Of a DNA stretch of 64,000 nt, positions 1-64,000 are shown in pieces. The translations under genes and the position numbers were made by a program. Under the pieces are notes generated by a model. That model did no database searches. It was not told the origin of the DNA and saw only the letters and a program-made list of their open reading frames with translations. Source of the stretch: Spiribacter sp. 2438 (lineage in GTDB: Bacteria > Pseudomonadota > Gammaproteobacteria > Nitrococcales > Nitrococcaceae); assembly GCF_009676705.1 (NCBI RefSeq), contig NZ_CP046046.1, positions 496,001 through 560,000 of the forward strand, read 5' to 3'. The number at the start of each line of letters is the position of its first letter. Position 1 is the first letter of the stretch.

Positions 1-1
1 C

Positions 2-69
2 CTGGATGCCGCGTCCCTCCGATCAGCCCGCCGACTGACGGTTCCGTTCATTCGCGGGGTGCTTGCCGG

Positions 70-73
<4 letters not shown>
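2..73 (+). CDS. hda: Hda C-terminus (partial, DnaA regulatory inactivator)
   Basis: Only the last 23 codons and the TAG stop are in the window. The frame reads ..ARRLTVPFIRGVLAG, which resembles the end of E. coli Hda (..AQRKLTIPFVKEILKL, from memory). Hda is the AAA+ protein that, with the sliding clamp, promotes ATP hydrolysis on DnaA after initiation. The identification is supported by the neighbours: in pseudomonads a DUF2069 gene and wrbA lie next to hda. Its stop overlaps the stop of the convergent DUF2069 gene in a shared CTAG. The short length is the main uncertainty. Confidence 0.6.
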
Positions 74-1454
<1,381 letters not shown>

Positions 1455-1529
1455 GAAGCGGCGCACCGGCGCTTTACCGGATAATCAATCCATGGAAATA
1501 TATGGCGCCATGCGGCCAAGAGGAGCACG

Positions 1530-1871
1530 ATGAGAACCTTCCGAATGATGACAGCCGGGCTGTTGGGGCTGTTCATGAGTCTGCCACTGACCGCTCTTGC
1601 TGAAGAGGGCGATCCGATTCTGGGTCGCGAGAAAGCCTATACCTGTATGGGATGTCACGCGATTGACGGTTACCGCAATGCCTATCCAGCCTTTCGGGTG
1701 CCTCGCATCGGCGGGCAGCACGCGCAATACATCGTTTCCTCTCTGCAGGCCTACAAGAACGGTGATCGGCGGCATCCCACCATGCAGGCCATCGCTGGGA
1801 CCCTGTCCGAGCAGGACAAGCGGGACATTGCCGCTTATTTTGAGGCCTTCGGGCGGAGTGAAACACCATGA
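1530..1871 (+). CDS. Periplasmic class I cytochrome c (c4/c5-like single haem), first of pair
   Basis: A 113-residue protein with a signal peptide (about residues 1-24, ending ALA-EE) and one haem-binding CMGCH near residue 39. A distal Met in the HPTMQAIAGTLSE stretch is the likely sixth ligand. The GGQHAQYI..L..Y..GDRR pattern is that of one half of dihaem cytochrome c4. It presumably carries electrons in the periplasm to a terminal oxidase or reductase. It overlaps the next cytochrome gene by 4 nt (ATGA), so they are translated together. The exact partner cannot be told from the sequence. Confidence 0.88.
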   Translation: MRTFRMMTAGLLGLFMSLPLTALAEEGDPILGREKAYTCMGCHAIDGYRNAYPAFRVPRIGGQHAQYIVSSLQAYKNGDRRHPTMQAIAGTLSEQDKRDIAAYFEAFGRSETP

Positions 1872-2215
1872 ACCGATCCATCGCTTTCGTGCTGGGTCTC
1901 GTGATGAGCCTGGTCGGCTCCGCCGCATCGGCTCAGGCCGTCGGTGATCCGATTGCGGGCCAGGAAAAGGCTCAGACCTGCATTGCCTGTCATGGGGCGA
2001 AAGGCGCTGCGGACAATCCCGAATTTCCGATTCTGGCGGGTCAGCATGCCGACTACCTGCTGCATACCCTGCGGGCCTATCAGTCCGGCGACCGCGTCAA
2101 CGCCATCATGAACGGGCAGGCCGCCAACCTCAGCGAAGAGGACATGCGGGATTTGGCGGCTTTCTACAGCCAGCTGGAGCCGGCGCTTCACACCCCCGAT
2201 CGATCGCGCAGGTAG
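1868..2215 (+). CDS. Periplasmic class I cytochrome c (c4-like single haem), second of pair
   Basis: A 115-residue protein with a signal peptide ending in ASAQA (about residue 24), a haem motif CIACH near residue 38, and a candidate axial Met in NAIMNGQAANLSEED. It is similar along its length to the preceding cytochrome, including AGQHADYLL..LRAYQSGDR, so the two are a tandem duplication, or a cytochrome c4 divided into two exported single-haem proteins. The 3' end overlaps the convergent epimerase-like gene by 28 nt. Confidence 0.88.
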   Translation: MNRSIAFVLGLVMSLVGSAASAQAVGDPIAGQEKAQTCIACHGAKGAADNPEFPILAGQHADYLLHTLRAYQSGDRVNAIMNGQAANLSEEDMRDLAAFYSQLEPALHTPDRSRR

Positions 2216-3024
2216 GCGTAGCCACTGCGGTAGTCCGGATGCCTGAAGCGGTAGCCGCTGGCCACTAGCTGCTGATTGCTGCATCGCCGGCCGGCGTTGT
2301 CACTCGCCTCCCTCGGCGGTGTGGGACACCCCAGCACCCCCGCCATCCAGTCCATGATTTCGCATTGGGTGCAGGGGTGGTCGTCGGTGGCCACGTAGAC
2401 GGGTGCCGGCGACGGCAGGTCACCCAGGTGGCACAGGACTCCCACGCAATCATCTTCGTGAATGCGGTTGGTATAGCGGGGCGGATGATCACCGCAGGCC
2501 CCTCCACGGCGCACCCGGCGGACCAGCGCATCCCGATCCGGGCCATAAATGCCCGAAAACCGCACGCTCACCGACCGGCCGCCATGGGTCGCGGCAACCG
2601 ACTCGGCTTCCAGAAGCCGCTGCCCCGAAAAACGCGCTGGCTGCGTGGGGCTGTGCTCATCCACCCAGTCGCCCCCGGACTGGCCGTACACTCCGGTACT
2701 TGAGACAAAAATCAATCGGGCATGACCGCTGCCGGTGGTCTGCAGTGCGGGGAGCAGCCGGGACAGACCCTGGACATACGCGGCCTGATAGCCGGCGTCG
2801 TCATAGCTGGGCGGGGTCAGGATGTAATAGACCCGGTCAAGCTCCGAGGGCAGAACCGCGGGTAGCGGGGTTTCCAGCAGGTTGGCCGCCACCGGTTCAA
2901 TACCGCCTGGCAGGGAGGCCGGGGACCGGCGCAGCCCGAAGACTTGATGCCCTGCCGCCGCCAGTCTTTGGCCCAGGCGGCTGCCAAGCCGCCCGCAGCC
3001 AACAATCAGGATGCGCTCACTCAT
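2188..3024 (-). CDS. NAD(P)-binding epimerase/dehydratase-like protein (YeeZ-like SDR)
   Basis: A 278-residue extended short-chain dehydrogenase relative. The dinucleotide-binding loop is VGCGRLGSRLG just after the first strand, and SSTGVYGQSGG resembles the SSTGVYG segment of YeeZ-type proteins. The catalytic Tyr is present but the usual Lys three residues on is not, as is common in this subgroup. The substrate is unknown. It is divergent from trmH, and its 3' end overlaps the second cytochrome gene. Confidence 0.8.
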   Translation of the reverse strand: MSERILIVGCGRLGSRLGQRLAAAGHQVFGLRRSPASLPGGIEPVAANLLETPLPAVLPSELDRVYYILTPPSYDDAGYQAAYVQGLSRLLPALQTTGSGHARLIFVSSTGVYGQSGGDWVDEHSPTQPARFSGQRLLEAESVAATHGGRSVSVRFSGIYGPDRDALVRRVRRGGACGDHPPRYTNRIHEDDCVGVLCHLGDLPSPAPVYVATDDHPCTQCEIMDWMAGVLGCPTPPREASDNAGRRCSNQQLVASGYRFRHPDYRSGYAYLRDRSGV

Positions 3025-3066
3025 TGGGGCTAGAATAACGGCTTCATTCCGTTGGAGGACAGGTCA

Positions 3067-3735
3067 TTGGGTGCCAATCGTCTGGCGCGACTGCGTGCCA
3101 CGCTGGATCGCCGCCAGCCAGACTTGCGAGTGCTGATGGAGGAGGTGCACAAGCCCCATAATCTCAGCGCGATTTTAAGGACCTGCGATGCTACCGGCGT
3201 GTTTCAGGCCCATGCGGTGCTGCCGGGGCGGGAGCTCGAGATTCATCGGCACTGCTCGGCGGGGGCCGGCCGGTGGGTGCGGGCCGTCACTCACGACGAC
3301 ATCCAGCAGGGCATTCAGGCCCTGCAGGCCGAGGGGTTGCGGGTGTATGCGGCGCACCAGTCGCCCCAGTCCGTGGATTTTCGGCAGATTGATTATACCC
3401 GGCCCATGGCGGTGCTGATGGGGGCCGAGCGCTGGGGGGTCAGCGCCGCGGCGGCGGCTGCCGTTGATGGCCATCTCACCGTTCCCATGATGGGGCTGGT
3501 GGAGTCGCTGAACGTGTCGGTGGCGGCGGCGGTGATTCTGTTCGAGGCTCAGCGCCAGCGCGAGGCCGCCGGATTTTACGACGCGCCCCGGCTGGATCCG
3601 GAAACCTACCGGGTCACGCTGTTTGAATGGCTCCATCCGAGGCTGGCCGAGCATTGCCGAGTCCGCGGATTGCCCTACCCGGCGCTGGATGAGGATGGCG
3701 ACCCGATTCGCTCCAGCAACGCCTCGAGGGCCTGA
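3067..3735 (+). CDS. trmH: tRNA (guanosine(18)-2'-O)-methyltransferase
   Basis: A 222-residue SPOUT methyltransferase that methylates the ribose of G18 in the tRNA D-loop. Conserved stretches are [19 protein letters not shown], the core [11 protein letters not shown] and the knot [20 protein letters not shown]. Start: a TTG at 3067 sits eight nt after GGAGG and puts RRQPDL at the same distance from the N-terminus as in E. coli TrmH; the TTG at 3052 lies upstream of that Shine-Dalgarno. The 3' end overlaps proS on the other strand by 61 nt. Confidence 0.93.
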
Positions 3736-5405
3736 TCCAGGGGCAGGTCCTCACTGGCCTCGGCCTGCCGGGATCGGTACTCCAGGGTACCCGCGGCCAG
3801 GCCCCGATCGCCGATGACGACCCGATGGGGGAGGCCGATCAGTTCCATGTCGGCGAATTTCACGCCGGGGCGGGCGTCCCGGTCATCCCACAGGGGGTCG
3901 ATGCCCGCGGCGCGCAGACCGTTATAAAGCGCTTCGGCCGCCTCGGTCACCGCCGGGGAGCGGTCGGCGCCAATGGTGACAATGGCGACATCGAAGGGCG
4001 CCAGCGCAGCGGGCCAGACGATGCCGTGCGAGTCATGGTTCTGCTCGATGGCGGCGGCCACCACCCGGGACACACCGATGCCGTAACAGCCCATGATCAG
4101 CGGCTGGTGGTCGCCATTTTCATCCAGCACCCGAGCGTCCATGGCCTCGCTGTACTTGGTCCCCAGCTGGAAGATGTGCCCTACCTCGATGCCGCGATGG
4201 ATCTCCATGCACCCGCCGGCCCCGCAGGGGCAGGGTTCACCGGCGACCACGTTGCGCAGGTCGGCCCGGGGCGGACGGGGCATGTCCCGCTCCCAGTTGA
4301 GATTGATCCAGTGCCAGTCGGCCCGCCCGGCGCCACTGGAGAAGTTGGTCAGGGTGGCGGCGCGATGGTCCACCCGCTGGGTCAGGTCCGCCGGCAGATC
4401 GCGGGGGCCAATGAATCCGCGGGGAGCGCCGGTGGCCGCCACCGCCTCCGCCGGCTCCGCCAGTCGAACCTCGTCGGCCCCCAGGGCGTGGGCGGCTTTC
4501 ACCAGGTTGAGTTCGTCATCGCCGGCAATGAACAGCACCGCCGGGGAGTCATCGGCCATGACCACCACGCTCTTGACGACCTGTGAGGGGGCAATGCCGA
4601 GGGTCTCGCACTGCTCGGTGACCGTCTGCACGCCGGGGGTGGCGACCTCTTCGGCGGGCAGGGGGTCCGCCGCCGGGGCAGGCGGCGGCGCGCTGGTGGC
4701 GAGTTCGATATTGGCGGCGTAATCACACTGGCTGCAGCTCGCAATCTCATCCTCGCCGGACTCCGCCAGCACCATGAACTCCTCGGACACGCTACCGCCG
4801 ATGGCACCGCTGTCGGCCCCCACCGACCGAAAACGCAGCCCCAGCCGCTGGAATACCCGGGAATAGGCCTCGTGCATGTCCCGGTAGGTGGACTCCAGGG
4901 ATGCCTGATCCAGATGGAAGGAGTACGCGTCTTTCATAACGAATTCCCGGGCCCGCATCACGCCGAACCGAGGCCGTATTTCGTCCCGGAACTTGGTCTG
5001 GATCTGGTAATAGGTCAGGGGCAGCTGCCGGTAACTGCGCAGCTCCCGACGGAGGTAGTCGGTGATGACTTCCTCGTGGGTCGGCCCGACGCAGAAGTCC
5101 CGCCCATGGCGGTCCTTGAGGCGCAGCAGCTCCGGGCCGTACAGGGACCAGCGGCCGGACTCTTCCCACAGCTCTGCTGGCTGCACCGCGGGCATCAGCG
5201 TTTCCAGGCCGCCGATGCGGTCCATTTCCTCGCGGACGATCCGCTCCACCCGCCGAAGCACACGCAGGCCCAGGGGCTGCCAGGTATAGAGGCCGGCGCC
5301 CAGCTTTTCGATGAGGCCGGCCCGCAGCATGAGGCGATGGCTGACAATTTCCGCGTCCGCCGGGGTCTGTTTGCTGGTGAATAGTGGGAATCGGCTTGCG
5401 CGCAT
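3675..5405 (-). CDS. proS: Prolyl-tRNA synthetase (bacterial type with editing insert)
   Basis: A 576-residue class II synthetase that charges tRNA-Pro. Visible are the N-terminal [19 protein letters not shown], the motif 2 region [17 protein letters not shown], the YbaK-like editing insert in the middle (about residues 225-390), and motif 3 GCYGIGVSR followed by the anticodon-binding domain. Length is close to the E. coli enzyme (572). The ATG at 5405 is preceded by AGGAAGG; longer in-frame extensions are not family-like. It is divergent from ilvH. Confidence 0.97.
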
Positions 5406-5474
5406 GCCTTCCTGTCCTGTGGGTATTGAAGGACACAGGTTAGCCGACCGGGCCGAAGGCGCCCACCCCCAGGC

Positions 5475-5503
5475 TTGACGCCCCATGCGGCGCCCCGTAA
5501 CTT
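5475..5503 (+). promoter_or_regulatory. Candidate sigma-70 promoter for ilvH
   Basis: TTGACG (5475-5480), a 17-nt spacer and TAACTT (5498-5503) lie upstream of ilvH in the proS-ilvH divergent gap. The -35 is 5/6, the -10 only 3/6. I see no clear leader peptide rich in Ile/Val/Leu codons in the remaining 50 nt. Confidence 0.4.
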
Positions 5504-5555
5504 GACCGGCTTTCAACGATTCGGGCGTTGGTCAATCCGTAGCCGGGCAGGGGAC

Positions 5556-7087
<1,532 letters not shown>

Positions 7088-7153
7088 CCGACGGTCAAAC
7101 TCCCCGATGAGCGTGGTGGCCGGCGAAGCCGCTGCGCCGGGGCGGAGGTAGTC

Positions 7154-7933
7154 ATGAACGACAATCCCGAGCCCCACGATCGCCCCCGCCGCCGACGGCG
7201 GGGGATCTACCTGCTGCCCAACCTCATCACCACCCTGACCCTTTTCTTCGGCTTCTATGCGGTGGTGGCGGCACTCTCCGGTGCCTATGAACTGGCGGCC
7301 ATCGCCGTGCTGGTGGCCATGATCATGGACGGGCTGGACGGCCGGGTCGCCCGGTTGACCGGCACCCAGAGCGACTTTGGCGTGCAGTACGACAGCATCG
7401 CCGACATGGTGTCCTTTGGCGTGGCGCCGGCCCTGGTGGTCTACGCCTGGGCACTGGCGGATCTGGGGGATCTGGGCACGGTCTGGGGCAAGCTCGGCTG
7501 GCTGGGCGCCTTTATCTTTACCGCCTGTGCCGGCTTGCGGCTGGCGCGTTTCAACACCCAGGCCGGTGTGGCGGACAAGCGCTACTTCCAGGGGCTGCCG
7601 AGCCCGGCGGCCGCCGCCGTGCTGGCCGGCCTGGTGTGGGCAGGGGACCGGCTGGATTTTGCCGGCTGGCCGCTGGGTATTCCCACCCTGATCATTACGG
7701 TGGCGGCTGGCGTTCTGATGGTCAGTAACGTCCGCTATGACAGCTTCAAGGAAATCGACTTCCGTTACCGGGTGCCCTTCGTGGCCATCGTGCTGGGTGT
7801 GATGGCGGTGGCCCTGATGTCGCTGCATCCACCCACGGTGCTGTTTGCCCTGGCCCTGACCTACATGCTCTCCGGGCCGGTGTTGACGGTGCTGCGGCGG
7901 CGCCGGCGGCGCAAACGGCGTCATGCAGGTTAG
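7154..7933 (+). CDS. pssA: CDP-diacylglycerol--serine O-phosphatidyltransferase
   Basis: A 259-residue integral membrane enzyme making phosphatidylserine, precursor of phosphatidylethanolamine. The CDP-alcohol phosphatidyltransferase signature is complete: [10 protein letters not shown], then [12 protein letters not shown], giving the four metal-binding Asp residues. About seven hydrophobic segments follow a basic N-terminus (RPRRRRRG), and the C-terminus is also strongly basic (RRRRRRKRR). GGAGG precedes the ATG. It lies between ilvC and leuA, an arrangement known in other gammaproteobacteria. Confidence 0.94.
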
Positions 7934-7964
7934 TATTGGGGCAGGAGCGCGAGGAGGAAGGGGC

Positions 7965-9518
7965 ATGGACACTGTGGATCGCTTGATCATTTTCGACACC
8001 ACCCTGCGGGATGGCGAACAGAGCCCCGGGGCGTCCATGACCCGGGAGGAGAAGGTTCGTATCGCCCGGGCGCTGGAGCGGTTGCGCGTGGATGTCATCG
8101 AAGCCGGTTTCCCGGCGGCCTCCCAGGGCGACTTCGAATCGGTGAAGGCGGTGGCCGAGACCGTTCGCGAGGCCCGGGTCTGCGGCCTCGCCCGTGCCAA
8201 TGACGAGGATGTGGATCGGGCGGGCGCCGCGGTCAAGCCGGCAGCGGCCGGGCGGATTCATACCTTCATTGCCACCTCGCCGGTGCACATGGAAAAGAAA
8301 CTCCGGCTGACGCCGGACCAGGTGGTGGAGCGGGCGGTGGCCGCGGTCAAGCGCGCCCGTCAGCACTGCGACGACGTCGAGTTTTCCCCCGAGGACGCCG
8401 GGCGATCCGAGCCGGACTTCCTCTGCCGGATCATTGAAGCCGCCATTGATGCCGGTGCCGGCACCATCAATATCCCGGACACCGTGGGCTACAACCTGCC
8501 CGAGCAGTTTGCGGGCCTGATCCGGGATCTGCGGCAACGGATCCCCAACGCCGACCGCGCGGTATGGTCCGTGCACTGTCACAACGACCTGGGGCTGGCG
8601 GTGGCCAATTCGCTGGCCGCAGTGCAGGCCGGAGCCCGCCAGGTGGAGTGCACCATCAACGGCCTGGGTGAGCGGGCGGGCAACGCCGCGCTGGAGGAGC
8701 TGGTCATGGCCCTGCGTACCCGCCAGGACGAGTTTGCCTGCGCGTCGCGGGTAGAGACCCGGGAGATCCTGCCCACCTCTCGCCTGGTGGCCAACATCAC
8801 CGGCTTCGCCGTGCAGCCCAACAAGGCCATTGTGGGCATCAATGCGTTCGCCCACGAATCCGGCATCCATCAGGACGGCGTCCTCAAGCACCGGGAGACC
8901 TACGAAATCATGCGGGCCGAGGACGTGGGCTGGGGCACCAATCGTATGGTTCTCGGCAAGCACTCGGGTCGCAATGCCTTTCGCAGTCGTTGTGAAGAAA
9001 TCGGCATCAACTTCGAAACCGCCGGACAGCTCAATGAGGCGTTTCAGCGTTTCAAGGAGCTCGCGGACAAAAAGCACGAAATTTTTGATGAGGACCTGCA
9101 GGCGCTGGCCAGTGAGGCCGTGGCGGCGCTGGAGGAGGAGCAGACCATCAGTCTGGTGGCCTTCCGCTGCTGCTCGGAGACCGGCGAGACCCCGGTTGCC
9201 GACGTCACGCTGCTGATGGACGGGCAGGAAACCCATCACCAGGCCTCCGGGGACGGGCCGGTGGACGCCGCCTTCCGAGCCATTCAGGGCATTGTCCAGC
9301 TGGACGCGGAGTTGCTTCTCTACTCGGTGAACAACATCACCACCGGCACCGATGCCCAGGGTGAAGTGACCGTGAGACTGGAACGGGGCGGTCGGGCCGT
9401 GAATGGTCAGGGCGCGGATACCGACATCGTGATTGCTTCGGCCAAGGCCTATCTGCATGCGCTCAACCGGTTGCGGCGGGGCGCGAGGCGCACCCATCCC
9501 CAGACCGAGGGCGTTTGA
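7965..9518 (+). CDS. leuA: 2-isopropylmalate synthase
   Basis: A 517-residue enzyme condensing ketoisovalerate with acetyl-CoA, the first step to leucine. The N-terminal TIM barrel begins [19 protein letters not shown] (metal and substrate binding); the metal-site [13 protein letters not shown] motif is present at about residue 203, and the C-terminal LeuA allosteric domain covers about residues 390-500. The ATG at 7965 follows GAGGAGGAAG; the longer frame would start within pssA. Confidence 0.96.
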
Positions 9519-9533
9519 GCGGGAGCGCCGGGC

Positions 9534-10196
9534 ATGACGAGCCTCGATCCGCGACGGCAACGACTGCTGGCAGCCATGGGGTTGACCGCCTGGTCGGAAC
9601 AGGCCGCGCCGGCCCCTGACCGGCAGGCGAGCGCCGGGGACTGGGCCGCACTGGAATCCCGCATTGCCGCCTGTCAGGGCTGCCCGCTGCACCTGACCCG
9701 CCGTCGGGCGGTGCCGGGGGTGGGAGACCGCGCCGCTCCGTTGATGGTGGTGGGGGAAGCGCCGGGTGCCGAGGAGGACCGCCGGGGGGAGCCCTTCGTG
9801 GGTCGCGCCGGGCAGCTGCTGGACGCCATGCTTGCCGCCATTGGTCTGGATCGCCAGTCCGGGGTGTTCATTACCAACGTGATTAAATCCCGCCCTCCGG
9901 ATAACCGCGATCCCAGGCCGGAGGAAATGGCCGCCTGCCGACCCTGGTTGGAGCAGCAGATCGCCATGATTCAGCCCCGGGTGATACTGGCGGTGGGCAA
10001 GGTTTCCGCTCAGGCGCTGACCGGGCAGACCGGCACGCTGGGTCGGCTTCGCGGGCGCTGGCATGCCGGGCCGGACACGGGGGTTCCCGTCAGGGTGACC
10101 TATCACCCGGCGTATCTGCTGCGCCGGCCGGCGGCCAAGGCCCAGGCCTGGGAGGATCTGCTGGCGCTTAAAGCGGCGCTTCGGGAGGCGGCATGA
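9534..10196 (+). CDS. Family 4 uracil-DNA glycosylase (Fe-S)
   Basis: A 220-residue enzyme excising uracil from DNA. Seen: the first Cys pair CQGCPLH, motif A GEAPGAEEDRRGEPFVGRAG, NVIKSRPPDNRDP, a further Cys in AACRPWLE, and motif B TYHPAYLLRRP. The four Cys expected for the 4Fe-4S cluster can be accounted for, with one in the loop containing AACRP. It overlaps rimI by 4 nt (ATGA). Confidence 0.88.
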   Translation: MTSLDPRRQRLLAAMGLTAWSEQAAPAPDRQASAGDWAALESRIAACQGCPLHLTRRRAVPGVGDRAAPLMVVGEAPGAEEDRRGEPFVGRAGQLLDAMLAAIGLDRQSGVFITNVIKSRPPDNRDPRPEEMAACRPWLEQQIAMIQPRVILAVGKVSAQALTGQTGTLGRLRGRWHAGPDTGVPVRVTYHPAYLLRRPAAKAQAWEDLLALKAALREAA

Positions 10197-10684
10197 GTCA
10201 GCGCTCCGAGGCGGTGCTGCCGGTGATCCGACCCATGCGGCCCGGCGATCTGGAGGCGGTCTACCAGGTGGAGTCCACCGCCTATCACTACCCCTGGACC
10301 CTGACAATTTTTCGTGACTGCCTGCGGATGGGCTACGAATGCTGGATCCAGCTGGCCACGGATCGCGTGGTCGGGCACCTGGTGCTGGCCATGGGCCCGG
10401 GGGAGGCTCATATCCTGAATCTGGCGGTGCATCCGGAGTGGCACAATCGGGGATTCGGTCGGCGGCTGCTGGAGAAAGGCCTGACCCGCAGTGAACGACT
10501 GGGTGCCGAATCGGTGTTTCTGGAGGTCCGGCCCAGCAACGAATCGGCGGTGCATCTCTATCGCACCATCGGGTTTCGCCGGGTCGGGCGGCGCCGGGAT
10601 TATTATCCCACCGAAGACGGGCGCGAGGATGCGCTGGTCATGCGCTATACCCTGCGGGAAGTTATGTCCGCCTCTGGTCGCTGA
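10193..10684 (+). CDS. rimI: Ribosomal protein S18-alanine N-acetyltransferase
   Basis: A 163-residue GNAT acetyltransferase that N-terminally acetylates S18. The acetyl-CoA loop HNRGFGRRLLEKGL and the family stretch LNLAVHPEWHNRG are clear, with EVRPSNESAVHLYRTIGFRRVGRRRDYY at the C-terminal half typical of RimI. It is translationally coupled to the uracil glycosylase gene; the target rpsR also lies in this window at 44.2 kb. Confidence 0.92.
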   Translation: MSQRSEAVLPVIRPMRPGDLEAVYQVESTAYHYPWTLTIFRDCLRMGYECWIQLATDRVVGHLVLAMGPGEAHILNLAVHPEWHNRGFGRRLLEKGLTRSERLGAESVFLEVRPSNESAVHLYRTIGFRRVGRRRDYYPTEDGREDALVMRYTLREVMSASGR

Positions 10685-10743
10685 CCGGTGCCGTCATCGG
10701 TCCGCCGCGGCGAAGCCGCCGTGCAGGCCCGCGTTCTGGCTTT

Positions 10744-10749
10744 TATAAT
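10744..10749 (+). promoter_or_regulatory. Candidate -10 box upstream of the DUF2970 gene
   Basis: A perfect TATAAT sits 37 nt upstream of the DUF2970 start in a 100-nt gap. No good -35 is seen. A short GCGGC-GAA-GCCGC hairpin lies upstream at about 10708-10720 but has no T-run. Confidence 0.4.
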
Positions 10750-10785
10750 CGCGCCCTCATTTCTTCAGCGAAGAGGCCAGGATTC

Positions 10786-11010
10786 ATGGCTGATCAATCG
10801 GATCCCGGAGAACCCCGGGGCCTGACGGTCTGGCAGGTGATTAAAAGCACCCTTGCCGCCGCTTTGGGGGTGCAGAGCGAAGAGGCTCGAGAGCGGGACT
10901 TCAGCCGCGGCAACGCCACCACGTTCATCATCGCCGGCTTCGTCTTCACCGCGGTGTTCGTCGTGGTATTAATGGGCGTCGTCTGGTTCGTGATTAACCG
11001 ACTGACCTGA
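10786..11010 (+). CDS. DUF2970 small membrane protein
   Basis: A 74-residue protein: polar N-terminal half with TVWQVIKSTLAAALGVQ, then one transmembrane helix (about residues 45-70). This matches the DUF2970 family, found in gammaproteobacteria and of unknown function. It has its own probable promoter, and AGAGG precedes the ATG. Confidence 0.8.
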   Translation: MADQSDPGEPRGLTVWQVIKSTLAAALGVQSEEARERDFSRGNATTFIIAGFVFTAVFVVVLMGVVWFVINRLT

Positions 11011-11057
11011 TCGGCATCCGGCGGGTAACCGCCCGTTCACCGCGGAGGGCACCAACC

Positions 11058-12362
11058 ATGCATCGGGGAATACGCGCCGGCGCCCTGGCCTTTCTGGGGG
11101 TGCTGGCGGTGGGGTTGGCCGCCCTGCCTGTCATCAATGGCATTCATGCCGAGCGGATCTACCGAACCCAGGTGGACGCCGCCGAGGCACAACTGCTGGC
11201 CAGTGGCCCGAATGCGCCGACCCTGGCGTTGATGGAGTATCAGCGGGGGCTTTACCGCTCCGAGGCGATCACCCGGGTGACCTGGCCCGAGGCAGCGGCG
11301 GACCCGGTCTGGCGGCATGCCCTGGAGCTGCCGGAGGGACCGCTCGAGCTCGTGCTGGAGACCACGGTTCGGCACGGCATTGATGGCGTGCGGTACCAGG
11401 GCGGCCTGACCGGTGACGGCCCGGTGGTACGCTGGCTGGAGGCCCTGGGAGGCGGCCCGGAGAGTCTGCAGCTGGCCGGCCGGATTGGCTATCGGGCGCA
11501 GACCATGACCCTGGAAGTCGCCGAGCTGGATGGCAGGCTGCCCCCGGCCGAACAGCTCCACCTGAACAGTGGGGCCCTGTCGCTGGAGTTGCGTTATCAC
11601 CCGCGCCGTGAGGCGCTGGATGGTCAGCTGGAATGGCCGGGGCTGACCCTAACCGATCCCCGGGGCGGCGACACCATCACGCTCAGAGAGGTCAGCGGCG
11701 GCTGGCAACTGGCCTGGCTGGCAGTCGATGATCAGGGTCTCTGGGTGGGAGAGAACCATCTGGACACCGGACTGGTGGTGCTGACCTCGCTGGATCAGCC
11801 GCCGGTTCGGGTGGACGGGCTGCGGCTCGCCACGCGATCCCGACTGGCGGACAGCGGCCACATGACCGTCGGCGCCTCGCTGGACTGGGACCGCCTCAGC
11901 GTTGCACCGAATCCGACCCTGGACGGCGGGCTGGCACTCAAAGCCGAGGGCCTTCCGCTGGAGCCCTTCCTGGCGTTGAGCGCCGGCGACGCGCTGGACG
12001 CCGATCTCCTGGCCCGGCTCGCCGAGGGTGGGCCCCGTTTGAGCCTGGAGCGGTTGCGGCTGGCCGCCGGCCCGGGGCGGGGCGTTGCGGCCGATGGCTC
12101 GCTACAGGTCAGTCCCGCCATGGCGGGGCCGCTGCGTCAGGGGGTGGGCTCCTGGACCCTGCTGGCGTTCGTGGATGCCGGGGTCTCGCTGACTATGGAT
12201 CCGGCGCTGGCGGATCAGATGGCCCCCGTCCAGCGGGACTGGCTCCGCCAACTGGAAGCCTTCGGCGTGCTTCGTCGAAGCGACGACCAATGGCACACCG
12301 AACTGACCTTTCAGGACGGGGCGCTGCGGGTCAATGACGTGCCCTGGTGGCGCATGCCCTAG
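11058..12362 (+). CDS. DUF945 (YdgA-like) exported protein
   Basis: A 434-residue protein with an N-terminal membrane segment or uncleaved signal (about residues 6-26) and a long beta-rich periplasmic part. The early stretch [16 protein letters not shown] and the C-terminal [15 protein letters not shown] follow the pattern of YdgA-type DUF945 proteins. Function is unknown; an envelope role is inferred from location. Its TAG stop shares CTAG with the stop of convergent valS. Confidence 0.78.
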
Positions 12363-15160
12363 AGCCGTTCGATGCGCTGGCGCTGCTCCGCCAGACGCTC
12401 CAGTGAGCCGGTCATGTCCGCCAGTTTGTCGCGCTCCCGTTGTACCACCTCAGCGGGGGCGCGGTTCACAAAGGACTCGTTGTCCAGCTTGTTCCGGGTG
12501 CGCTCGTAATCCCGGGTCAGTTTTTCCCGTTCCCGATCGATGCGGGCGAGCTCGGCATCACGGTCAATCAGGCCGGCCATGGGCACGCGAATCTCCAGCT
12601 GATCCACCAGTGCCAGGGCCGACTCCGGCGCGGTTTCCCCCGCCTCCAGGACTTTGACGGACTCCAGGCGGGCCAGAAAATCCAGGGCCGGCCTGTGTCG
12701 CTCCAGTCTTTCCCGATCGCTGGCCGAACTGTTCTGCAGCAGCACCGGCAGCGGCTTGCCCGGCGGAATGTCCATTTCACCACGGATGCGTCGAATACCC
12801 AGAATGAATCGCTGAAGCCATCGGATGTCGGCTTCGGCGGCGGGGTCTTCGCGCCCGGGCTCCGCCACCGGGAAGGGCTCGGTCATGATGGTGTCGCCGG
12901 ATTTGCCCGCCAGCGGCGCCAGTCGCTGCCAGATCTCCTCGGTAATGAAGGGCATAATGGGATGCGCCAGGCGCAGCACGGCTTCCAGTACCCGAACCAG
13001 CGTCTGCCGGGTGCCACGGCGCTGGTCGGCGGTGGCGTCACCCTGGAGCACCGGCTTGCTGAGTTCCAGGTACCAGTCGCAGTACTCATCCCAGAGAAAT
13101 TCGTAAATGGCCTGCGCCGCCTGATCCATCCGGTACTGCTCGATGGCTTCGGTCACCGCGGCCTCGGTCTTCTGCAGTCGCGAGATGATCCAGCGCTCGG
13201 CATCCCCCAGGATCACGGTTTCGCCGTCGCTGCCGCAGTCTTCCCCCTCGGTATTCATCAGAACAAAGCGGGCGGCATTCCAGAGCTTGTTGCAGAAGTT
13301 GCGATAACCATCCACCCGGCCCATGTCAAAAACCACATCGCGCCCGGTGGTGGCCAGGCTGGCAAAGGTGAAGCGAAGGGCATCGGTGCCATGGGCGGCG
13401 ATACCCTCGGGAAAGGCCTGTCGGGTCTGGCGCTCGATGGCTTTGGCGCGCTGGGGCTGCATCAGGCCAGTGGTGCGCTTGCGCACCAGGGATTCCAGAT
13501 CGATGCCATCGACGATGTCGATGGGGTCCAGCACATTGCCCTTGGATTTGGACATCTTGGTGCCTTCGGAATCCCGCACCAGGCCGTGGATGTAGACCTC
13601 ACGAAACGGCACGTCATCGCGGAAGTAGAGCCCCATCATGATCATCCGGGCGACCCAGAAGAAGATGATGTCAAACCCGGTGACCAGCACGTTGGTGGGG
13701 TAGAAGGTCGCCAGCTCGTCGGTTTCCTCCGGCCAGCCCAGGGTTGAGAACGGCCACAGTGCCGAGGAAAACCAGGTGTCCAGGACGTCCTCGTCCTGGC
13801 TGAGGGGGTGGTCCGCGGGCAGGTTGTGGCGGGCGCGCACATCGGGTTCGTCCCGGCCCACGTAGACATTGCCCTGGGCGTCGTACCAGGCGGGGATGCG
13901 ATGCCCCCACCAGAGCTGGCGGCTGATGCACCAGTCCTGAATGTCTTCCAGCCAGTTGTAGTAGGTCTTGGTCCAGTTCTCCGGGACAAAACGAATCTGC
14001 CCCTGGCGAACCGCCTGAATGGCCGGTCGGGTAATGGCGCTCCAGCCGCCGGGGCGTCCGTCCTGCTGAACGTCCCGGGTGAGGTCCACGAACCACTGAT
14101 GGGTCAGGTAGGGCTCGACCACCACCCCGGTGCGGTCGCAGCGGGGCACCATCATTCGGTGGGGGTCGATGCCCTCCAGCAGTCCGGCGGCGTCCAGATC
14201 GGCGACAATTCGCTCCCGGGCCTCGTAGCGATCCAGCCCCTGATAGGCGGCCGGCGCGTTGTCGTTGATGCAGGCCTGCTCGGTGAGGACGTTAATGGGT
14301 TCGCAGCCGTGCCGCAGGCCCACCTGGTAGTCGTTGAAATCGTGGGCCGGGGTGATTTTGAGGCAGCCGGTGCCGAACGCCGGGTCCACGTACTCATCCG
14401 CCACAATGGGGATACGCCGCCCCACCAGCGGCAGCCGGACGTAGCGTCCCACCAGGTGCCGGAAGCGCTCATCCTCCGGATTGACCGCCACCGCGGTGTC
14501 ACCCAGCATCGTTTCCGGGCGGGTGGTGGCCACCACCAGATACTCATCGCTGTCGTCCAGGGGATAGCGCAACTTCCAGATGGAACCCTGCTCTTCAGCC
14601 GACTCCACTTCCAGATCGGACACGGCGGTCTGGAGCACCGGATCCCAGTTCACCAGTCGCTGGCCGCGGTAGATGAGCCCTTCCTCGTAGAGGCGCACGA
14701 ACACTTCCTGGACGGCGTCGGAAAGCCCCTCGTCCATGGTGAAGCGTTCCCGGGACCAGTCCACCGACGCGCCCAGTCGGCGCATCTGGTTCTGGATGGT
14801 GCCACCGGACTGGGCCTTCCACTGCCAGATGCGGTCGACGAAGGCCTCGCGCCCGAGATCATGGCGGGTCTTGCCTTCCTCATTGAGCTGGCGCTCAACC
14901 ACCATCTGCGTGGCGATACCGGCGTGGTCTGTGCCGGGCTGCCACAGGGTCCGATCGCCGGCCATGCGGTGGTAGCGGATCAGAATGTCCATGAGGGTGT
15001 CCTGAAAGGCATGCCCCATGTGCAGGGTGCCGGTGACATTGGGCGGCGGAATCATGATGCAGTAGGGCCGGCCATTGCCGCGGGGCTTGAACTGCTCGTT
15101 CTGCTCCCAGCGCTGATACCACTGGCGCTCGATGTTGGCCGGGTCGTAGGTCTTGTCCAT
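12359..15160 (-). CDS. valS: Valyl-tRNA synthetase
   Basis: A 933-residue class I synthetase. HIGH motif: [15 protein letters not shown] (HMGH at 47-50); KMSKS motif near residue 535; editing CP1 domain between them; a C-terminal coiled coil of about 60 residues ending in QRQRIERL. Near the E. coli length (951). It follows holC by 15 nt, and its AGGAG Shine-Dalgarno overlaps the holC stop. Confidence 0.98.
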
Positions 15161-15175
15161 GGATTCAGGCAGCTC

Positions 15176-15592
15176 CTAGTGCTCCAGACGGTGAGACTTC
15201 AGTTCGGCCCCCGCCTGCTGGTAATGGCGGTACCGTTGTCGCCCGGTGTCCCGAATCCGGGCATCGGCGTTAATGATTTCGGCAATGCGCTCACGCTGCG
15301 CCCAGTCCGCCGGCGTATCCTCCGACAGGTTGATGAGCAATCGGCCGGGGCATGCTTCGGTGGTGATCACGACGGGGTTGTCTCCGCCAAGGGGCTCGCG
15401 TCCGTGAGGGACGAAACTCTGCTCATCGAAAGTCCACAGCGCTTCGTCCAGGCGCACGGCCATGGCCTCGTCCTGCGGGCGGATCAGCACCGTCAACCCC
15501 TTCCGCCAGGCACGCGCGGCCAATCGACAGCAGAACTGCTCCCGGGCATCCGCGCCCTCGCTGGCAAGAATGTAGAAATCGATGCGCGGCAT
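15176..15592 (-). CDS. holC: DNA polymerase III chi subunit
   Basis: A 138-residue protein linking the clamp loader (through psi) to SSB. FYILASEGADAREQFCCRLAARAWRKG at the N-terminus, then RLDEALWTFDEQSFVPHG, agree with E. coli HolC. The start at 15592 (or the adjacent ATG at 15595) gives the family N-terminus; the frame is open further upstream but that part is not family-like. It forms an operon with valS. pepA, which usually precedes holC in gammaproteobacteria, is missing. Confidence 0.9.
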   Translation of the reverse strand: MPRIDFYILASEGADAREQFCCRLAARAWRKGLTVLIRPQDEAMAVRLDEALWTFDEQSFVPHGREPLGGDNPVVITTEACPGRLLINLSEDTPADWAQRERIAEIINADARIRDTGRQRYRHYQQAGAELKSHRLEH

Positions 15593-15696
15593 CATCGCCC
15601 CGGCGGCTGTACCATTGGTCCCCGGCGCATCGCCCGTTTGAGGAAGCAAGCATTGCACCAAATCGGAGAGGTTACCGCAGCCACGGGGTTCATGTC

Positions 15697-16779
15697 GTGG
15701 GCCTGAACCGGCTGACCCGTTACCTGCTGAAAGAGATATTGACCAGCTGGCTGGCAGTGACGCTGGTGCTGTTGGTGGTGCTGCTCACCAATCGACTGAT
15801 CGATTTCATGGCGGACGCAGCCCGAGGCGACATTCCGCCGGATGTCATTTTCGTGATGCTCGGCCTTAAGGCGGCAGCCAATGTGGGCGTAGTGTTGCCG
15901 GGCAGTTTTTTTCTGGCACTGGTGCTGGCGCTGGGGCGTCTCTACCGGGATTCCGAAATCACGGCCATGGCCGGGTGCGGGATTGGCCCGGATCGGCTGT
16001 ATCGGGGCATCCTGGCGGCGGCCGCACCCCTGGTGCTGGTGGTCGGCGCGCTCACGCTGAGCGTGGGGCCGGCGGCGGAGCGTCAGGCCAATCAGGTGCT
16101 GGCGGAGGCGCGCCAGAGTGCACAGTTTGCGGGCCTGCAGCCGGGCCGCTTCCAGGCGTTTGGCGGTGGCACGGTGGTGTACGCCGGTGACGTCGACGAT
16201 CAGGGCCGAATGCAGGCGGTTTTCGCCGAGCGACGTCTGGGCAACGGGCGGCGGGAGATCTGGGTGGCCGAACAGGGCCGCCGGGCGGTGGATGAAATGG
16301 CTCCAGGGGAATTTCTGGTGCTCGCGGATGGTCGGCGCTATCGCGGGGAGCCGGGCACCGGTGCCTGGCAGACCCTGGCATTCCAGGAGTACGGCGTGCG
16401 CCTGGCCGAGCCGCGCCCGGTTTCTCCCCGGGTAAGCCTGGATGAGCTGGCTCTGCGGGATCTGGCGCAACGGCCGGATGCGGGAGCCCGGGCCGAGTTG
16501 CTCAACCGGATGTCGTTTCCGTTGATGGTGGTGATCCTCGCGCTGGCCAGCCTCCCGCTTTCCCGGTCAGGGCCCCGCAGCGGGCGGTATGGCCGAGTGG
16601 TCACGGCGGTCCTGCTGTTCATGCTTTACTTCAACCTTCTCTATGCGGTGTCGGACTGGACGGTTCGCACCGGTGTTCCGGCCTGGCTTGGGGGCGTGCT
16701 CGTGCACGGCGCCGCACTGATGGCCGTTCTGCTGGCCCTGCGATTCATGCTGGGCCTGCAGCTGCGGCGGCGGGTTTGA
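15697..16779 (+). CDS. lptF: LPS export permease LptF
   Basis: A 360-residue inner-membrane subunit of the LptB2FG lipopolysaccharide extractor. Three transmembrane helices in the first 120 residues begin LNRLTRYLLKEILTSW, then a periplasmic beta-jellyroll (about residues 130-250), then three more helices. The GTG at 15697 is the only suitable start. It is divergent from holC and followed at once by lptG. Confidence 0.95.
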   Translation: MGLNRLTRYLLKEILTSWLAVTLVLLVVLLTNRLIDFMADAARGDIPPDVIFVMLGLKAAANVGVVLPGSFFLALVLALGRLYRDSEITAMAGCGIGPDRLYRGILAAAAPLVLVVGALTLSVGPAAERQANQVLAEARQSAQFAGLQPGRFQAFGGGTVVYAGDVDDQGRMQAVFAERRLGNGRREIWVAEQGRRAVDEMAPGEFLVLADGRRYRGEPGTGAWQTLAFQEYGVRLAEPRPVSPRVSLDELALRDLAQRPDAGARAELLNRMSFPLMVVILALASLPLSRSGPRSGRYGRVVTAVLLFMLYFNLLYAVSDWTVRTGVPAWLGGVLVHGAALMAVLLALRFMLGLQLRRRV

Positions 16780-16784
16780 CGGTG

Positions 16785-17867
16785 ATGGCCATGTCCCGGA
16801 GTCCCTTGTTCTCCCGGCTCGATCGCTACGTGGCCGCCACCGTGACCGCCGGTGCTCTGGTGGGGCTGGCGGTGATTGTTTGCCTGAGCTTTGTGTTCGA
16901 GTTCATCGACAAGGCCGACGACATTGGCGTGGGGGACTACCAGCTGGCCGACGCGATGCTGGCGGTGGGGCTTTCCATGGTGCAGCGGGGTTATGAGGCC
17001 TTTCCCATGGCCACCCTGCTGGGTGCGTTGGTCAGCCTGGGCGCCCTGGCGGCCCGCAGTGAACTGACGGTTATGCGGGCGGTGGGTCTGTCGCCGGCGC
17101 GCATCGCGCGCCCGGTGGCACTGGCGGCGACCATGCTGGCGCTGATGGCCGCCGTGGTGGGCGAGTGGGTGGCGCCATCGGCCTCGCGAATGGCCGAGTC
17201 CGTCCAGGCCCGAGCCAGCGACGGACAGCTGGGGTCGGCGGCGGGCCGGTTGTGGGCCCGGGATGGTGAGTGGGTGCTCCACGTCGACCGGGTGCTGGCA
17301 GCGGATACCCTCGCTGGTGTCACCGCGTTTCAGGTTGATGGTGACCGGCTCGTGCAGGTGGTGGTCGCGCCGGGCGCGCGCTTCGAGTCGAGCCGGTGGC
17401 AACTGGCCGATGCGCGGGTCAGCCGGTTCTGGTCGGAGGGCGTGGATGTGAGGGAAAGCGCTGATTTCGCCCTGGGAGGCGAGCTGCGGCCCGACATGCT
17501 GGAAGTCGTGGTGGTGGATGCAGCGACCCTGTCCGCCACTGAAATTCGGGAGTACGTCCGCTATCTCGAAGCCAATGACCTGGACAGCGCGCGGTATCAA
17601 CTGGCCTTCTGGGAGAAAGTCGCCACGCCCCTGGCCACCGTGGTCATGCTGCTGCTGACGGTGCCGCTGGTTTTCGGGCCGCAGCGCAGTAACAGTGCCG
17701 GGCAGCGGATTTTCATCGGCGTCATGATCGGTCTGGGTTTCTTTCTGCTGAATCGGTTTCTGGGCAACGCCGGCATGATCTACGGACTGCCGGCGCCCCT
17801 GAGCGCTTTGCTGCCCACGTTGCTGGTAGGGGTGGTGGCCCTGGTGGGCATTCGCCGGGCCGGTTAG
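16785..17867 (+). CDS. lptG: LPS export permease LptG
   Basis: A 360-residue partner of LptF with the same plan: N-terminal helices starting RLDRYVAATVTAGALVG, periplasmic jellyroll, C-terminal helices with LLLTVPLVFGPQRSNSAGQRI. Start codons TTG 16776, GTG 16782, ATG 16785 and ATG 16791 are all in frame; I prefer 16785, six nt after the lptF stop. The stop shares TTAG with the convergent RDD gene. Confidence 0.94.
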   Translation: MAMSRSPLFSRLDRYVAATVTAGALVGLAVIVCLSFVFEFIDKADDIGVGDYQLADAMLAVGLSMVQRGYEAFPMATLLGALVSLGALAARSELTVMRAVGLSPARIARPVALAATMLALMAAVVGEWVAPSASRMAESVQARASDGQLGSAAGRLWARDGEWVLHVDRVLAADTLAGVTAFQVDGDRLVQVVVAPGARFESSRWQLADARVSRFWSEGVDVRESADFALGGELRPDMLEVVVVDAATLSATEIREYVRYLEANDLDSARYQLAFWEKVATPLATVVMLLLTVPLVFGPQRSNSAGQRIFIGVMIGLGFFLLNRFLGNAGMIYGLPAPLSALLPTLLVGVVALVGIRRAG

Positions 17868-18292
17868 CTGTGCCGCTCGTCCAGGTAAAGATAGGTTCGG
17901 GACAGGCGGTCGTGCCAGGTCTGGCCCTCGCGGTCCAGCAGGGCCCAGAGGAAACCCAGTCCCACCGGTAACCAGGACACCAGGGCCATGGCGAAGCGGT
18001 AGGAGGCGGCCCGGGCGCTCACCCGCTGGCCGTTGGCGTCAATCAGGCGAAGGCGCCATGCCTGCATCCCCAGCGTGCGACCGCCGATGCACCAGAAGCC
18101 GACGAAGAAACCCCAGGCCACGGCGAGCAGATAGATCTGAAAAGCGATTGAGCCCGGCTCAGCGGCTTCGCCGCCCCGAAACCCCACCCAGATGGCGCCG
18201 GCGCCAATCCACAGCGCAATCAGCAACATGCTGTCGTAGAGAATCGCCGCGAGACGGCGCAGCAGACTGGGTCGGTGTTCGTCGGGAATCAT
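17864..18292 (-). CDS. RDD-family membrane protein
   Basis: A 142-residue membrane protein with RPSLLRRLAAILYDSMLL at the N-terminus, GGRTLGMQAWRLRLID in the middle and LLDREGQTWHDRLSRTYLYL at the end, the RDD-family pattern (Arg-Asp-Asp positions). Transport or unknown function. The ATG at 18292 is required because the longer frame would run through the tRNA-Glu gene. It begins 18 nt after the tRNA on the same strand and may be cotranscribed with it. Confidence 0.85.
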   Translation of the reverse strand: MIPDEHRPSLLRRLAAILYDSMLLIALWIGAGAIWVGFRGGEAAEPGSIAFQIYLLAVAWGFFVGFWCIGGRTLGMQAWRLRLIDANGQRVSARAASYRFAMALVSWLPVGLGFLWALLDREGQTWHDRLSRTYLYLDERHS

Positions 18293-18310
18293 GCCGATCC
18301 TGTGAACAAG

Positions 18311-18385
18311 TGGCGCTCCCACGGGGATTTGAACCCCGGTTTCCGCCTTGAGAGGGCGGCGTCCTCACCACTAGACGATGGGAGC
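18311..18385 (-). tRNA. tRNA-Glu (anticodon CTC)
   Basis: A 75-nt cloverleaf with CCA encoded. Acceptor GCTCCCA pairs with TGGGAGC; the anticodon stem CCGCC/GGCGG encloses the loop CTCTCAA, anticodon CTC; the T-loop GTTCAAATC is regular. It reads GAG, and would normally be a second Glu tRNA beside a TTC isoacceptor. A strong promoter lies upstream at 18441-18468. Confidence 0.95.
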
Positions 18386-18407
18386 GTGATCGCGTTGCCC
18401 TGGAGGT

Positions 18408-18422
18408 GGCCGATGATCGGCC
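18408..18422. repeat. 7-bp perfect inverted repeat between tRNA-Glu and pcnB
   Basis: GGCCGAT-G-ATCGGCC lies in the 5' leader of tRNA-Glu and upstream of pcnB. The one-nt centre is too tight for an RNA hairpin of full length; it could be a protein-binding site. Function unknown. Confidence 0.4.
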
Positions 18423-18440
18423 CCGACAACAAGGGCTGGT

Positions 18441-18468
18441 ATTATACGGGCTCGTTTTTGCCGTACAA
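18441..18468 (-). promoter_or_regulatory. Sigma-70 promoter of tRNA-Glu
   Basis: On the minus strand TTGTAC (18463-18468), a 16-nt spacer and perfect TATAAT (18441-18446). The predicted start would leave a leader of about 50 nt before the mature tRNA. Confidence 0.7.
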
Positions 18469-18485
18469 GAGGCGCGGAGCAGCCC

Positions 18486-19799
18486 GTGAGTCAATCCGGA
18501 CCATCATCCATCGAGCCGACAATTGTCCCTCGGGACCAGCATATCGTCTCCCGCTCACAGATCAGCGAGCGAGCCCTGACGGTGCTCTATCGGCTCAAGA
18601 ACGCGGGTTACGGCGCCTATCTGGTGGGAGGCGGCGTGCGGGACCTGTCTTTGGGTCGGGAGCCCAAGGATTTCGACGTCGCCACCGACGCCACCCCGGA
18701 TGAGGTCAAGGCTCTGTTCCGCAACTGCCGCCTCATCGGTCGGCGTTTTCGTCTGGCGCACGTGCACTGGGGGCCGGAGATCATCGAGGTGGCCACTTTT
18801 CGCGCCCTGGCTCCGTCGGACGATGCCGACGAGGGGGAGCGGGTGCTCGAGGACGGCATGATCCTGCGGGACAATGTTTACGGCACCATCGAAGAAGATG
18901 CCCTGCGCCGGGATTTCACCATCAACGCCCTCTACTACAACATCGCCGACTTCTCGGTGGTGGACTACACCGGGGGAATGGCCGATCTCAAGGCCGGGCG
19001 ACTGCGCCTGATCGGCGATCCCGCCGTTCGCTATCGGGAGGATCCGGTGCGAATGCTCCGGGCGGTGCGATTTGCCGCCAAACTGGGATTCGTGATTGAT
19101 CCCGAGACGGCGCTGCCCATCCCCCGAATGGCGGATGCGCTGGATGAAATCCCGCCGGCGCGGCTGTTCGACGAAGTGCTCAAGCTGTTCATGGCCGGGC
19201 AGGGGGTGGAGACGTTCGAGTCGCTGCGGCAGCACGGGCTTTTCCGGTATCTGTTCCCGGCCACCGACACGGCCCTGGACGATGATGAGCACGGTCAGTT
19301 CGTGACCTTCGTGGCCCGGGCGCTGGAGAGCACCGATCGACGGGTCAATGAAGAGCGCCCCGTGACCCCGGCCTTTCTGTTTGCGGCGCTGATCTGGCCT
19401 GCCATTCTGGCGCAGCTGCCCAAAGGCCGGCTGTCGCCGGATCTGGACCGGGAGCTGGTGGAGCAGGCCATTACCGAGGCCCTGGAGCGTCAGCTGAGGC
19501 AGGTGGCCATCCCGAAGCGCTTTGCCATGCCCATGCGGGAGATCTGGGCACTACAGCCGCGCTTTGACACCCGTTCCGAGAGTCGGGCGAAACGCCTTTT
19601 TTCCCATCCGCGCTTTCGGGCCGCCTATGATTTTCTGCTGCTGCGTGGCGAGGCGGGACTGGTGGACCCGGAGCTCGCCGACTGGTGGCGTGCCTTCACC
19701 ACCAGCAGTGCCGATGCGCCGCCCCCCACACCGGCACGCCGTCGTCGCCGCGGTGGACGGCGGCGCAAGCCACCGGTCGCCGACGGGCCGGAGGGCTGA
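18486..19799 (+). CDS. pcnB: Poly(A) polymerase I
   Basis: A 437-residue nucleotidyltransferase adding 3' poly(A) tails that promote RNA decay. The class II nucleotidyltransferase core is AYLVGGGVRDLSLGREPKDFDVATDA with the two catalytic Asp; RRDFTINALYYN and RYREDPVRMLRAVRFAAKLGF follow. The C-terminal tail is basic (RRRRRGGRRRK) as in PcnB rather than CCA-adding enzymes. The start is GTG at 18486. folK starts three nt after the stop. Confidence 0.93.
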   Translation: MSQSGPSSIEPTIVPRDQHIVSRSQISERALTVLYRLKNAGYGAYLVGGGVRDLSLGREPKDFDVATDATPDEVKALFRNCRLIGRRFRLAHVHWGPEIIEVATFRALAPSDDADEGERVLEDGMILRDNVYGTIEEDALRRDFTINALYYNIADFSVVDYTGGMADLKAGRLRLIGDPAVRYREDPVRMLRAVRFAAKLGFVIDPETALPIPRMADALDEIPPARLFDEVLKLFMAGQGVETFESLRQHGLFRYLFPATDTALDDDEHGQFVTFVARALESTDRRVNEERPVTPAFLFAALIWPAILAQLPKGRLSPDLDRELVEQAITEALERQLRQVAIPKRFAMPMREIWALQPRFDTRSESRAKRLFSHPRFRAAYDFLLLRGEAGLVDPELADWWRAFTTSSADAPPPTPARRRRRGGRRRKPPVADGPEG

Positions 19800-19802
19800 C
19801 GC

Positions 19803-20297
19803 TTGCCCGTGACGGCTTACATCGGCATCGGCAGCAATCTCGATCAGCCCGTGGATCAGGTAAAACGGGCGATCGAGGCGCTGGATCGTCTGCCCGGGTG
19901 CTGCTGCACGGCCGTCTCGCCCCTGTACCGCAATCCACCCATGGGGCCGGCGGGTCAGCCGGATTACGTCAACGCGGTGGCCGCCGTGGAGACGGCCCTG
20001 GAGCCCCGGGAATTGCTGCTCGCCTTGCAGGATCAGGAGGCCCGGGCGGGTCGCCGCCGTAACGGTCAGCGATGGGGGCCGCGGCCGCTGGACCTGGACA
20101 TTCTGCTCTATGGTGACCAGGTCATTGCCGAGCCCGAACTTGATGTGCCCCACCCCGGGATTGCGGAGCGGGCGTTCGTGCTGGTGCCACTCGCCGCCAT
20201 CGCGCCCGGTCTTCAAATTCCGGGTGCCGGTGAGGTGTCCCGCCTGCGGACGCTGATCGACGCCGAAGCGCTGGCGGTGGTTGAGGAATCAGCATGA
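19803..20297 (+). CDS. folK: HPPK, 6-hydroxymethyl-dihydropterin pyrophosphokinase
   Basis: A 164-residue folate enzyme transferring pyrophosphate from ATP to the pterin. Seen: AYIGIGSNLDQPVDQV, the pterin-binding NPPMGPAGQPDYVNAV, and GPRPLDLDILLYGD with the metal-binding Asp pair. Start is TTG 19803 or GTG 19809, both non-ATG. It overlaps the deoxynucleoside kinase gene by 4 nt. Confidence 0.95.
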   Translation: MPVTAYIGIGSNLDQPVDQVKRAIEALDRLPGCCCTAVSPLYRNPPMGPAGQPDYVNAVAAVETALEPRELLLALQDQEARAGRRRNGQRWGPRPLDLDILLYGDQVIAEPELDVPHPGIAERAFVLVPLAAIAPGLQIPGAGEVSRLRTLIDAEALAVVEESA

Positions 20298-20944
20298 ACC
20301 TCGAGGGTCTCCAGCACATCGTGGTCGAGGGCCCCATTGGTGCCGGCAAATCCCGGCTGGCCAATCAGCTCGCCGAGCGACTGGGCGGCGAGCCGCTTCT
20401 TGAACAGAGCCAGGACAATCCGTTCCTTGAGCGTTTTTATCGCGATCCGGCCAAGGCGGCGTTCCCCACCCAGTTGTTTTTCCTGATGCAGCGGGCGGAG
20501 TTACTCGGGCGGGTGCGTCAGGGGGATCTGTTTGCGCCCCGGGTGGTGGCGGATTTTCTTTTTGCCAAGGATCGATTATTCGCGGAACTGAATCTGGACG
20601 CCCATGAGTTCGATCTTTACCAACGGGTCTGGAGCACGCTGGTGACAGCGGTGCCAACCCCCGACCTGGTCATCTATCTGCAGGCTCCGGCGGGAGTTCT
20701 CCACGAGCGACTGCGACGTCACGCCAGCGGCCCCGAGGCCGGTCTGGAGGGCGATTACCTGGAGCGCCTGGCGAGCGCCTACGTGGATTTTTTTCACCAC
20801 TACGCCGATTCGCCGGTTCTCATCGTCAACAACGCCGCCATCGATCCCGCGGACGATCCCGATCATCTGGACATGCTGCTGGAGGAAATCGGGCGCATGC
20901 AGTCGGTTCGGCATTACTTCAACCTCGATAGCAGCGTACTCTGA
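20294..20944 (+). CDS. Deoxynucleoside kinase (dGK/dAK family)
   Basis: A 216-residue P-loop kinase: HIVVEGPIGAGKSRLANQLA is the Walker A region, followed by LLEQSQDNPFLERFYRDP and the family signature FLFAKDRLFAELNLD-type segment, with the lid RLRRHASGPE. It would phosphorylate deoxyadenosine or deoxyguanosine for nucleotide salvage; the base specificity cannot be read with certainty. It lies between folK and panB, with a 4-nt overlap with folK and a 5-nt gap to panB. Confidence 0.85.
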   Translation: MNLEGLQHIVVEGPIGAGKSRLANQLAERLGGEPLLEQSQDNPFLERFYRDPAKAAFPTQLFFLMQRAELLGRVRQGDLFAPRVVADFLFAKDRLFAELNLDAHEFDLYQRVWSTLVTAVPTPDLVIYLQAPAGVLHERLRRHASGPEAGLEGDYLERLASAYVDFFHHYADSPVLIVNNAAIDPADDPDHLDMLLEEIGRMQSVRHYFNLDSSVL

Positions 20945-20949
20945 GAGCC

Positions 20950-21750
20950 ATGAGTCGATCCGTCAGTGTTGCAACACTCCGCCGCATGAAGCGTGAGGGT
21001 CAGCCCATTGTTGCGCTGACCGCCTATGACTACGCGCTCGCCCGAGCAGTGGACGAGGCCGGGGTGGACGTGGTCCTGGTCGGCGATTCCCTGGGCATGG
21101 TGATTCAGGGGCATGCCGGCACCGTCCCGGTCACCCTTGAGGAGATGGCCTATCACACTCGGTGTGTCGCGCGGGGGCTGGATCGGGCGCTGTTAATGAC
21201 GGACCTGCCGTTCCTCAGCGATTTCGATGCCCGGAGTGCGCTCGAAAGTGCCTCGGTGCTCATGAAGTCCGGTGGCGCCCAGATGGTCAAGATCGAAGCC
21301 ACCGCCGAGCAGGCTCCCATTGTCGCGGCGCTGTCCCGGGCCGGGGTGCCGGTGTGCGCGCATTTCGGACTGCGTCCCCAGCGCGTGCTGCAGATGGGCG
21401 GATATCGGGTTCAGGGGCGCGGTGAGGATGGTGCCGAGGCGGTGCTTGCCGATGCGCGGGCGCTGGCCGACGCCGGCGCCGATGTGTTGCTGGTGGAGTG
21501 TCTGCCCGCGAATCTGGCGGCCAGGATCCAGGCCGAGGTTGACGTCCCACTCATTGGCATTGGCGCCGGACCCGGTTGCGATGGCCAGATCCTGGTCATT
21601 CAGGACATGCTGGGAATCACTCCGGGTCAGGCACCTCGCTTCTCCCATGATTTCCTGGCGGACACCGGCAGCATCCAAAGCGCTCTCAGCGCCTATGCCG
21701 AGGCGGTGCGGAGCGGTCAGTTCCCTGCCCGTGAGCACTGCTTCGACTAA
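20950..21750 (+). CDS. panB: Ketopantoate hydroxymethyltransferase
   Basis: A 266-residue enzyme of pantothenate synthesis, transferring a hydroxymethyl group from methylene-THF to ketoisovalerate. The Mg2+-binding GDSLGMVIQGHAGTVPVT, LTAYDYALARAVDEAG and IGIGAGPGCDGQILVIQDM are diagnostic. It uses ketoisovalerate from the ilv pathway. Only 5 nt separate it from panC. Confidence 0.97.
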   Translation: MSRSVSVATLRRMKREGQPIVALTAYDYALARAVDEAGVDVVLVGDSLGMVIQGHAGTVPVTLEEMAYHTRCVARGLDRALLMTDLPFLSDFDARSALESASVLMKSGGAQMVKIEATAEQAPIVAALSRAGVPVCAHFGLRPQRVLQMGGYRVQGRGEDGAEAVLADARALADAGADVLLVECLPANLAARIQAEVDVPLIGIGAGPGCDGQILVIQDMLGITPGQAPRFSHDFLADTGSIQSALSAYAEAVRSGQFPAREHCFD

Positions 21751-21755
21751 AGCCC

Positions 21756-22616
21756 ATGCAGCCCATTGAGTCCATCGAGGCGATGCGCCGTCAGGTCCGG
21801 GACTGGCATGTGGCCGGGCTGACCGTGGGCTTCGTGCCCACCATGGGTAATCTCCATGGCGGCCATCTGTCCCTGGTGGACGAGGCCATGGCCCGCAGCG
21901 ATCGCGTGGTGGTCAGCATTTTTGTCAATCCCGCCCAGTTTGGTCCCGGCGAGGACTATGAGACCTACCCGCGGACCCGTGAGTCCGATCTCGCCTTGCT
22001 GGAGGATCGGGGCGTGCACTGCGTGTTTCTGCCATCGGTGGCGGCCATGTATCCGGAAGGCGGGCTGTTGCGGACCCGGGTGGAGGTGCCCGCCTTTAAC
22101 GGCATGCTCTGCGATCTGTCCCGCCCCGGATTTTTCAATGGCGTCGCCCTGGTGGTGACCAAACTCTTCAACATTGTCCGCCCCGATCTGGCGGTATTCG
22201 GATTAAAGGACTACCAGCAGTTCCTGGTGGTCCAGCGCCTGGCCAGGGATCTGGATCTGCCCATCGAAATTATTGGGGCCGCGGTGGCCCGGGAGCCTGA
22301 CGGCCTTGCCATGAGCAGCCGCAATGTCTACCTCGGCGAGTCGGAGCGGGCGCGGGCGCCGGTCCTGTATCAGACGCTCTGCGCGCTGGCGGATCGCCTC
22401 CGGGCGGGCAACACCGACCTCGCCGGCCTCCGCCGGGAGGCAATGGAGGCGCTGTCTGCTGCGACGATGAAGCCTGATTACGTGGAAATCCGTCGTGCCG
22501 GCGACCTCGGGGAGCCGGGCCCGGGTGACCAGGACCTGGTGGTGGCCGGAGCGGCTTACCTGGGCCGGGCCCGGCTGATTGACAACGTCCGGGTGAACCG
22601 ACCGCCCATCGACTGA
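21756..22616 (+). CDS. panC: Pantothenate synthetase
   Basis: A 286-residue adenylate-forming enzyme joining pantoate and beta-alanine. The HIGH-like motif is FVPTMGNLHGGHLSLV, with VSIFVNPAQFGPGEDY, FGLKDYQQFLVVQR and AMSSRNVYL typical of PanC. It is followed 12 nt on by pgi; panD, which supplies beta-alanine, is not in the cluster. Confidence 0.97.
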   Translation: MQPIESIEAMRRQVRDWHVAGLTVGFVPTMGNLHGGHLSLVDEAMARSDRVVVSIFVNPAQFGPGEDYETYPRTRESDLALLEDRGVHCVFLPSVAAMYPEGGLLRTRVEVPAFNGMLCDLSRPGFFNGVALVVTKLFNIVRPDLAVFGLKDYQQFLVVQRLARDLDLPIEIIGAAVAREPDGLAMSSRNVYLGESERARAPVLYQTLCALADRLRAGNTDLAGLRREAMEALSAATMKPDYVEIRRAGDLGEPGPGDQDLVVAGAAYLGRARLIDNVRVNRPPID

Positions 22617-22628
22617 CGAGGAATCCGC

Positions 22629-24215
22629 ATGGCTTCAATTGAATCCCTGCCGGCCTGGCAGGCGTTGCAGGGTCAGGCCGAGCGTGCTGCCGAACTGTCC
22701 ATCAACGGGCTGTTCGCGCAGGACCCGCACCGCTTCGAGCGGTTCTCTCTGGAAGTGTCAGGACTGCTGCTGGATGTGAGCAAGCAGCCGGTGGATGACC
22801 CCATCTGGAGTGCGCTGCTGGCGCTGGCGCGTGCGCGCAATGTCGAACAGCAGCGTGATGCCATGTTGCGGGGGGCGACGATCAACCACACCGAGGAGCG
22901 CGCGGTCCTGCACACGGCCCTTCGGGTGCCGGATGGCGGAGCCGGCTGGGCCGGCGCCCAGTTGGCGGAACAGGTCGAGGCCACCCGATCGCGCATGGCC
23001 GAGATGGCCGCGGCGATACGGGCGGGTCAACGCACCGGGGTCACCGGCAAGCCGATTCGGCATGTCATCAACATCGGGATTGGCGGTTCGGATCTCGGCC
23101 CCCGACTGGTCATGGACGCTCTGGCGCCGCTTGCCGATGGGCCGGAGGTGCATTTCGTCGCCAATGTGGACGGGGTGGAACTGGAGCGCACCCTCAGCCG
23201 TTGTGACCCGGAGGCGACCCTGGCGTTAGTGGTGTCGAAGAGCTTCGGCACCGTGGAAACCATGGCCAATGCCTATCAGGTGATGGCCTGGCTGCGCCGC
23301 AGCGTCCCGGCTGAGGATGTGCTGGAGCGTCAGGTGCTCCCGGTGACTGCCAACCTGGCCCGGGTTCGTGAGCTGGGCCTGGATCCGGATCTGGCACTGC
23401 CCATGTGGGACTGGGTAGGCGGGCGCTACTCGCTGTGGTCGGCGGTGGGATTTGCCATCATGCTCGGCATTGGGCCCGAGCGCTTCCAGGCGCTGCTGGC
23501 GGGCGCCCATGACATGGACCGCCACTTTGCCGAAGCACCCCTCGACACCAACGCCCCGGTCTGGCTGGGCCTGTTGTCCGTGCTCAATGGCAGCCTGTTG
23601 AACCGGCGCAGTCAGGCGGTGATTCCCTACACCGAGCGGCTGGCACGCTTGCCGGCCTATCTCCAGCAGCTGGTGATGGAGAGCAACGGCAAGTCCGTGG
23701 ACCACGAAAGCGTTGCGGTCGCGGTTCCCACCGCCGCTGCCATCTGGGGGCAGACGGGCACGCCGGGTCAGCATGCGTTCTTTCAGGCGCTCCATCAGGG
23801 CACGGACGTCATCCCCGTTGACTTCATCGGCGTCGCCCGGCCGGTGGCCGGTGAACGGGGTGACCCGCTGGAATTGACGGCCAATCTGTTCGCCCAGAGC
23901 CAGGCGCTGATGCAGGGTCGGGACGGGGCGGAGATGACGCCGGCCCGTCGCTGCCCCGGTAACCGTCCGAGCAACACCCTTCTGCTGGAGGCGCTCACGC
24001 CACGGCACCTCGGCGCGTTGATCGCGCTTTACGAGCATCGAACCTTCGTCGAGGCCGCCATTTGGGGGATCAATGCTTTCGATCAGTTCGGCGTCGAACT
24101 GGGCAAGGTGCTGGCGGCGGATCTCAAGCCCACACTCGCCGGGGCCGATGATGGGGGGTCGCTGGACGGCTCCACCGCCGGGTTGATCAACCGCTACCGT
24201 CGCTGGCACCGGTAA
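22629..24215 (+). CDS. pgi: Glucose-6-phosphate isomerase
   Basis: A 528-residue glycolytic/gluconeogenic enzyme. Signature 1 WDWVGGRYSLWSAVGF, the sugar-phosphate motif GIGGSDLGPRLV, the second signature around ESNGKSVDHE, and the C-terminal INAFDQFGVELGKVLA with the catalytic Lys are all present. Slightly shorter than E. coli Pgi (549). It closes the pcnB-pan cluster; the last 29 nt overlap convergent queG. Confidence 0.97.
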   Translation: MASIESLPAWQALQGQAERAAELSINGLFAQDPHRFERFSLEVSGLLLDVSKQPVDDPIWSALLALARARNVEQQRDAMLRGATINHTEERAVLHTALRVPDGGAGWAGAQLAEQVEATRSRMAEMAAAIRAGQRTGVTGKPIRHVINIGIGGSDLGPRLVMDALAPLADGPEVHFVANVDGVELERTLSRCDPEATLALVVSKSFGTVETMANAYQVMAWLRRSVPAEDVLERQVLPVTANLARVRELGLDPDLALPMWDWVGGRYSLWSAVGFAIMLGIGPERFQALLAGAHDMDRHFAEAPLDTNAPVWLGLLSVLNGSLLNRRSQAVIPYTERLARLPAYLQQLVMESNGKSVDHESVAVAVPTAAAIWGQTGTPGQHAFFQALHQGTDVIPVDFIGVARPVAGERGDPLELTANLFAQSQALMQGRDGAEMTPARRCPGNRPSNTLLLEALTPRHLGALIALYEHRTFVEAAIWGINAFDQFGVELGKVLAADLKPTLAGADDGGSLDGSTAGLINRYRRWHR

Positions 24216-25284
24216 GCCGCCCCAGCGCCCAGCGGGTGTGCTCCCGTACCAGCGCCGAGGAGTGGTGCAGGCGTTCGCCAAGGGCCTGGATGGCGTCGTC
24301 TTCGGCCGGCCCATTGCCCAGCGCAACCGCCAGGTTACGCAGCCAGCGCTCATGGCCCAGCCGGCGGATCGCTGATCCCTCGGTTCGTTTCAGGAAAGTG
24401 GCCTCATCCCAGCGGAACAGTTCCACCAGCGTGGCGGCTTCCAGTCCATGACGCGGGTGAAAGTCGCCCTCATCCGTTGGCTGGGCATAACGGTTCCAGG
24501 GACAGACCGCCTGGCAGTCGTCGCAGCCAAAGACCCGGTTGCCAATGGCCGCTCGCAGCTCCTCAGGGATGCTGCCCTCATGCTCGATGGTCAGATAGGA
24601 GACGCAGCGGCGTGCGTCCAGCTGCCGCGGGCCGGTGATGGCCCCGGTGGGACAGACGTCGATACAGGCCCGGCAGCTGCCACAGAGATCCTCCACCGGC
24701 GGATCCTCCGGCAGCGGGAGGTCGGTAAAGATCTCCCCGAGGAAGAAATACGAGCCGGCATGCCGATTAAGCAGCAGTGTGTTCTTGCCGATCCAGCCCA
24801 GGCCGGCATTGCGTCCCAGGGCCTTTTCCAGCACCGGTCCGCTGTCCACGAAAACCCGATACCCGAATTCCCCCACCGCGGTCTCGATTCGGTCGGCGAG
24901 CTGCTGCAGGCGCTTGCGGAGCAGCTTGTGATAATCCCGGCCCAGGGCATACCGGGCGATAAATGCACGCCGGGGTTCATTGAGGATGACCGCATCCGCC
25001 TCCAGGTCGGGTGGGCGGTAGTCCATGCGCACGCTGATAATGCGAACCGTGCCCGGGACCAGCCGCTCGGGATGCGCCCGTTTGGTGCCATGGCGGGCCA
25101 TCCAGCGCATGGTGCCGTGGCGGCCGTCCTTCAGCCAGCGCAGCAGGTGGGCTTCGTCGGTTTCCAGTGCCGGTCGGGCCACGCCCAGCTCGTCAAAGCC
25201 GAGCTCCGCCGCCCATTGACGGATGTCGGTCATTAGCCGTTGCATGTCGGTGTCTGGCTGCATCTTCCCAGTGTATCGACTCAT
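24187..25284 (-). CDS. queG: Epoxyqueuosine reductase
   Basis: An iron-sulfur and cobalamin enzyme making queuosine in tRNA. Two 4Fe-4S clusters are indicated by CGSCRACIDVCPTGAI and CDDCQAVCPWN; the N-terminal half has GFDELGVARP and KALGRNAGLGWIGKNT-like segments; a HEAT-like tail closes the protein. Start is uncertain: ATG at 25284, 25263 or 25245; the last gives a more typical N-terminus. It is divergent from nnr by 33 nt. Confidence 0.94.
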   Translation of the reverse strand: MSRYTGKMQPDTDMQRLMTDIRQWAAELGFDELGVARPALETDEAHLLRWLKDGRHGTMRWMARHGTKRAHPERLVPGTVRIISVRMDYRPPDLEADAVILNEPRRAFIARYALGRDYHKLLRKRLQQLADRIETAVGEFGYRVFVDSGPVLEKALGRNAGLGWIGKNTLLLNRHAGSYFFLGEIFTDLPLPEDPPVEDLCGSCRACIDVCPTGAITGPRQLDARRCVSYLTIEHEGSIPEELRAAIGNRVFGCDDCQAVCPWNRYAQPTDEGDFHPRHGLEAATLVELFRWDEATFLKRTEGSAIRRLGHERWLRNLAVALGNGPAEDDAIQALGERLHHSSALVREHTRWALGRLTGASDGSG

Positions 25285-25317
25285 GCGCCCCGGTTGTCAG
25301 CGAGCTAGGATGAGCCC

Positions 25318-26790
25318 ATGACGGATGAAAGCCACAACCTCTACACCCCGGCCCAGGTGGCGGAACTGGATCGCCGCGCCATTGAAAACCATGGAGTGCC
25401 CGGCGGGGTGCTCATGGCGCGGGCCGGACGCGCAATCTGGCGGCTGATACGGCAACGCCACTCAAACGCCGGACGACTGCTGGTGCTGTGTGGCGGCGGC
25501 AACAATGGCGGTGACGGCTATGTCGTGGCCCGTCTGGCGGCGGAATCCGGCCTGGCCGTGGATCTTTGTGCGGTCAGTGACCCGTCGGCGCTGGGTGGCG
25601 ACGCCCGCCAGGCGGCCGTGCAGGCGCTGGAGTGCGTCCGGCCGGTGGAGTTCTCCGCGGCACGCCTCGGGCAAGCCGATGTGGTGGTGGATGCGCTGCT
25701 CGGTACCGGTCTTGATCGTCCGGTGGAAGGGGCCATGGCCGAAATCATCAGGGCGGTTAACGCCAGCGACTGTCCGGTGGTGGCGGTGGACATTCCTTCG
25801 GGGCTCAATGGGGCCACCGGCCGGGTCATGGGGGTCGCCATCCAGGCCGACCTGACCCCCACCTTCATTGGTCGCAAGCGGGGCCTCTACACCGGTGACG
25901 CGGCGGATTATGTCGGTGAAGTGGTTTTCGACGACCTGCAAGTCCCCCGGGCGGTCTATGCCGATACACCGGTGGATACCACCCGGGTTGGAGGGGATCT
26001 GCTCGATCAGTGGCTGGTGCCTCGCTCCCGGGTTCTGCACAAGGGCGATTGCGGCCATGTGCTGGTGGTGGGGGGAGATCACGGCACCGGCGGGGCGGTC
26101 TGCATTGTCGGTGAAGCGGCGGCTCGCACCGGCGCCGGGCTGGTCAGCATTGCCACACGGCCCGCCCATGTGTCGGCGGTGCTGGCCACGCGCGCCGAGT
26201 TGATGGCCCACGGCATGGAGGACCCGGCAGCGCTGGATCGCCTCGCGGAGAAGGCGGACGTCATCGCGGTGGGGCCGGGCCTCGGCCAGCAAGGCTGGGG
26301 TGAAGCATGCCTGCAGCGCGCGCAGGCCGCGCCGTGTCCGCTGGTGGTGGACGCGGACGGGCTCAACCTGCTGGCGAGGCAACCGATGTCTCGGCAGCAG
26401 TGGGTGCTGACCCCCCATCCCGGTGAGGCGGCTCGGCTGCTGGATGTCGCCGTTGGGGACATTCAGAACGATCGGTTTGCCGCGGTGGACGCGCTGGCCA
26501 GGCGCTACGGCGGGGTGGTGATGCTCAAGGGGCCGGGAACCGTGGTGGGCGATGGCCGGCGGCGCGCGGTGGTGACCGAGGGCAATCCCGGTATGGCCAG
26601 CGGCGGTATGGGGGATGCGCTCACTGGCATCGTGGCGGGCCTGCTGGCGCAGGGCGCGGACTGCTGGACCGCGGCGCGTCTGGGTGCGCTGGTGCACGCC
26701 CGGGCGGCGGACCTCGCCGCGGTCCAGGGTGAGCGGGGCCTGCTGGCGGGGGACCTGCTGGCGGAGCTCCGTCGGGTGGTCAATCCGTGA
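25318..26790 (+). CDS. nnr: Bifunctional NAD(P)HX epimerase / ADP-dependent dehydratase
   Basis: A 490-residue fusion repairing hydrated NAD(P)H. The N-terminal YjeF_N epimerase (about residues 1-215) has GGGNNGGDGYVVARLA; the C-terminal ribokinase-like dehydratase (about 225-490) has VVGGDHGTGGAVCIVGEAAARTGAG and GNPGMASGGMGDALTGIVAGLL with the catalytic Asp. It overlaps tsaE by 4 nt (GTGA). Confidence 0.96.
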   Translation: MTDESHNLYTPAQVAELDRRAIENHGVPGGVLMARAGRAIWRLIRQRHSNAGRLLVLCGGGNNGGDGYVVARLAAESGLAVDLCAVSDPSALGGDARQAAVQALECVRPVEFSAARLGQADVVVDALLGTGLDRPVEGAMAEIIRAVNASDCPVVAVDIPSGLNGATGRVMGVAIQADLTPTFIGRKRGLYTGDAADYVGEVVFDDLQVPRAVYADTPVDTTRVGGDLLDQWLVPRSRVLHKGDCGHVLVVGGDHGTGGAVCIVGEAAARTGAGLVSIATRPAHVSAVLATRAELMAHGMEDPAALDRLAEKADVIAVGPGLGQQGWGEACLQRAQAAPCPLVVDADGLNLLARQPMSRQQWVLTPHPGEAARLLDVAVGDIQNDRFAAVDALARRYGGVVMLKGPGTVVGDGRRRAVVTEGNPGMASGGMGDALTGIVAGLLAQGADCWTAARLGALVHARAADLAAVQGERGLLAGDLLAELRRVVNP

Positions 26791-27212
26791 ACGTGGAAAC
26801 CATGGCCCTGGCCGCCGAGGTGGACACCCTGGCGCTTGGAGCGTCCCTGACGGAGGCGCTGCCGGCGAAAGGCTGCGTCTATCTGTATGGCGACCTGGGT
26901 GCGGGAAAGACCACTCTGGTGCGGGGGTTCCTGAGAGCGGCGGGGCATGCCGGCTCAGTGCGGAGTCCCACTTACACCCTGGTGGAGCCCTATGCGCTGC
27001 AGCGCGGCGAGGTGTTTCATCTGGACCTCTACCGGCTCGGTGATCCGGAGGAGCTGGAGTTCATCGGCCTGCGTGACTTCAGCGACCGGGGGCTGCTGCT
27101 GGTGGAGTGGCCGGCTATGGGGGAGGGAGTGCTGCCGCCCTGTGACCTGGCCGTCTGGCTGGAGCGGGTGGGTGCCTTCAGGCAGGCGAGACTGGAGTGG
27201 TTTAACCCCTGA
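26787..27212 (+). CDS. tsaE: tRNA t6A biosynthesis ATPase TsaE
   Basis: A 141-residue ATPase of the TsaBDE complex required for t6A37 in tRNAs reading ANN codons. Walker A: YLYGDLGAGKTTLVRGFL; then SPTYTLVEPY, VFHLDLYRLGDPEELEFIGL and LLLVEWPAMGE. The start is GTG, overlapping the nnr stop. Usual family length. nnr-tsaE-amiC is a conserved gammaproteobacterial order. Confidence 0.96.
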   Translation: MNVETMALAAEVDTLALGASLTEALPAKGCVYLYGDLGAGKTTLVRGFLRAAGHAGSVRSPTYTLVEPYALQRGEVFHLDLYRLGDPEELEFIGLRDFSDRGLLLVEWPAMGEGVLPPCDLAVWLERVGAFRQARLEWFNP

Positions 27213-27254
27213 GATAAGAAACCGCTCTATCTCGCTATTTGGGCTGGTTTTTTG

Positions 27255-27283
27255 TTGAAAGTTTCTGCGATGTGTGGCATATC
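27255..27283 (+). promoter_or_regulatory. Candidate promoter before amiC
   Basis: TTGAAA (27255-27260), a 17-nt spacer and CATATC (27278-27283). The -35 is 5/6, the -10 poor. An imperfect GAGATA/TATCTC hairpin lies just upstream (27211-27233). Confidence 0.3.
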
Positions 27284-27296
27284 CCCAACAACCTCA

Positions 27297-28613
27297 ATGA
27301 GTCGGAATTCTATGCGCACCCTGTGGGTTCTGCTGACACTGCTGTTGATGCCTCTGGTGGGGGTGGCTGGCGTCTCCGTTGAAGACGTGCGCTCCTGGAG
27401 CGGTCCGGAGAAGACCCGGGTGGTGTTCGATCTTGATGGCCCCGCGGGCTATGAGCTTTTCACCCTTGAGGGGCCTGATCGGGCGGTGCTGGATATCCGC
27501 AATGCCCGGTTACCCGCTGACATGCTCGAGGACATGGCGGGCCAGGGGCCGATTGATCGGGTGCGCACGGGCTCCCGGGGGGATGGGGTTCGGGTGGTGT
27601 TCGACCTGACCGCGTCGGTGGAGGTGAACAGCTTTACGGTGGAACCGTCCGACGGCCGCGGTCATCGTCTGGTGGTGGACCTCAAGGGTAGTGGCCCCGG
27701 TGGCGACGGTGCCACGGATCGCGCGGAATCCACCGCTAGGGAGCCGACCCGGTCGGCCTCTTCACGATCCGAGGCACCGTTTTTGGTGGCCATCGATCCG
27801 GGTCATGGTGGCCAGGATCCCGGCGCCATCGGGCCCGGCGGCACTTACGAGAAGGACGTGGTGCTGAGTGTGGGTCGCAAGCTCGCCGATCGCATCAATG
27901 CCGTGGAAGGCATGCGAGCCATCCTGATTCGGGATGGCGATTATTTCATTGGCCTCCGGGACCGGACCCGCCGGGCCCGGGACGCCAATGCCGATCTGTT
28001 CGTGTCCCTGCATGCGGATGCCTTCCACGATCAGAACGTGCGGGGTTCATCGGTGTTCGTGCTCTCCCGGACCGGCGCCTCCAGTGAAATGGCCCGGCTG
28101 CTGGCTCGCAGTGAAAACCGCGCGGATCGGATCGGCGGGGTCTCGCTGGATGACAAGGACCCGGACGTGGCCTCAGTCCTGCTGGACCTCTCCCGGGCTC
28201 ATACCGTCGAGGAGAGCATGGCTTTTGCCGCCGAGGTTCGGCATGAGCTGGCTGCCATCGGCGACGTCCACGGCCGCGGCGTCGAACAGGCCGGCTTTGC
28301 CGTCCTCAAATCACTGGACATGCCGTCGGTGCTGGTGGAGCTGGCGTTCATCACCAACCCGGACGAGGAGCGCCGCCTGAACACCCCGGCGTATCAGCAC
28401 CAATTGTCCCGGGGCATTCTGAACGGAATCCGCGCCTATGCCCGGAACATGCGGCCCGATTTGCACTTTGGTGCCGACGAGTACGTCGTCCAGCGTGGTG
28501 ACACACTCTCGGAAATTGCGATGCGCCACTCCGTGTCCGTGGACTCATTGCGCCGGGCGAACAATCTCGGTAACGATCGCATTTCGGCAGGCCGGACCCT
28601 GCAGATTCCCTGA
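27297..28613 (+). CDS. amiC: N-acetylmuramoyl-L-alanine amidase (AMIN + Amidase_3 + LysM)
   Basis: A periplasmic zinc amidase that splits septal peptidoglycan at division. Domains: signal peptide (MRTLWVLLTLLLMPLVG), AMIN domain (about residues 25-130), low-complexity linker, Amidase_3 domain with VAIDPGHGGQDPGAIG, SLHADAF and a metal-site Glu in VLVELAFITN, and a C-terminal LysM starting YVVQRGDTLSEIAMRH. The start may be ATG 27297 or 27312; no good Shine-Dalgarno precedes either. AmiB would be an equally fair name. Confidence 0.94.
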   Translation: MSRNSMRTLWVLLTLLLMPLVGVAGVSVEDVRSWSGPEKTRVVFDLDGPAGYELFTLEGPDRAVLDIRNARLPADMLEDMAGQGPIDRVRTGSRGDGVRVVFDLTASVEVNSFTVEPSDGRGHRLVVDLKGSGPGGDGATDRAESTAREPTRSASSRSEAPFLVAIDPGHGGQDPGAIGPGGTYEKDVVLSVGRKLADRINAVEGMRAILIRDGDYFIGLRDRTRRARDANADLFVSLHADAFHDQNVRGSSVFVLSRTGASSEMARLLARSENRADRIGGVSLDDKDPDVASVLLDLSRAHTVEESMAFAAEVRHELAAIGDVHGRGVEQAGFAVLKSLDMPSVLVELAFITNPDEERRLNTPAYQHQLSRGILNGIRAYARNMRPDLHFGADEYVVQRGDTLSEIAMRHSVSVDSLRRANNLGNDRISAGRTLQIP

Positions 28614-28631
28614 CGCCGTTATACTGCGGCC

Positions 28632-30446
28632 ATGTCGATTCAGCAGTTGCCCCCGGAGCTGGTCAACCAGATCGCTGCCGGTGAAATCATCGAAAGACCC
28701 GCCTCGGTTCTCAAGGAACTGCTGGAGAATGCCCTGGATGCCGGGGCAGCGGCGATTCGCATCGAACTGGAGGCCGGCGGCAAGCGCCTGCTGCGGGTGC
28801 GGGACGATGGCCGGGGCATGAGCGCGGCGGATCTGGAAATGGCCGTACGTCCCCATGCCACCAGCAAAATCCGCTCCCTGGACGATCTGGAGCAGGTGGC
28901 GACCCTCGGGTTTCGTGGCGAAGCGCTGCCCAGCATAGCGTCGGTAGCAGCCCTGCGCCTCACCAGCCGGTGCCCGGACAGCGACCATGGTCATTGCCTG
29001 GATCCGCAGGATCCGCAATCGCCGCGACCGGCGCCGCATCCCCCGGGCACCACCGTCGAAGCCCGCGATCTGTTCCATCAGGTCCCCGCCCGGCGGAAGT
29101 TTCTGCGCACCGAGCGCACCGAGCTGCGTCACATCCAGGAGCTGATTCGCCGGGTTGCCCTCGGCCGGCCCGAGGTGGCTTTTCAGGTGAGCCATAATGG
29201 CCGTGAGCTCATGCATTTGCCGGCCCTTTCGCCGGAGGCCAGCGGCGACCGGGTTCGCGAATTGATGGGTGCCGGCTTTGCCGATGCTGCCCTCAGGCTC
29301 GACACCGAGGCGGCCGGGATGCGCCTGTCCGGCTGGCTGGGGTTGCCCACGGCCTCCCGGGGCCAACCGGATCTGCAGTATGTGTATCTCAATGGCCGCA
29401 TGATTCGGGATCGGCTGGTCAGCCAGGCGTTGCGCCGGGCTTACGCTGATGTCCTGTTCAAGGATCGTTTTGCCGCCTACCTGCTGCACCTGCAGATCGA
29501 TCCCATGCAGGTGGATGTCAACGTCCATCCGACCAAACACGAAGTCCGTTTCCGGGACGGGGGTCTGGTGTTCGATTTCCTGAGGCGCCAGGTGTCCCGC
29601 GCCCTGGCCGAGTCCGGCGCATCCGCGGTGGTGGAGGGGAGCAACGCCGACCCCGCGGGTGAGGGCCGGGTTCAACAGGTGAGCGCAGCGCCTGCCCCCC
29701 GTGGCCCCTTGCCGCGGGCCGTCGAGGGCCAGACCGGCCGGCTGCCGCTGGCGGAGGCCCGGGCGCTTTATGCCACCGAGACCGCTGCCGAGGACATTGC
29801 AACACCAGCGGCGGCCCCGGAGGACGATGCCGATGCGTCGGTCTCATCCTCAATGCCGCGCCTGGGTCACGCCATCGCCCAGATTCATGGGGTTTATGTG
29901 CTGGCGGAGTCGTCGCGGGGATTGATTCTGGTGGACATGCACGCCGCTCATGAGCGCATCGTCTACGAGCGGCTGAAACAACAGTACGCCGCCATGAGTC
30001 TGGCCCACCAGCCCCTGCTGGTGCCGGTCGCGGTCAACGTGACGCCCACCGAGGCGGATCGAGCCGAGGATAACCGCGCAATCCTGGATCAGCTGGGGCT
30101 GGATGTGGATCGAGCCGGACCGGAACAGTTGCGGATTCGCGGCGTGCCGGCTCTGCTCAAGGATGCCGATGCGGCCGGGCTGCTGCGGGACGTGCTGGCC
30201 GAGCTGGATAACCCCGGTCAGGATGAATCCAGTGAGGTGATGGAAGACCGGATGAGCCGACTGCTGGGGACCATGGGATGCCACGGCTCGGTGCGGGCCA
30301 ATCGGCGGCTGACCCGGCCGGAACAGGAGGCACTGCTCCGGGCCATGGAGGAGACCCCCAACATCGATCAGTGCAACCATGGTCGTCCCACCTGGGTGGA
30401 ACTGGACATGGCCGGGCTGGATCGACTCTTTCTGCGGGGTCGTTAA
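28632..30446 (+). CDS. mutL: DNA mismatch repair protein MutL
   Basis: A 604-residue GHKL ATPase of mismatch repair. N-terminal motifs: LLENALDAGA, RDDGRGM, GFRGEALPSIASV. The C-terminal domain carries DMHAAHERIVYE, matching the DxHA(x)2E(x)4E metal motif of endonuclease-type MutL, plus CNHGRP near the end. A long Ala/Pro-rich linker joins them. Overlaps miaA by 1 nt. No Shine-Dalgarno is seen; a TATACT ends 6 nt before the ATG. Confidence 0.97.
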   Translation: MSIQQLPPELVNQIAAGEIIERPASVLKELLENALDAGAAAIRIELEAGGKRLLRVRDDGRGMSAADLEMAVRPHATSKIRSLDDLEQVATLGFRGEALPSIASVAALRLTSRCPDSDHGHCLDPQDPQSPRPAPHPPGTTVEARDLFHQVPARRKFLRTERTELRHIQELIRRVALGRPEVAFQVSHNGRELMHLPALSPEASGDRVRELMGAGFADAALRLDTEAAGMRLSGWLGLPTASRGQPDLQYVYLNGRMIRDRLVSQALRRAYADVLFKDRFAAYLLHLQIDPMQVDVNVHPTKHEVRFRDGGLVFDFLRRQVSRALAESGASAVVEGSNADPAGEGRVQQVSAAPAPRGPLPRAVEGQTGRLPLAEARALYATETAAEDIATPAAAPEDDADASVSSSMPRLGHAIAQIHGVYVLAESSRGLILVDMHAAHERIVYERLKQQYAAMSLAHQPLLVPVAVNVTPTEADRAEDNRAILDQLGLDVDRAGPEQLRIRGVPALLKDADAAGLLRDVLAELDNPGQDESSEVMEDRMSRLLGTMGCHGSVRANRRLTRPEQEALLRAMEETPNIDQCNHGRPTWVELDMAGLDRLFLRGR

Positions 30447-31390
30447 TGGGATCGGTGCCGGCGAACCCCCCGGTGGTCTGCATCATGGGGCCAACGGCGG
30501 CGGGCAAGACCGACCTGGCGCTGGAGCTCCATGCCCGGGGCGGAATGGACCTGATCAGTGTGGACTCGGCCATGGTCTATCGCGGCATGGACATCGGTAC
30601 GGCCAAGCCGTCGCCAGCGGTTCAGCGACAGGCGCCCCATGGGCTGGTGGACATCAGGGATCCACAGGAATCCTACTCGGCGGCGGAGTTCGCGGCGGAC
30701 GCCCGGGGCCTGATTCAGCGTTCCAGACAGGCTGGCCGTATTCCGCTGCTGGTGGGTGGCACCATGCTTTACTTTCGGGCGCTGGCCCAGGGGCTATCGC
30801 CCCTTCCGTCCGCTGATGCGGCCCTGCGCCGATCCCTCGAGGCGGAAGCCGCGGATCGGGGATGGCCGGCACTCCATCAACGGCTGAAGCAGGTCGACCC
30901 GGCGACGGCCCGGCGACTGCATCCAAACGACAGCCAGCGCATCCAGCGGGCGCTGGAAGTATTCACCCTTACCGGACAACCGCTGAGCGATCTGCATAAC
31001 CATCCGGCGCCTGAACCTCTCGGTGGGCCGCTGGTCTATATTGGTGTGGCTCCAGCGAGCCGCGAATTCCTTTACCAACGGATCGAACAGCGGTTTGCAG
31101 GCATGCTTGAGAAGGGTCTGGTGGAGGAAGTGACGGCGCTACGGCGTCGTCCCGGCATACACGAACATTTGCCCTCCATGCGGGCGGTGGGGTATCGCCA
31201 GGTCTGGGACTTCCTTGAAGGGCGTGTTGACCGTTCGGATTTGCGTTTCAGGGGGGTAGTGGCCACCCGGCAGTTTGCCCGGCGGCAAATGACCTGGCTG
31301 CGACGCACCGAATCGATCCGCTGGGTCGACGGCACCGGCCCCGGGGCCCTGAAACGGCTTCGGGAACAGCTGGCGGACGTGGTAGATTAG
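30446..31390 (+). CDS. miaA: tRNA dimethylallyltransferase
   Basis: A 314-residue enzyme adding the isopentenyl group to A37 of tRNAs reading UNN. P-loop IMGPTAAGKTDLAL, then ISVDSAMVYRGMDIGTAKP and the LVGGTMLYFRAL stretch are diagnostic, with RSMRAVGYRQVWDFLEG-type C-terminal region (here PSMRAVGYRQVW). The ATG is joined to the mutL stop as TAATG. It is followed by hfq as in most gammaproteobacteria. Confidence 0.97.
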   Translation: MGSVPANPPVVCIMGPTAAGKTDLALELHARGGMDLISVDSAMVYRGMDIGTAKPSPAVQRQAPHGLVDIRDPQESYSAAEFAADARGLIQRSRQAGRIPLLVGGTMLYFRALAQGLSPLPSADAALRRSLEAEAADRGWPALHQRLKQVDPATARRLHPNDSQRIQRALEVFTLTGQPLSDLHNHPAPEPLGGPLVYIGVAPASREFLYQRIEQRFAGMLEKGLVEEVTALRRRPGIHEHLPSMRAVGYRQVWDFLEGRVDRSDLRFRGVVATRQFARRQMTWLRRTESIRWVDGTGPGALKRLREQLADVVD

Positions 31391-31444
31391 TGAGTAATAA
31401 ATACACAAAAAGAGGCACATCAGCGATCAAGGAGTCGCCACCGT

Positions 31445-31696
31445 ATGTCAAAGGGGCAATCATTGCAGGAGCCGTTTCTCAACGCGCTGCGAAAAGAAAA
31501 AATTCCGGTCTCCATTTACCTGGTGAACGGGATCAAGCTGCAGGGGCAGGTGGAGTCCTTCGATCAGTTCGTGATCCTGTTGCGTAATTCCATCAGTCAG
31601 ATGGTGTACAAGCACGCCATCTCGACCATTGTCCCGTCACGTAACGTCCGCACGTTGTTGCAGGAGGAGCGCAATCCCGAAGCCGACGACGATTGA
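31445..31696 (+). CDS. hfq: RNA chaperone Hfq
   Basis: An 83-residue Sm-like hexamer that pairs small RNAs with mRNAs. Sm1 ([29 protein letters not shown]) and Sm2 ([13 protein letters not shown]) are almost identical to E. coli; the C-terminal tail is short and acidic. GGAGTCGCC precedes the ATG. Its 3' end holds a strong AGGAGG (31662-31667) that probably serves hflX. Confidence 0.98.
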
Positions 31697-33047
31697 GCGC
31701 TCGGCCGCCGCTGAAACCTCTCCGGCCCTTCTTTTCGACCGGCCGGAGGCTGGGGAGCGGGCCCTGCTGGTGCAGATTGATGATGATCAGCTCGACGCCG
31801 ACGAGGCACTCCGCGAGTTCGAAGCGCTGGCCCTATCCGCCGGCGCCGATGTGGTGGCCCGCGAGACCGGCAGCCGGCGGCGTCCGGACCCGAAGACCTA
31901 CCTGGGCTCCGGCAAGGTGGAGACCCTCCAGCACCTGATTGAGTCGCAGGGGGTGGAGCTGGTGCTGATCAACCATGCCTTGTCACCGGTTCAGGAGCGC
32001 AATCTCGAGCGGATGCTGCGCTGCCGCGTGCTGGATCGCACGGGACTGATTCTGGATATCTTCGCCCAGCGGGCCCGGTCTCACGAGGGCAAGCTGCAGG
32101 TCGAACTTGCCCAGCTGCGCCACATTGCCAGCCGCCTGGTCCGGGGCTGGTCGCATCTGGAGCGCCAGAAGGGCGGCATCGGGCTCAGGGGGCCCGGCGA
32201 AACCCAGCTGGAAATGGATCGGCGCATGCTCGGCGTGCGCATCCGGCAGCTGGAGAGGCGACTGGCCCGGGTTCGTCAGCAACGCGACCAGGGCCGGCAG
32301 GCCCGGCGGCGGCGGGACATGCCCGCCATTTCCCTGGTGGGTTACACCAATGCGGGCAAATCCACGTTGTTCAACCGCCTGGCGGGCGCCGGGGTGCTGT
32401 CTGCGGATCAATTGTTCGCCACCCTGGATACCACGCTGCGGCGGCTGGAACTGGCGGGTGGAGAAACGGCGGTGGTCGCGGATACCGTCGGGTTCATTCG
32501 CGATCTCCCGCCGCAGTTGGTGGCGGCCTTCCGATCGACCCTCGAGGAGGTGGTCGAGGCGGATTTGCTGGTCCACGTGATCGATGCCTCGGACCCGCTC
32601 CGCGAAGAGAACGCCCGCGAGGTGGACGAAGTGCTGAAAGCGCTCGGTGCCGATCAGGTGCCCCAGTTGCGGGTGTACAACAAAATTGACCAATGCGGGA
32701 TGCGCCCCCGACTCGACTGGTCCGAAGAGGGCTCCATTGCATCGGTCCGAGTCTCGGCCGCTACCGGAGCCGGGATGAATGAACTTCTTGGAGTCATTTC
32801 GGGTCTGATCCGGTCCGAGCAGGCGTCCGGCTTGATTGAGCTTGGGGCCGGCGATGGGCGCCTTAGAGCACGATTCTACGAACTGGGCGATGTCCTCCAT
32901 GAAGAGTTCACCGATGCCGGGACGGTTCGTCTGGCCGTCAGGCTGCCGCGGCGAGAGCTCGAGCGGCTATATCGGCATGAGGGCCTGGTGGCCGAACTGC
33001 AGCCGGCAGCCAACGAGGACTTGTCCATTGGGGTCGCTGCTCATTAA
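31629..33047 (+). CDS. hflX: Ribosome-associated GTPase HflX
   Basis: A ribosome-splitting/rescue GTPase. The N-terminal HflX domain begins [43 protein letters not shown] and [14 protein letters not shown] precede the G domain with [26 protein letters not shown] and NKID. The start is a problem: the only canonical start near the N-terminus is a TTG at 31629 well inside hfq with no Shine-Dalgarno; an excellent AGGAGG at 31662-31667 precedes in-frame ATC (31674) and ATT (31692), rare initiation codons. The stated start is therefore provisional. Confidence 0.93.
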
Positions 33048-33142
33048 ACTTAGGGGGCTAAGCATGACTACCATGCTCGCCCAGTTTCTATCCCGGCCAC
33101 TGAGCACCTGGCCGGATCCGCTCCACAATCGGAGACAATTAC

Positions 33143-34375
33143 ATGGCTTGGAATGAACCCGGGGGCAATAATCGGGACCCTTGGAGCAGCGGCGGCGGCG
33201 GCGGACGTAACAACCAGGGGCCACCGGACCTGGATGAAGCGCTTCGCAAGATCCGCGCGAGAGTTGAAGGCCTCTTCGGCGGCGGTGGCAGTCGCGGCCG
33301 GTCCGGCGGTGGCGACACCGGCTCCGGGGGCGGCGGTGGAAAACCGTCCGCCAAAGGCGTTTTCGTCATCATTGGACTGTTGGTGGCCGGCTGGCTTTTG
33401 TCGGGTATTTACATTGTCGACGAGGGTACCCGGGGCGTGGTGACACGTTTTGGGGCTTACCACACCACGTCCACGCCGGGGCCGCACTGGCGCATTCCCT
33501 ACCCGGTGGATGCTGTGGAGATCGTGGACGTCTCCAGCCGTCGCCGTGTGACGGTGGGGTACCAGGCGGTGAGTCCGCAGCAGACCCGGCCGGTGCTCAC
33601 CGAGGCGCTGATGCTGACCGAGGACGAGAACATCGTGAACGTCCAGCTGGCGGTGCAGTATCAAGTCTCGGATGCCCGGGACTTCATCTTCAACTTCGTG
33701 GATCCGGAGCAGACGCTCAAGGAGCTCACCGAAAGCGCCCTCCGTGAAGTCGTGGGTAAGCGGCGTATGGACTTCATCATCACCGAAGGCCGGGCCGAGG
33801 TGGCTCAGGAGACGCGTGATTTGGTGACCCGGGTCATTGATGACTACCAGGCCGGTATTCAGGTCATCGAAGTCGTGATTCAGGACGCCCAGCCGCCGGA
33901 GCAGGTCCAGGATGCGTTCGAGGACGCCATTAAGGCGCGAGAGGATCGGGAGCGCGTGATCAACCAGGCCAACGCCTACCGCAATGAGGTCATCCCGCGG
34001 GCTCAGGGTGAGGCTGCGAGGATCACTGAAGATGCGCAGGCCTATCTGGCCCGGGTGGTTCAGGCCGCCGAAGGTGACGCCAGTCGCTTCAGCCAGCAGT
34101 TGGAAGAGTACGCGCTCGCACCGCGAGTCACCCGGGACCGGCTGTACATCGATACGCTGGAGCGGGTGCTCAGCGGCACCAGCAAGGTGCTTATCGACAC
34201 CGATTCGGCGAGTCAGGAGCTCCTCTATCTGCCGCTGGATCGGATGATCCGGCCGGGGTCGCCCGAGACGGGCGCCGCCAGTGACGGACCTTCGGTGAAT
34301 ACCAGTGGCTCGGGCGAAACCGCCTCGAGGCAGACAACGAGTTCGGGCTCGTTGCGAATGAGGGAGACGCGTTGA
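33143..34375 (+). CDS. hflK: FtsH modulator HflK
   Basis: A 410-residue SPFH/prohibitin-family protein that cages FtsH with HflC. A Gly/Asn/Arg-rich cytoplasmic N-terminus (residues 1-70, many GGGG runs) is followed by a transmembrane helix (about 73-92) and the SPFH domain (VDEGTRGVVTRFG..), a long helix with AQGEAARITEDAQAY, and a Ser/Thr/Gly-rich tail. Its TGA stop overlaps the hflC ATG. Confidence 0.96.
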   Translation: MAWNEPGGNNRDPWSSGGGGGRNNQGPPDLDEALRKIRARVEGLFGGGGSRGRSGGGDTGSGGGGGKPSAKGVFVIIGLLVAGWLLSGIYIVDEGTRGVVTRFGAYHTTSTPGPHWRIPYPVDAVEIVDVSSRRRVTVGYQAVSPQQTRPVLTEALMLTEDENIVNVQLAVQYQVSDARDFIFNFVDPEQTLKELTESALREVVGKRRMDFIITEGRAEVAQETRDLVTRVIDDYQAGIQVIEVVIQDAQPPEQVQDAFEDAIKAREDRERVINQANAYRNEVIPRAQGEAARITEDAQAYLARVVQAAEGDASRFSQQLEEYALAPRVTRDRLYIDTLERVLSGTSKVLIDTDSASQELLYLPLDRMIRPGSPETGAASDGPSVNTSGSGETASRQTTSSGSLRMRETR

Positions 34376-35259
34376 TGAATCGTCTGACTTCGATGGGTGC
34401 GGTGGTGATTGTTTTGCTGGTGATTGGAATCACCTTCGGAACGTTCACCGTCAAGGAAACAGAAAAGGCCCTGAAATTCCGGCTTGGTGAAGTGATCCGA
34501 GTTGATTTCGACCCGGGTCTGTATTTCCAGATTCCGTTCATTAACAACGTCCGCAAGGTGGATGCCCGGGTGCAGACACTGGATGAGAGCCCGCAGCGGT
34601 TCCTGACCAGCGAGCAGAAGAATCTGATCGTGGATTCCTTCGTTAAATGGCGGGTGAGCGATGTTCAGCAGTACTACGTGACTGTTCGGGCAGAGCCAGA
34701 CCGGGCCAATCTGCGGCTCTCTGAAATCATCCGGGACGGCCTGCGGGCTGAATTCGGCACGCGTACCGTACAGGAGGTCATCGCTGGTGACCGCGTGGAG
34801 ATCATGGACATCTTGTCCGAGCAGGCCAAGTTGGCTGGTGAGGCGCTAGGCATCGAGGTGCTGGATGTTCGGCTCAAGCGGGTGGACCTGCCGGAAGGCG
34901 TCAGTGAGTCGGTGTTCAACCGCATGGTGGCTGCCCGTGAACAGGTGGCCCGGATGTTCCGCGCCGAAGGTCAGGAGGAAGCGGAGCGGATTCGGTCAGC
35001 TGCTGACCGGCGTCGCGAGGAAATCCTTGCCGAGGCTCGACGGGATGCGGAAGAAGTCCGCGGTGGCGCCGACGCTCAGGCCACGGCCATTTATGCCAAT
35101 GCTTACGAGGCGGACGAAGAGTTCTATCGGTTCTACCGCAGTCTGCGGGCCTACGAGAATACCTTCAGTGGGCAGGACAACATGATGGTGCTCTCACCCG
35201 ACTCCGAGTTCTTCCGGTATTTCAACCAGTTGGACGGACTGACCCCGTCGGCTGACTGA
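34375..35259 (+). CDS. hflC: FtsH modulator HflC
   Basis: A 294-residue partner of HflK. N-terminal membrane helix (about residues 5-25), SPFH domain with FTVKETEKALKFRLGE and GLYFQIPFINNVRKVDAR, then a long helix (AEGQEEAERIRSAADRRREEI). The ATG at 34375 overlaps the hflK stop (TGATG); the preceding TTG at 34372 is also in frame. Confidence 0.96.
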   Translation: MNRLTSMGAVVIVLLVIGITFGTFTVKETEKALKFRLGEVIRVDFDPGLYFQIPFINNVRKVDARVQTLDESPQRFLTSEQKNLIVDSFVKWRVSDVQQYYVTVRAEPDRANLRLSEIIRDGLRAEFGTRTVQEVIAGDRVEIMDILSEQAKLAGEALGIEVLDVRLKRVDLPEGVSESVFNRMVAAREQVARMFRAEGQEEAERIRSAADRRREEILAEARRDAEEVRGGADAQATAIYANAYEADEEFYRFYRSLRAYENTFSGQDNMMVLSPDSEFFRYFNQLDGLTPSAD

Positions 35260-35264
35260 TAATA

Positions 35265-35447
35265 ATGCAGGATCTCCTCACAGCGATTGCCCTGTTGCTG
35301 GTCATTGAGGGGATCCTGCCCTTCCTCAGCCCAAGGGCTCTAAGAAAAACTCTGTTCACCATCGTGCAGAACAACGACCGTACCCTTAGACTCACGGGTG
35401 CCAGTAGTATGGTGGCAGGGCTGCTGTTGCTTTATCTGGTGCGCTGA
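35265..35447 (+). CDS. DUF2065 small membrane protein
   Basis: A 60-residue protein with two membrane helices (about residues 4-22 and 42-58) separated by a short basic loop, the DUF2065 (YjeT) pattern. Always found between hflC and hisZ or purA in gammaproteobacteria; function unknown. It starts 5 nt after the hflC stop. Confidence 0.88.
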   Translation: MQDLLTAIALLLVIEGILPFLSPRALRKTLFTIVQNNDRTLRLTGASSMVAGLLLLYLVR

Positions 35448-35456
35448 GGTGATCTC

Positions 35457-37978
<2,522 letters not shown>

Positions 37979-38060
37979 ACGCCGGGGCGCTCCTTGGTCG
38001 GCTTTTGTCTTTATCACTGCGTCTGCTACCTTCTACCGGAATTAAGGAAGGGCATTTGCA

Positions 38061-38516
38061 ATGGAAAATTCTAAAAACAACGATTTGATTGTTGGTGACG
38101 GTGTCAAAATCGTCGGCGAAGTCGATGCACCCGGTAAGCTTGAGCTGCATGGTAGGATTGAGGGCAGCATCCGGGGTGATGACATCAAAGTGGGATCCAC
38201 TGGTGTCGTCGAAGGCAGCCTTCACGGGAACAACGTTGACTTACAGGGTAGCGTCAGCGAGCAGGTCACCGCGCAGACGCTGATCCTCAGGTCCACAGCA
38301 GTTGTCAGCGGGTCAGTGCAATATCAGTCCGTCGAGATCGAGTCTGGCGCCGAAATAAACGGTACGTTGAGCAGTAGCAAGGAAAAGTCGGGGTTCCATG
38401 GAATGGGCAAGGGCGAGAAGTCAAAACCAATGAATTTGCCGGACCGGATCGTGCAGAAGGACGAGCCGGACGCCGACAGCGAGGCCAGGGACGATGCCGA
38501 ATCGCCGGAGAAGTGA
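38061..38516 (+). CDS. Bactofilin (first copy)
   Basis: A 151-residue polymer-forming cytoskeletal protein. The beta-helix core (about residues 8-105) consists of short repeats such as KIVGEVDAPGKLELHGRIEGSI and SVSEQVTAQTLILRSTAVVSGSV; N- and C-termini are polar and disordered, the tail rich in K, D and E. The first part of the gene is visibly AT-richer than its neighbours (AAA, ATT and TTG codons). It overlaps the M23 peptidase gene by 23 nt, so the two are coupled. Confidence 0.9.
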   Translation: MENSKNNDLIVGDGVKIVGEVDAPGKLELHGRIEGSIRGDDIKVGSTGVVEGSLHGNNVDLQGSVSEQVTAQTLILRSTAVVSGSVQYQSVEIESGAEINGTLSSSKEKSGFHGMGKGEKSKPMNLPDRIVQKDEPDADSEARDDAESPEK

Positions 38517-39600
38517 TTACCCGGCGGCTCCGCCGTGGCTGCATCAGCTAAGGGACAGTCTGCCCGCGGGCGAACCCGGAGAAGTTGTTATCCCAACTCG
38601 GGATGGCGTCGCCCACCTGACAGTGTCCCGACAGGACGTGGATGAAATGCTCGTCGCCCAGCAGAGAGTGCTGGGGCGGCAGAAATTCCGGTTTAGTCTC
38701 GTTGTTGGTGTCATCTCGGCATGCCTGGTGGGGTTCATCGGCTACAGCCAGGACCTGGGGCAGCAAAAGATGCGTCTGTCAGATGAATTGGCCACGGCAC
38801 AGGCCGATGCATCTGAGCTGAATTCGGCCTTGGATGAGATGTTTTCCACGGCCCGTGGTGTCGCCTCAGGTGTTGCAGCGCCCGAGTTGGACACGCCTCT
38901 TGAAGGCCTTCAAACCGTTGGGACGCTGCTCGAGGATTTAGACGAGGCATTCACGGTTTACACTGATATCACCCGCCAGGCGGTTTCAAGGTACCAGGAG
39001 GATCTCAGCCTGGATTTGGCAGCGCTGGACGTTGACTCATCATTCATTCTGCAAAGCGAGACCGTTAACCCGGTTTCTTGGGGTGGGGGTGTATCGGGCG
39101 CCGACGCCCCGGGCCGACTCCTGGCGACCTACCTTCCGGGGGATCTCGCGCGAGCCCTTCGTGCCGTGTCGGTGAAAGAGGGGTATCGCTCCACCCTGCC
39201 CGATCTGAATCCGATGCAAGGGGGCCGCATGACCTCCGGCTTCGGCATGCGCAAGCACCCGGTCACGGGACAGTATGTCGCACACCGGGGTGTCGACCTG
39301 GTTTCCTGGGACGATCAGCGGGTTCGCTCCGCTGGCGAGGGGCGTGTTGTGTTCGCTGACTATGACGGTGCCTCCGGAAATCGGGTGACCATTGATCATG
39401 GTTTCGGGATCGAGACGATTTATGCCCATCTGGCGCGCATTGACGTGGAAGAAGGGCAGTGGGTGAAGCGTGGGGAATGGATTGGGTTGATGGGGGATAC
39501 TGGGTTAACCGACGGCGCCCACCTGCACTACGAGGTGAGGCTGGACGATCGGCACGTCGATCCCCTTGAGGTTTTTAGAGTGGCCAGAGATGTTCAATAA
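38494..39600 (+). CDS. Membrane-anchored M23 (LytM) peptidoglycan endopeptidase
   Basis: A 368-residue protein: cytoplasmic Arg/Pro-rich N-terminus (1-64), one transmembrane helix (about 66-85), coiled coil (about 88-120), and a C-terminal M23 domain from about residue 245. The zinc ligands are complete: H-RGV-D in AHRGVDLV and HLHYEV, so it should be an active enzyme cutting peptide cross-links. It lies between two bactofilin genes and overlaps both, which points to a bactofilin-guided cell-shape or localised wall-cutting role. Confidence 0.92.
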   Translation: MPNRRRSDYPAAPPWLHQLRDSLPAGEPGEVVIPTRDGVAHLTVSRQDVDEMLVAQQRVLGRQKFRFSLVVGVISACLVGFIGYSQDLGQQKMRLSDELATAQADASELNSALDEMFSTARGVASGVAAPELDTPLEGLQTVGTLLEDLDEAFTVYTDITRQAVSRYQEDLSLDLAALDVDSSFILQSETVNPVSWGGGVSGADAPGRLLATYLPGDLARALRAVSVKEGYRSTLPDLNPMQGGRMTSGFGMRKHPVTGQYVAHRGVDLVSWDDQRVRSAGEGRVVFADYDGASGNRVTIDHGFGIETIYAHLARIDVEEGQWVKRGEWIGLMGDTGLTDGAHLHYEVRLDDRHVDPLEVFRVARDVQ

Positions 39601-39994
39601 AGATAAAAAAGCAGGTCCTGTGGTGGAACACGTCGACGGTGTGAGCGAATCGGGTAATTGGTCGGACCGAAATGTGTCGCCGATGGGCCGCCCCTCGGTC
39701 ATCAGCGAAGGGATGTGGTTCAAAGGCGAAGTGAATTGCCCGGGGTCACTCAATCTGGAGGGGAGAATCGAGGGAAAACTGGACGCACCGCAGGTCAGCA
39801 TCGGCGCGACGGGCAGTTTTTCCGGCGATCTGAAGGCAACGAGTGTTTCGCTGAGCGGCGAGGTAGAGGGCACCCTGACTTGTGACGATCTCACGTTGAG
39901 CCACACTGGACGCATCAAGGGTGAGGTCGTGTGCAAAACCCTCAAAGTCCACCCGGGCGCCATTCTGGAGGGAGACCTACGGATGCAGTCGTAG
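39590..39994 (+). CDS. Bactofilin (second copy)
   Basis: A 134-residue bactofilin with the core repeats MWFKGEVNCPGSLNLEGRIEG, KLDAPQVSIGATGSFSGDL and VEGTLTCDDLTLSHTGRIKGEV. N-terminus is polar (FNKDKKAG) with no membrane segment. The ATG at 39590 lies inside the last codons of the M23 gene (11-nt overlap); an earlier ATG at 39566 is possible. It differs clearly from the first bactofilin, so this is not a recent duplication. Confidence 0.9.
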   Translation: MFNKDKKAGPVVEHVDGVSESGNWSDRNVSPMGRPSVISEGMWFKGEVNCPGSLNLEGRIEGKLDAPQVSIGATGSFSGDLKATSVSLSGEVEGTLTCDDLTLSHTGRIKGEVVCKTLKVHPGAILEGDLRMQS

Positions 39995-40022
39995 GACCGA
40001 CATGATGACCCAATGGAGCGGA

Positions 40023-40109
40023 TGGTGCCGAGGAGAGGACTTGAACCTCCACGGGGTTACCCCCACTAGCACCTGAAGCTAGCGCGTCTACCAATTCCGC
40101 CACCTCGGC
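40023..40109 (-). tRNA. tRNA-Leu (anticodon CAG)
   Basis: An 87-nt class II tRNA with CCA encoded. Acceptor GCCGAGG; D-arm with TGGTAGAC; anticodon stem CTAGC/GCTAG with loop TTCAGGT, anticodon CAG; a long variable arm (TGGGGGTAACCCC); T-loop GTTCAAGTC. It reads CUG, which is the dominant Leu codon in this GC-rich window. Promoter at 40148-40176. Confidence 0.97.
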
Positions 40110-40147
40110 TTGGCTTACGGAGGAACATCCGATCACCAGCGGCGCAG

Positions 40148-40176
40148 AGAATAATCCGAGCCCCCTGGCCTGTCAA
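40148..40176 (-). promoter_or_regulatory. Sigma-70 promoter of tRNA-Leu(CAG)
   Basis: On the minus strand, perfect TTGACA (40171-40176), 17-nt spacer, TATTCT (40148-40153). The first transcribed base would be about 32 nt before the mature tRNA. Confidence 0.8.
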
Positions 40177-40193
40177 ACCATCTCTCGGATATT

Positions 40194-40247
40194 CGTCGGA
40201 GGGATCGCCGTGTAGGCACCACCGAGTGGATGCCGTATCCTCCGACG
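40194..40247 (+). promoter_or_regulatory. Long-range inverted repeat before rnr
   Basis: CGTCGGAGG (40194-40202) and CCTCCGACG (40239-40247) are perfect complements separated by 36 nt; the second arm ends one nt before the rnr ATG. If transcribed, the leader would pair the only Shine-Dalgarno-like GGAGG with the bases next to the start codon. A TAGGCA-17-TATCCT pair (40213-40241) could instead make a leaderless rnr mRNA. Confidence 0.4.
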
Positions 40248-40248
40248 C

Positions 40249-42549
40249 ATGGCAAAGAACACCTCCGAATCAGCAGATCCATCCCAAGACCCTTACCTCG
40301 ACCGCGAGCGTCAGAAATACGACTCGCCGGTCCCCAGCCGAGAGTTCATTACCCAGCAGCTCGAGGAGCAGGCGCGGCCACTCTCCCGACGGGAGCTGGG
40401 TGAGCTGTTCAGGCTGGAAGACGAAGATGATCTCGAGGGTCTGAGACGACGACTTAAGGCCATGGAGCGTGATGGCCAGCTGGTTCGCAACCGGCGGAAC
40501 GGGTACGTGCTGGTTGACAACGAAGAGCTGGTTCGCGGCCGTATTCGTGCGGCTGCGGATGGTTCGGGCGTGGTGCACCCGGATCGCCCCGGGCCTGACG
40601 TTTTTCTGGCGCCCAGGCAGATGCGTCGACTGCTCAACGGCGACCGGGTGGTGGTGCGTCTCACCGGCGATGATGAGCGTGGGCACCGTAGCGGCGAGTT
40701 GGTCGAGATCATCGAACACGCCAATCAGAACATCGCCGGGCGCTACTACGAAGAGAGCGGCATCGGCTTTGTGGTGCCGAATAACAAGCGGCTGCACCAG
40801 GATCTGATCATTCCTGCCGGCGACCGCCATGGGGCTCGTCATGGTGAACTGGTCACCGCCGAGGTGATAAGTCAGCCGTCCGAGCGGCGGCAGCCGATTG
40901 GCAAGGTGGTTGAGGTATTTGGCACCCAGATCGCCCCCGGTGATGAAGTCGCGGTGGCCGCCCGCACCCACGGCATTCCCACGGAGTGGCCTGAGGACGC
41001 GCTGTCGGAAAGTGAGGCATTTGGGGACAGTGTGCCGGAGTCCAGCAAGGCGAACCGTCGGGATCTTCGTCAGACGCCACTGATCACCATTGATGGAGCC
41101 GACGCCCGCGATTTTGATGACGCCGTTTATTGCGAGCCCACCGCCGATGGCTGGCAGCTTCTGGTGGCGATCGCCGATGTCGGCGCCTACGTAAAGCCGG
41201 GTTCGGCACTGGATCAAGAGGCGGCAGAGCGGGGCAATTCCGTTTATTTCCCGCGCACGGTGGTGCCGATGCTGCCGGAGGCTCTATCCAATGGGCTCTG
41301 TTCACTGAATCCCAAAGTGGATCGGCTGTGCATGGTCTGCGAAATGCAGATCGACCGCGAGGGAGAACTCCGCCAGTCCCGGTTCTTTGAAGGCGTGATG
41401 AATTCCTGGGCCCGACTGACCTATGAGGAAGTGGACGCGATTCATAACCATCGCGACCCCTCGCTGCGCCGGGAACACGCCGATCTACTCAAGCACATCG
41501 AGCATCTGTATGAGGTGTTTGGCGCCCTGAGGCGTGACCGGGAGCGTCGTGGCGCCATCGATTTCAACACCAGCGAGTCCGTGATCGAGTTCACCAGTGA
41601 AGGCCAGGTGGCGGATGTGCACCCGGCGGAGCGGACCGATGCTCATCGCCTGATCGAAGAGTGCATGGTCAAGGCCAATGTGGCCACCGCCCGGTTCCTG
41701 AATCGACATCGCGTGCCGACCCTGTACCGGGTGCATGAGCCGCCGGCGGAGGAACGCCTGAAAAACCTGAGGGAGTTTCTGGGTCAGACCGGACTTACCC
41801 TCGGGGGTGGCGAGGAACCCTCGCCGGCTGACTATGCCACCTTGATGGAAGCGGTTGCCCGGCGACCCGATCGGCACATGGTGGAGTCGGTGATGCTGCG
41901 CTCGATGATGGCCGCGGAATATCGGCCGGACAACGCCGGTCACTTCGGTCTGGCTCTGGATGCCTACGCGCACTTCACCTCGCCCATCCGGCGCTATCCG
42001 GATCTGATTGTTCATCGCGGCATCAAGCACGTCCTCGCCAGGCGCCCGGCCGAGGCTTTCGAGTACACCGAGGATCAGCTGGTGACGGTGGGAGAACACT
42101 GCTCGATGACCGATCGTCGGGCCGAGGAGGCCAGTCGGGATGCCATACGGACACTCAAGTGCCGCTTCATGAGCGACCGGATCGGCGAGGAGTTCACCGG
42201 GGTGGTCAGTGGCGTGACCTCGTTCGGACTTTTCATCGAACTCGACGCGGTGTTCGTGGACGGGCTGATCCACATTACCAACCTCGAGCAGGACTTCTTC
42301 CACTTCGATCCCATCGGTCATCGGTTGATCGGGGAGCGCACGGGCAAGGAATACCGGCTGGCTGACCGGATCCGGATCCGGCTGGCCCAGGTCAACGTGG
42401 ACGACGGCAAACTCGACTTCGAGCCCGTGGCCCATCCGCTGGATGCCGACGGTAACCCGTTGCCGGAGAAAGCCGGCAGCGCGGGCCGCGGCAAGCCCAA
42501 GCGGGGTCAGAAGCCCGGCCGCCGCTCCCGGAGCCGTCGGCGGAGCTGA
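40249..42549 (+). CDS. rnr: Ribonuclease R
   Basis: A 766-residue 3'-5' exoribonuclease able to degrade structured RNA. Order: N-terminal helix-turn-helix-like and cold-shock domains, the RNB catalytic domain starting DLRQTPLITIDGADARDFDDAVY with the four catalytic Asp, an S1 domain (FTGVVSGVTSFGLFIELD) and a basic tail (KPKRGQKPGRRSRSRRRS). The ATG at 40249 has no Shine-Dalgarno directly before it. Overlaps rlmB by 1 nt (TGATG). Confidence 0.96.
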   Translation: MAKNTSESADPSQDPYLDRERQKYDSPVPSREFITQQLEEQARPLSRRELGELFRLEDEDDLEGLRRRLKAMERDGQLVRNRRNGYVLVDNEELVRGRIRAAADGSGVVHPDRPGPDVFLAPRQMRRLLNGDRVVVRLTGDDERGHRSGELVEIIEHANQNIAGRYYEESGIGFVVPNNKRLHQDLIIPAGDRHGARHGELVTAEVISQPSERRQPIGKVVEVFGTQIAPGDEVAVAARTHGIPTEWPEDALSESEAFGDSVPESSKANRRDLRQTPLITIDGADARDFDDAVYCEPTADGWQLLVAIADVGAYVKPGSALDQEAAERGNSVYFPRTVVPMLPEALSNGLCSLNPKVDRLCMVCEMQIDREGELRQSRFFEGVMNSWARLTYEEVDAIHNHRDPSLRREHADLLKHIEHLYEVFGALRRDRERRGAIDFNTSESVIEFTSEGQVADVHPAERTDAHRLIEECMVKANVATARFLNRHRVPTLYRVHEPPAEERLKNLREFLGQTGLTLGGGEEPSPADYATLMEAVARRPDRHMVESVMLRSMMAAEYRPDNAGHFGLALDAYAHFTSPIRRYPDLIVHRGIKHVLARRPAEAFEYTEDQLVTVGEHCSMTDRRAEEASRDAIRTLKCRFMSDRIGEEFTGVVSGVTSFGLFIELDAVFVDGLIHITNLEQDFFHFDPIGHRLIGERTGKEYRLADRIRIRLAQVNVDDGKLDFEPVAHPLDADGNPLPEKAGSAGRGKPKRGQKPGRRSRSRRRS

Positions 42550-43310
42550 TGGCTCAGCGAACCCTGTTGGGCGGCGTGCACGCGGTGCAGGCAGCGGTTC
42601 GTCACGATCCCACGCGGGCGCTCGAGGCCTGGGTGGATCGGCGTCGTCGGGACGATCGGCTGCGTCGGGTACGGGAGCAGCTCGAGGCGGTGGGTTGCCC
42701 GGTTCATGAGAGCGAATCCGACGCGCTGGGTCGATTGGTCCCCGGGCTGTCTCACCAAGGCGTCGTGCTGGCGATGAAGGGTCAGGGTCCCCGGGGGGAT
42801 CAGGCTTTGGCGGCGCTCTTGGACGGGCTCGAGGAAGAGCCGCTGCTGCTTGTTCTGGATCAGGTGCAGGATCCCCACAATCTGGGCGCCTGTCTTCGCA
42901 CTGCCGACGCGGCGGGAGTCCATGCCGTCATTGCTCCGCGAGACCGGGCCAGCGGTCTCACCCCCGTGGTGCATCGGGTCTCCGCAGGAGCGGCCAGCAC
43001 CGTGCCATTTTTTCAGGTGACGAATCTGGCCCGCTGCCTGCGAAACTTAAGAGATCGCGGCATCTGGCTGGTCGGGGCAGCCGGCGATGGACGGGATTCG
43101 CCCTTTACGGCGGACCTGCGCGGCCCGCTGGCTCTGGTTCTTGGGGCCGAGGGCAGGGGCCTGCGACGCCTGACCCGGGAGCACTGCGATCACCTGCTGG
43201 CGATTCCCATGGCGGGTGAGGTGGAGAGCCTCAATGTCTCCGTGGCCACCGGCGTGCTGCTTTTCGAAGCCGTTCGCCAGCGGCAAGGTTCCCCCGACGG
43301 CCGCGGTTGA
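42549..43310 (+). CDS. rlmB: 23S rRNA (guanosine(2251)-2'-O)-methyltransferase
   Basis: A 253-residue SPOUT methyltransferase acting on the peptidyl transferase loop. N-terminal substrate-binding part begins TLLGGVHAVQAAV; the catalytic part has LVLDQVQDPHNLGACLRTADAAG, LVLGAEGRGLRRL and [22 protein letters not shown] (knot). Pairing with rnr is standard. Confidence 0.96.
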   Translation: MAQRTLLGGVHAVQAAVRHDPTRALEAWVDRRRRDDRLRRVREQLEAVGCPVHESESDALGRLVPGLSHQGVVLAMKGQGPRGDQALAALLDGLEEEPLLLVLDQVQDPHNLGACLRTADAAGVHAVIAPRDRASGLTPVVHRVSAGAASTVPFFQVTNLARCLRNLRDRGIWLVGAAGDGRDSPFTADLRGPLALVLGAEGRGLRRLTREHCDHLLAIPMAGEVESLNVSVATGVLLFEAVRQRQGSPDGRG

Positions 43311-43311
43311 C

Positions 43312-43317
43312 TATACT
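43312..43317 (+). promoter_or_regulatory. Candidate -10 box of the rpsF operon
   Basis: TATACT lies 92 nt upstream of rpsF, directly after the rlmB stop. No clear -35. It would give an RNA leader of about 85 nt containing two hairpins. Confidence 0.4.
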
Positions 43318-43348
43318 GCGCTGCTGACCGGAGACCCGGTCACTCCTT

Positions 43349-43372
43349 GCTGCCCGGATTCGGGTGGCTTTT
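43349..43372 (+). promoter_or_regulatory. Hairpin plus T-run in the rpsF leader
   Basis: GCTGCCCG-GATT-CGGGTGGC followed by TTTT (with G-U pairs in the outer stem), then a second hairpin CCGAC/GTCGG (43374-43388) and the AAGGAG Shine-Dalgarno. It may be an attenuator or an S6:S18 autoregulatory leader; I cannot decide. Confidence 0.3.
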
Positions 43373-43408
43373 CCCGACAGCACGTCGGATCAACCGTAAG
43401 GAGCCACA

Positions 43409-43846
43409 ATGAGGCATTACGAAATTGTATTCCTGGTCCACCCGGACCAGAGCGACCAGGTTCCCGCAATGATCGAGCGCTACCGTGGCCTGATCGAGGG
43501 CAACGGCGGTGCCATCCATCGTCTTGAGGACTGGGGACGTCGCCAGCTCGCCTACCCTATCAACAAGCTCATCAAGGCCCACTACGTTCTGATGAACGTC
43601 GAGTGTCAGCCGTCGGACATTGAAGAGCTCGAATCGATGTTCCGTTTTAACGACGCGGTGATCCGGAACATGGTGCTCTCCCGTGACGAAGCGGTCACTC
43701 AGCCCTCTCCGCTGGCAAAGAGCCAGGACGAGGAGCGTGATCGCGACCGCGACCGGGATCGCAGCGATCGGGAGCCCACTCCGTCCGACGATGATGATGC
43801 ATCGTCCGAAGAGGCAGCGGCCGTCGATAACACCGAGGACGAGTGA
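43409..43846 (+). CDS. rpsF: 30S ribosomal protein S6
   Basis: A 145-residue S6. The first 95 residues ([18 protein letters not shown].. [19 protein letters not shown]) are standard. The tail is unusual: [16 protein letters not shown], then a stretch of D, S and E ending NTEDE, longer than the E. coli tail that RimK glutamylates. AAGGAG precedes the ATG. It overlaps priB by 4 nt. Confidence 0.97.
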
Positions 43847-44169
43847 ATAACCGGGTCGAGCTGACCGGCCGGCTGGTGGACAAGACCGAGCTCAGATATT
43901 CCCCGGCGGGCGTACCCATCGCCCGGGCGCTACTTGAGCACGAGTCATCCCAGACCGAGGCGGGCGTGGAGCGCTGGATCCGTTTTCTGGTGGGTGTGCG
44001 CGCTGCAGGCTCGCCACTGGCGGAAGCGCTGGACGACATCCCCATTGGCCGGCCGCTGGAGGTGGCCGGGGTGTTGCTCCGCTCCCGACAGCAGGGACCC
44101 GACACCGACCCGATTATTATCAGTCTCAGTCACGTGCAGCGACTGGGCGAATCAACTGAAGGACAATGA
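43843..44169 (+). CDS. priB: Primosomal replication protein N
   Basis: A 108-residue OB-fold single-stranded-DNA-binding protein of the PriA replication-restart primosome. [33 protein letters not shown] at the start matches the SSB-derived family. The start is GTG inside the rpsF stop. Position between rpsF and rpsR is the standard one for priB. Confidence 0.93.
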
Positions 44170-44171
44170 CC

Positions 44172-44396
44172 ATGGCTCGTTTTTTCCGTCGTCGTAAATA
44201 CTGTCGTTTCACCGCCGAAGGCGTGAAAGAAATCGACTACAAGGATCTGAACACCCTGCGCCAGTACGTCACCGAGACCGGCAAGATTGTGCCGAGTCGC
44301 ATCACCGGAACGCGGGCGCGGTATCAGCGGCAGCTGTCCACCGCGGTCAAGCGGGCCCGGTACCTGGCGCTGCTGCCCTACACCGACAGCCACTAG
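44172..44396 (+). CDS. rpsR: 30S ribosomal protein S18
   Basis: A 74-residue S18, nearly identical to E. coli: [40 protein letters not shown]. The ATG at 44172 gives the family N-terminus MARFF; an ATG at 44166 overlapping the priB stop would add two residues. Its N-terminus is the substrate of RimI, encoded at 10.2 kb. Confidence 0.98.
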
Positions 44397-44421
44397 GGGC
44401 CGCGGCCGGTAGCGCGCAGCC

Positions 44422-45294
44422 ATGAACGCGTTCCTCGGATTTGTCATGCGCACCCGCCTGGGTGCCATCGGCGTGGTGTCCCTGGGGGCCGTGTTGCCGC
44501 TGCTTTTCTGGGTCAGTGGCGCGGTGCTCGCGCTGATTACCCTGCGCCGGGGCTTGGGCGAAGCGGGCATTGTGCTCGCCGGCTCCGTGGCGATCTTGCT
44601 GCCGCTCTACCTGCTCCTGCTGGGCGCACCGATGGCCGTGCTCCAGCCGATGGTGCTGGTCTGGGTGCCGGTGATTGCGCTGGCCCAGATCCTCCGCCAG
44701 ACCGTCTCGCTGGCTGTGACGATTCAGCTTGGCACGCTGCTGGCCGGCGGTGCAGTGCTGGCCTTTTACGCGATTCACGGGGATCCGGTGCAATTCTGGG
44801 AGCAGACCCTGGAGGCGCTCGTCGCGGCGCTGACCGGCGGTGAGCCGGGGCCGGAATGGCAGCAGGCCGCCGCCGGACTGGCGCCGCGGCTCACCGGACT
44901 CTGGGTGGCCAACATGCTGGGGCTCGCGGTGGTCTGTCTGCTGCTGGGGCGCTGGTGGCAGGCGGTGCTGTACAATCCGGGGGGCTTCCGCGAGGAATTC
45001 CACGGGCTGCGCTTTCCGGCATGGTTTGCCGGCCTGGCCCTGGCGGTGCTGGCCGGGGGGCTGGTCACCGGGCCCGGATTGCTGGCGGATCTGGCGACGG
45101 TGGTGGCCGGCGTCTTTGTCCTGCAGGCACTCGCGGTGGTGCACGCGCTGGCGCTGGCGAGAGGCTGGCACAGCGGCTGGCTGGTGGGGGTCTACCTGCT
45201 TTTGCCATTGTTGATCCGGCCCGTGGCATTGGTGGGTGTGGCGGACACATTTCTGGATTTTCGGAGGCGCTATGCGCCTTCCTCGTCAAGTTGA
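44422..45294 (+). CDS. DUF2232 multi-pass membrane protein
   Basis: A 290-residue protein with about eight hydrophobic helices and few polar loops, such as the WQQAAAGLAPRLTGLWVANMLG region. A gene of this DUF2232 kind lies between rpsR and rplI in many gammaproteobacteria. Function unknown. Confidence 0.8.
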   Translation: MNAFLGFVMRTRLGAIGVVSLGAVLPLLFWVSGAVLALITLRRGLGEAGIVLAGSVAILLPLYLLLLGAPMAVLQPMVLVWVPVIALAQILRQTVSLAVTIQLGTLLAGGAVLAFYAIHGDPVQFWEQTLEALVAALTGGEPGPEWQQAAAGLAPRLTGLWVANMLGLAVVCLLLGRWWQAVLYNPGGFREEFHGLRFPAWFAGLALAVLAGGLVTGPGLLADLATVVAGVFVLQALAVVHALALARGWHSGWLVGVYLLLPLLIRPVALVGVADTFLDFRRRYAPSSSS

Positions 45295-45316
45295 ATAACC
45301 CAATGGGGGTTGCGGA

Positions 45317-45769
45317 ATGAATGTGATTCTTCTCGAAAAAGTGGCCAACCTGGGCGGTCTGGGTGACACGGTCAAAGTGCGCGCCGGTTATGGCCGCAAT
45401 TACCTGATCCCGCAGGGCAAGGCAAAGCCGGCCACGCCGGAAAACATTGCCTATTTTGAGTCCCAGCGGGCCGAGCTTGAGCGAAAGGCCGCCGAGGAGC
45501 TGGCAGCGGCCCAGGCTCGTGCCGAGCGTATCGAAGGTCTGGAGGCAGTCACCATTGCGGCGAATGCCGGCGATGAGGGCAAGCTGTTCGGTTCGGTGGG
45601 CCCGCAGGATATCGCCGATGCACTGACCGCGGCCGGGGTTGAGGTGGAGCGGCACGAAGTGCGGATGCCGGACGGACCGATTCGTGCCGTTGGAGAGTAT
45701 TCCGTCGAGGTGCATCTGCATGCCGACGTCAACGCCGCGGCCAACGTCAACATAACCGGCGGAGCCTGA
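45317..45769 (+). CDS. rplI: 50S ribosomal protein L9
   Basis: A 150-residue L9: N-terminal domain [19 protein letters not shown] and [16 protein letters not shown], connecting helix, C-terminal domain starting [20 protein letters not shown]. Standard length. Last ribosomal gene of the operon; dnaB begins 35 nt later. Confidence 0.98.
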
Positions 45770-45803
45770 GACGGCCGGCGGCCGGATCAGAGGCGGGCGG
45801 GCA

Positions 45804-47630
45804 GTGGCTGAGACCTTTTCCAGCGGGGTTCAGCGGACCGACGGCCTCAAGGTTCCGCCGCATTCGCTGGAGGCCGAGCAGGCGGTTCTGGGCGGCCTGA
45901 TGCTGGATAACAGCGCCTGGGACCAGATTGCGGATCGGGTCGGTGAAGATGACTTCTACCGCCGGGATCATCGGCTGATCTTCCGGGCGCTGGACCACCT
46001 GGCGGAGTCCGGGCAGCCCATGGATGCGGTCACGCTGTCCGAATGGCTGAAATCCCACGATGAGCTGGAAAGTGCTGGCGGGCTCGCCTATCTGGGGCTG
46101 CTGGCGCGGGATACCCCCAGCGCTGCCAATATTCGCGCCTACGCCGACATCGTCCGCGAGCAGTCGGTGCTGCGTCAGCTCATCGAGGCAGGCACCGAAG
46201 TCGCCAACGCCGGCTTCAACCCCGAGGGGCAGAGTTCGGCTGAACTGCTGGATGGCGCCGAACGGCGGATTTTCGAAATTGCCGAGCAGTCCGGGCGCAA
46301 CCGCCGGGGCTTCGTCGGCGTTCGGGATTTGCTCCCCGACGTGGTCGACCGCATCGATACCCTGTACCACCAGGACAGCGACATCACCGGCCTGGCCACC
46401 GGTTTCACCGACCTGGATCGCATGACCTCCGGCCTCCAGAACGGGGACCTGGTCATCGTCGCCGGGCGGCCCTCGATGGGCAAAACCACGCTGGCCATGA
46501 ACGTTGCCGAGGCGGCGGCACTGAGCGAAGGCCCGCCCACCGCCGTATTCAGCATGGAAATGCCGGCAGACGCCCTGACCATGCGCATGCTGGCCTCGCT
46601 GGGCCGGGTTGAGCTGCAGAAAATCCGCTCTGGGCGGCTGTCGGATGATGACTGGCCGCGACTCACCAGCACCATGAACCTGCTCTCCCAGGCCAAGCTC
46701 TACATCGACGACACGCCCGGCCTGACCCCGACGGACATGCGCGCCCGCTGCCGGCGACTGAAGCGGGAACACGGACTGGGGCTGGTGCTGGTGGACTACC
46801 TGCAGCTGATGCAGTTGCCGGGTTTCAAGGAAAACCGCGCGTCCGAAATTTCGGAAATTTCGCGGTCCCTGAAGGGTATGGCCAAGGAACTCGGCGTACC
46901 GGTGATCGTGCTCTCCCAGCTCAACCGCAGTCTCGAGCAGCGGCCCAACAAGCGCCCGATCATGTCTGATCTTCGCGAGTGCGTGACTGGTGATACCCCG
47001 GTCCTGCTGGCTGACGGTCGCCGCCGGCCGATTGCCGACCTGGTGGGCGAACAGCCCGAGGTTTTATCAATCGATTCGGCCGATCGAGTGATCAGGGCGC
47101 GCGCCGATCTTGTCTGGCAGGTCGGCACCCGTGCCGTTCGCAGGATTCATCTCGCCAGTGGGCGCTCCATTCGGTGTACCCCGGAACACCAACTAAGATC
47201 CCAGTGGGGCTGGAAGCGGGTTGAGGACATCCGGTTTGATGATCGCCTTGGCGTCGCTCGGTTGCCCGGCGAGGAGCGGCTCGGAGCGATCGCCGATGGC
47301 GACCTGTTCTGGGACCGGGTGGTCTCCATTGAGGAAGCCGGTGAAGAAGCGGTCTTCGATCTGACCGTACCGGGGCCGGCCTGTTGGCTGGCGGACGGCA
47401 TCGTCAGTCATAACTCCGGGGCCATTGAGCAGGACGCCGATGTCATCCTGTTTATCTACCGCGATGAGGTCTACAACGAGGACAGTCCCGATGCGGGCAC
47501 CGCTGAGGTCATCATCGGCAAGCAGCGTAACGGACCGGTGGGCACGTTGCGGTTGACCTTCCTGGGTCAGTACACGCGTTTCGAGAACTTCATCGCGGAT
47601 GCCGGCTACGGAGGCGGGGGCTGGCAGTGA
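45804..47630 (+). CDS. dnaB: Replicative DNA helicase DnaB, intein-containing
   Basis: A 608-residue precursor; after removal of the 145-residue intein (residues 393-537) the helicase would be 463 residues, normal for DnaB. N-terminal domain: LKVPPHSLEAEQAVLGGLMLD; RecA-like motor: AGRPSMGKTTLAMNVAE (Walker A), LVLVDYLQLM (Walker B), VIVLSQLNRSLEQRPNKRP. The motif SDLRE is cut by the intein and resumes as SGAIEQDADVILFIYRDE. The start is GTG at 45804. It unwinds DNA at the fork, so cell growth depends on correct splicing. Confidence 0.97.
   Translation: MAETFSSGVQRTDGLKVPPHSLEAEQAVLGGLMLDNSAWDQIADRVGEDDFYRRDHRLIFRALDHLAESGQPMDAVTLSEWLKSHDELESAGGLAYLGLLARDTPSAANIRAYADIVREQSVLRQLIEAGTEVANAGFNPEGQSSAELLDGAERRIFEIAEQSGRNRRGFVGVRDLLPDVVDRIDTLYHQDSDITGLATGFTDLDRMTSGLQNGDLVIVAGRPSMGKTTLAMNVAEAAALSEGPPTAVFSMEMPADALTMRMLASLGRVELQKIRSGRLSDDDWPRLTSTMNLLSQAKLYIDDTPGLTPTDMRARCRRLKREHGLGLVLVDYLQLMQLPGFKENRASEISEISRSLKGMAKELGVPVIVLSQLNRSLEQRPNKRPIMSDLRECVTGDTPVLLADGRRRPIADLVGEQPEVLSIDSADRVIRARADLVWQVGTRAVRRIHLASGRSIRCTPEHQLRSQWGWKRVEDIRFDDRLGVARLPGEERLGAIADGDLFWDRVVSIEEAGEEAVFDLTVPGPACWLADGIVSHNSGAIEQDADVILFIYRDEVYNEDSPDAGTAEVIIGKQRNGPVGTLRLTFLGQYTRFENFIADAGYGGGGWQ
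46980..47414 (+). other. Mini-intein inside DnaB
   Basis: A 145-residue in-frame intein. Block A: CVTGDTPVLLADG with the essential Cys1; block B: GRSIRCTPEHQL with TxxH; WGWKRVEDI after it; block F: EAVFDLTVPGPACWLADG; block G: GIVSHN followed by Ser+1. The order and spacing align, from memory, with the Synechocystis Ssp DnaB mini-intein (GWKRLDEL, YWDSIVSI, VFDLTVPGP). No LAGLIDADG or HNH domain fits in it, so it cannot home by itself. Insertion lies between Glu392 and Ser538 of the precursor. Confidence 0.95.
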
Positions 47631-48715
47631 GCCGGGTCGCCCGCGCGACGATCAACCTCGATGCCCTGCGCCACAACCTGGGCGTCGCCCGGCGGTCGGC
47701 ACCCGACGCCCACATCATGGCCGTTCTCAAGGCCAATGCTTACGGCCATGGGCTTTTGCGGGTCGCTCATACACTGGCGTCCGATGTCGAAGGGTTTGCC
47801 GTCAGCTGCACCGAGGAGGCGCTGCCGCTTCGGGAGGCCGGGCTTCAGCACCGAATCATCCTCCTGGAGGGTTTCTTTGAGGCGGCGGAACTGCCTTTAT
47901 TCAGTGCCCGCCGTCTGGATGCCGTGGTTCACCAGCCCTGGCAGATCGAGGCTCTGGCCAGCGCGGATCTTTCCCGCCCGATTGATTGCTGGCTGAAGGT
48001 GGATACCGGCATGGGACGGCTGGGGTTCTCGCCGGCGGACGCCGGGGCGGCGGCCGAGCGCCTGGCGACCCTGCCCGCCGTGGGCGAGATTCGCTGGATG
48101 ACCCATCTGGCCAGTGCCGACGAGCCGGATCGCGCGGACACCGGGTCCCAACTCGTGCGGTTTGGCGAGCTGGCCCACGCCAGTGCCAGTGCCGCCAACT
48201 CGGCCGCCACTCTCTACTGGGCGCAGGCGCATGCCCAGTGGGTGCGACCCGGCATCATGCTGTACGGCGCCTCGCCATTCAGCCACGCCGGCCTGCATGC
48301 GCCGTTGCACCCCGTCATGCAACTCGAGGCACGGCTGATCTCCGTCAAGACGCTGCCCGCCGGTCACGGCGTGGGGTACGGCAGTCGCTTTGTCTGTCCC
48401 GTGGCCATGCCCGTGGGCGTGGTCTCCATCGGCTACGGCGATGGCTATCCCCGCCATGCGCCGGATGGCACGCCGGTCCGAATCCGTGGCCGGCGGGTGC
48501 CAATGATCGGCAAAGTGTCAATGGACATGATCGCGGTGGATCTGCGTACGGTGCCCCAGGCCTGTGTGGGGGATCCGGCCATCCTGTGGGGGGTGGACCC
48601 GCCCGCCAGCGAGATCGCCGAGGCCTGCGGTACCATCAGCTATGAGCTTTTCTGCCGGCTGACCCCACGGGTCCAGCGGGTCTATCGCCATGGAGGCGTG
48701 GATGGCCAGGAGTAG
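47627..48715 (+). CDS. alr: Alanine racemase
   Basis: A 362-residue PLP enzyme making D-alanine for the cell wall. The PLP-Lys motif is HIMAVLKANAYGHGLL near residue 35; the catalytic Tyr is in the second domain (AGHGVGYGSRFV); VSIGYGDGYPR is present. The GTG start overlaps the dnaB stop by 4 nt. It overlaps radA by 14 nt. Confidence 0.96.
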   Translation: MSRVARATINLDALRHNLGVARRSAPDAHIMAVLKANAYGHGLLRVAHTLASDVEGFAVSCTEEALPLREAGLQHRIILLEGFFEAAELPLFSARRLDAVVHQPWQIEALASADLSRPIDCWLKVDTGMGRLGFSPADAGAAAERLATLPAVGEIRWMTHLASADEPDRADTGSQLVRFGELAHASASAANSAATLYWAQAHAQWVRPGIMLYGASPFSHAGLHAPLHPVMQLEARLISVKTLPAGHGVGYGSRFVCPVAMPVGVVSIGYGDGYPRHAPDGTPVRIRGRRVPMIGKVSMDMIAVDLRTVPQACVGDPAILWGVDPPASEIAEACGTISYELFCRLTPRVQRVYRHGGVDGQE

Positions 48716-50096
48716 CGTCAAGACCTTGTTTGTCTGTTCCGCCTGCGGGGCGAGTTCGCCGCAGTGGGCCGGGCAATGTGCGGACTGCGGTGAGTGGAAT
48801 ACGCTGGAGGAACAGGTCCAGGCCCCGGCTGTCACCAGCGGTCGCGGCTCGGCACGGGGCGGGCGTCAGTACGCGGGCGACAGCGGCGTGAAGCGTTTGT
48901 CCGAAGTGCCTCGAGATGCCGAGACCCGCTTTGCCACGGGAATCGGTGAGTTCGACCGCGTGCTGGGGGGCGGTCTGGTCGCTGGGGGTGTTGTCCTGCT
49001 GGGCGGGGATCCGGGTATCGGCAAGTCGACCCTGTTGCTTGAAGCCGTGGCCCGGGTGGCCGGGCAGCACGGCGCCCTGTATGTCACCGGTGAAGAGTCG
49101 CTGCGACAGGTGGGCATGCGGGCCGAGCGTCTGGGCGTTGAGGACGATGGCCTCAAGCTGCTGGCTGAAACCCGGGTCGAGGCCATTATCGAGCTGGCGG
49201 CCCGGGAGCGCCCCGAAGTACTTGTGGTGGATTCCATCCAGACCGTTCATAGCGATTCGCTGGGTTCGGCGCCGGGTGGTGTGGCGCAGGTTCGGGAATC
49301 CGCCGCCCAGCTTGTTCAGTTCGCCAAGCGCAGCGGCACGGTGCTCTTTCTGGTGGGGCATGTGACCAAGGAAGGCCAGTTGGCGGGGCCGCGTGTCCTG
49401 GAACACATGGTCGACACGGTTCTCTATTTCGAGAGTGATTCAGGCAGTCGTTACCGGTTATTGAGGGCGGTCAAGAATCGCTTTGGGGCTGCCAATGAGC
49501 TGGGCGTATTCGCCATGCTGGACACCGGGCTCAAAGAGGTCAGGAACCCCTCGGCGATTTTCCTCTCCCGCCACGAACAGCCCGTACCGGGGAGCGCGAT
49601 CCTGGTGACTCGCGAGGGCACGCGGCCGCTGCTGCTCGAGCTGCAGGCGCTGGTGGCGGAGAGCCCGTTATCCAACCCGAGGCGGCTGGCGGTGGGCCTG
49701 GACGGCAATCGGCTGGGCATGCTCTTGGCCGTCCTTCAGCGCCATGCCGGGGTCAGCACCTATGGCGAGGACGTGTTCGTCAACGTTGTCGGCGGCGTGC
49801 GGGTGGCCGAGACCGCCAGTGACCTGCCGGCCCTGCTGGCCGTGGTTTCAAGTTTGCGTGATCGGCCGATCCCTCAGGACTGGGTGATCTTTGGTGAGGT
49901 CGGGCTCGCCGGCGAAATTCGGCCGGTGCCCAATGGCGCCGATCGGCTGGCGGAAGCGGCCCGCCACGGGTTCCGCCGGGCGCTGGTGCCCATGAAAAAC
50001 TGTCCGGCATCGGGCCAGGCGCCACACGGACTGGCGGTAACGGGTGTCGAGCGACTCGACGCCGCGCTCGACATCGTCCGTGAGGCCGACGGCTAG
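48702..50096 (+). CDS. radA: DNA repair protein RadA
   Basis: A 464-residue RecA-like branch-migration protein. Zinc finger [21 protein letters not shown], Walker [16 protein letters not shown], the RadA-specific [13 protein letters not shown], and a C-terminal Lon-protease-like domain. The ATG at 48702 is chosen because GGAGG lies five nt upstream; ATG 48690 is upstream of it. It ends in CTAG shared with folD. Confidence 0.96.
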
Positions 50097-50947
50097 TCGT
50101 CCAGCGCTTCAGCGGCCTTCAGCGTGTTTTCGAGCAGTGTGGCGCGGGTCAGCGGACCAACGCCGCCGGGCACCGGGGTGATCCAGCCGGCGCGTTCGGC
50201 GGCACCGGCATAATCCACGTCGCCCACCAGCCGGCCGCTCTCCAGGCGATTGATGCCAACATCGATGACCGCGGCGCCGGGCTTGATCCACTCCCCCGGG
50301 ATAAATTCCGCGCGGCCTACCGCGGCGACCACGATGTCAGCGCGTTGGACCTCGGCACGTAGATCCCGGGTGCGGCTGTGGCAGATGGTGACTGTACAGC
50401 GGGCGTTGAGCAGCTCAAGAGCCATGGGTCGCCCGACAATGTTGGACTGACCGATCACCACGGCATGGGCACCCTCCAGGGGCACCTCGGCCCGCTCAAG
50501 CAGGGTCATCACGCCATGAGGGGTGCACGATCGCAGGCCCGGCAGGCGCAGGACCAGGCGGCCGACGTTGCGCGGGTGAAAGCCATCGACATCCTTGGCG
50601 GGATCGATCCGCTCGATCACCGAATGCTCGTCAATGTGATCCGGGAGCGGCAGCTGAACAAGAATGCCGTGGGTGGCCGGATTGGCATTGAGCTGATCGA
50701 TCAGCGCAAGCAACTCGCTCTGGGTCACTGACGTGGGGAGATCGTAATCCTGGGAAATGAAGCCCACCTCGGCGCAATCCCGGCGTTTCATGCGGACATA
50801 AACCGATGAAGCGGCATTGTCACCCACCAGGACCACGGCGAGCCCGGGCGCCGGCTGGCCCCGATGAAGTCGCCCGGATACCTGTTGCCGGATGCGCTCG
50901 CGGATATCCGCTGCGATGGCCTTGCCGTCAATAATCCCCGCGCCCAT
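50093..50947 (-). CDS. folD: Bifunctional methylene-THF dehydrogenase/cyclohydrolase
   Basis: A 284-residue folate one-carbon enzyme. Active-site stretch [16 protein letters not shown] (with the catalytic Tyr and Lys region), [13 protein letters not shown], and the dinucleotide site [38 protein letters not shown] at the C-terminus is a FolD signature. Note Arg-Arg where KxK is typical, a variant of the catalytic Lys neighbourhood. Convergent with radA. Confidence 0.96.
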
Positions 50948-51070
50948 GAATGCCCCGTCAGCGTCTGGCTACCTGATGAATGGCGGCACTCTACCCCGCG
51001 CTGGCCCGGCATTCCAGACGGGAACGGGCTTCCGGGTGGGGGGTGGTCGCTGTCGGTGCCGACCCGCGGC

Positions 51071-51089
51071 GGGATTGCGATACAATCCC
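51071..51089. repeat. 7-bp inverted repeat over the tRNA-Arg -10 region
   Basis: GGGATTG-CGATA-CAATCCC, perfect arms with a five-base centre, covers the -10 box TACAAT (51081-51086) six nt before the tRNA-Arg 5' end. Could be an operator or chance. Confidence 0.4.
51081..51086 (+). promoter_or_regulatory. Candidate -10 box of tRNA-Arg
   Basis: TACAAT, 5/6 match. The -35 is weak. The transcription start would fall at or very near the mature tRNA 5' end. Confidence 0.4.
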
Positions 51090-51094
51090 ACCAG

Positions 51095-51171
51095 GCGCCC
51101 GTAGCTCAACCGGATAGAGCATCGGCCTTCTAAGCCGAGGGTTGCAGGTTCAAGTCCTGCCGGGCGCGCCA
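51095..51171 (+). tRNA. tRNA-Arg (anticodon TCT)
   Basis: A 77-nt cloverleaf with CCA: acceptor GCGCCCG/CGGGCGC, anticodon stem TCGGC/GCCGA with loop CTTCTAA (anticodon TCT), T-loop GTTCAAGTC. It reads AGA/AGG, rare codons here. Confidence 0.96.
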
Positions 51172-51194
51172 TCACTGCCCGCCGGAGACGCCCC

Positions 51195-52319
51195 TCAGGA
51201 AACCGCCTCGGCCCGCTCCAGCGGACGCTTGAGCAGGCGCTCGATGCCCTTGAGCAGCTTGGCCTCGTCCGGCGCCACCAGGGAAATCGCTTCGCCCTCG
51301 TTGCCAGCGCGACCCGTTCGCCCGATGCGGTGGACATAGTCCTCGGCCACATGGGGGAGGTCATAGTTCACCACATGGGGCAGGTGATCGATGTCCAGGC
51401 CGCGGGCGGCGATGTCAGTGGCCACCAGTACCCGCACTCGGCCGCGCTTGAACCCGTCCAGGGCCTTGGTGCGGGCGGACTGGCTCTTGTTGCCATGAAT
51501 GGCGGCGGTGGTCAGTCCATCCTTGTCCAACTGTCGGCTCAGGTTGTTGGCGCCATGCTTGGTGCGGGTGAAAACCAGCACCTGCTGCCAGTCGCCTTCC
51601 CGAATCAGGCGGCTCAGTACCCGGCGTTTTTCCGCCTTTTCCAGCCGATAAACCCGCTGAGCAACGGTTTCTGCCGCACTGTTGCGCGGGGCCACGTCGA
51701 TTTCCACCGGGCTGCTCAGCATGCCACTGGCCAGGCGACGAATCTCCGTCGAAAAAGTCGCAGAGAACAGCAGGGTCTGGCGTTGGGCGGGGAGCTGCTT
51801 CATCAATCGGCGGATGTCGTGGATAAAGCCCATGTCCAGCATCCGGTCGGCCTCGTCCAGCACCACGGACTGGACCCGATCCAGCCGCAGGTTGCCGCGC
51901 TGGAGGTGATCCAGGAGACGGCCCGGGGTGGCGATCAGTATGTCGACGCCCTTGCGCAGGCGGTCCACCTGGGGCTGCATGCCAACGCCGCCGAAGATCA
52001 CGGCGCTGCGCAGAGAGAGCTTTCGGCCGTAGGTGCGCACACTGTCGTGGATCTGCGCGGCGAGCTCCCGGGTCGGGGCGACAATCAGCAGCCTGACCGG
52101 TGGGCGTCCCGGGGCGGGTTGGTCCGCCGCCAGGCGCTGCAGTAGCGGCAGCGTAAAGGCGGCTGTCTTGCCGGTGCCAGTCTGGGCGGCGGCGAGCAGA
52201 TCCTGGCCTTCGAGAACGTGGGGGATGGCGCGTTGCTGGATGGGGGTGGCGGTGGTGTAGCCCGACGCCCGGATGGCGTCAAGCAGTTCGGCGCGGAGGC
52301 CGAAATCATCGAATGTCAT
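51195..52319 (-). CDS. rhlE: DEAD-box RNA helicase, RhlE type
   Basis: A 374-residue helicase: Q motif ([27 protein letters not shown]), [19 protein letters not shown] (motif I), [13 protein letters not shown] (DEAD), SATFS (SAT), [16 protein letters not shown] and [10 protein letters not shown] (VI). The C-terminus ends soon after motif VI, without the long basic tail of E. coli RhlE. AGGAGT precedes the ATG. Convergent with tRNA-Arg, 23 nt apart. Confidence 0.92.
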
Positions 52320-52346
52320 TTAAGCGTTACTCCTGAAGCTGCGTGG

Positions 52347-52352
52347 AGTATA
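52347..52352 (-). promoter_or_regulatory. Candidate -10 box of rhlE
   Basis: TATACT on the minus strand, 27 nt before rhlE; no good -35. It lies next to the divergent tRNA-Pro promoter. Confidence 0.3.
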
Positions 52353-52358
52353 CGCACG

Positions 52359-52387
52359 TTGACCGCAAAGTGGGGGCTCAGTATTAT
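52359..52387 (+). promoter_or_regulatory. Sigma-70 promoter of the tRNA-Pro-His-Lys operon
   Basis: TTGACC (52359-52364), 17-nt spacer, TATTAT (52382-52387). Both boxes are 5/6. Leader to tRNA-Pro about 40 nt. Confidence 0.85.
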
Positions 52388-52434
52388 CACGCGTCCCCTG
52401 CTGGCTCGGTCGACAGGGGCGCCTGCGGTCGAGG

Positions 52435-52511
52435 CGGGGTGTAGCGCAGCCTGGTAGCGCGCCTGCTTTGGGAGCAGGATGTCGGGGGTTCAAATCCCTC
52501 CACCCCGACCA
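52435..52511 (+). tRNA. tRNA-Pro (anticodon TGG)
   Basis: A 77-nt tRNA with CCA: acceptor CGGGGTG/CACCCCG, anticodon stem CCTGC/GCAGG with loop TTTGGGA (anticodon TGG), T-loop GTTCAAATC. First of three tRNAs. Confidence 0.96.
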
Positions 52512-52536
52512 GTTTGCTGGCAGGGTTTCTGACAAT

Positions 52537-52613
52537 GGTGGGCGTAGCTCAGTTGGTAGAGCTCCGGATTGTGGCTCCGGTGGTCGTGGGTTCAAGTCCC
52601 ATCGCTCACCCCA
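52537..52613 (+). tRNA. tRNA-His (anticodon GTG)
   Basis: The extra G(-1) at 52537 pairs opposite discriminator C73, as tRNA-His requires. Anticodon stem CCGGA/TCCGG with loop TTGTGGC (anticodon GTG). CCA encoded. 25 nt after tRNA-Pro. Confidence 0.96.
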
Positions 52614-52623
52614 TCCTCTTCAT

Positions 52624-52699
<76 letters not shown>

Positions 52700-52743
52700 G
52701 TCTTCAAGTTGCATTGCAGCAAACATTCCCGTTCTGTGTCTGT

Positions 52744-52760
52744 CACATCTCATGGATGTG
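52744..52760 (+). promoter_or_regulatory. Hairpin before the P-type ATPase gene
   Basis: CACATC-TCATG-GATGTG, six perfect pairs, lies immediately upstream of the GGGAAG Shine-Dalgarno. No T-run, so not an intrinsic terminator; perhaps a translation control element or chance. Confidence 0.3.
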
Positions 52761-52776
52761 AACAGGGAAGACGGCA

Positions 52777-55476
<2,700 letters not shown>

Positions 55477-55511
55477 CCGGCCGTTTGCTTTTGCCGGCTC
55501 CGGCATCCCGG

Positions 55512-55517
55512 TATACT
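55512..55517 (+). promoter_or_regulatory. Candidate -10 box of tRNA-Leu(TAG)
   Basis: TATACT 21 nt before the tRNA; a loose -35 (TTTTGC) at 17-nt spacing. It may also drive tig. Confidence 0.45.
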
Positions 55518-55538
55518 GACCGGCTTGAGTCGCGAAGC

Positions 55539-55626
<88 letters not shown>

Positions 55627-55643
55627 TAAACCAGAGGTGGGCA

Positions 55644-56975
55644 ATGCAAGTATCGGTGGAGTCGGGCGAGGGCCTCAAGCGCAAGCTCAAGGTTCAGGTC
55701 CCTTCGGATCGGGTTGACGAGCAGGTCGACAAAAAGCTGCGCGAGATGCGCGGACAGGTGCGGCTGCAGGGCTTTCGACCCGGCAAGGTGCCGATGAAGG
55801 TCGTCCAGAAGCGCTACGGCCCGCAGGTTCGGGGCGAGGTGCTCGACGAAGTGGTGCGGACCACTTATGCCGAGGCCCTCGAACAGGAATCCCTGCGACC
55901 GGCTGGTGCGCCATCCATCGAGCCGATCAACCTCAATGAGGGCGAAGACCTGGCCTACGAGGCCAGCATCGAAGTGATGCCCGAGATCGAGGTCAAGGGG
56001 ATCGACGAAATCGAACTCAATCGCCCGGCCGTGGACATTGAAGCCGCCGACGTGGACCGCATTCTCGAGCGGCTGCGACGTCAGCATGCCGAGTATTCCG
56101 AGGTGGAGCGGGCGGCCGCCGAGGGCGACCGCGTGGTCATCGACTTCCAGGGCACCATTGATGGGGAGCCCTTCGAGGGCAACAGCGGCGAAGACGTTCC
56201 CGTGCCGCTGGGCGAGGGACAGATGCCGCCAGAGTTCGAAACCCAGCTGGTGGGCATGAGTGCCGGTGAAGAGAAAACCGTGACCTACACCTTTCCGGAA
56301 GGCTTTCCGGACCCGAACATCGCCGGCCGGGAGGCCACCTTTACGGTGACCGTCAAAAAAGTGGAGGCGCCGGAGTTGCCCGCCGCCGATGACACGTTTG
56401 CCGAGACGCTGGGTATTGAGGGCGGCATCGAGGCGGTCCGTGAGCGCATCACCGAGAGTCTGGAGCGGGAGCGTGATCAGGCCGTCCGGGCCCGAGTCAA
56501 GAACCAGGTGATGGATTCGCTGGTCGAAAAGAATGAAGTCGAGCTGCCACAGACGCTGGTGGACAGTGAAATTGAGCAGCTGCGCCAGCAGACCCGGGAG
56601 CGCATGCGTCAGGCCGGCGCCGAGGGCGACGAGCCGGAGTTGCCCGCCGACCAGTTCGAAACCGAAGCCCGCCGGCGGGTGGCGCTGGGACTGCTGGTCA
56701 ACGAGATTGTCCGTGCCAACGACATCCAGCTGGATGGCGAGCGGATGCAGCAGGCCCTGCAGCGGGTAGCTTCCGGTTACGAGCAGCCGGAACAGGTCAT
56801 GCAGTACTACCTGCAGAACCAGGAAATGATGCAGAGCCTTCAGCTGCAGGTGATGGAAGATCAGGTGGTGGACTGGGTGATGGAGAAAGCGCAGGTCACC
56901 GACAAGCCCATGACTCTCGATGCCCTCACCAGTGGCGCCGAGATCAGTGACGAAGACAACGCCGAGGCCAGCTAA
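55644..56975 (+). CDS. tig: Trigger factor
   Basis: A 443-residue ribosome-bound chaperone and prolyl isomerase. The ribosome-binding loop is [17 protein letters not shown] (FRxGKxP signature); FKBP-like domain with [16 protein letters not shown]; helical C-terminal arms. The frame is open upstream through the tRNA gene, so the ATG at 55644, preceded by GAGGTGGG, is the true start. It is followed 19 nt on by clpP. Confidence 0.96.
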
Positions 56976-56994
56976 ACGGTCAGGAGTGCAATCA

Positions 56995-57633
56995 ATGATG
57001 AGCGACGAGCAACAGGCGCAATCCCCCATGGCCACCGGACTGGTCCCCATGGTGGTGGAACAGACCGCCCGGGGCGAGCGGGCCTTTGATATTTATTCGC
57101 GGCTCCTCAAGGAGCGAGTGATTTTCATGGTCGGGCCGGTGGAGGACCACCAGGCCAATCTGTTGATTGCCCAGCTGCTTTTTCTGGAGTCCGAGAATCC
57201 CGATAAGGATATTCATTTTTACATCAACAGTCCGGGCGGCGTCGTCACCGCCGGTCTGGCCATCTATGACACGATGCAGTTCGTGAAACCCGACGTCAGT
57301 ACGCTGTGCATCGGCCAGGCGGCCAGCATGGGATCGCTGCTCCTGGCGGGCGGAGCCGCCGGCAAGCGGTTTGCGCTGCCGAATTCACGGGTGATGATTC
57401 ACCAGCCGCTTGGCGGGTTTCAGGGGCAGGCCACGGATATCGACATTCACGCCCGCGAGATTCTCAGCATGCGTGAGCGCCTGAACCAGATCCTGGCTCA
57501 TCACACGGGCCAGGATCTCAAGACCATCGCCCAGGACACCGAGCGCGACAATTTCATGTCCCCGGCGGCCGCCCGGGACTACGGCATCGTCGATCAGGTG
57601 CTGGAGGATCGCAGCAGTCTGCCGCTGGAGTGA
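56995..57633 (+). CDS. clpP: ATP-dependent Clp protease proteolytic subunit
   Basis: A 212-residue serine protease. Catalytic Ser in [11 protein letters not shown], His in MIHQPLGG, Asp in the C-terminal third; a short N-terminal propeptide precedes ..[26 protein letters not shown] lies before the ATGs at 56995 and 56998. Works with ClpX encoded next. Confidence 0.97.
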
Positions 57634-57703
57634 AGCGGTTGCGTGGTTTTCCAAAAGCGGGCATCGTCGAAGTTGATGACACTCGCATCTGCAAGGGTAG
57701 CCA

Positions 57704-58984
57704 ATGACTGACAGAGATAACGGTGGTCGAGGCGACGACGGCGGTAAGCTTCTTTACTGCTCCTTCTGCGGCAAGAGCCAGCACGAAGTCCGCAAGCTGA
57801 TTGCAGGGCCTTCGGTGTTCGTCTGTGACGAGTGCGTGGAGCTATGCAACGACATCATCCGCGAGGAGATGGAAGAAAAGAGCGCCGAAGCGGGTGCGCG
57901 TCTGCCCAAGCCCCACGAGATTAACGAAGCGCTCAACGAGCACGTCATCGGTCAGGAGCACGCCAAGAAGGTGCTTTCCGTGGCGGTGTACAACCACTAC
58001 AAGCGGATGCAGGCCCCGCGGGGTCGCGATGACGTGGAGCTCACCAAGAGCAACATTCTGCTGGTGGGGCCCACGGGCTCCGGCAAGACCCTGCTGGCCG
58101 AGACACTGGCCCGGCTGCTGGATGTGCCGTTCACCATCGCCGACGCCACGACGCTAACCGAGGCGGGTTACGTGGGCGAAGATGTTGAGAACATCATTCA
58201 GAAGCTGCTCCAGAAGTGCGACTACGACGTTGAGAAAGCCCAGCAGGGCATCGTCTACATCGACGAAATCGACAAGGTGTCCCGCAAGGCGGAAAACCCC
58301 TCCATTACCCGGGATGTCTCCGGCGAGGGCGTCCAGCAGGCGCTGCTGAAGCTCATCGAGGGGACCACGGCGTCGGTGCCCCCCCAGGGCGGGCGCAAAC
58401 ACCCCCAGCAGGAGTTCCTGCAGGTGGATACCGGCAACATCCTGTTCATCTGCGGGGGCGCCTTTGCCGGGCTCGAAAAAGTGATCCAGCAGCGCTCCGA
58501 GAAGGGCGGCATCGGATTTTCCGCCGACATCAAGGGTGAGGCCCAGAAGCGAGGTGTTGGCGAAACGCTGCGGGACGTGGAGCCGGAGGATCTGGTGCGC
58601 TACGGGTTGATTCCGGAGTTCGTCGGCCGCCTGCCCGTGGTGGCGACGCTCAACGAGCTGGATGAAGATGCCCTGGTGCAGATTCTCTGCGAGCCCCGCA
58701 ATGCGCTGGTCAAGCAGTTCCAGCGGCTTTTCGACATGGAAGGCGTCGAGCTGGAATTCCGGGATGTTGCACTGTACGAGGTGGCTCGCAAGGCCATTGC
58801 GCGCAACACCGGGGCACGGGGGCTGCGGACGCTGGTGGAGCACGTTCTCCTGGATACCATGTATGACCTCCCCTCACTGGAAAACGTCAGCAAGGTGGTG
58901 GTTGACGATTCGGTGATTCGTGGCGAAACCGCCCCCTACCTGATTTATGACGGCTCGGAGCAGTCCGCAGCGGCCTCTGACTGA
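57704..58984 (+). CDS. clpX: ClpX unfoldase
   Basis: A 426-residue AAA+ protein. N-terminal zinc-binding domain ([19 protein letters not shown]), Walker [19 protein letters not shown], Walker B VYIDEIDK, pore and IGF-loop regions ([12 protein letters not shown]) for ClpP docking. Full length. Confidence 0.98.
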
Positions 58985-58993
58985 GCCGCTGGC

Positions 58994-59010
58994 GGGCCGA
59001 GCTCCGGCCC
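58994..59010 (+). promoter_or_regulatory. GC-rich hairpin in the clpX-lon gap
   Basis: GGGCCG-AGCTC-CGGCCC, six strong pairs, just before the GAGGAAT Shine-Dalgarno of lon. No T-run. Could slow translation or separate clpX and lon messages. Confidence 0.35.
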
Positions 59011-59023
59011 GGCGAGGAATTCT

Positions 59024-61444
59024 ATGAGCGAGCAAGTCCCCTCTTCACCGGCATCGATGATGCCGGTGTTGCCGTTGCGTGACGTGGTGGTCTACCCCCA
59101 CATGGTCATCCCGCTGTTCGTGGGTCGGGATAAATCTATCGAGGCGCTGGAAGCGGCGATGGCCGACGACAAGCGCATCCTGCTGGTGGCCCAGCACAGC
59201 GCGGAGGTGGATGAACCGGCGGCAGACAACATCTATGCCATCGGTACCATTGCCAACATTCTGCAGATGCTCAAGCTGCCGGATGGCACCGTCAAAGTGC
59301 TGGTGGAAGGCGCCGAGCGAGCCACCGTGTCGACGCTGCAGGTGGATGGCGATTATTTCCAGGCGGGTGCCGTGGCGCTCGCGGAGCCGGACGTCACCGA
59401 CGATCCCGAAGTGGAGGTCATGACCCGGTCGCTGCTCTCGCTCTTCGAGCAGTACGTAAAGCTCAATCGCAAAGTGCCTCCGGAGATTCTGTCCTCGCTG
59501 CAGGGGATCGAGGAGGCGGGCCGGCTGGCGGATACCGTTGCGGCCCACATGAGCCTCAAGATCGAGGAGAAACAGAAAGTCCTCGAAATGAACGACCCGC
59601 GCAAGCGCCTTGAGCACCTGATGGCGCTGATCGAGGGAGAGCTCGACATCCTGCAGGTTGAAAAGCGCATTCGCGGGCGCGTCAAGCAGCAGATGGAAAA
59701 GTCCCAGCGGGAGTACTACCTCAACGAGCAGATGAAGGCGATCCAGAAAGAGCTCGGCGAGCTCGAGGATGTGCCCAATGAAATCGAGGACCTCGAGAAG
59801 AAAGTCGAAGAAGCCGGGCTCTCCACCGAAGCCCGCGAGAAGGCCGACCAGGAGCTTGCCAAGCTGCGAATGATGTCGCCGATGTCCGCCGAGGCCACGG
59901 TGGTGCGCAATTACCTCGAGTGGCTGCTGGCCCTGCCCTGGAAGAAGCGCACCCGGGTGCGCCATGACATCGCCCGGGCCGAGGCGATCCTGGACAGCGA
60001 TCACTATGGCCTCGAGAAGGTCAAGGAGCGCATTCTCGAGTATCTGGCGGTTCAGCAGCGGGTGCGAAAGCTCAAGGGTCCGATTCTCTGTCTGGTGGGT
60101 CCACCCGGCGTGGGCAAGACCTCGCTGGGCGAAAGTATTGCTCGCTCCATCAATCGCCGCTTCGTGCGGATGTCCCTGGGCGGGGTCCGGGACGAAGCCG
60201 AAATCCGCGGCCACCGGCGGACCTACATTGGCTCGCTGCCCGGCAAAATCGTCCAGAAACTCTCCAAGGTGGGAACGCGTAACCCGCTGTTCCTGCTCGA
60301 TGAAATCGACAAGATGGCGATGGACTTCCGGGGCGACCCGGCGTCGGCCCTGCTGGAGGTGCTTGATCCCGAGCAGAACGCCACCTTTAACGACCACTAC
60401 CTGGAGGTCGACTTTGACCTTTCCGATGTGATGTTCGTCTGCACGGCCAACACGATGAACATTCCGGGCCCGTTGCTGGACCGCATGGAAGTGATCCGGC
60501 TGTCGGGCTACACCGAGGAGGAGAAGGTCAACATTGCCAACAAGTATCTGCTGCCCAAGCAGATCAAGGCCAATGGCCTCAAGAAGCAGGAGCTGGAGGT
60601 GAGCGACAACGCGCTGCGGGACACCGTGCGCTACTACACCCGCGAGGCTGGTGTGCGGAACCTGGAGCGGGAAGTGGCCAAGATTTCCCGCCGCGTGGTC
60701 AAGGAAGTGCTCCTCAAGCCGCGCGACAGGACCGTCCAGGTGAATACCCAGAATCTCGACAAGTACCTCGGGGTCCGGCGGTTCCGTTATGGCATGGCGG
60801 AAACCAGCGATCAGATTGGCCGCGTCACCGGACTGGCCTGGACCGAGGTGGGCGGTGAGTTGCTGACCATCGAAGCGGCGGTGGTGCCCGGCAAGGGCAG
60901 GCTTCAGAACACCGGCCAGCTGGGTGATGTGATGAAGGAGTCGATTCACGCGGCCCTGACCGTGGTCCGCTCACGCTCTGAGGCACTGGGTATTGACCCG
61001 GGATTCAACCAGGTGAGCGACATGCACATCCACGTCCCCGAGGGTGCGATTCCCAAGGATGGCCCCAGTGCTGGCATCGGTATGTGTACCGCTCTGGTTT
61101 CATCCTTGACCGCCATTCCCGTCCGCGCCAGCGTGGCAATGACCGGTGAAATCACGCTGCGTGGCGAGGTATTGCCCATTGGCGGGCTCAAGGAGAAGCT
61201 GCTGGCGGCGTTACGAGGCGGTATCGAGACGGTGGTGATTCCGGAGGAAAATCGCAAGGATCTCGCGGACATCGGCAAGGATATCAAGGGCAAGCTCGAC
61301 ATTCGTCCGGTGCGCTGGATCGACCAGGTGCTCGAGGTGGCTCTCACCGCCCAGCCGGTCCCGGCTCCGGGCAATCGGATCGGGCAATCCGAGGAAAAGG
61401 GTGCCGAAAGAGGCTCAACCGAGGGGTCGGTACGACCGCATTGA
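59024..61444 (+). CDS. lon: Lon protease
   Basis: An 806-residue AAA+ protease. N-terminal LAN domain (LPLRDVVVYPHMVIPLFVGR), Walker A LVGPPGVGKTSLG, Walker B LFLLDEIDKM, and the catalytic dyad: Ser682 in PKDGPSAG and Lys725 in GGLKEKLL. Slightly longer C-terminal tail than E. coli, rich in polar residues. Ends before a 179-nt gap to hupB. Confidence 0.97.
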   Translation: MSEQVPSSPASMMPVLPLRDVVVYPHMVIPLFVGRDKSIEALEAAMADDKRILLVAQHSAEVDEPAADNIYAIGTIANILQMLKLPDGTVKVLVEGAERATVSTLQVDGDYFQAGAVALAEPDVTDDPEVEVMTRSLLSLFEQYVKLNRKVPPEILSSLQGIEEAGRLADTVAAHMSLKIEEKQKVLEMNDPRKRLEHLMALIEGELDILQVEKRIRGRVKQQMEKSQREYYLNEQMKAIQKELGELEDVPNEIEDLEKKVEEAGLSTEAREKADQELAKLRMMSPMSAEATVVRNYLEWLLALPWKKRTRVRHDIARAEAILDSDHYGLEKVKERILEYLAVQQRVRKLKGPILCLVGPPGVGKTSLGESIARSINRRFVRMSLGGVRDEAEIRGHRRTYIGSLPGKIVQKLSKVGTRNPLFLLDEIDKMAMDFRGDPASALLEVLDPEQNATFNDHYLEVDFDLSDVMFVCTANTMNIPGPLLDRMEVIRLSGYTEEEKVNIANKYLLPKQIKANGLKKQELEVSDNALRDTVRYYTREAGVRNLEREVAKISRRVVKEVLLKPRDRTVQVNTQNLDKYLGVRRFRYGMAETSDQIGRVTGLAWTEVGGELLTIEAAVVPGKGRLQNTGQLGDVMKESIHAALTVVRSRSEALGIDPGFNQVSDMHIHVPEGAIPKDGPSAGIGMCTALVSSLTAIPVRASVAMTGEITLRGEVLPIGGLKEKLLAALRGGIETVVIPEENRKDLADIGKDIKGKLDIRPVRWIDQVLEVALTAQPVPAPGNRIGQSEEKGAERGSTEGSVRPH

Positions 61445-61445
61445 T

Positions 61446-61475
61446 TTGACAGGGATGAAAACCCATTGCTAAATG
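61446..61475 (+). promoter_or_regulatory. Candidate promoter for hupB
   Basis: Perfect TTGACA (61446-61451) and TGC-TAAATG with extended -10 character (61467-61475), 18-nt spacer. It would give a leader of about 140 nt. A TAGAAT at 61567-61572 is another possible -10 without a -35. Nothing else is seen in the 179-nt gap. Confidence 0.35.
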
Positions 61476-61623
61476 CATTTGGCTGATCGTGTATGTCCGG
61501 TTGATCCTACGCCGCTCAGTCTGACGGCACACTTTGTAGTGGGGGCAACGCACGCGGTAGCATTCGTAGAATTCGTCGGGATCGACGATGGTTTTGACAA
61601 CAGAGATTTAAGGGGACCTCTCA

Positions 61624-61896
61624 ATGAATAAATCCGAACTGATTGATGCCGTTGCCGAGTCGGCGGGCCTTTCCAAGGCAGATGCGACGAAAGCCGTGGA
61701 CGCTTTCTCGCAGACTGTCACCGATGCGCTCAAAAAGGGCGATCAGGTTACGCTGGTGGGCTTTGGTACTTTTACGGTTCGTGAGCGCGCCGCTCGCACC
61801 GGCCGCAACCCTCGCACCGGGGCTTCCATCAACATCGCTGCATCCAAAGTGCCGGGCTTCAAGGCTGGTAAGGCGCTCAAGGATGCAGTAAACTAA
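61624..61896 (+). CDS. hupB: DNA-binding protein HU-beta
   Basis: A 90-residue nucleoid protein: [42 protein letters not shown] (DNA-binding arm with the Arg-Asn-Pro tip), and the C-terminal [21 protein letters not shown] precedes the ATG. The tRNA-Val begins 13 nt after the stop. Confidence 0.98.
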
Positions 61897-61909
61897 GCAC
61901 CGCTTTCCG

Positions 61910-61985
61910 GGGTGGTTAGCTCAGCTGGGAGAGCGTCGCCCTTACAAGGCGAATGTCGGGGGTTCGAGCCCCTCACCACCCACCA
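61910..61985 (+). tRNA. tRNA-Val (anticodon TAC)
   Basis: A 76-nt tRNA with CCA: acceptor GGGTGGT/ACCACCC, anticodon stem TCGCC/GGCGA with loop CTTACAA (anticodon TAC), T-loop GTTCGAGCC. No promoter room between hupB and this gene. Confidence 0.97.
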
Positions 61986-61996
61986 AAACCGGATAC

Positions 61997-62073
61997 GGAG
62001 CGGTAGTTCAGCTGGTTAGAATGCCGGCCTGTCACGCCGGAGGTCGCGGGTTCAAGTCCCGTCCGCTCCGCCA
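61997..62073 (+). tRNA. tRNA-Asp (anticodon GTC)
   Basis: A 77-nt tRNA with CCA: acceptor GGAGCGG/CCGCTCC, anticodon stem CCGGC/GCCGG with loop CTGTCAC (anticodon GTC). 11 nt after tRNA-Val; followed by a terminator. Confidence 0.97.
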
Positions 62074-62091
62074 CTAGCTTTAGTTTTCAGG

Positions 62092-62116
62092 AAGGCGCCA
62101 CGGGCGCCTTTTTTTT
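62092..62116 (+). terminator. Rho-independent terminator after tRNA-Asp
   Basis: AAGGCGCC-ACG-GGCGCCTT followed by further T residues (eight T in all). The clearest intrinsic terminator in the window; it ends the hupB-tRNA-Val-tRNA-Asp unit, 14 nt before ppiD. Confidence 0.92.
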
Positions 62117-62130
62117 ACGGTGCGCCAAAC

Positions 62131-64000
62131 ATGCTGCTAGCCATTCGGGACCGCGTTCGCGGTTGGGTTGCCTATCTGGTGGTCGGGCTTCTGGCCGTCC
62201 CCTTTGCGCTTTTCGGTCTTTATAACTACCTGGGCGACGGCACCGGAGACCGGGTCGTGGCAACGGTGGAAGGGGAGGAAATCACCCGGGGCACTCTGGA
62301 TGAGCGCTACCGAAGCCGGCAGGCGGAACTCCGGCGAATGCTGGGTGATCAGTTCGACCTCACCGCCATCGATGGTCCGCAGCTGCGGCGCCAGGTGCTT
62401 AACGAGCTCATCGACCGTGAGCTGCTGCTCAACTATGCCCGTGACGAGCAGTTGCAGGTGAGCGACGCAGACATAGCCCGCTACATTCGCCAGCAGGAGT
62501 TCTTCCAGGCCGACGGCGAGTTTTCGGTGGAGCGCTATCGCGCCTTGCTGGCCCGCAATAATCTGACGCCGGAGCGCTATGAGGCACAGGTCCGCCAGGA
62601 TCTGGCCACGCAGCTGGTGCAGGGCGCCCTGGAAGGAACCGTCTTCGCCAGTGACCGCGAGCTGGATCGGTTGCTGGCCCTCCAGGATCAGCGCCGTGAG
62701 ATCGCCTGGACGCAGCTCCCGGCAACCGCGTTTGCCGATGAAGTGCCGCTTGATCAGGCCAGCATCGAAAACTGGTTTTCGGAGAATAGTGAGCCGTTCC
62801 GTCAGCAGGCCCGGGTGCGCGTGGAGTACGTCCGGCTGGATGCCAAGGCACTGGCGGCGGACATTGATGTCAGCGATGAGGCCGTAAGAGCGCTCCACGA
62901 GGAGCGGATGCAGACTGGCGCCGATGACGGCGAGCGCTCGCTCCGTCACATCCTGGTGCAGGTGGCACCCGACGCTGACGATGTCGAGGTTGAACAGGCG
63001 CAGCAGGCAATCGCGGCGGCGCGAACCCGCATCGAAGAAGGCGAGGGCTTTGCCGAAGTGGCCGCAGAGGTTTCCGATGATCCCGGCTCGGCGCGCCAGG
63101 GCGGTGACCTGGGTGCCGTCAGCCGGGGCGATCTGGTGACGCCTTTCGCCGACGCGGCCTGGGATCTGGCGCCGGGGGAGCTGAGTGACCCGGTTCGCAC
63201 CGAGTTCGGCTGGCATCTTATTGAGGTGACCGAGGCGCCCGAGACCGCGGAGGTGGCGTTTGAAGAGGTCGCCGATGAGTTGCGCCGGGAGATTGCCGAG
63301 GAACGGGCTCGGCAGCGGGTGTTCGAGCGGGGTAATGAACTGGAGTTGGTGGCCTTTGAGAATCCGGACTCCCTGGAACCCGCCGCCCGTGCGGTGGGAC
63401 TGGAGGTCCGGGAAAGCGACTGGATTCCGCGCAGCGGCCGGGAGAGCGGTATTGGCAGTGAGTCCGCGGTGCTGTCCGCCGCCTTTAGCGAGGCCCTGCT
63501 CGAGCGTCGGGAAAACAGTGACCTCATCGAACTCGATGAAGATGCCTATGTGGTGCTACGGGTGGCGGACCATGAGCCCGCGCGCATCCCTGACTTTGCC
63601 GAAGTCGAGGATCAGGTGACGGAGGTTTATCGCGAGGAACGGGCCCTGGAGCTGGCGGAAGAAGCGGGGCGCTCGTTCATGGAGGGCCGGCAACCGTCCG
63701 AGGCCCTGGAGGCAGCCGCGGCGGTCGACGGCGCGGAGCAGCACCCGCCTCGTTGGGCAGGGCGAGATGACGCCGAGATCCCCCGCAGCGTGAGGCAGGC
63801 GGCCTTCCGGCTCTATCTGGCGGAGGGCGAGCCGGCGGTGGCCGGGCTGGCGTCACTGGGCGATGGCTATGCCATCGTCGCGGTCAGCGGGGTTGAAGAC
63901 GGTGACCCCGACGCCGTTGATGCGGCGGAGCGCGAGCAGCTTCGCAACAGCCTCAACCGGGTGGATGGAGACGTGGCCATTGATGCGCTCATCCACGAGC
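62131..64000 (+). CDS. ppiD: PpiD-type periplasmic folding protein (partial, 3' end outside)
   Basis: The first 623 residues are present, open to the window edge. N-terminal inner-membrane anchor (about residues 11-31, WVAYLVVGLLAVPFALFGLY), SurA-like N domain (VEGEEITRGTLDERY, LINELIDRELLL-like), and a parvulin domain near residue 270 (SLRHILVQVAP.. GGDLGAVSRGD.. FGWHLIEVTE). It helps fold outer-membrane proteins leaving the Sec translocon. It starts after a strong terminator, yet has no clear promoter in the 14-nt gap; one may lie upstream of it. Confidence 0.94.
   Translation, partial: MLLAIRDRVRGWVAYLVVGLLAVPFALFGLYNYLGDGTGDRVVATVEGEEITRGTLDERYRSRQAELRRMLGDQFDLTAIDGPQLRRQVLNELIDRELLLNYARDEQLQVSDADIARYIRQQEFFQADGEFSVERYRALLARNNLTPERYEAQVRQDLATQLVQGALEGTVFASDRELDRLLALQDQRREIAWTQLPATAFADEVPLDQASIENWFSENSEPFRQQARVRVEYVRLDAKALAADIDVSDEAVRALHEERMQTGADDGERSLRHILVQVAPDADDVEVEQAQQAIAAARTRIEEGEGFAEVAAEVSDDPGSARQGGDLGAVSRGDLVTPFADAAWDLAPGELSDPVRTEFGWHLIEVTEAPETAEVAFEEVADELRREIAEERARQRVFERGNELELVAFENPDSLEPAARAVGLEVRESDWIPRSGRESGIGSESAVLSAAFSEALLERRENSDLIELDEDAYVVLRVADHEPARIPDFAEVEDQVTEVYREERALELAEEAGRSFMEGRQPSEALEAAAAVDGAEQHPPRWAGRDDAEIPRSVRQAAFRLYLAEGEPAVAGLASLGDGYAIVAVSGVEDGDPDAVDAAEREQLRNSLNRVDGDVAIDALIHE

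Follow-up and report, generated by a model that had tools for sequence, protein, structure and literature searches.

Our analyses of a 64,000-nucleotide stretch of the Spiribacter sp. 2438 genome (hereafter, the window) point to a compact wall-remodelling unit that elaborates on the known LmdC-BacA operon. It would consist of a scaffold anchored by one bactofilin (BacB), a second bactofilin (BacA) and an M23 endopeptidase docked on this scaffold by its cytoplasmic tail, a reading that we consider probable, although with modest confidence. The window belongs to a genome assembled as a single contig of 1,900,931 bases (G000 in our samples), and its interval 38061-39994 is filled by three co-directional open reading frames. 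The module and its right border comprise the following features:

38061..38516, + strand: bactofilin A (bacA, A-type, 151 aa), Pfam PF04519, E 2.5e-20, 73 bits
38494..39600, + strand: bitopic M23 endopeptidase (368 aa), Pfam PF01551, E 2.9e-29
39590..39994, + strand: bactofilin B (bacB, B-type, 134 aa), Pfam PF04519, E 6e-23, 81.4 bits
38494..38516, + strand: bacA/M23 overlap, 23 nt
39590..39600, + strand: M23/bacB overlap, 11 nt
40023..40109, - strand: tRNA-Leu(CAG), bounding on the right the variable slot occupied by the module, purA-(insert)-tRNA-Leu-rnr

An initial annotation of this DNA had already described a bactofilin, an M23 enzyme and a second, divergent bactofilin with overlapping genes. 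On re-reading the sequence, we recovered the same three frames and the same overlaps; all three proteins score above their Pfam cut-offs (27.9 bits, the curated value, for PF04519) and the two bactofilins share 30% identity (pairwise within the alignment). Chance open reading frames were rejected because of these scores and of the conservation of the triad. The mechanical frame of bacB starts at TTG 39566, which produces a 35-nt overlap with the M23 gene; we rejected this start and retained ATG 39590 because it yields an MF-K start and the 11-nt overlap common to the related loci. Promoter-like and terminator-like sites were near chance in our scans (three against a chance mean of 1.4, and three against a mean of 3.6, respectively). 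The promoter scan found no promoter-like site directly 5' of bacA, and a terminator-like hairpin at 37981-37998, in the purA-bacA gap, was at chance level in the terminator scan. The G+C content of 38061-39994 is 58.5%, compared with 64.7% for the whole window, and 0.3% of windows of equal length are as low. The idea that this low G+C proves a foreign origin was dropped, since the triad of G011, another member of the genus, matches its flank (0.638 versus 0.634).

In addition to their divergence, the two bactofilins present an asymmetry that the initial annotation had not described: B carries a predicted membrane-targeting start and A does not. Such peptides are common in bactofilins without being universal, and bactofilin polymerisation is nucleotide-independent. 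BacB begins with MFNKDKK, which is similar to MFSKKKK, the published membrane-targeting consensus for which the accessible text of PMC12448750 describes a hydrophobic residue 2 and lysines as required. BacA begins with MENSKNND, has a net charge of -11 and a C-terminal tail of low pLDDT, and no membrane-targeting start was found by motif rule in its N-terminus (MENSKNN). Scored by a simple ad hoc rule, not a published one, such starts occur in none of nine A-types and in six of nine B-types; among the B-types, those of G014 site 2 and of G017 lack the initial MF, and that of G011 starts with MW. The net charge of the A-types ranges from -6 to -16 in eight of the nine and is +2 in the other, and that of the B-types from -9 to +4. 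The right-handed beta-helix core is found in both bactofilins, in BacA by model and in BacB by sequence match. The core of the BacA AlphaFold model has a pLDDT of about 95 and aligns with 6rib, 2n3d and 6ria with TMt 0.87-0.89 and probability 1.00, but with Foldseek E values of 0.011-0.016, no Foldseek match of this model reaching 0.001 or better. BacB matches 6ria and 2n3d by sequence with E about 1e-8. All nine A-type bactofilins group in a single clade (support 100/95), with support of 98 against 48 other rows in a quick tree to which the 23 top-scoring other bactofilins of the class had been added. In agreement with this, an A-type profile run on 370 genomes of the class scored 163 bits in G000 and 161 and 144 bits on two proteins of G112, and the other matches listed, the window BacB included, scored about 78 bits or less. 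The ancestry of the B-types is less sharply drawn: the careful tree requires two changes and does not reject a single clade (p-AU 0.456), and in the quick tree they fall on one side (91) only if 16 other rows are disregarded.

The M23 protein comprises a cytoplasmic tail (residues 1-64), a transmembrane segment (65-83), a helical region and the M23 domain (264-357). Hydropathy analysis revealed a single hydrophobic segment, at residues 65-83, in keeping with the membrane anchor previously proposed. Zinc ligands of M23 enzymes follow an HxxxD/HxH pattern, and the residues H264, D268, H312, H343 and H345, which we take to be the metal ligands, do not vary in any of the nine rows of the alignment, one of which is the window protein. 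With its ligands intact, the enzyme may fairly be called apparently active, as had been suggested. Its structure model is poor (mean pLDDT 59.6), with helices at 46-124 and 135-177 predicted at low confidence and, in the tail, a helix at 14-22 and a strand-turn-strand at 29-44 suggested at block pLDDT values of 70-81. No NCBIfam model among the 14 listed, which we checked for MepM, ShyA, NlpD, EnvC and DipM equivalogs, reached its cut-off, the best score being that of MepM (96.5 bits versus a cut-off of 341). The ten M23 proteins of triad type form one clade (100/99), in which the site 2 proteins are one clade (100/98) and those of site 1 are not.

The closest known system is the LmdC-BacA operon of Hyphomonas neptunium and Rhodospirillum rubrum, where, in the accessible text of PMC10945521, a bitopic M23 protein is encoded beside a bactofilin. 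The layout described there is matched here: a cytoplasmic tail, a transmembrane segment, a helical region and a periplasmic M23 domain, encoded by a gene that overlaps that of the bactofilin (by 17 bp in LmdC-BacA and by 11 nt for Spiribacter M23/bacB). Several other M23-bactofilin pairs in our samples also overlap by 11 or 17 nt. According to the same text, bactofilin and M23 genes are neighbours in 226 species, a peptide of the LmdC tail binds BacA directly with an apparent KD of about 15 uM, and LmdC depletion causes shape defects very similar to those of bacA loss. By contrast, the operon as described contains one bactofilin, whereas in Spiribacter a second, acidic bactofilin lacking the membrane-targeting motif is encoded upstream. 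The tails also differ in length (64 residues in Spiribacter, 38 in LmdC) and their homology is not demonstrable. Comparison by hhalign of triad and LmdC-type tails gave probabilities of 19.7% for the tails of alpha-type pairs, 0.6% for those of gamma-type pairs and 39.1% for both pooled, over 16-18 residues. An HMM of LmdC-type tails placed four of ten triad tails above the 95% shuffle level, compared with three of 50 tails of unlinked M23 proteins, but its top score came from an unlinked tail (9.0 bits, versus 3.8 for the best triad tail); in the reverse comparison, 5 of 12 pair tails passed, versus 7 of 50 unlinked ones. Some unlinked M23 proteins possess a similar-looking tail. The M23-bacB half of the module has the known LmdC-BacA layout, and the upstream A-type is the new part.

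Other multi-component systems provide further points of comparison. Helicobacter pylori CcmA-Csd1/Csd2 also combines a bactofilin and M23 proteins in a membrane-spanning shape complex, but the description in the accessible text of PMC10945521 sets it apart by its one bactofilin and other Csd partners. Several bactofilins, as in Spiribacter, occur in H. neptunium, whose BacA and BacD copolymerise when co-expressed in E. coli (PMC10945521, accessible text), and in Myxococcus, where BacNOP are inferred to form one heteropolymeric scaffold (PMC5703909, accessible text). Different bactofilins can share a polymer, but these texts do not describe the extra bactofilins around an M23 gene, unlike the arrangement found in Spiribacter. 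Our search for literature combining Spiribacter and bactofilin returned nothing, and no bac-M23-bac triad was found in the accessible text of PMC10945521, PMC12448750, PMC13393453 and PMC5703909; the 226-species table, which lies outside that text, may list triads. In our own samples, the nearest arrangement is that of G084, from the same order, in which two bactofilins and one M23 protein are likewise encoded in tandem (L121:5415-7158) but in the order M23-bactofilin-bactofilin and with both bactofilins outside the A clade.

The genus sample comprised 14 genomes and the family sample 23; G014 (1,739,487 bases) is presumed to be Spiribacter salinus M19-40, G009 (1,926,631 bases) Spiribacter sp. 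UAH-SP71 and G013 S. salilacus C176, and G011, G015 and G017 are presumed MAGs. Bactofilin matches were found in 6 of the 14 genus genomes (3 of the 9 at least 90% complete) and in 9 of the 23 family genomes, and all six bactofilin-bearing genus genomes have the triad or parts of it. No bactofilin match was found in the other 8 of 14, G009 included (6 of 9 at a completeness of at least 90%), and triad-type M23 was found neither in these eight nor in the 40 genomes searched from the rest of the order.

The triads of the genus lie at two sites. Site 1 reads purA - triad - tRNA-Leu - rnr, with full context in G000 and G014; in G013 the three genes lie beside purA, with no tRNA-Leu or rnr within the 15 kb read, and in G015 M23-bacB lies on a short contig, flanked by genes that match the neighbours in G013. 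Site 2 adjoins a histidine kinase and response regulator pair and holds all three genes in G014 and G011; in G015 it contains bacA-M23, cut by the contig end. In G017, site 2 is divided between two contig ends, one with M23-bacB and the other with bacA and the M23 start, fragments that we have taken as one locus. Full triads on one contig occur at six loci (G000, both sites of G014, G013, G011 and G112), the others being partial. The A-type gene, doubled in G112, adjoins a triad-type M23 gene in eight of the nine loci with a readable upstream side, the sole exception being the second site of G000. There, the M23 gene (L057:4200-5243, at about 188 kb) has no adjacent bactofilin, and the trio is therefore separable. 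A B-like bactofilin gene lies at L057:15750-16421 (about 200 kb), about 10.5 kb from the site-2 M23 gene, as would result from the splitting of a second triad.

In the window, the slot extends over 37979-40022, between purA and tRNA-Leu(CAG). Judging from its occupancy, site 1 looks like a variable slot in which the triad was gained or from which it was lost, because it is empty or otherwise filled in relatives. In G009, G011 and the other-genus G008, G001 and G022, the purA-rnr interval contains tRNA-Leu with gaps of about 320 nt or less, which leaves no room for a triad. The slot of G021 is occupied by an alanine dehydrogenase gene and that of G010 by a glutamate decarboxylase gene, which the slot open reading frame of G012 resembles by eye. 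Triad-bearing and triad-free genomes are intermixed in a purA tree from which G015 is absent and whose deep branches are weak. In G014, the bacB frame (L060:7539-7973) extends 54 nt antisense into the tRNA-Leu gene, the last BacB residues being encoded opposite tRNA-Leu.

Outside the genus, we searched order, class, phylum and family sets that overlap and that, except for the order and the families, are samples. At 1e-45, the M23 profile found matches in six genomes out of the 54 in the order, all within the genus. Among the 370 class genomes, full-length matches occurred only in G000 and G112 (488, 465 and 357 bits), the next match reaching 150 bits over the domain only. In the phylum (397 genomes), the best score apart from G000 was 161 bits, and in the 14 other genomes with matches the alignment never reached the N-terminal tail. 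G112 (1,995,095 bases; same class, other order) encodes ftsK - lolA - A - A' - M23 - B at L120:6696-9037, with an 11-nt M23/B overlap as in Spiribacter. Within its family, triad-type M23 occurs in 1 of 47 genomes, G112 itself, and in none of its 46 relatives. G112 was also the only one with triad-like spacing among 67 class genomes with at least two bactofilins, which were chosen by eye and their coordinates read, a procedure that contig-split pairs would escape; G113 has a tandem bactofilin pair and G338 a divergent one. A narrow scan of named contigs, using two peptide patterns, retrieved 27 loci, five of which matched beyond the M23 domain, each beside a bactofilin and each from S. salilacus or MAGs of the genus; the other 22 had no bactofilin in the flank read. 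The neighbourhood comparison recommended by the initial annotation thus recovered the A-M23-B order in the distant G112 and, within the genus, at two sites. Since the triad is kept in all these places, A-M23-B is, as far as gene order and sequence can tell, a module rather than a cluster formed by chance.

The M23/bacB overlap measures 11 nt in all eight loci with both genes on one contig, the bacB start having been chosen by comparison in four of them (G000, G014 site 1, G017 and G112) and mechanically in the other four. The bacA/M23 spacing is variable: the eight readable loci show overlaps of 23, 17, 17, 17, 8 and 8 nt and gaps of 3 and 27 nt. The earlier statement that these overlaps force co-translation was too strong. 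A Shine-Dalgarno-like AGGTG lies 7 nt 5' of bacB in six of eight loci, being degenerate in the window (GAGTGG) and in G014 site 1, which suggests that bacB translation may begin independently; the conservation of AGGTG may also stem from the protein, as the same bases code for the M23 C-terminus. NG86 dN/dS ratios were 0.05-0.32 in five of six gene pairs, rough values given a dS of 1.2-3.5, near or past saturation, with no dS for the BacA pair G013-G014; the bacA value (0.22) comes from one pair only.

These data bear on several competing explanations. A chance or decaying gene cluster devoid of joint function might seem to agree with the low G+C of the interval, the patchy presence of the triad and the lack of a bactofilin beside the second-site M23 gene of G000. 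This is very improbable, as there is one gene order, one origin for the A-types and one for the M23 proteins, with an 11-nt overlap maintained at both sites and in two lineages far apart, and dN/dS values well under 1. It is also conceivable, although unlikely in our opinion, that only the M23-BacB half cooperates, as an ordinary LmdC-BacA pair, and that BacA has a separate job or is a spare duplicate. An M23 gene with a single downstream bactofilin is indeed common, 17 of 42 M23 loci having one bactofilin within the flank read (best-scoring class and phylum matches, G000 and G112 excluded), and the bacA/M23 spacing is not constant, ranging between a 23-nt overlap and a 27-nt gap. However, a spare or independently working BacA fits poorly with the adjacency of A-types to triad M23 genes in eight of nine readable loci, with their forming a clade of their own whose profile scores find no equal among the matches listed in 370 genomes, and with the single dN/dS estimate for bacA.

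The compact unit that we favour might, in turn, serve another purpose than curvature, by acting in division, in chromosome positioning or in keeping the envelope strong under salt stress, a tentative possibility that is compatible with the molecular part of our explanation. Spiribacter is halophilic, G009 lacks any bactofilin match, bactofilins organise ParABS in Myxococcus (PMC5703909, accessible text), and a helical gammaproteobacterium has been reported without csd or ccmA genes (PMC6956133, accessible text). On the other side, a partner of the M23 family speaks for a wall function, and where the accessible texts describe bactofilins together with M23 enzymes, the subject is shape or wall growth. 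A role in motility is unlikely and a flagellar one was rejected, as two Spiribacter genomes are reported to lack motility in the accessible text of PMC3832224.

The initial annotation had gone further and proposed that a mixed filament of both bactofilins might set cell shape, for example the spiral form. Spiribacter cells are curved or spiral, and Spiribacter sp. UAH-SP71 is presumably the later S. curvatus. The link of the module to spiral form is nonetheless weak, because 8 of 14 genus genomes, G009 included, have no bactofilin match; in the Spiribacter literature, including the accessible text of PMC3832224 and PMC5818414, we found no useful wording on cell form. A mixed A/B filament is plausible by analogy, since bactofilin copolymers are known elsewhere.

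From these comparisons we infer a model in which BacB would bind the inner membrane via its N-terminal MFNKDKK and polymerise into a bactofilin scaffold, which the acidic BacA, with the same beta-helix and no membrane peptide, would join, layer on or cap by direct contact. The M23 protein would span the membrane and dock on this scaffold through its 64-residue cytoplasmic tail, its periplasmic domain cutting peptide cross-links locally and thereby changing local wall growth or curvature. In a bolder extension, which we regard as doubtful, the A-types would be a distinct subfamily without membrane-targeting start, dedicated to the triad, and would supply a two-component scaffold with its second strand or its cap; the A:B ratio would set membrane affinity and M23 loading, and the triad would be a shape cassette transferable between lineages and sites, gained or lost within one genus.

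How the composition of a scaffold controls a wall enzyme, and why multiple bactofilins are maintained in many bacteria, are open questions. The Spiribacter triad brings two scaffold types and an enzyme together in one minimal unit, and the genus offers a natural comparison between G014, presumed to be S. salinus M19-40, with two triads and four bactofilins, and G009, without a bactofilin match.
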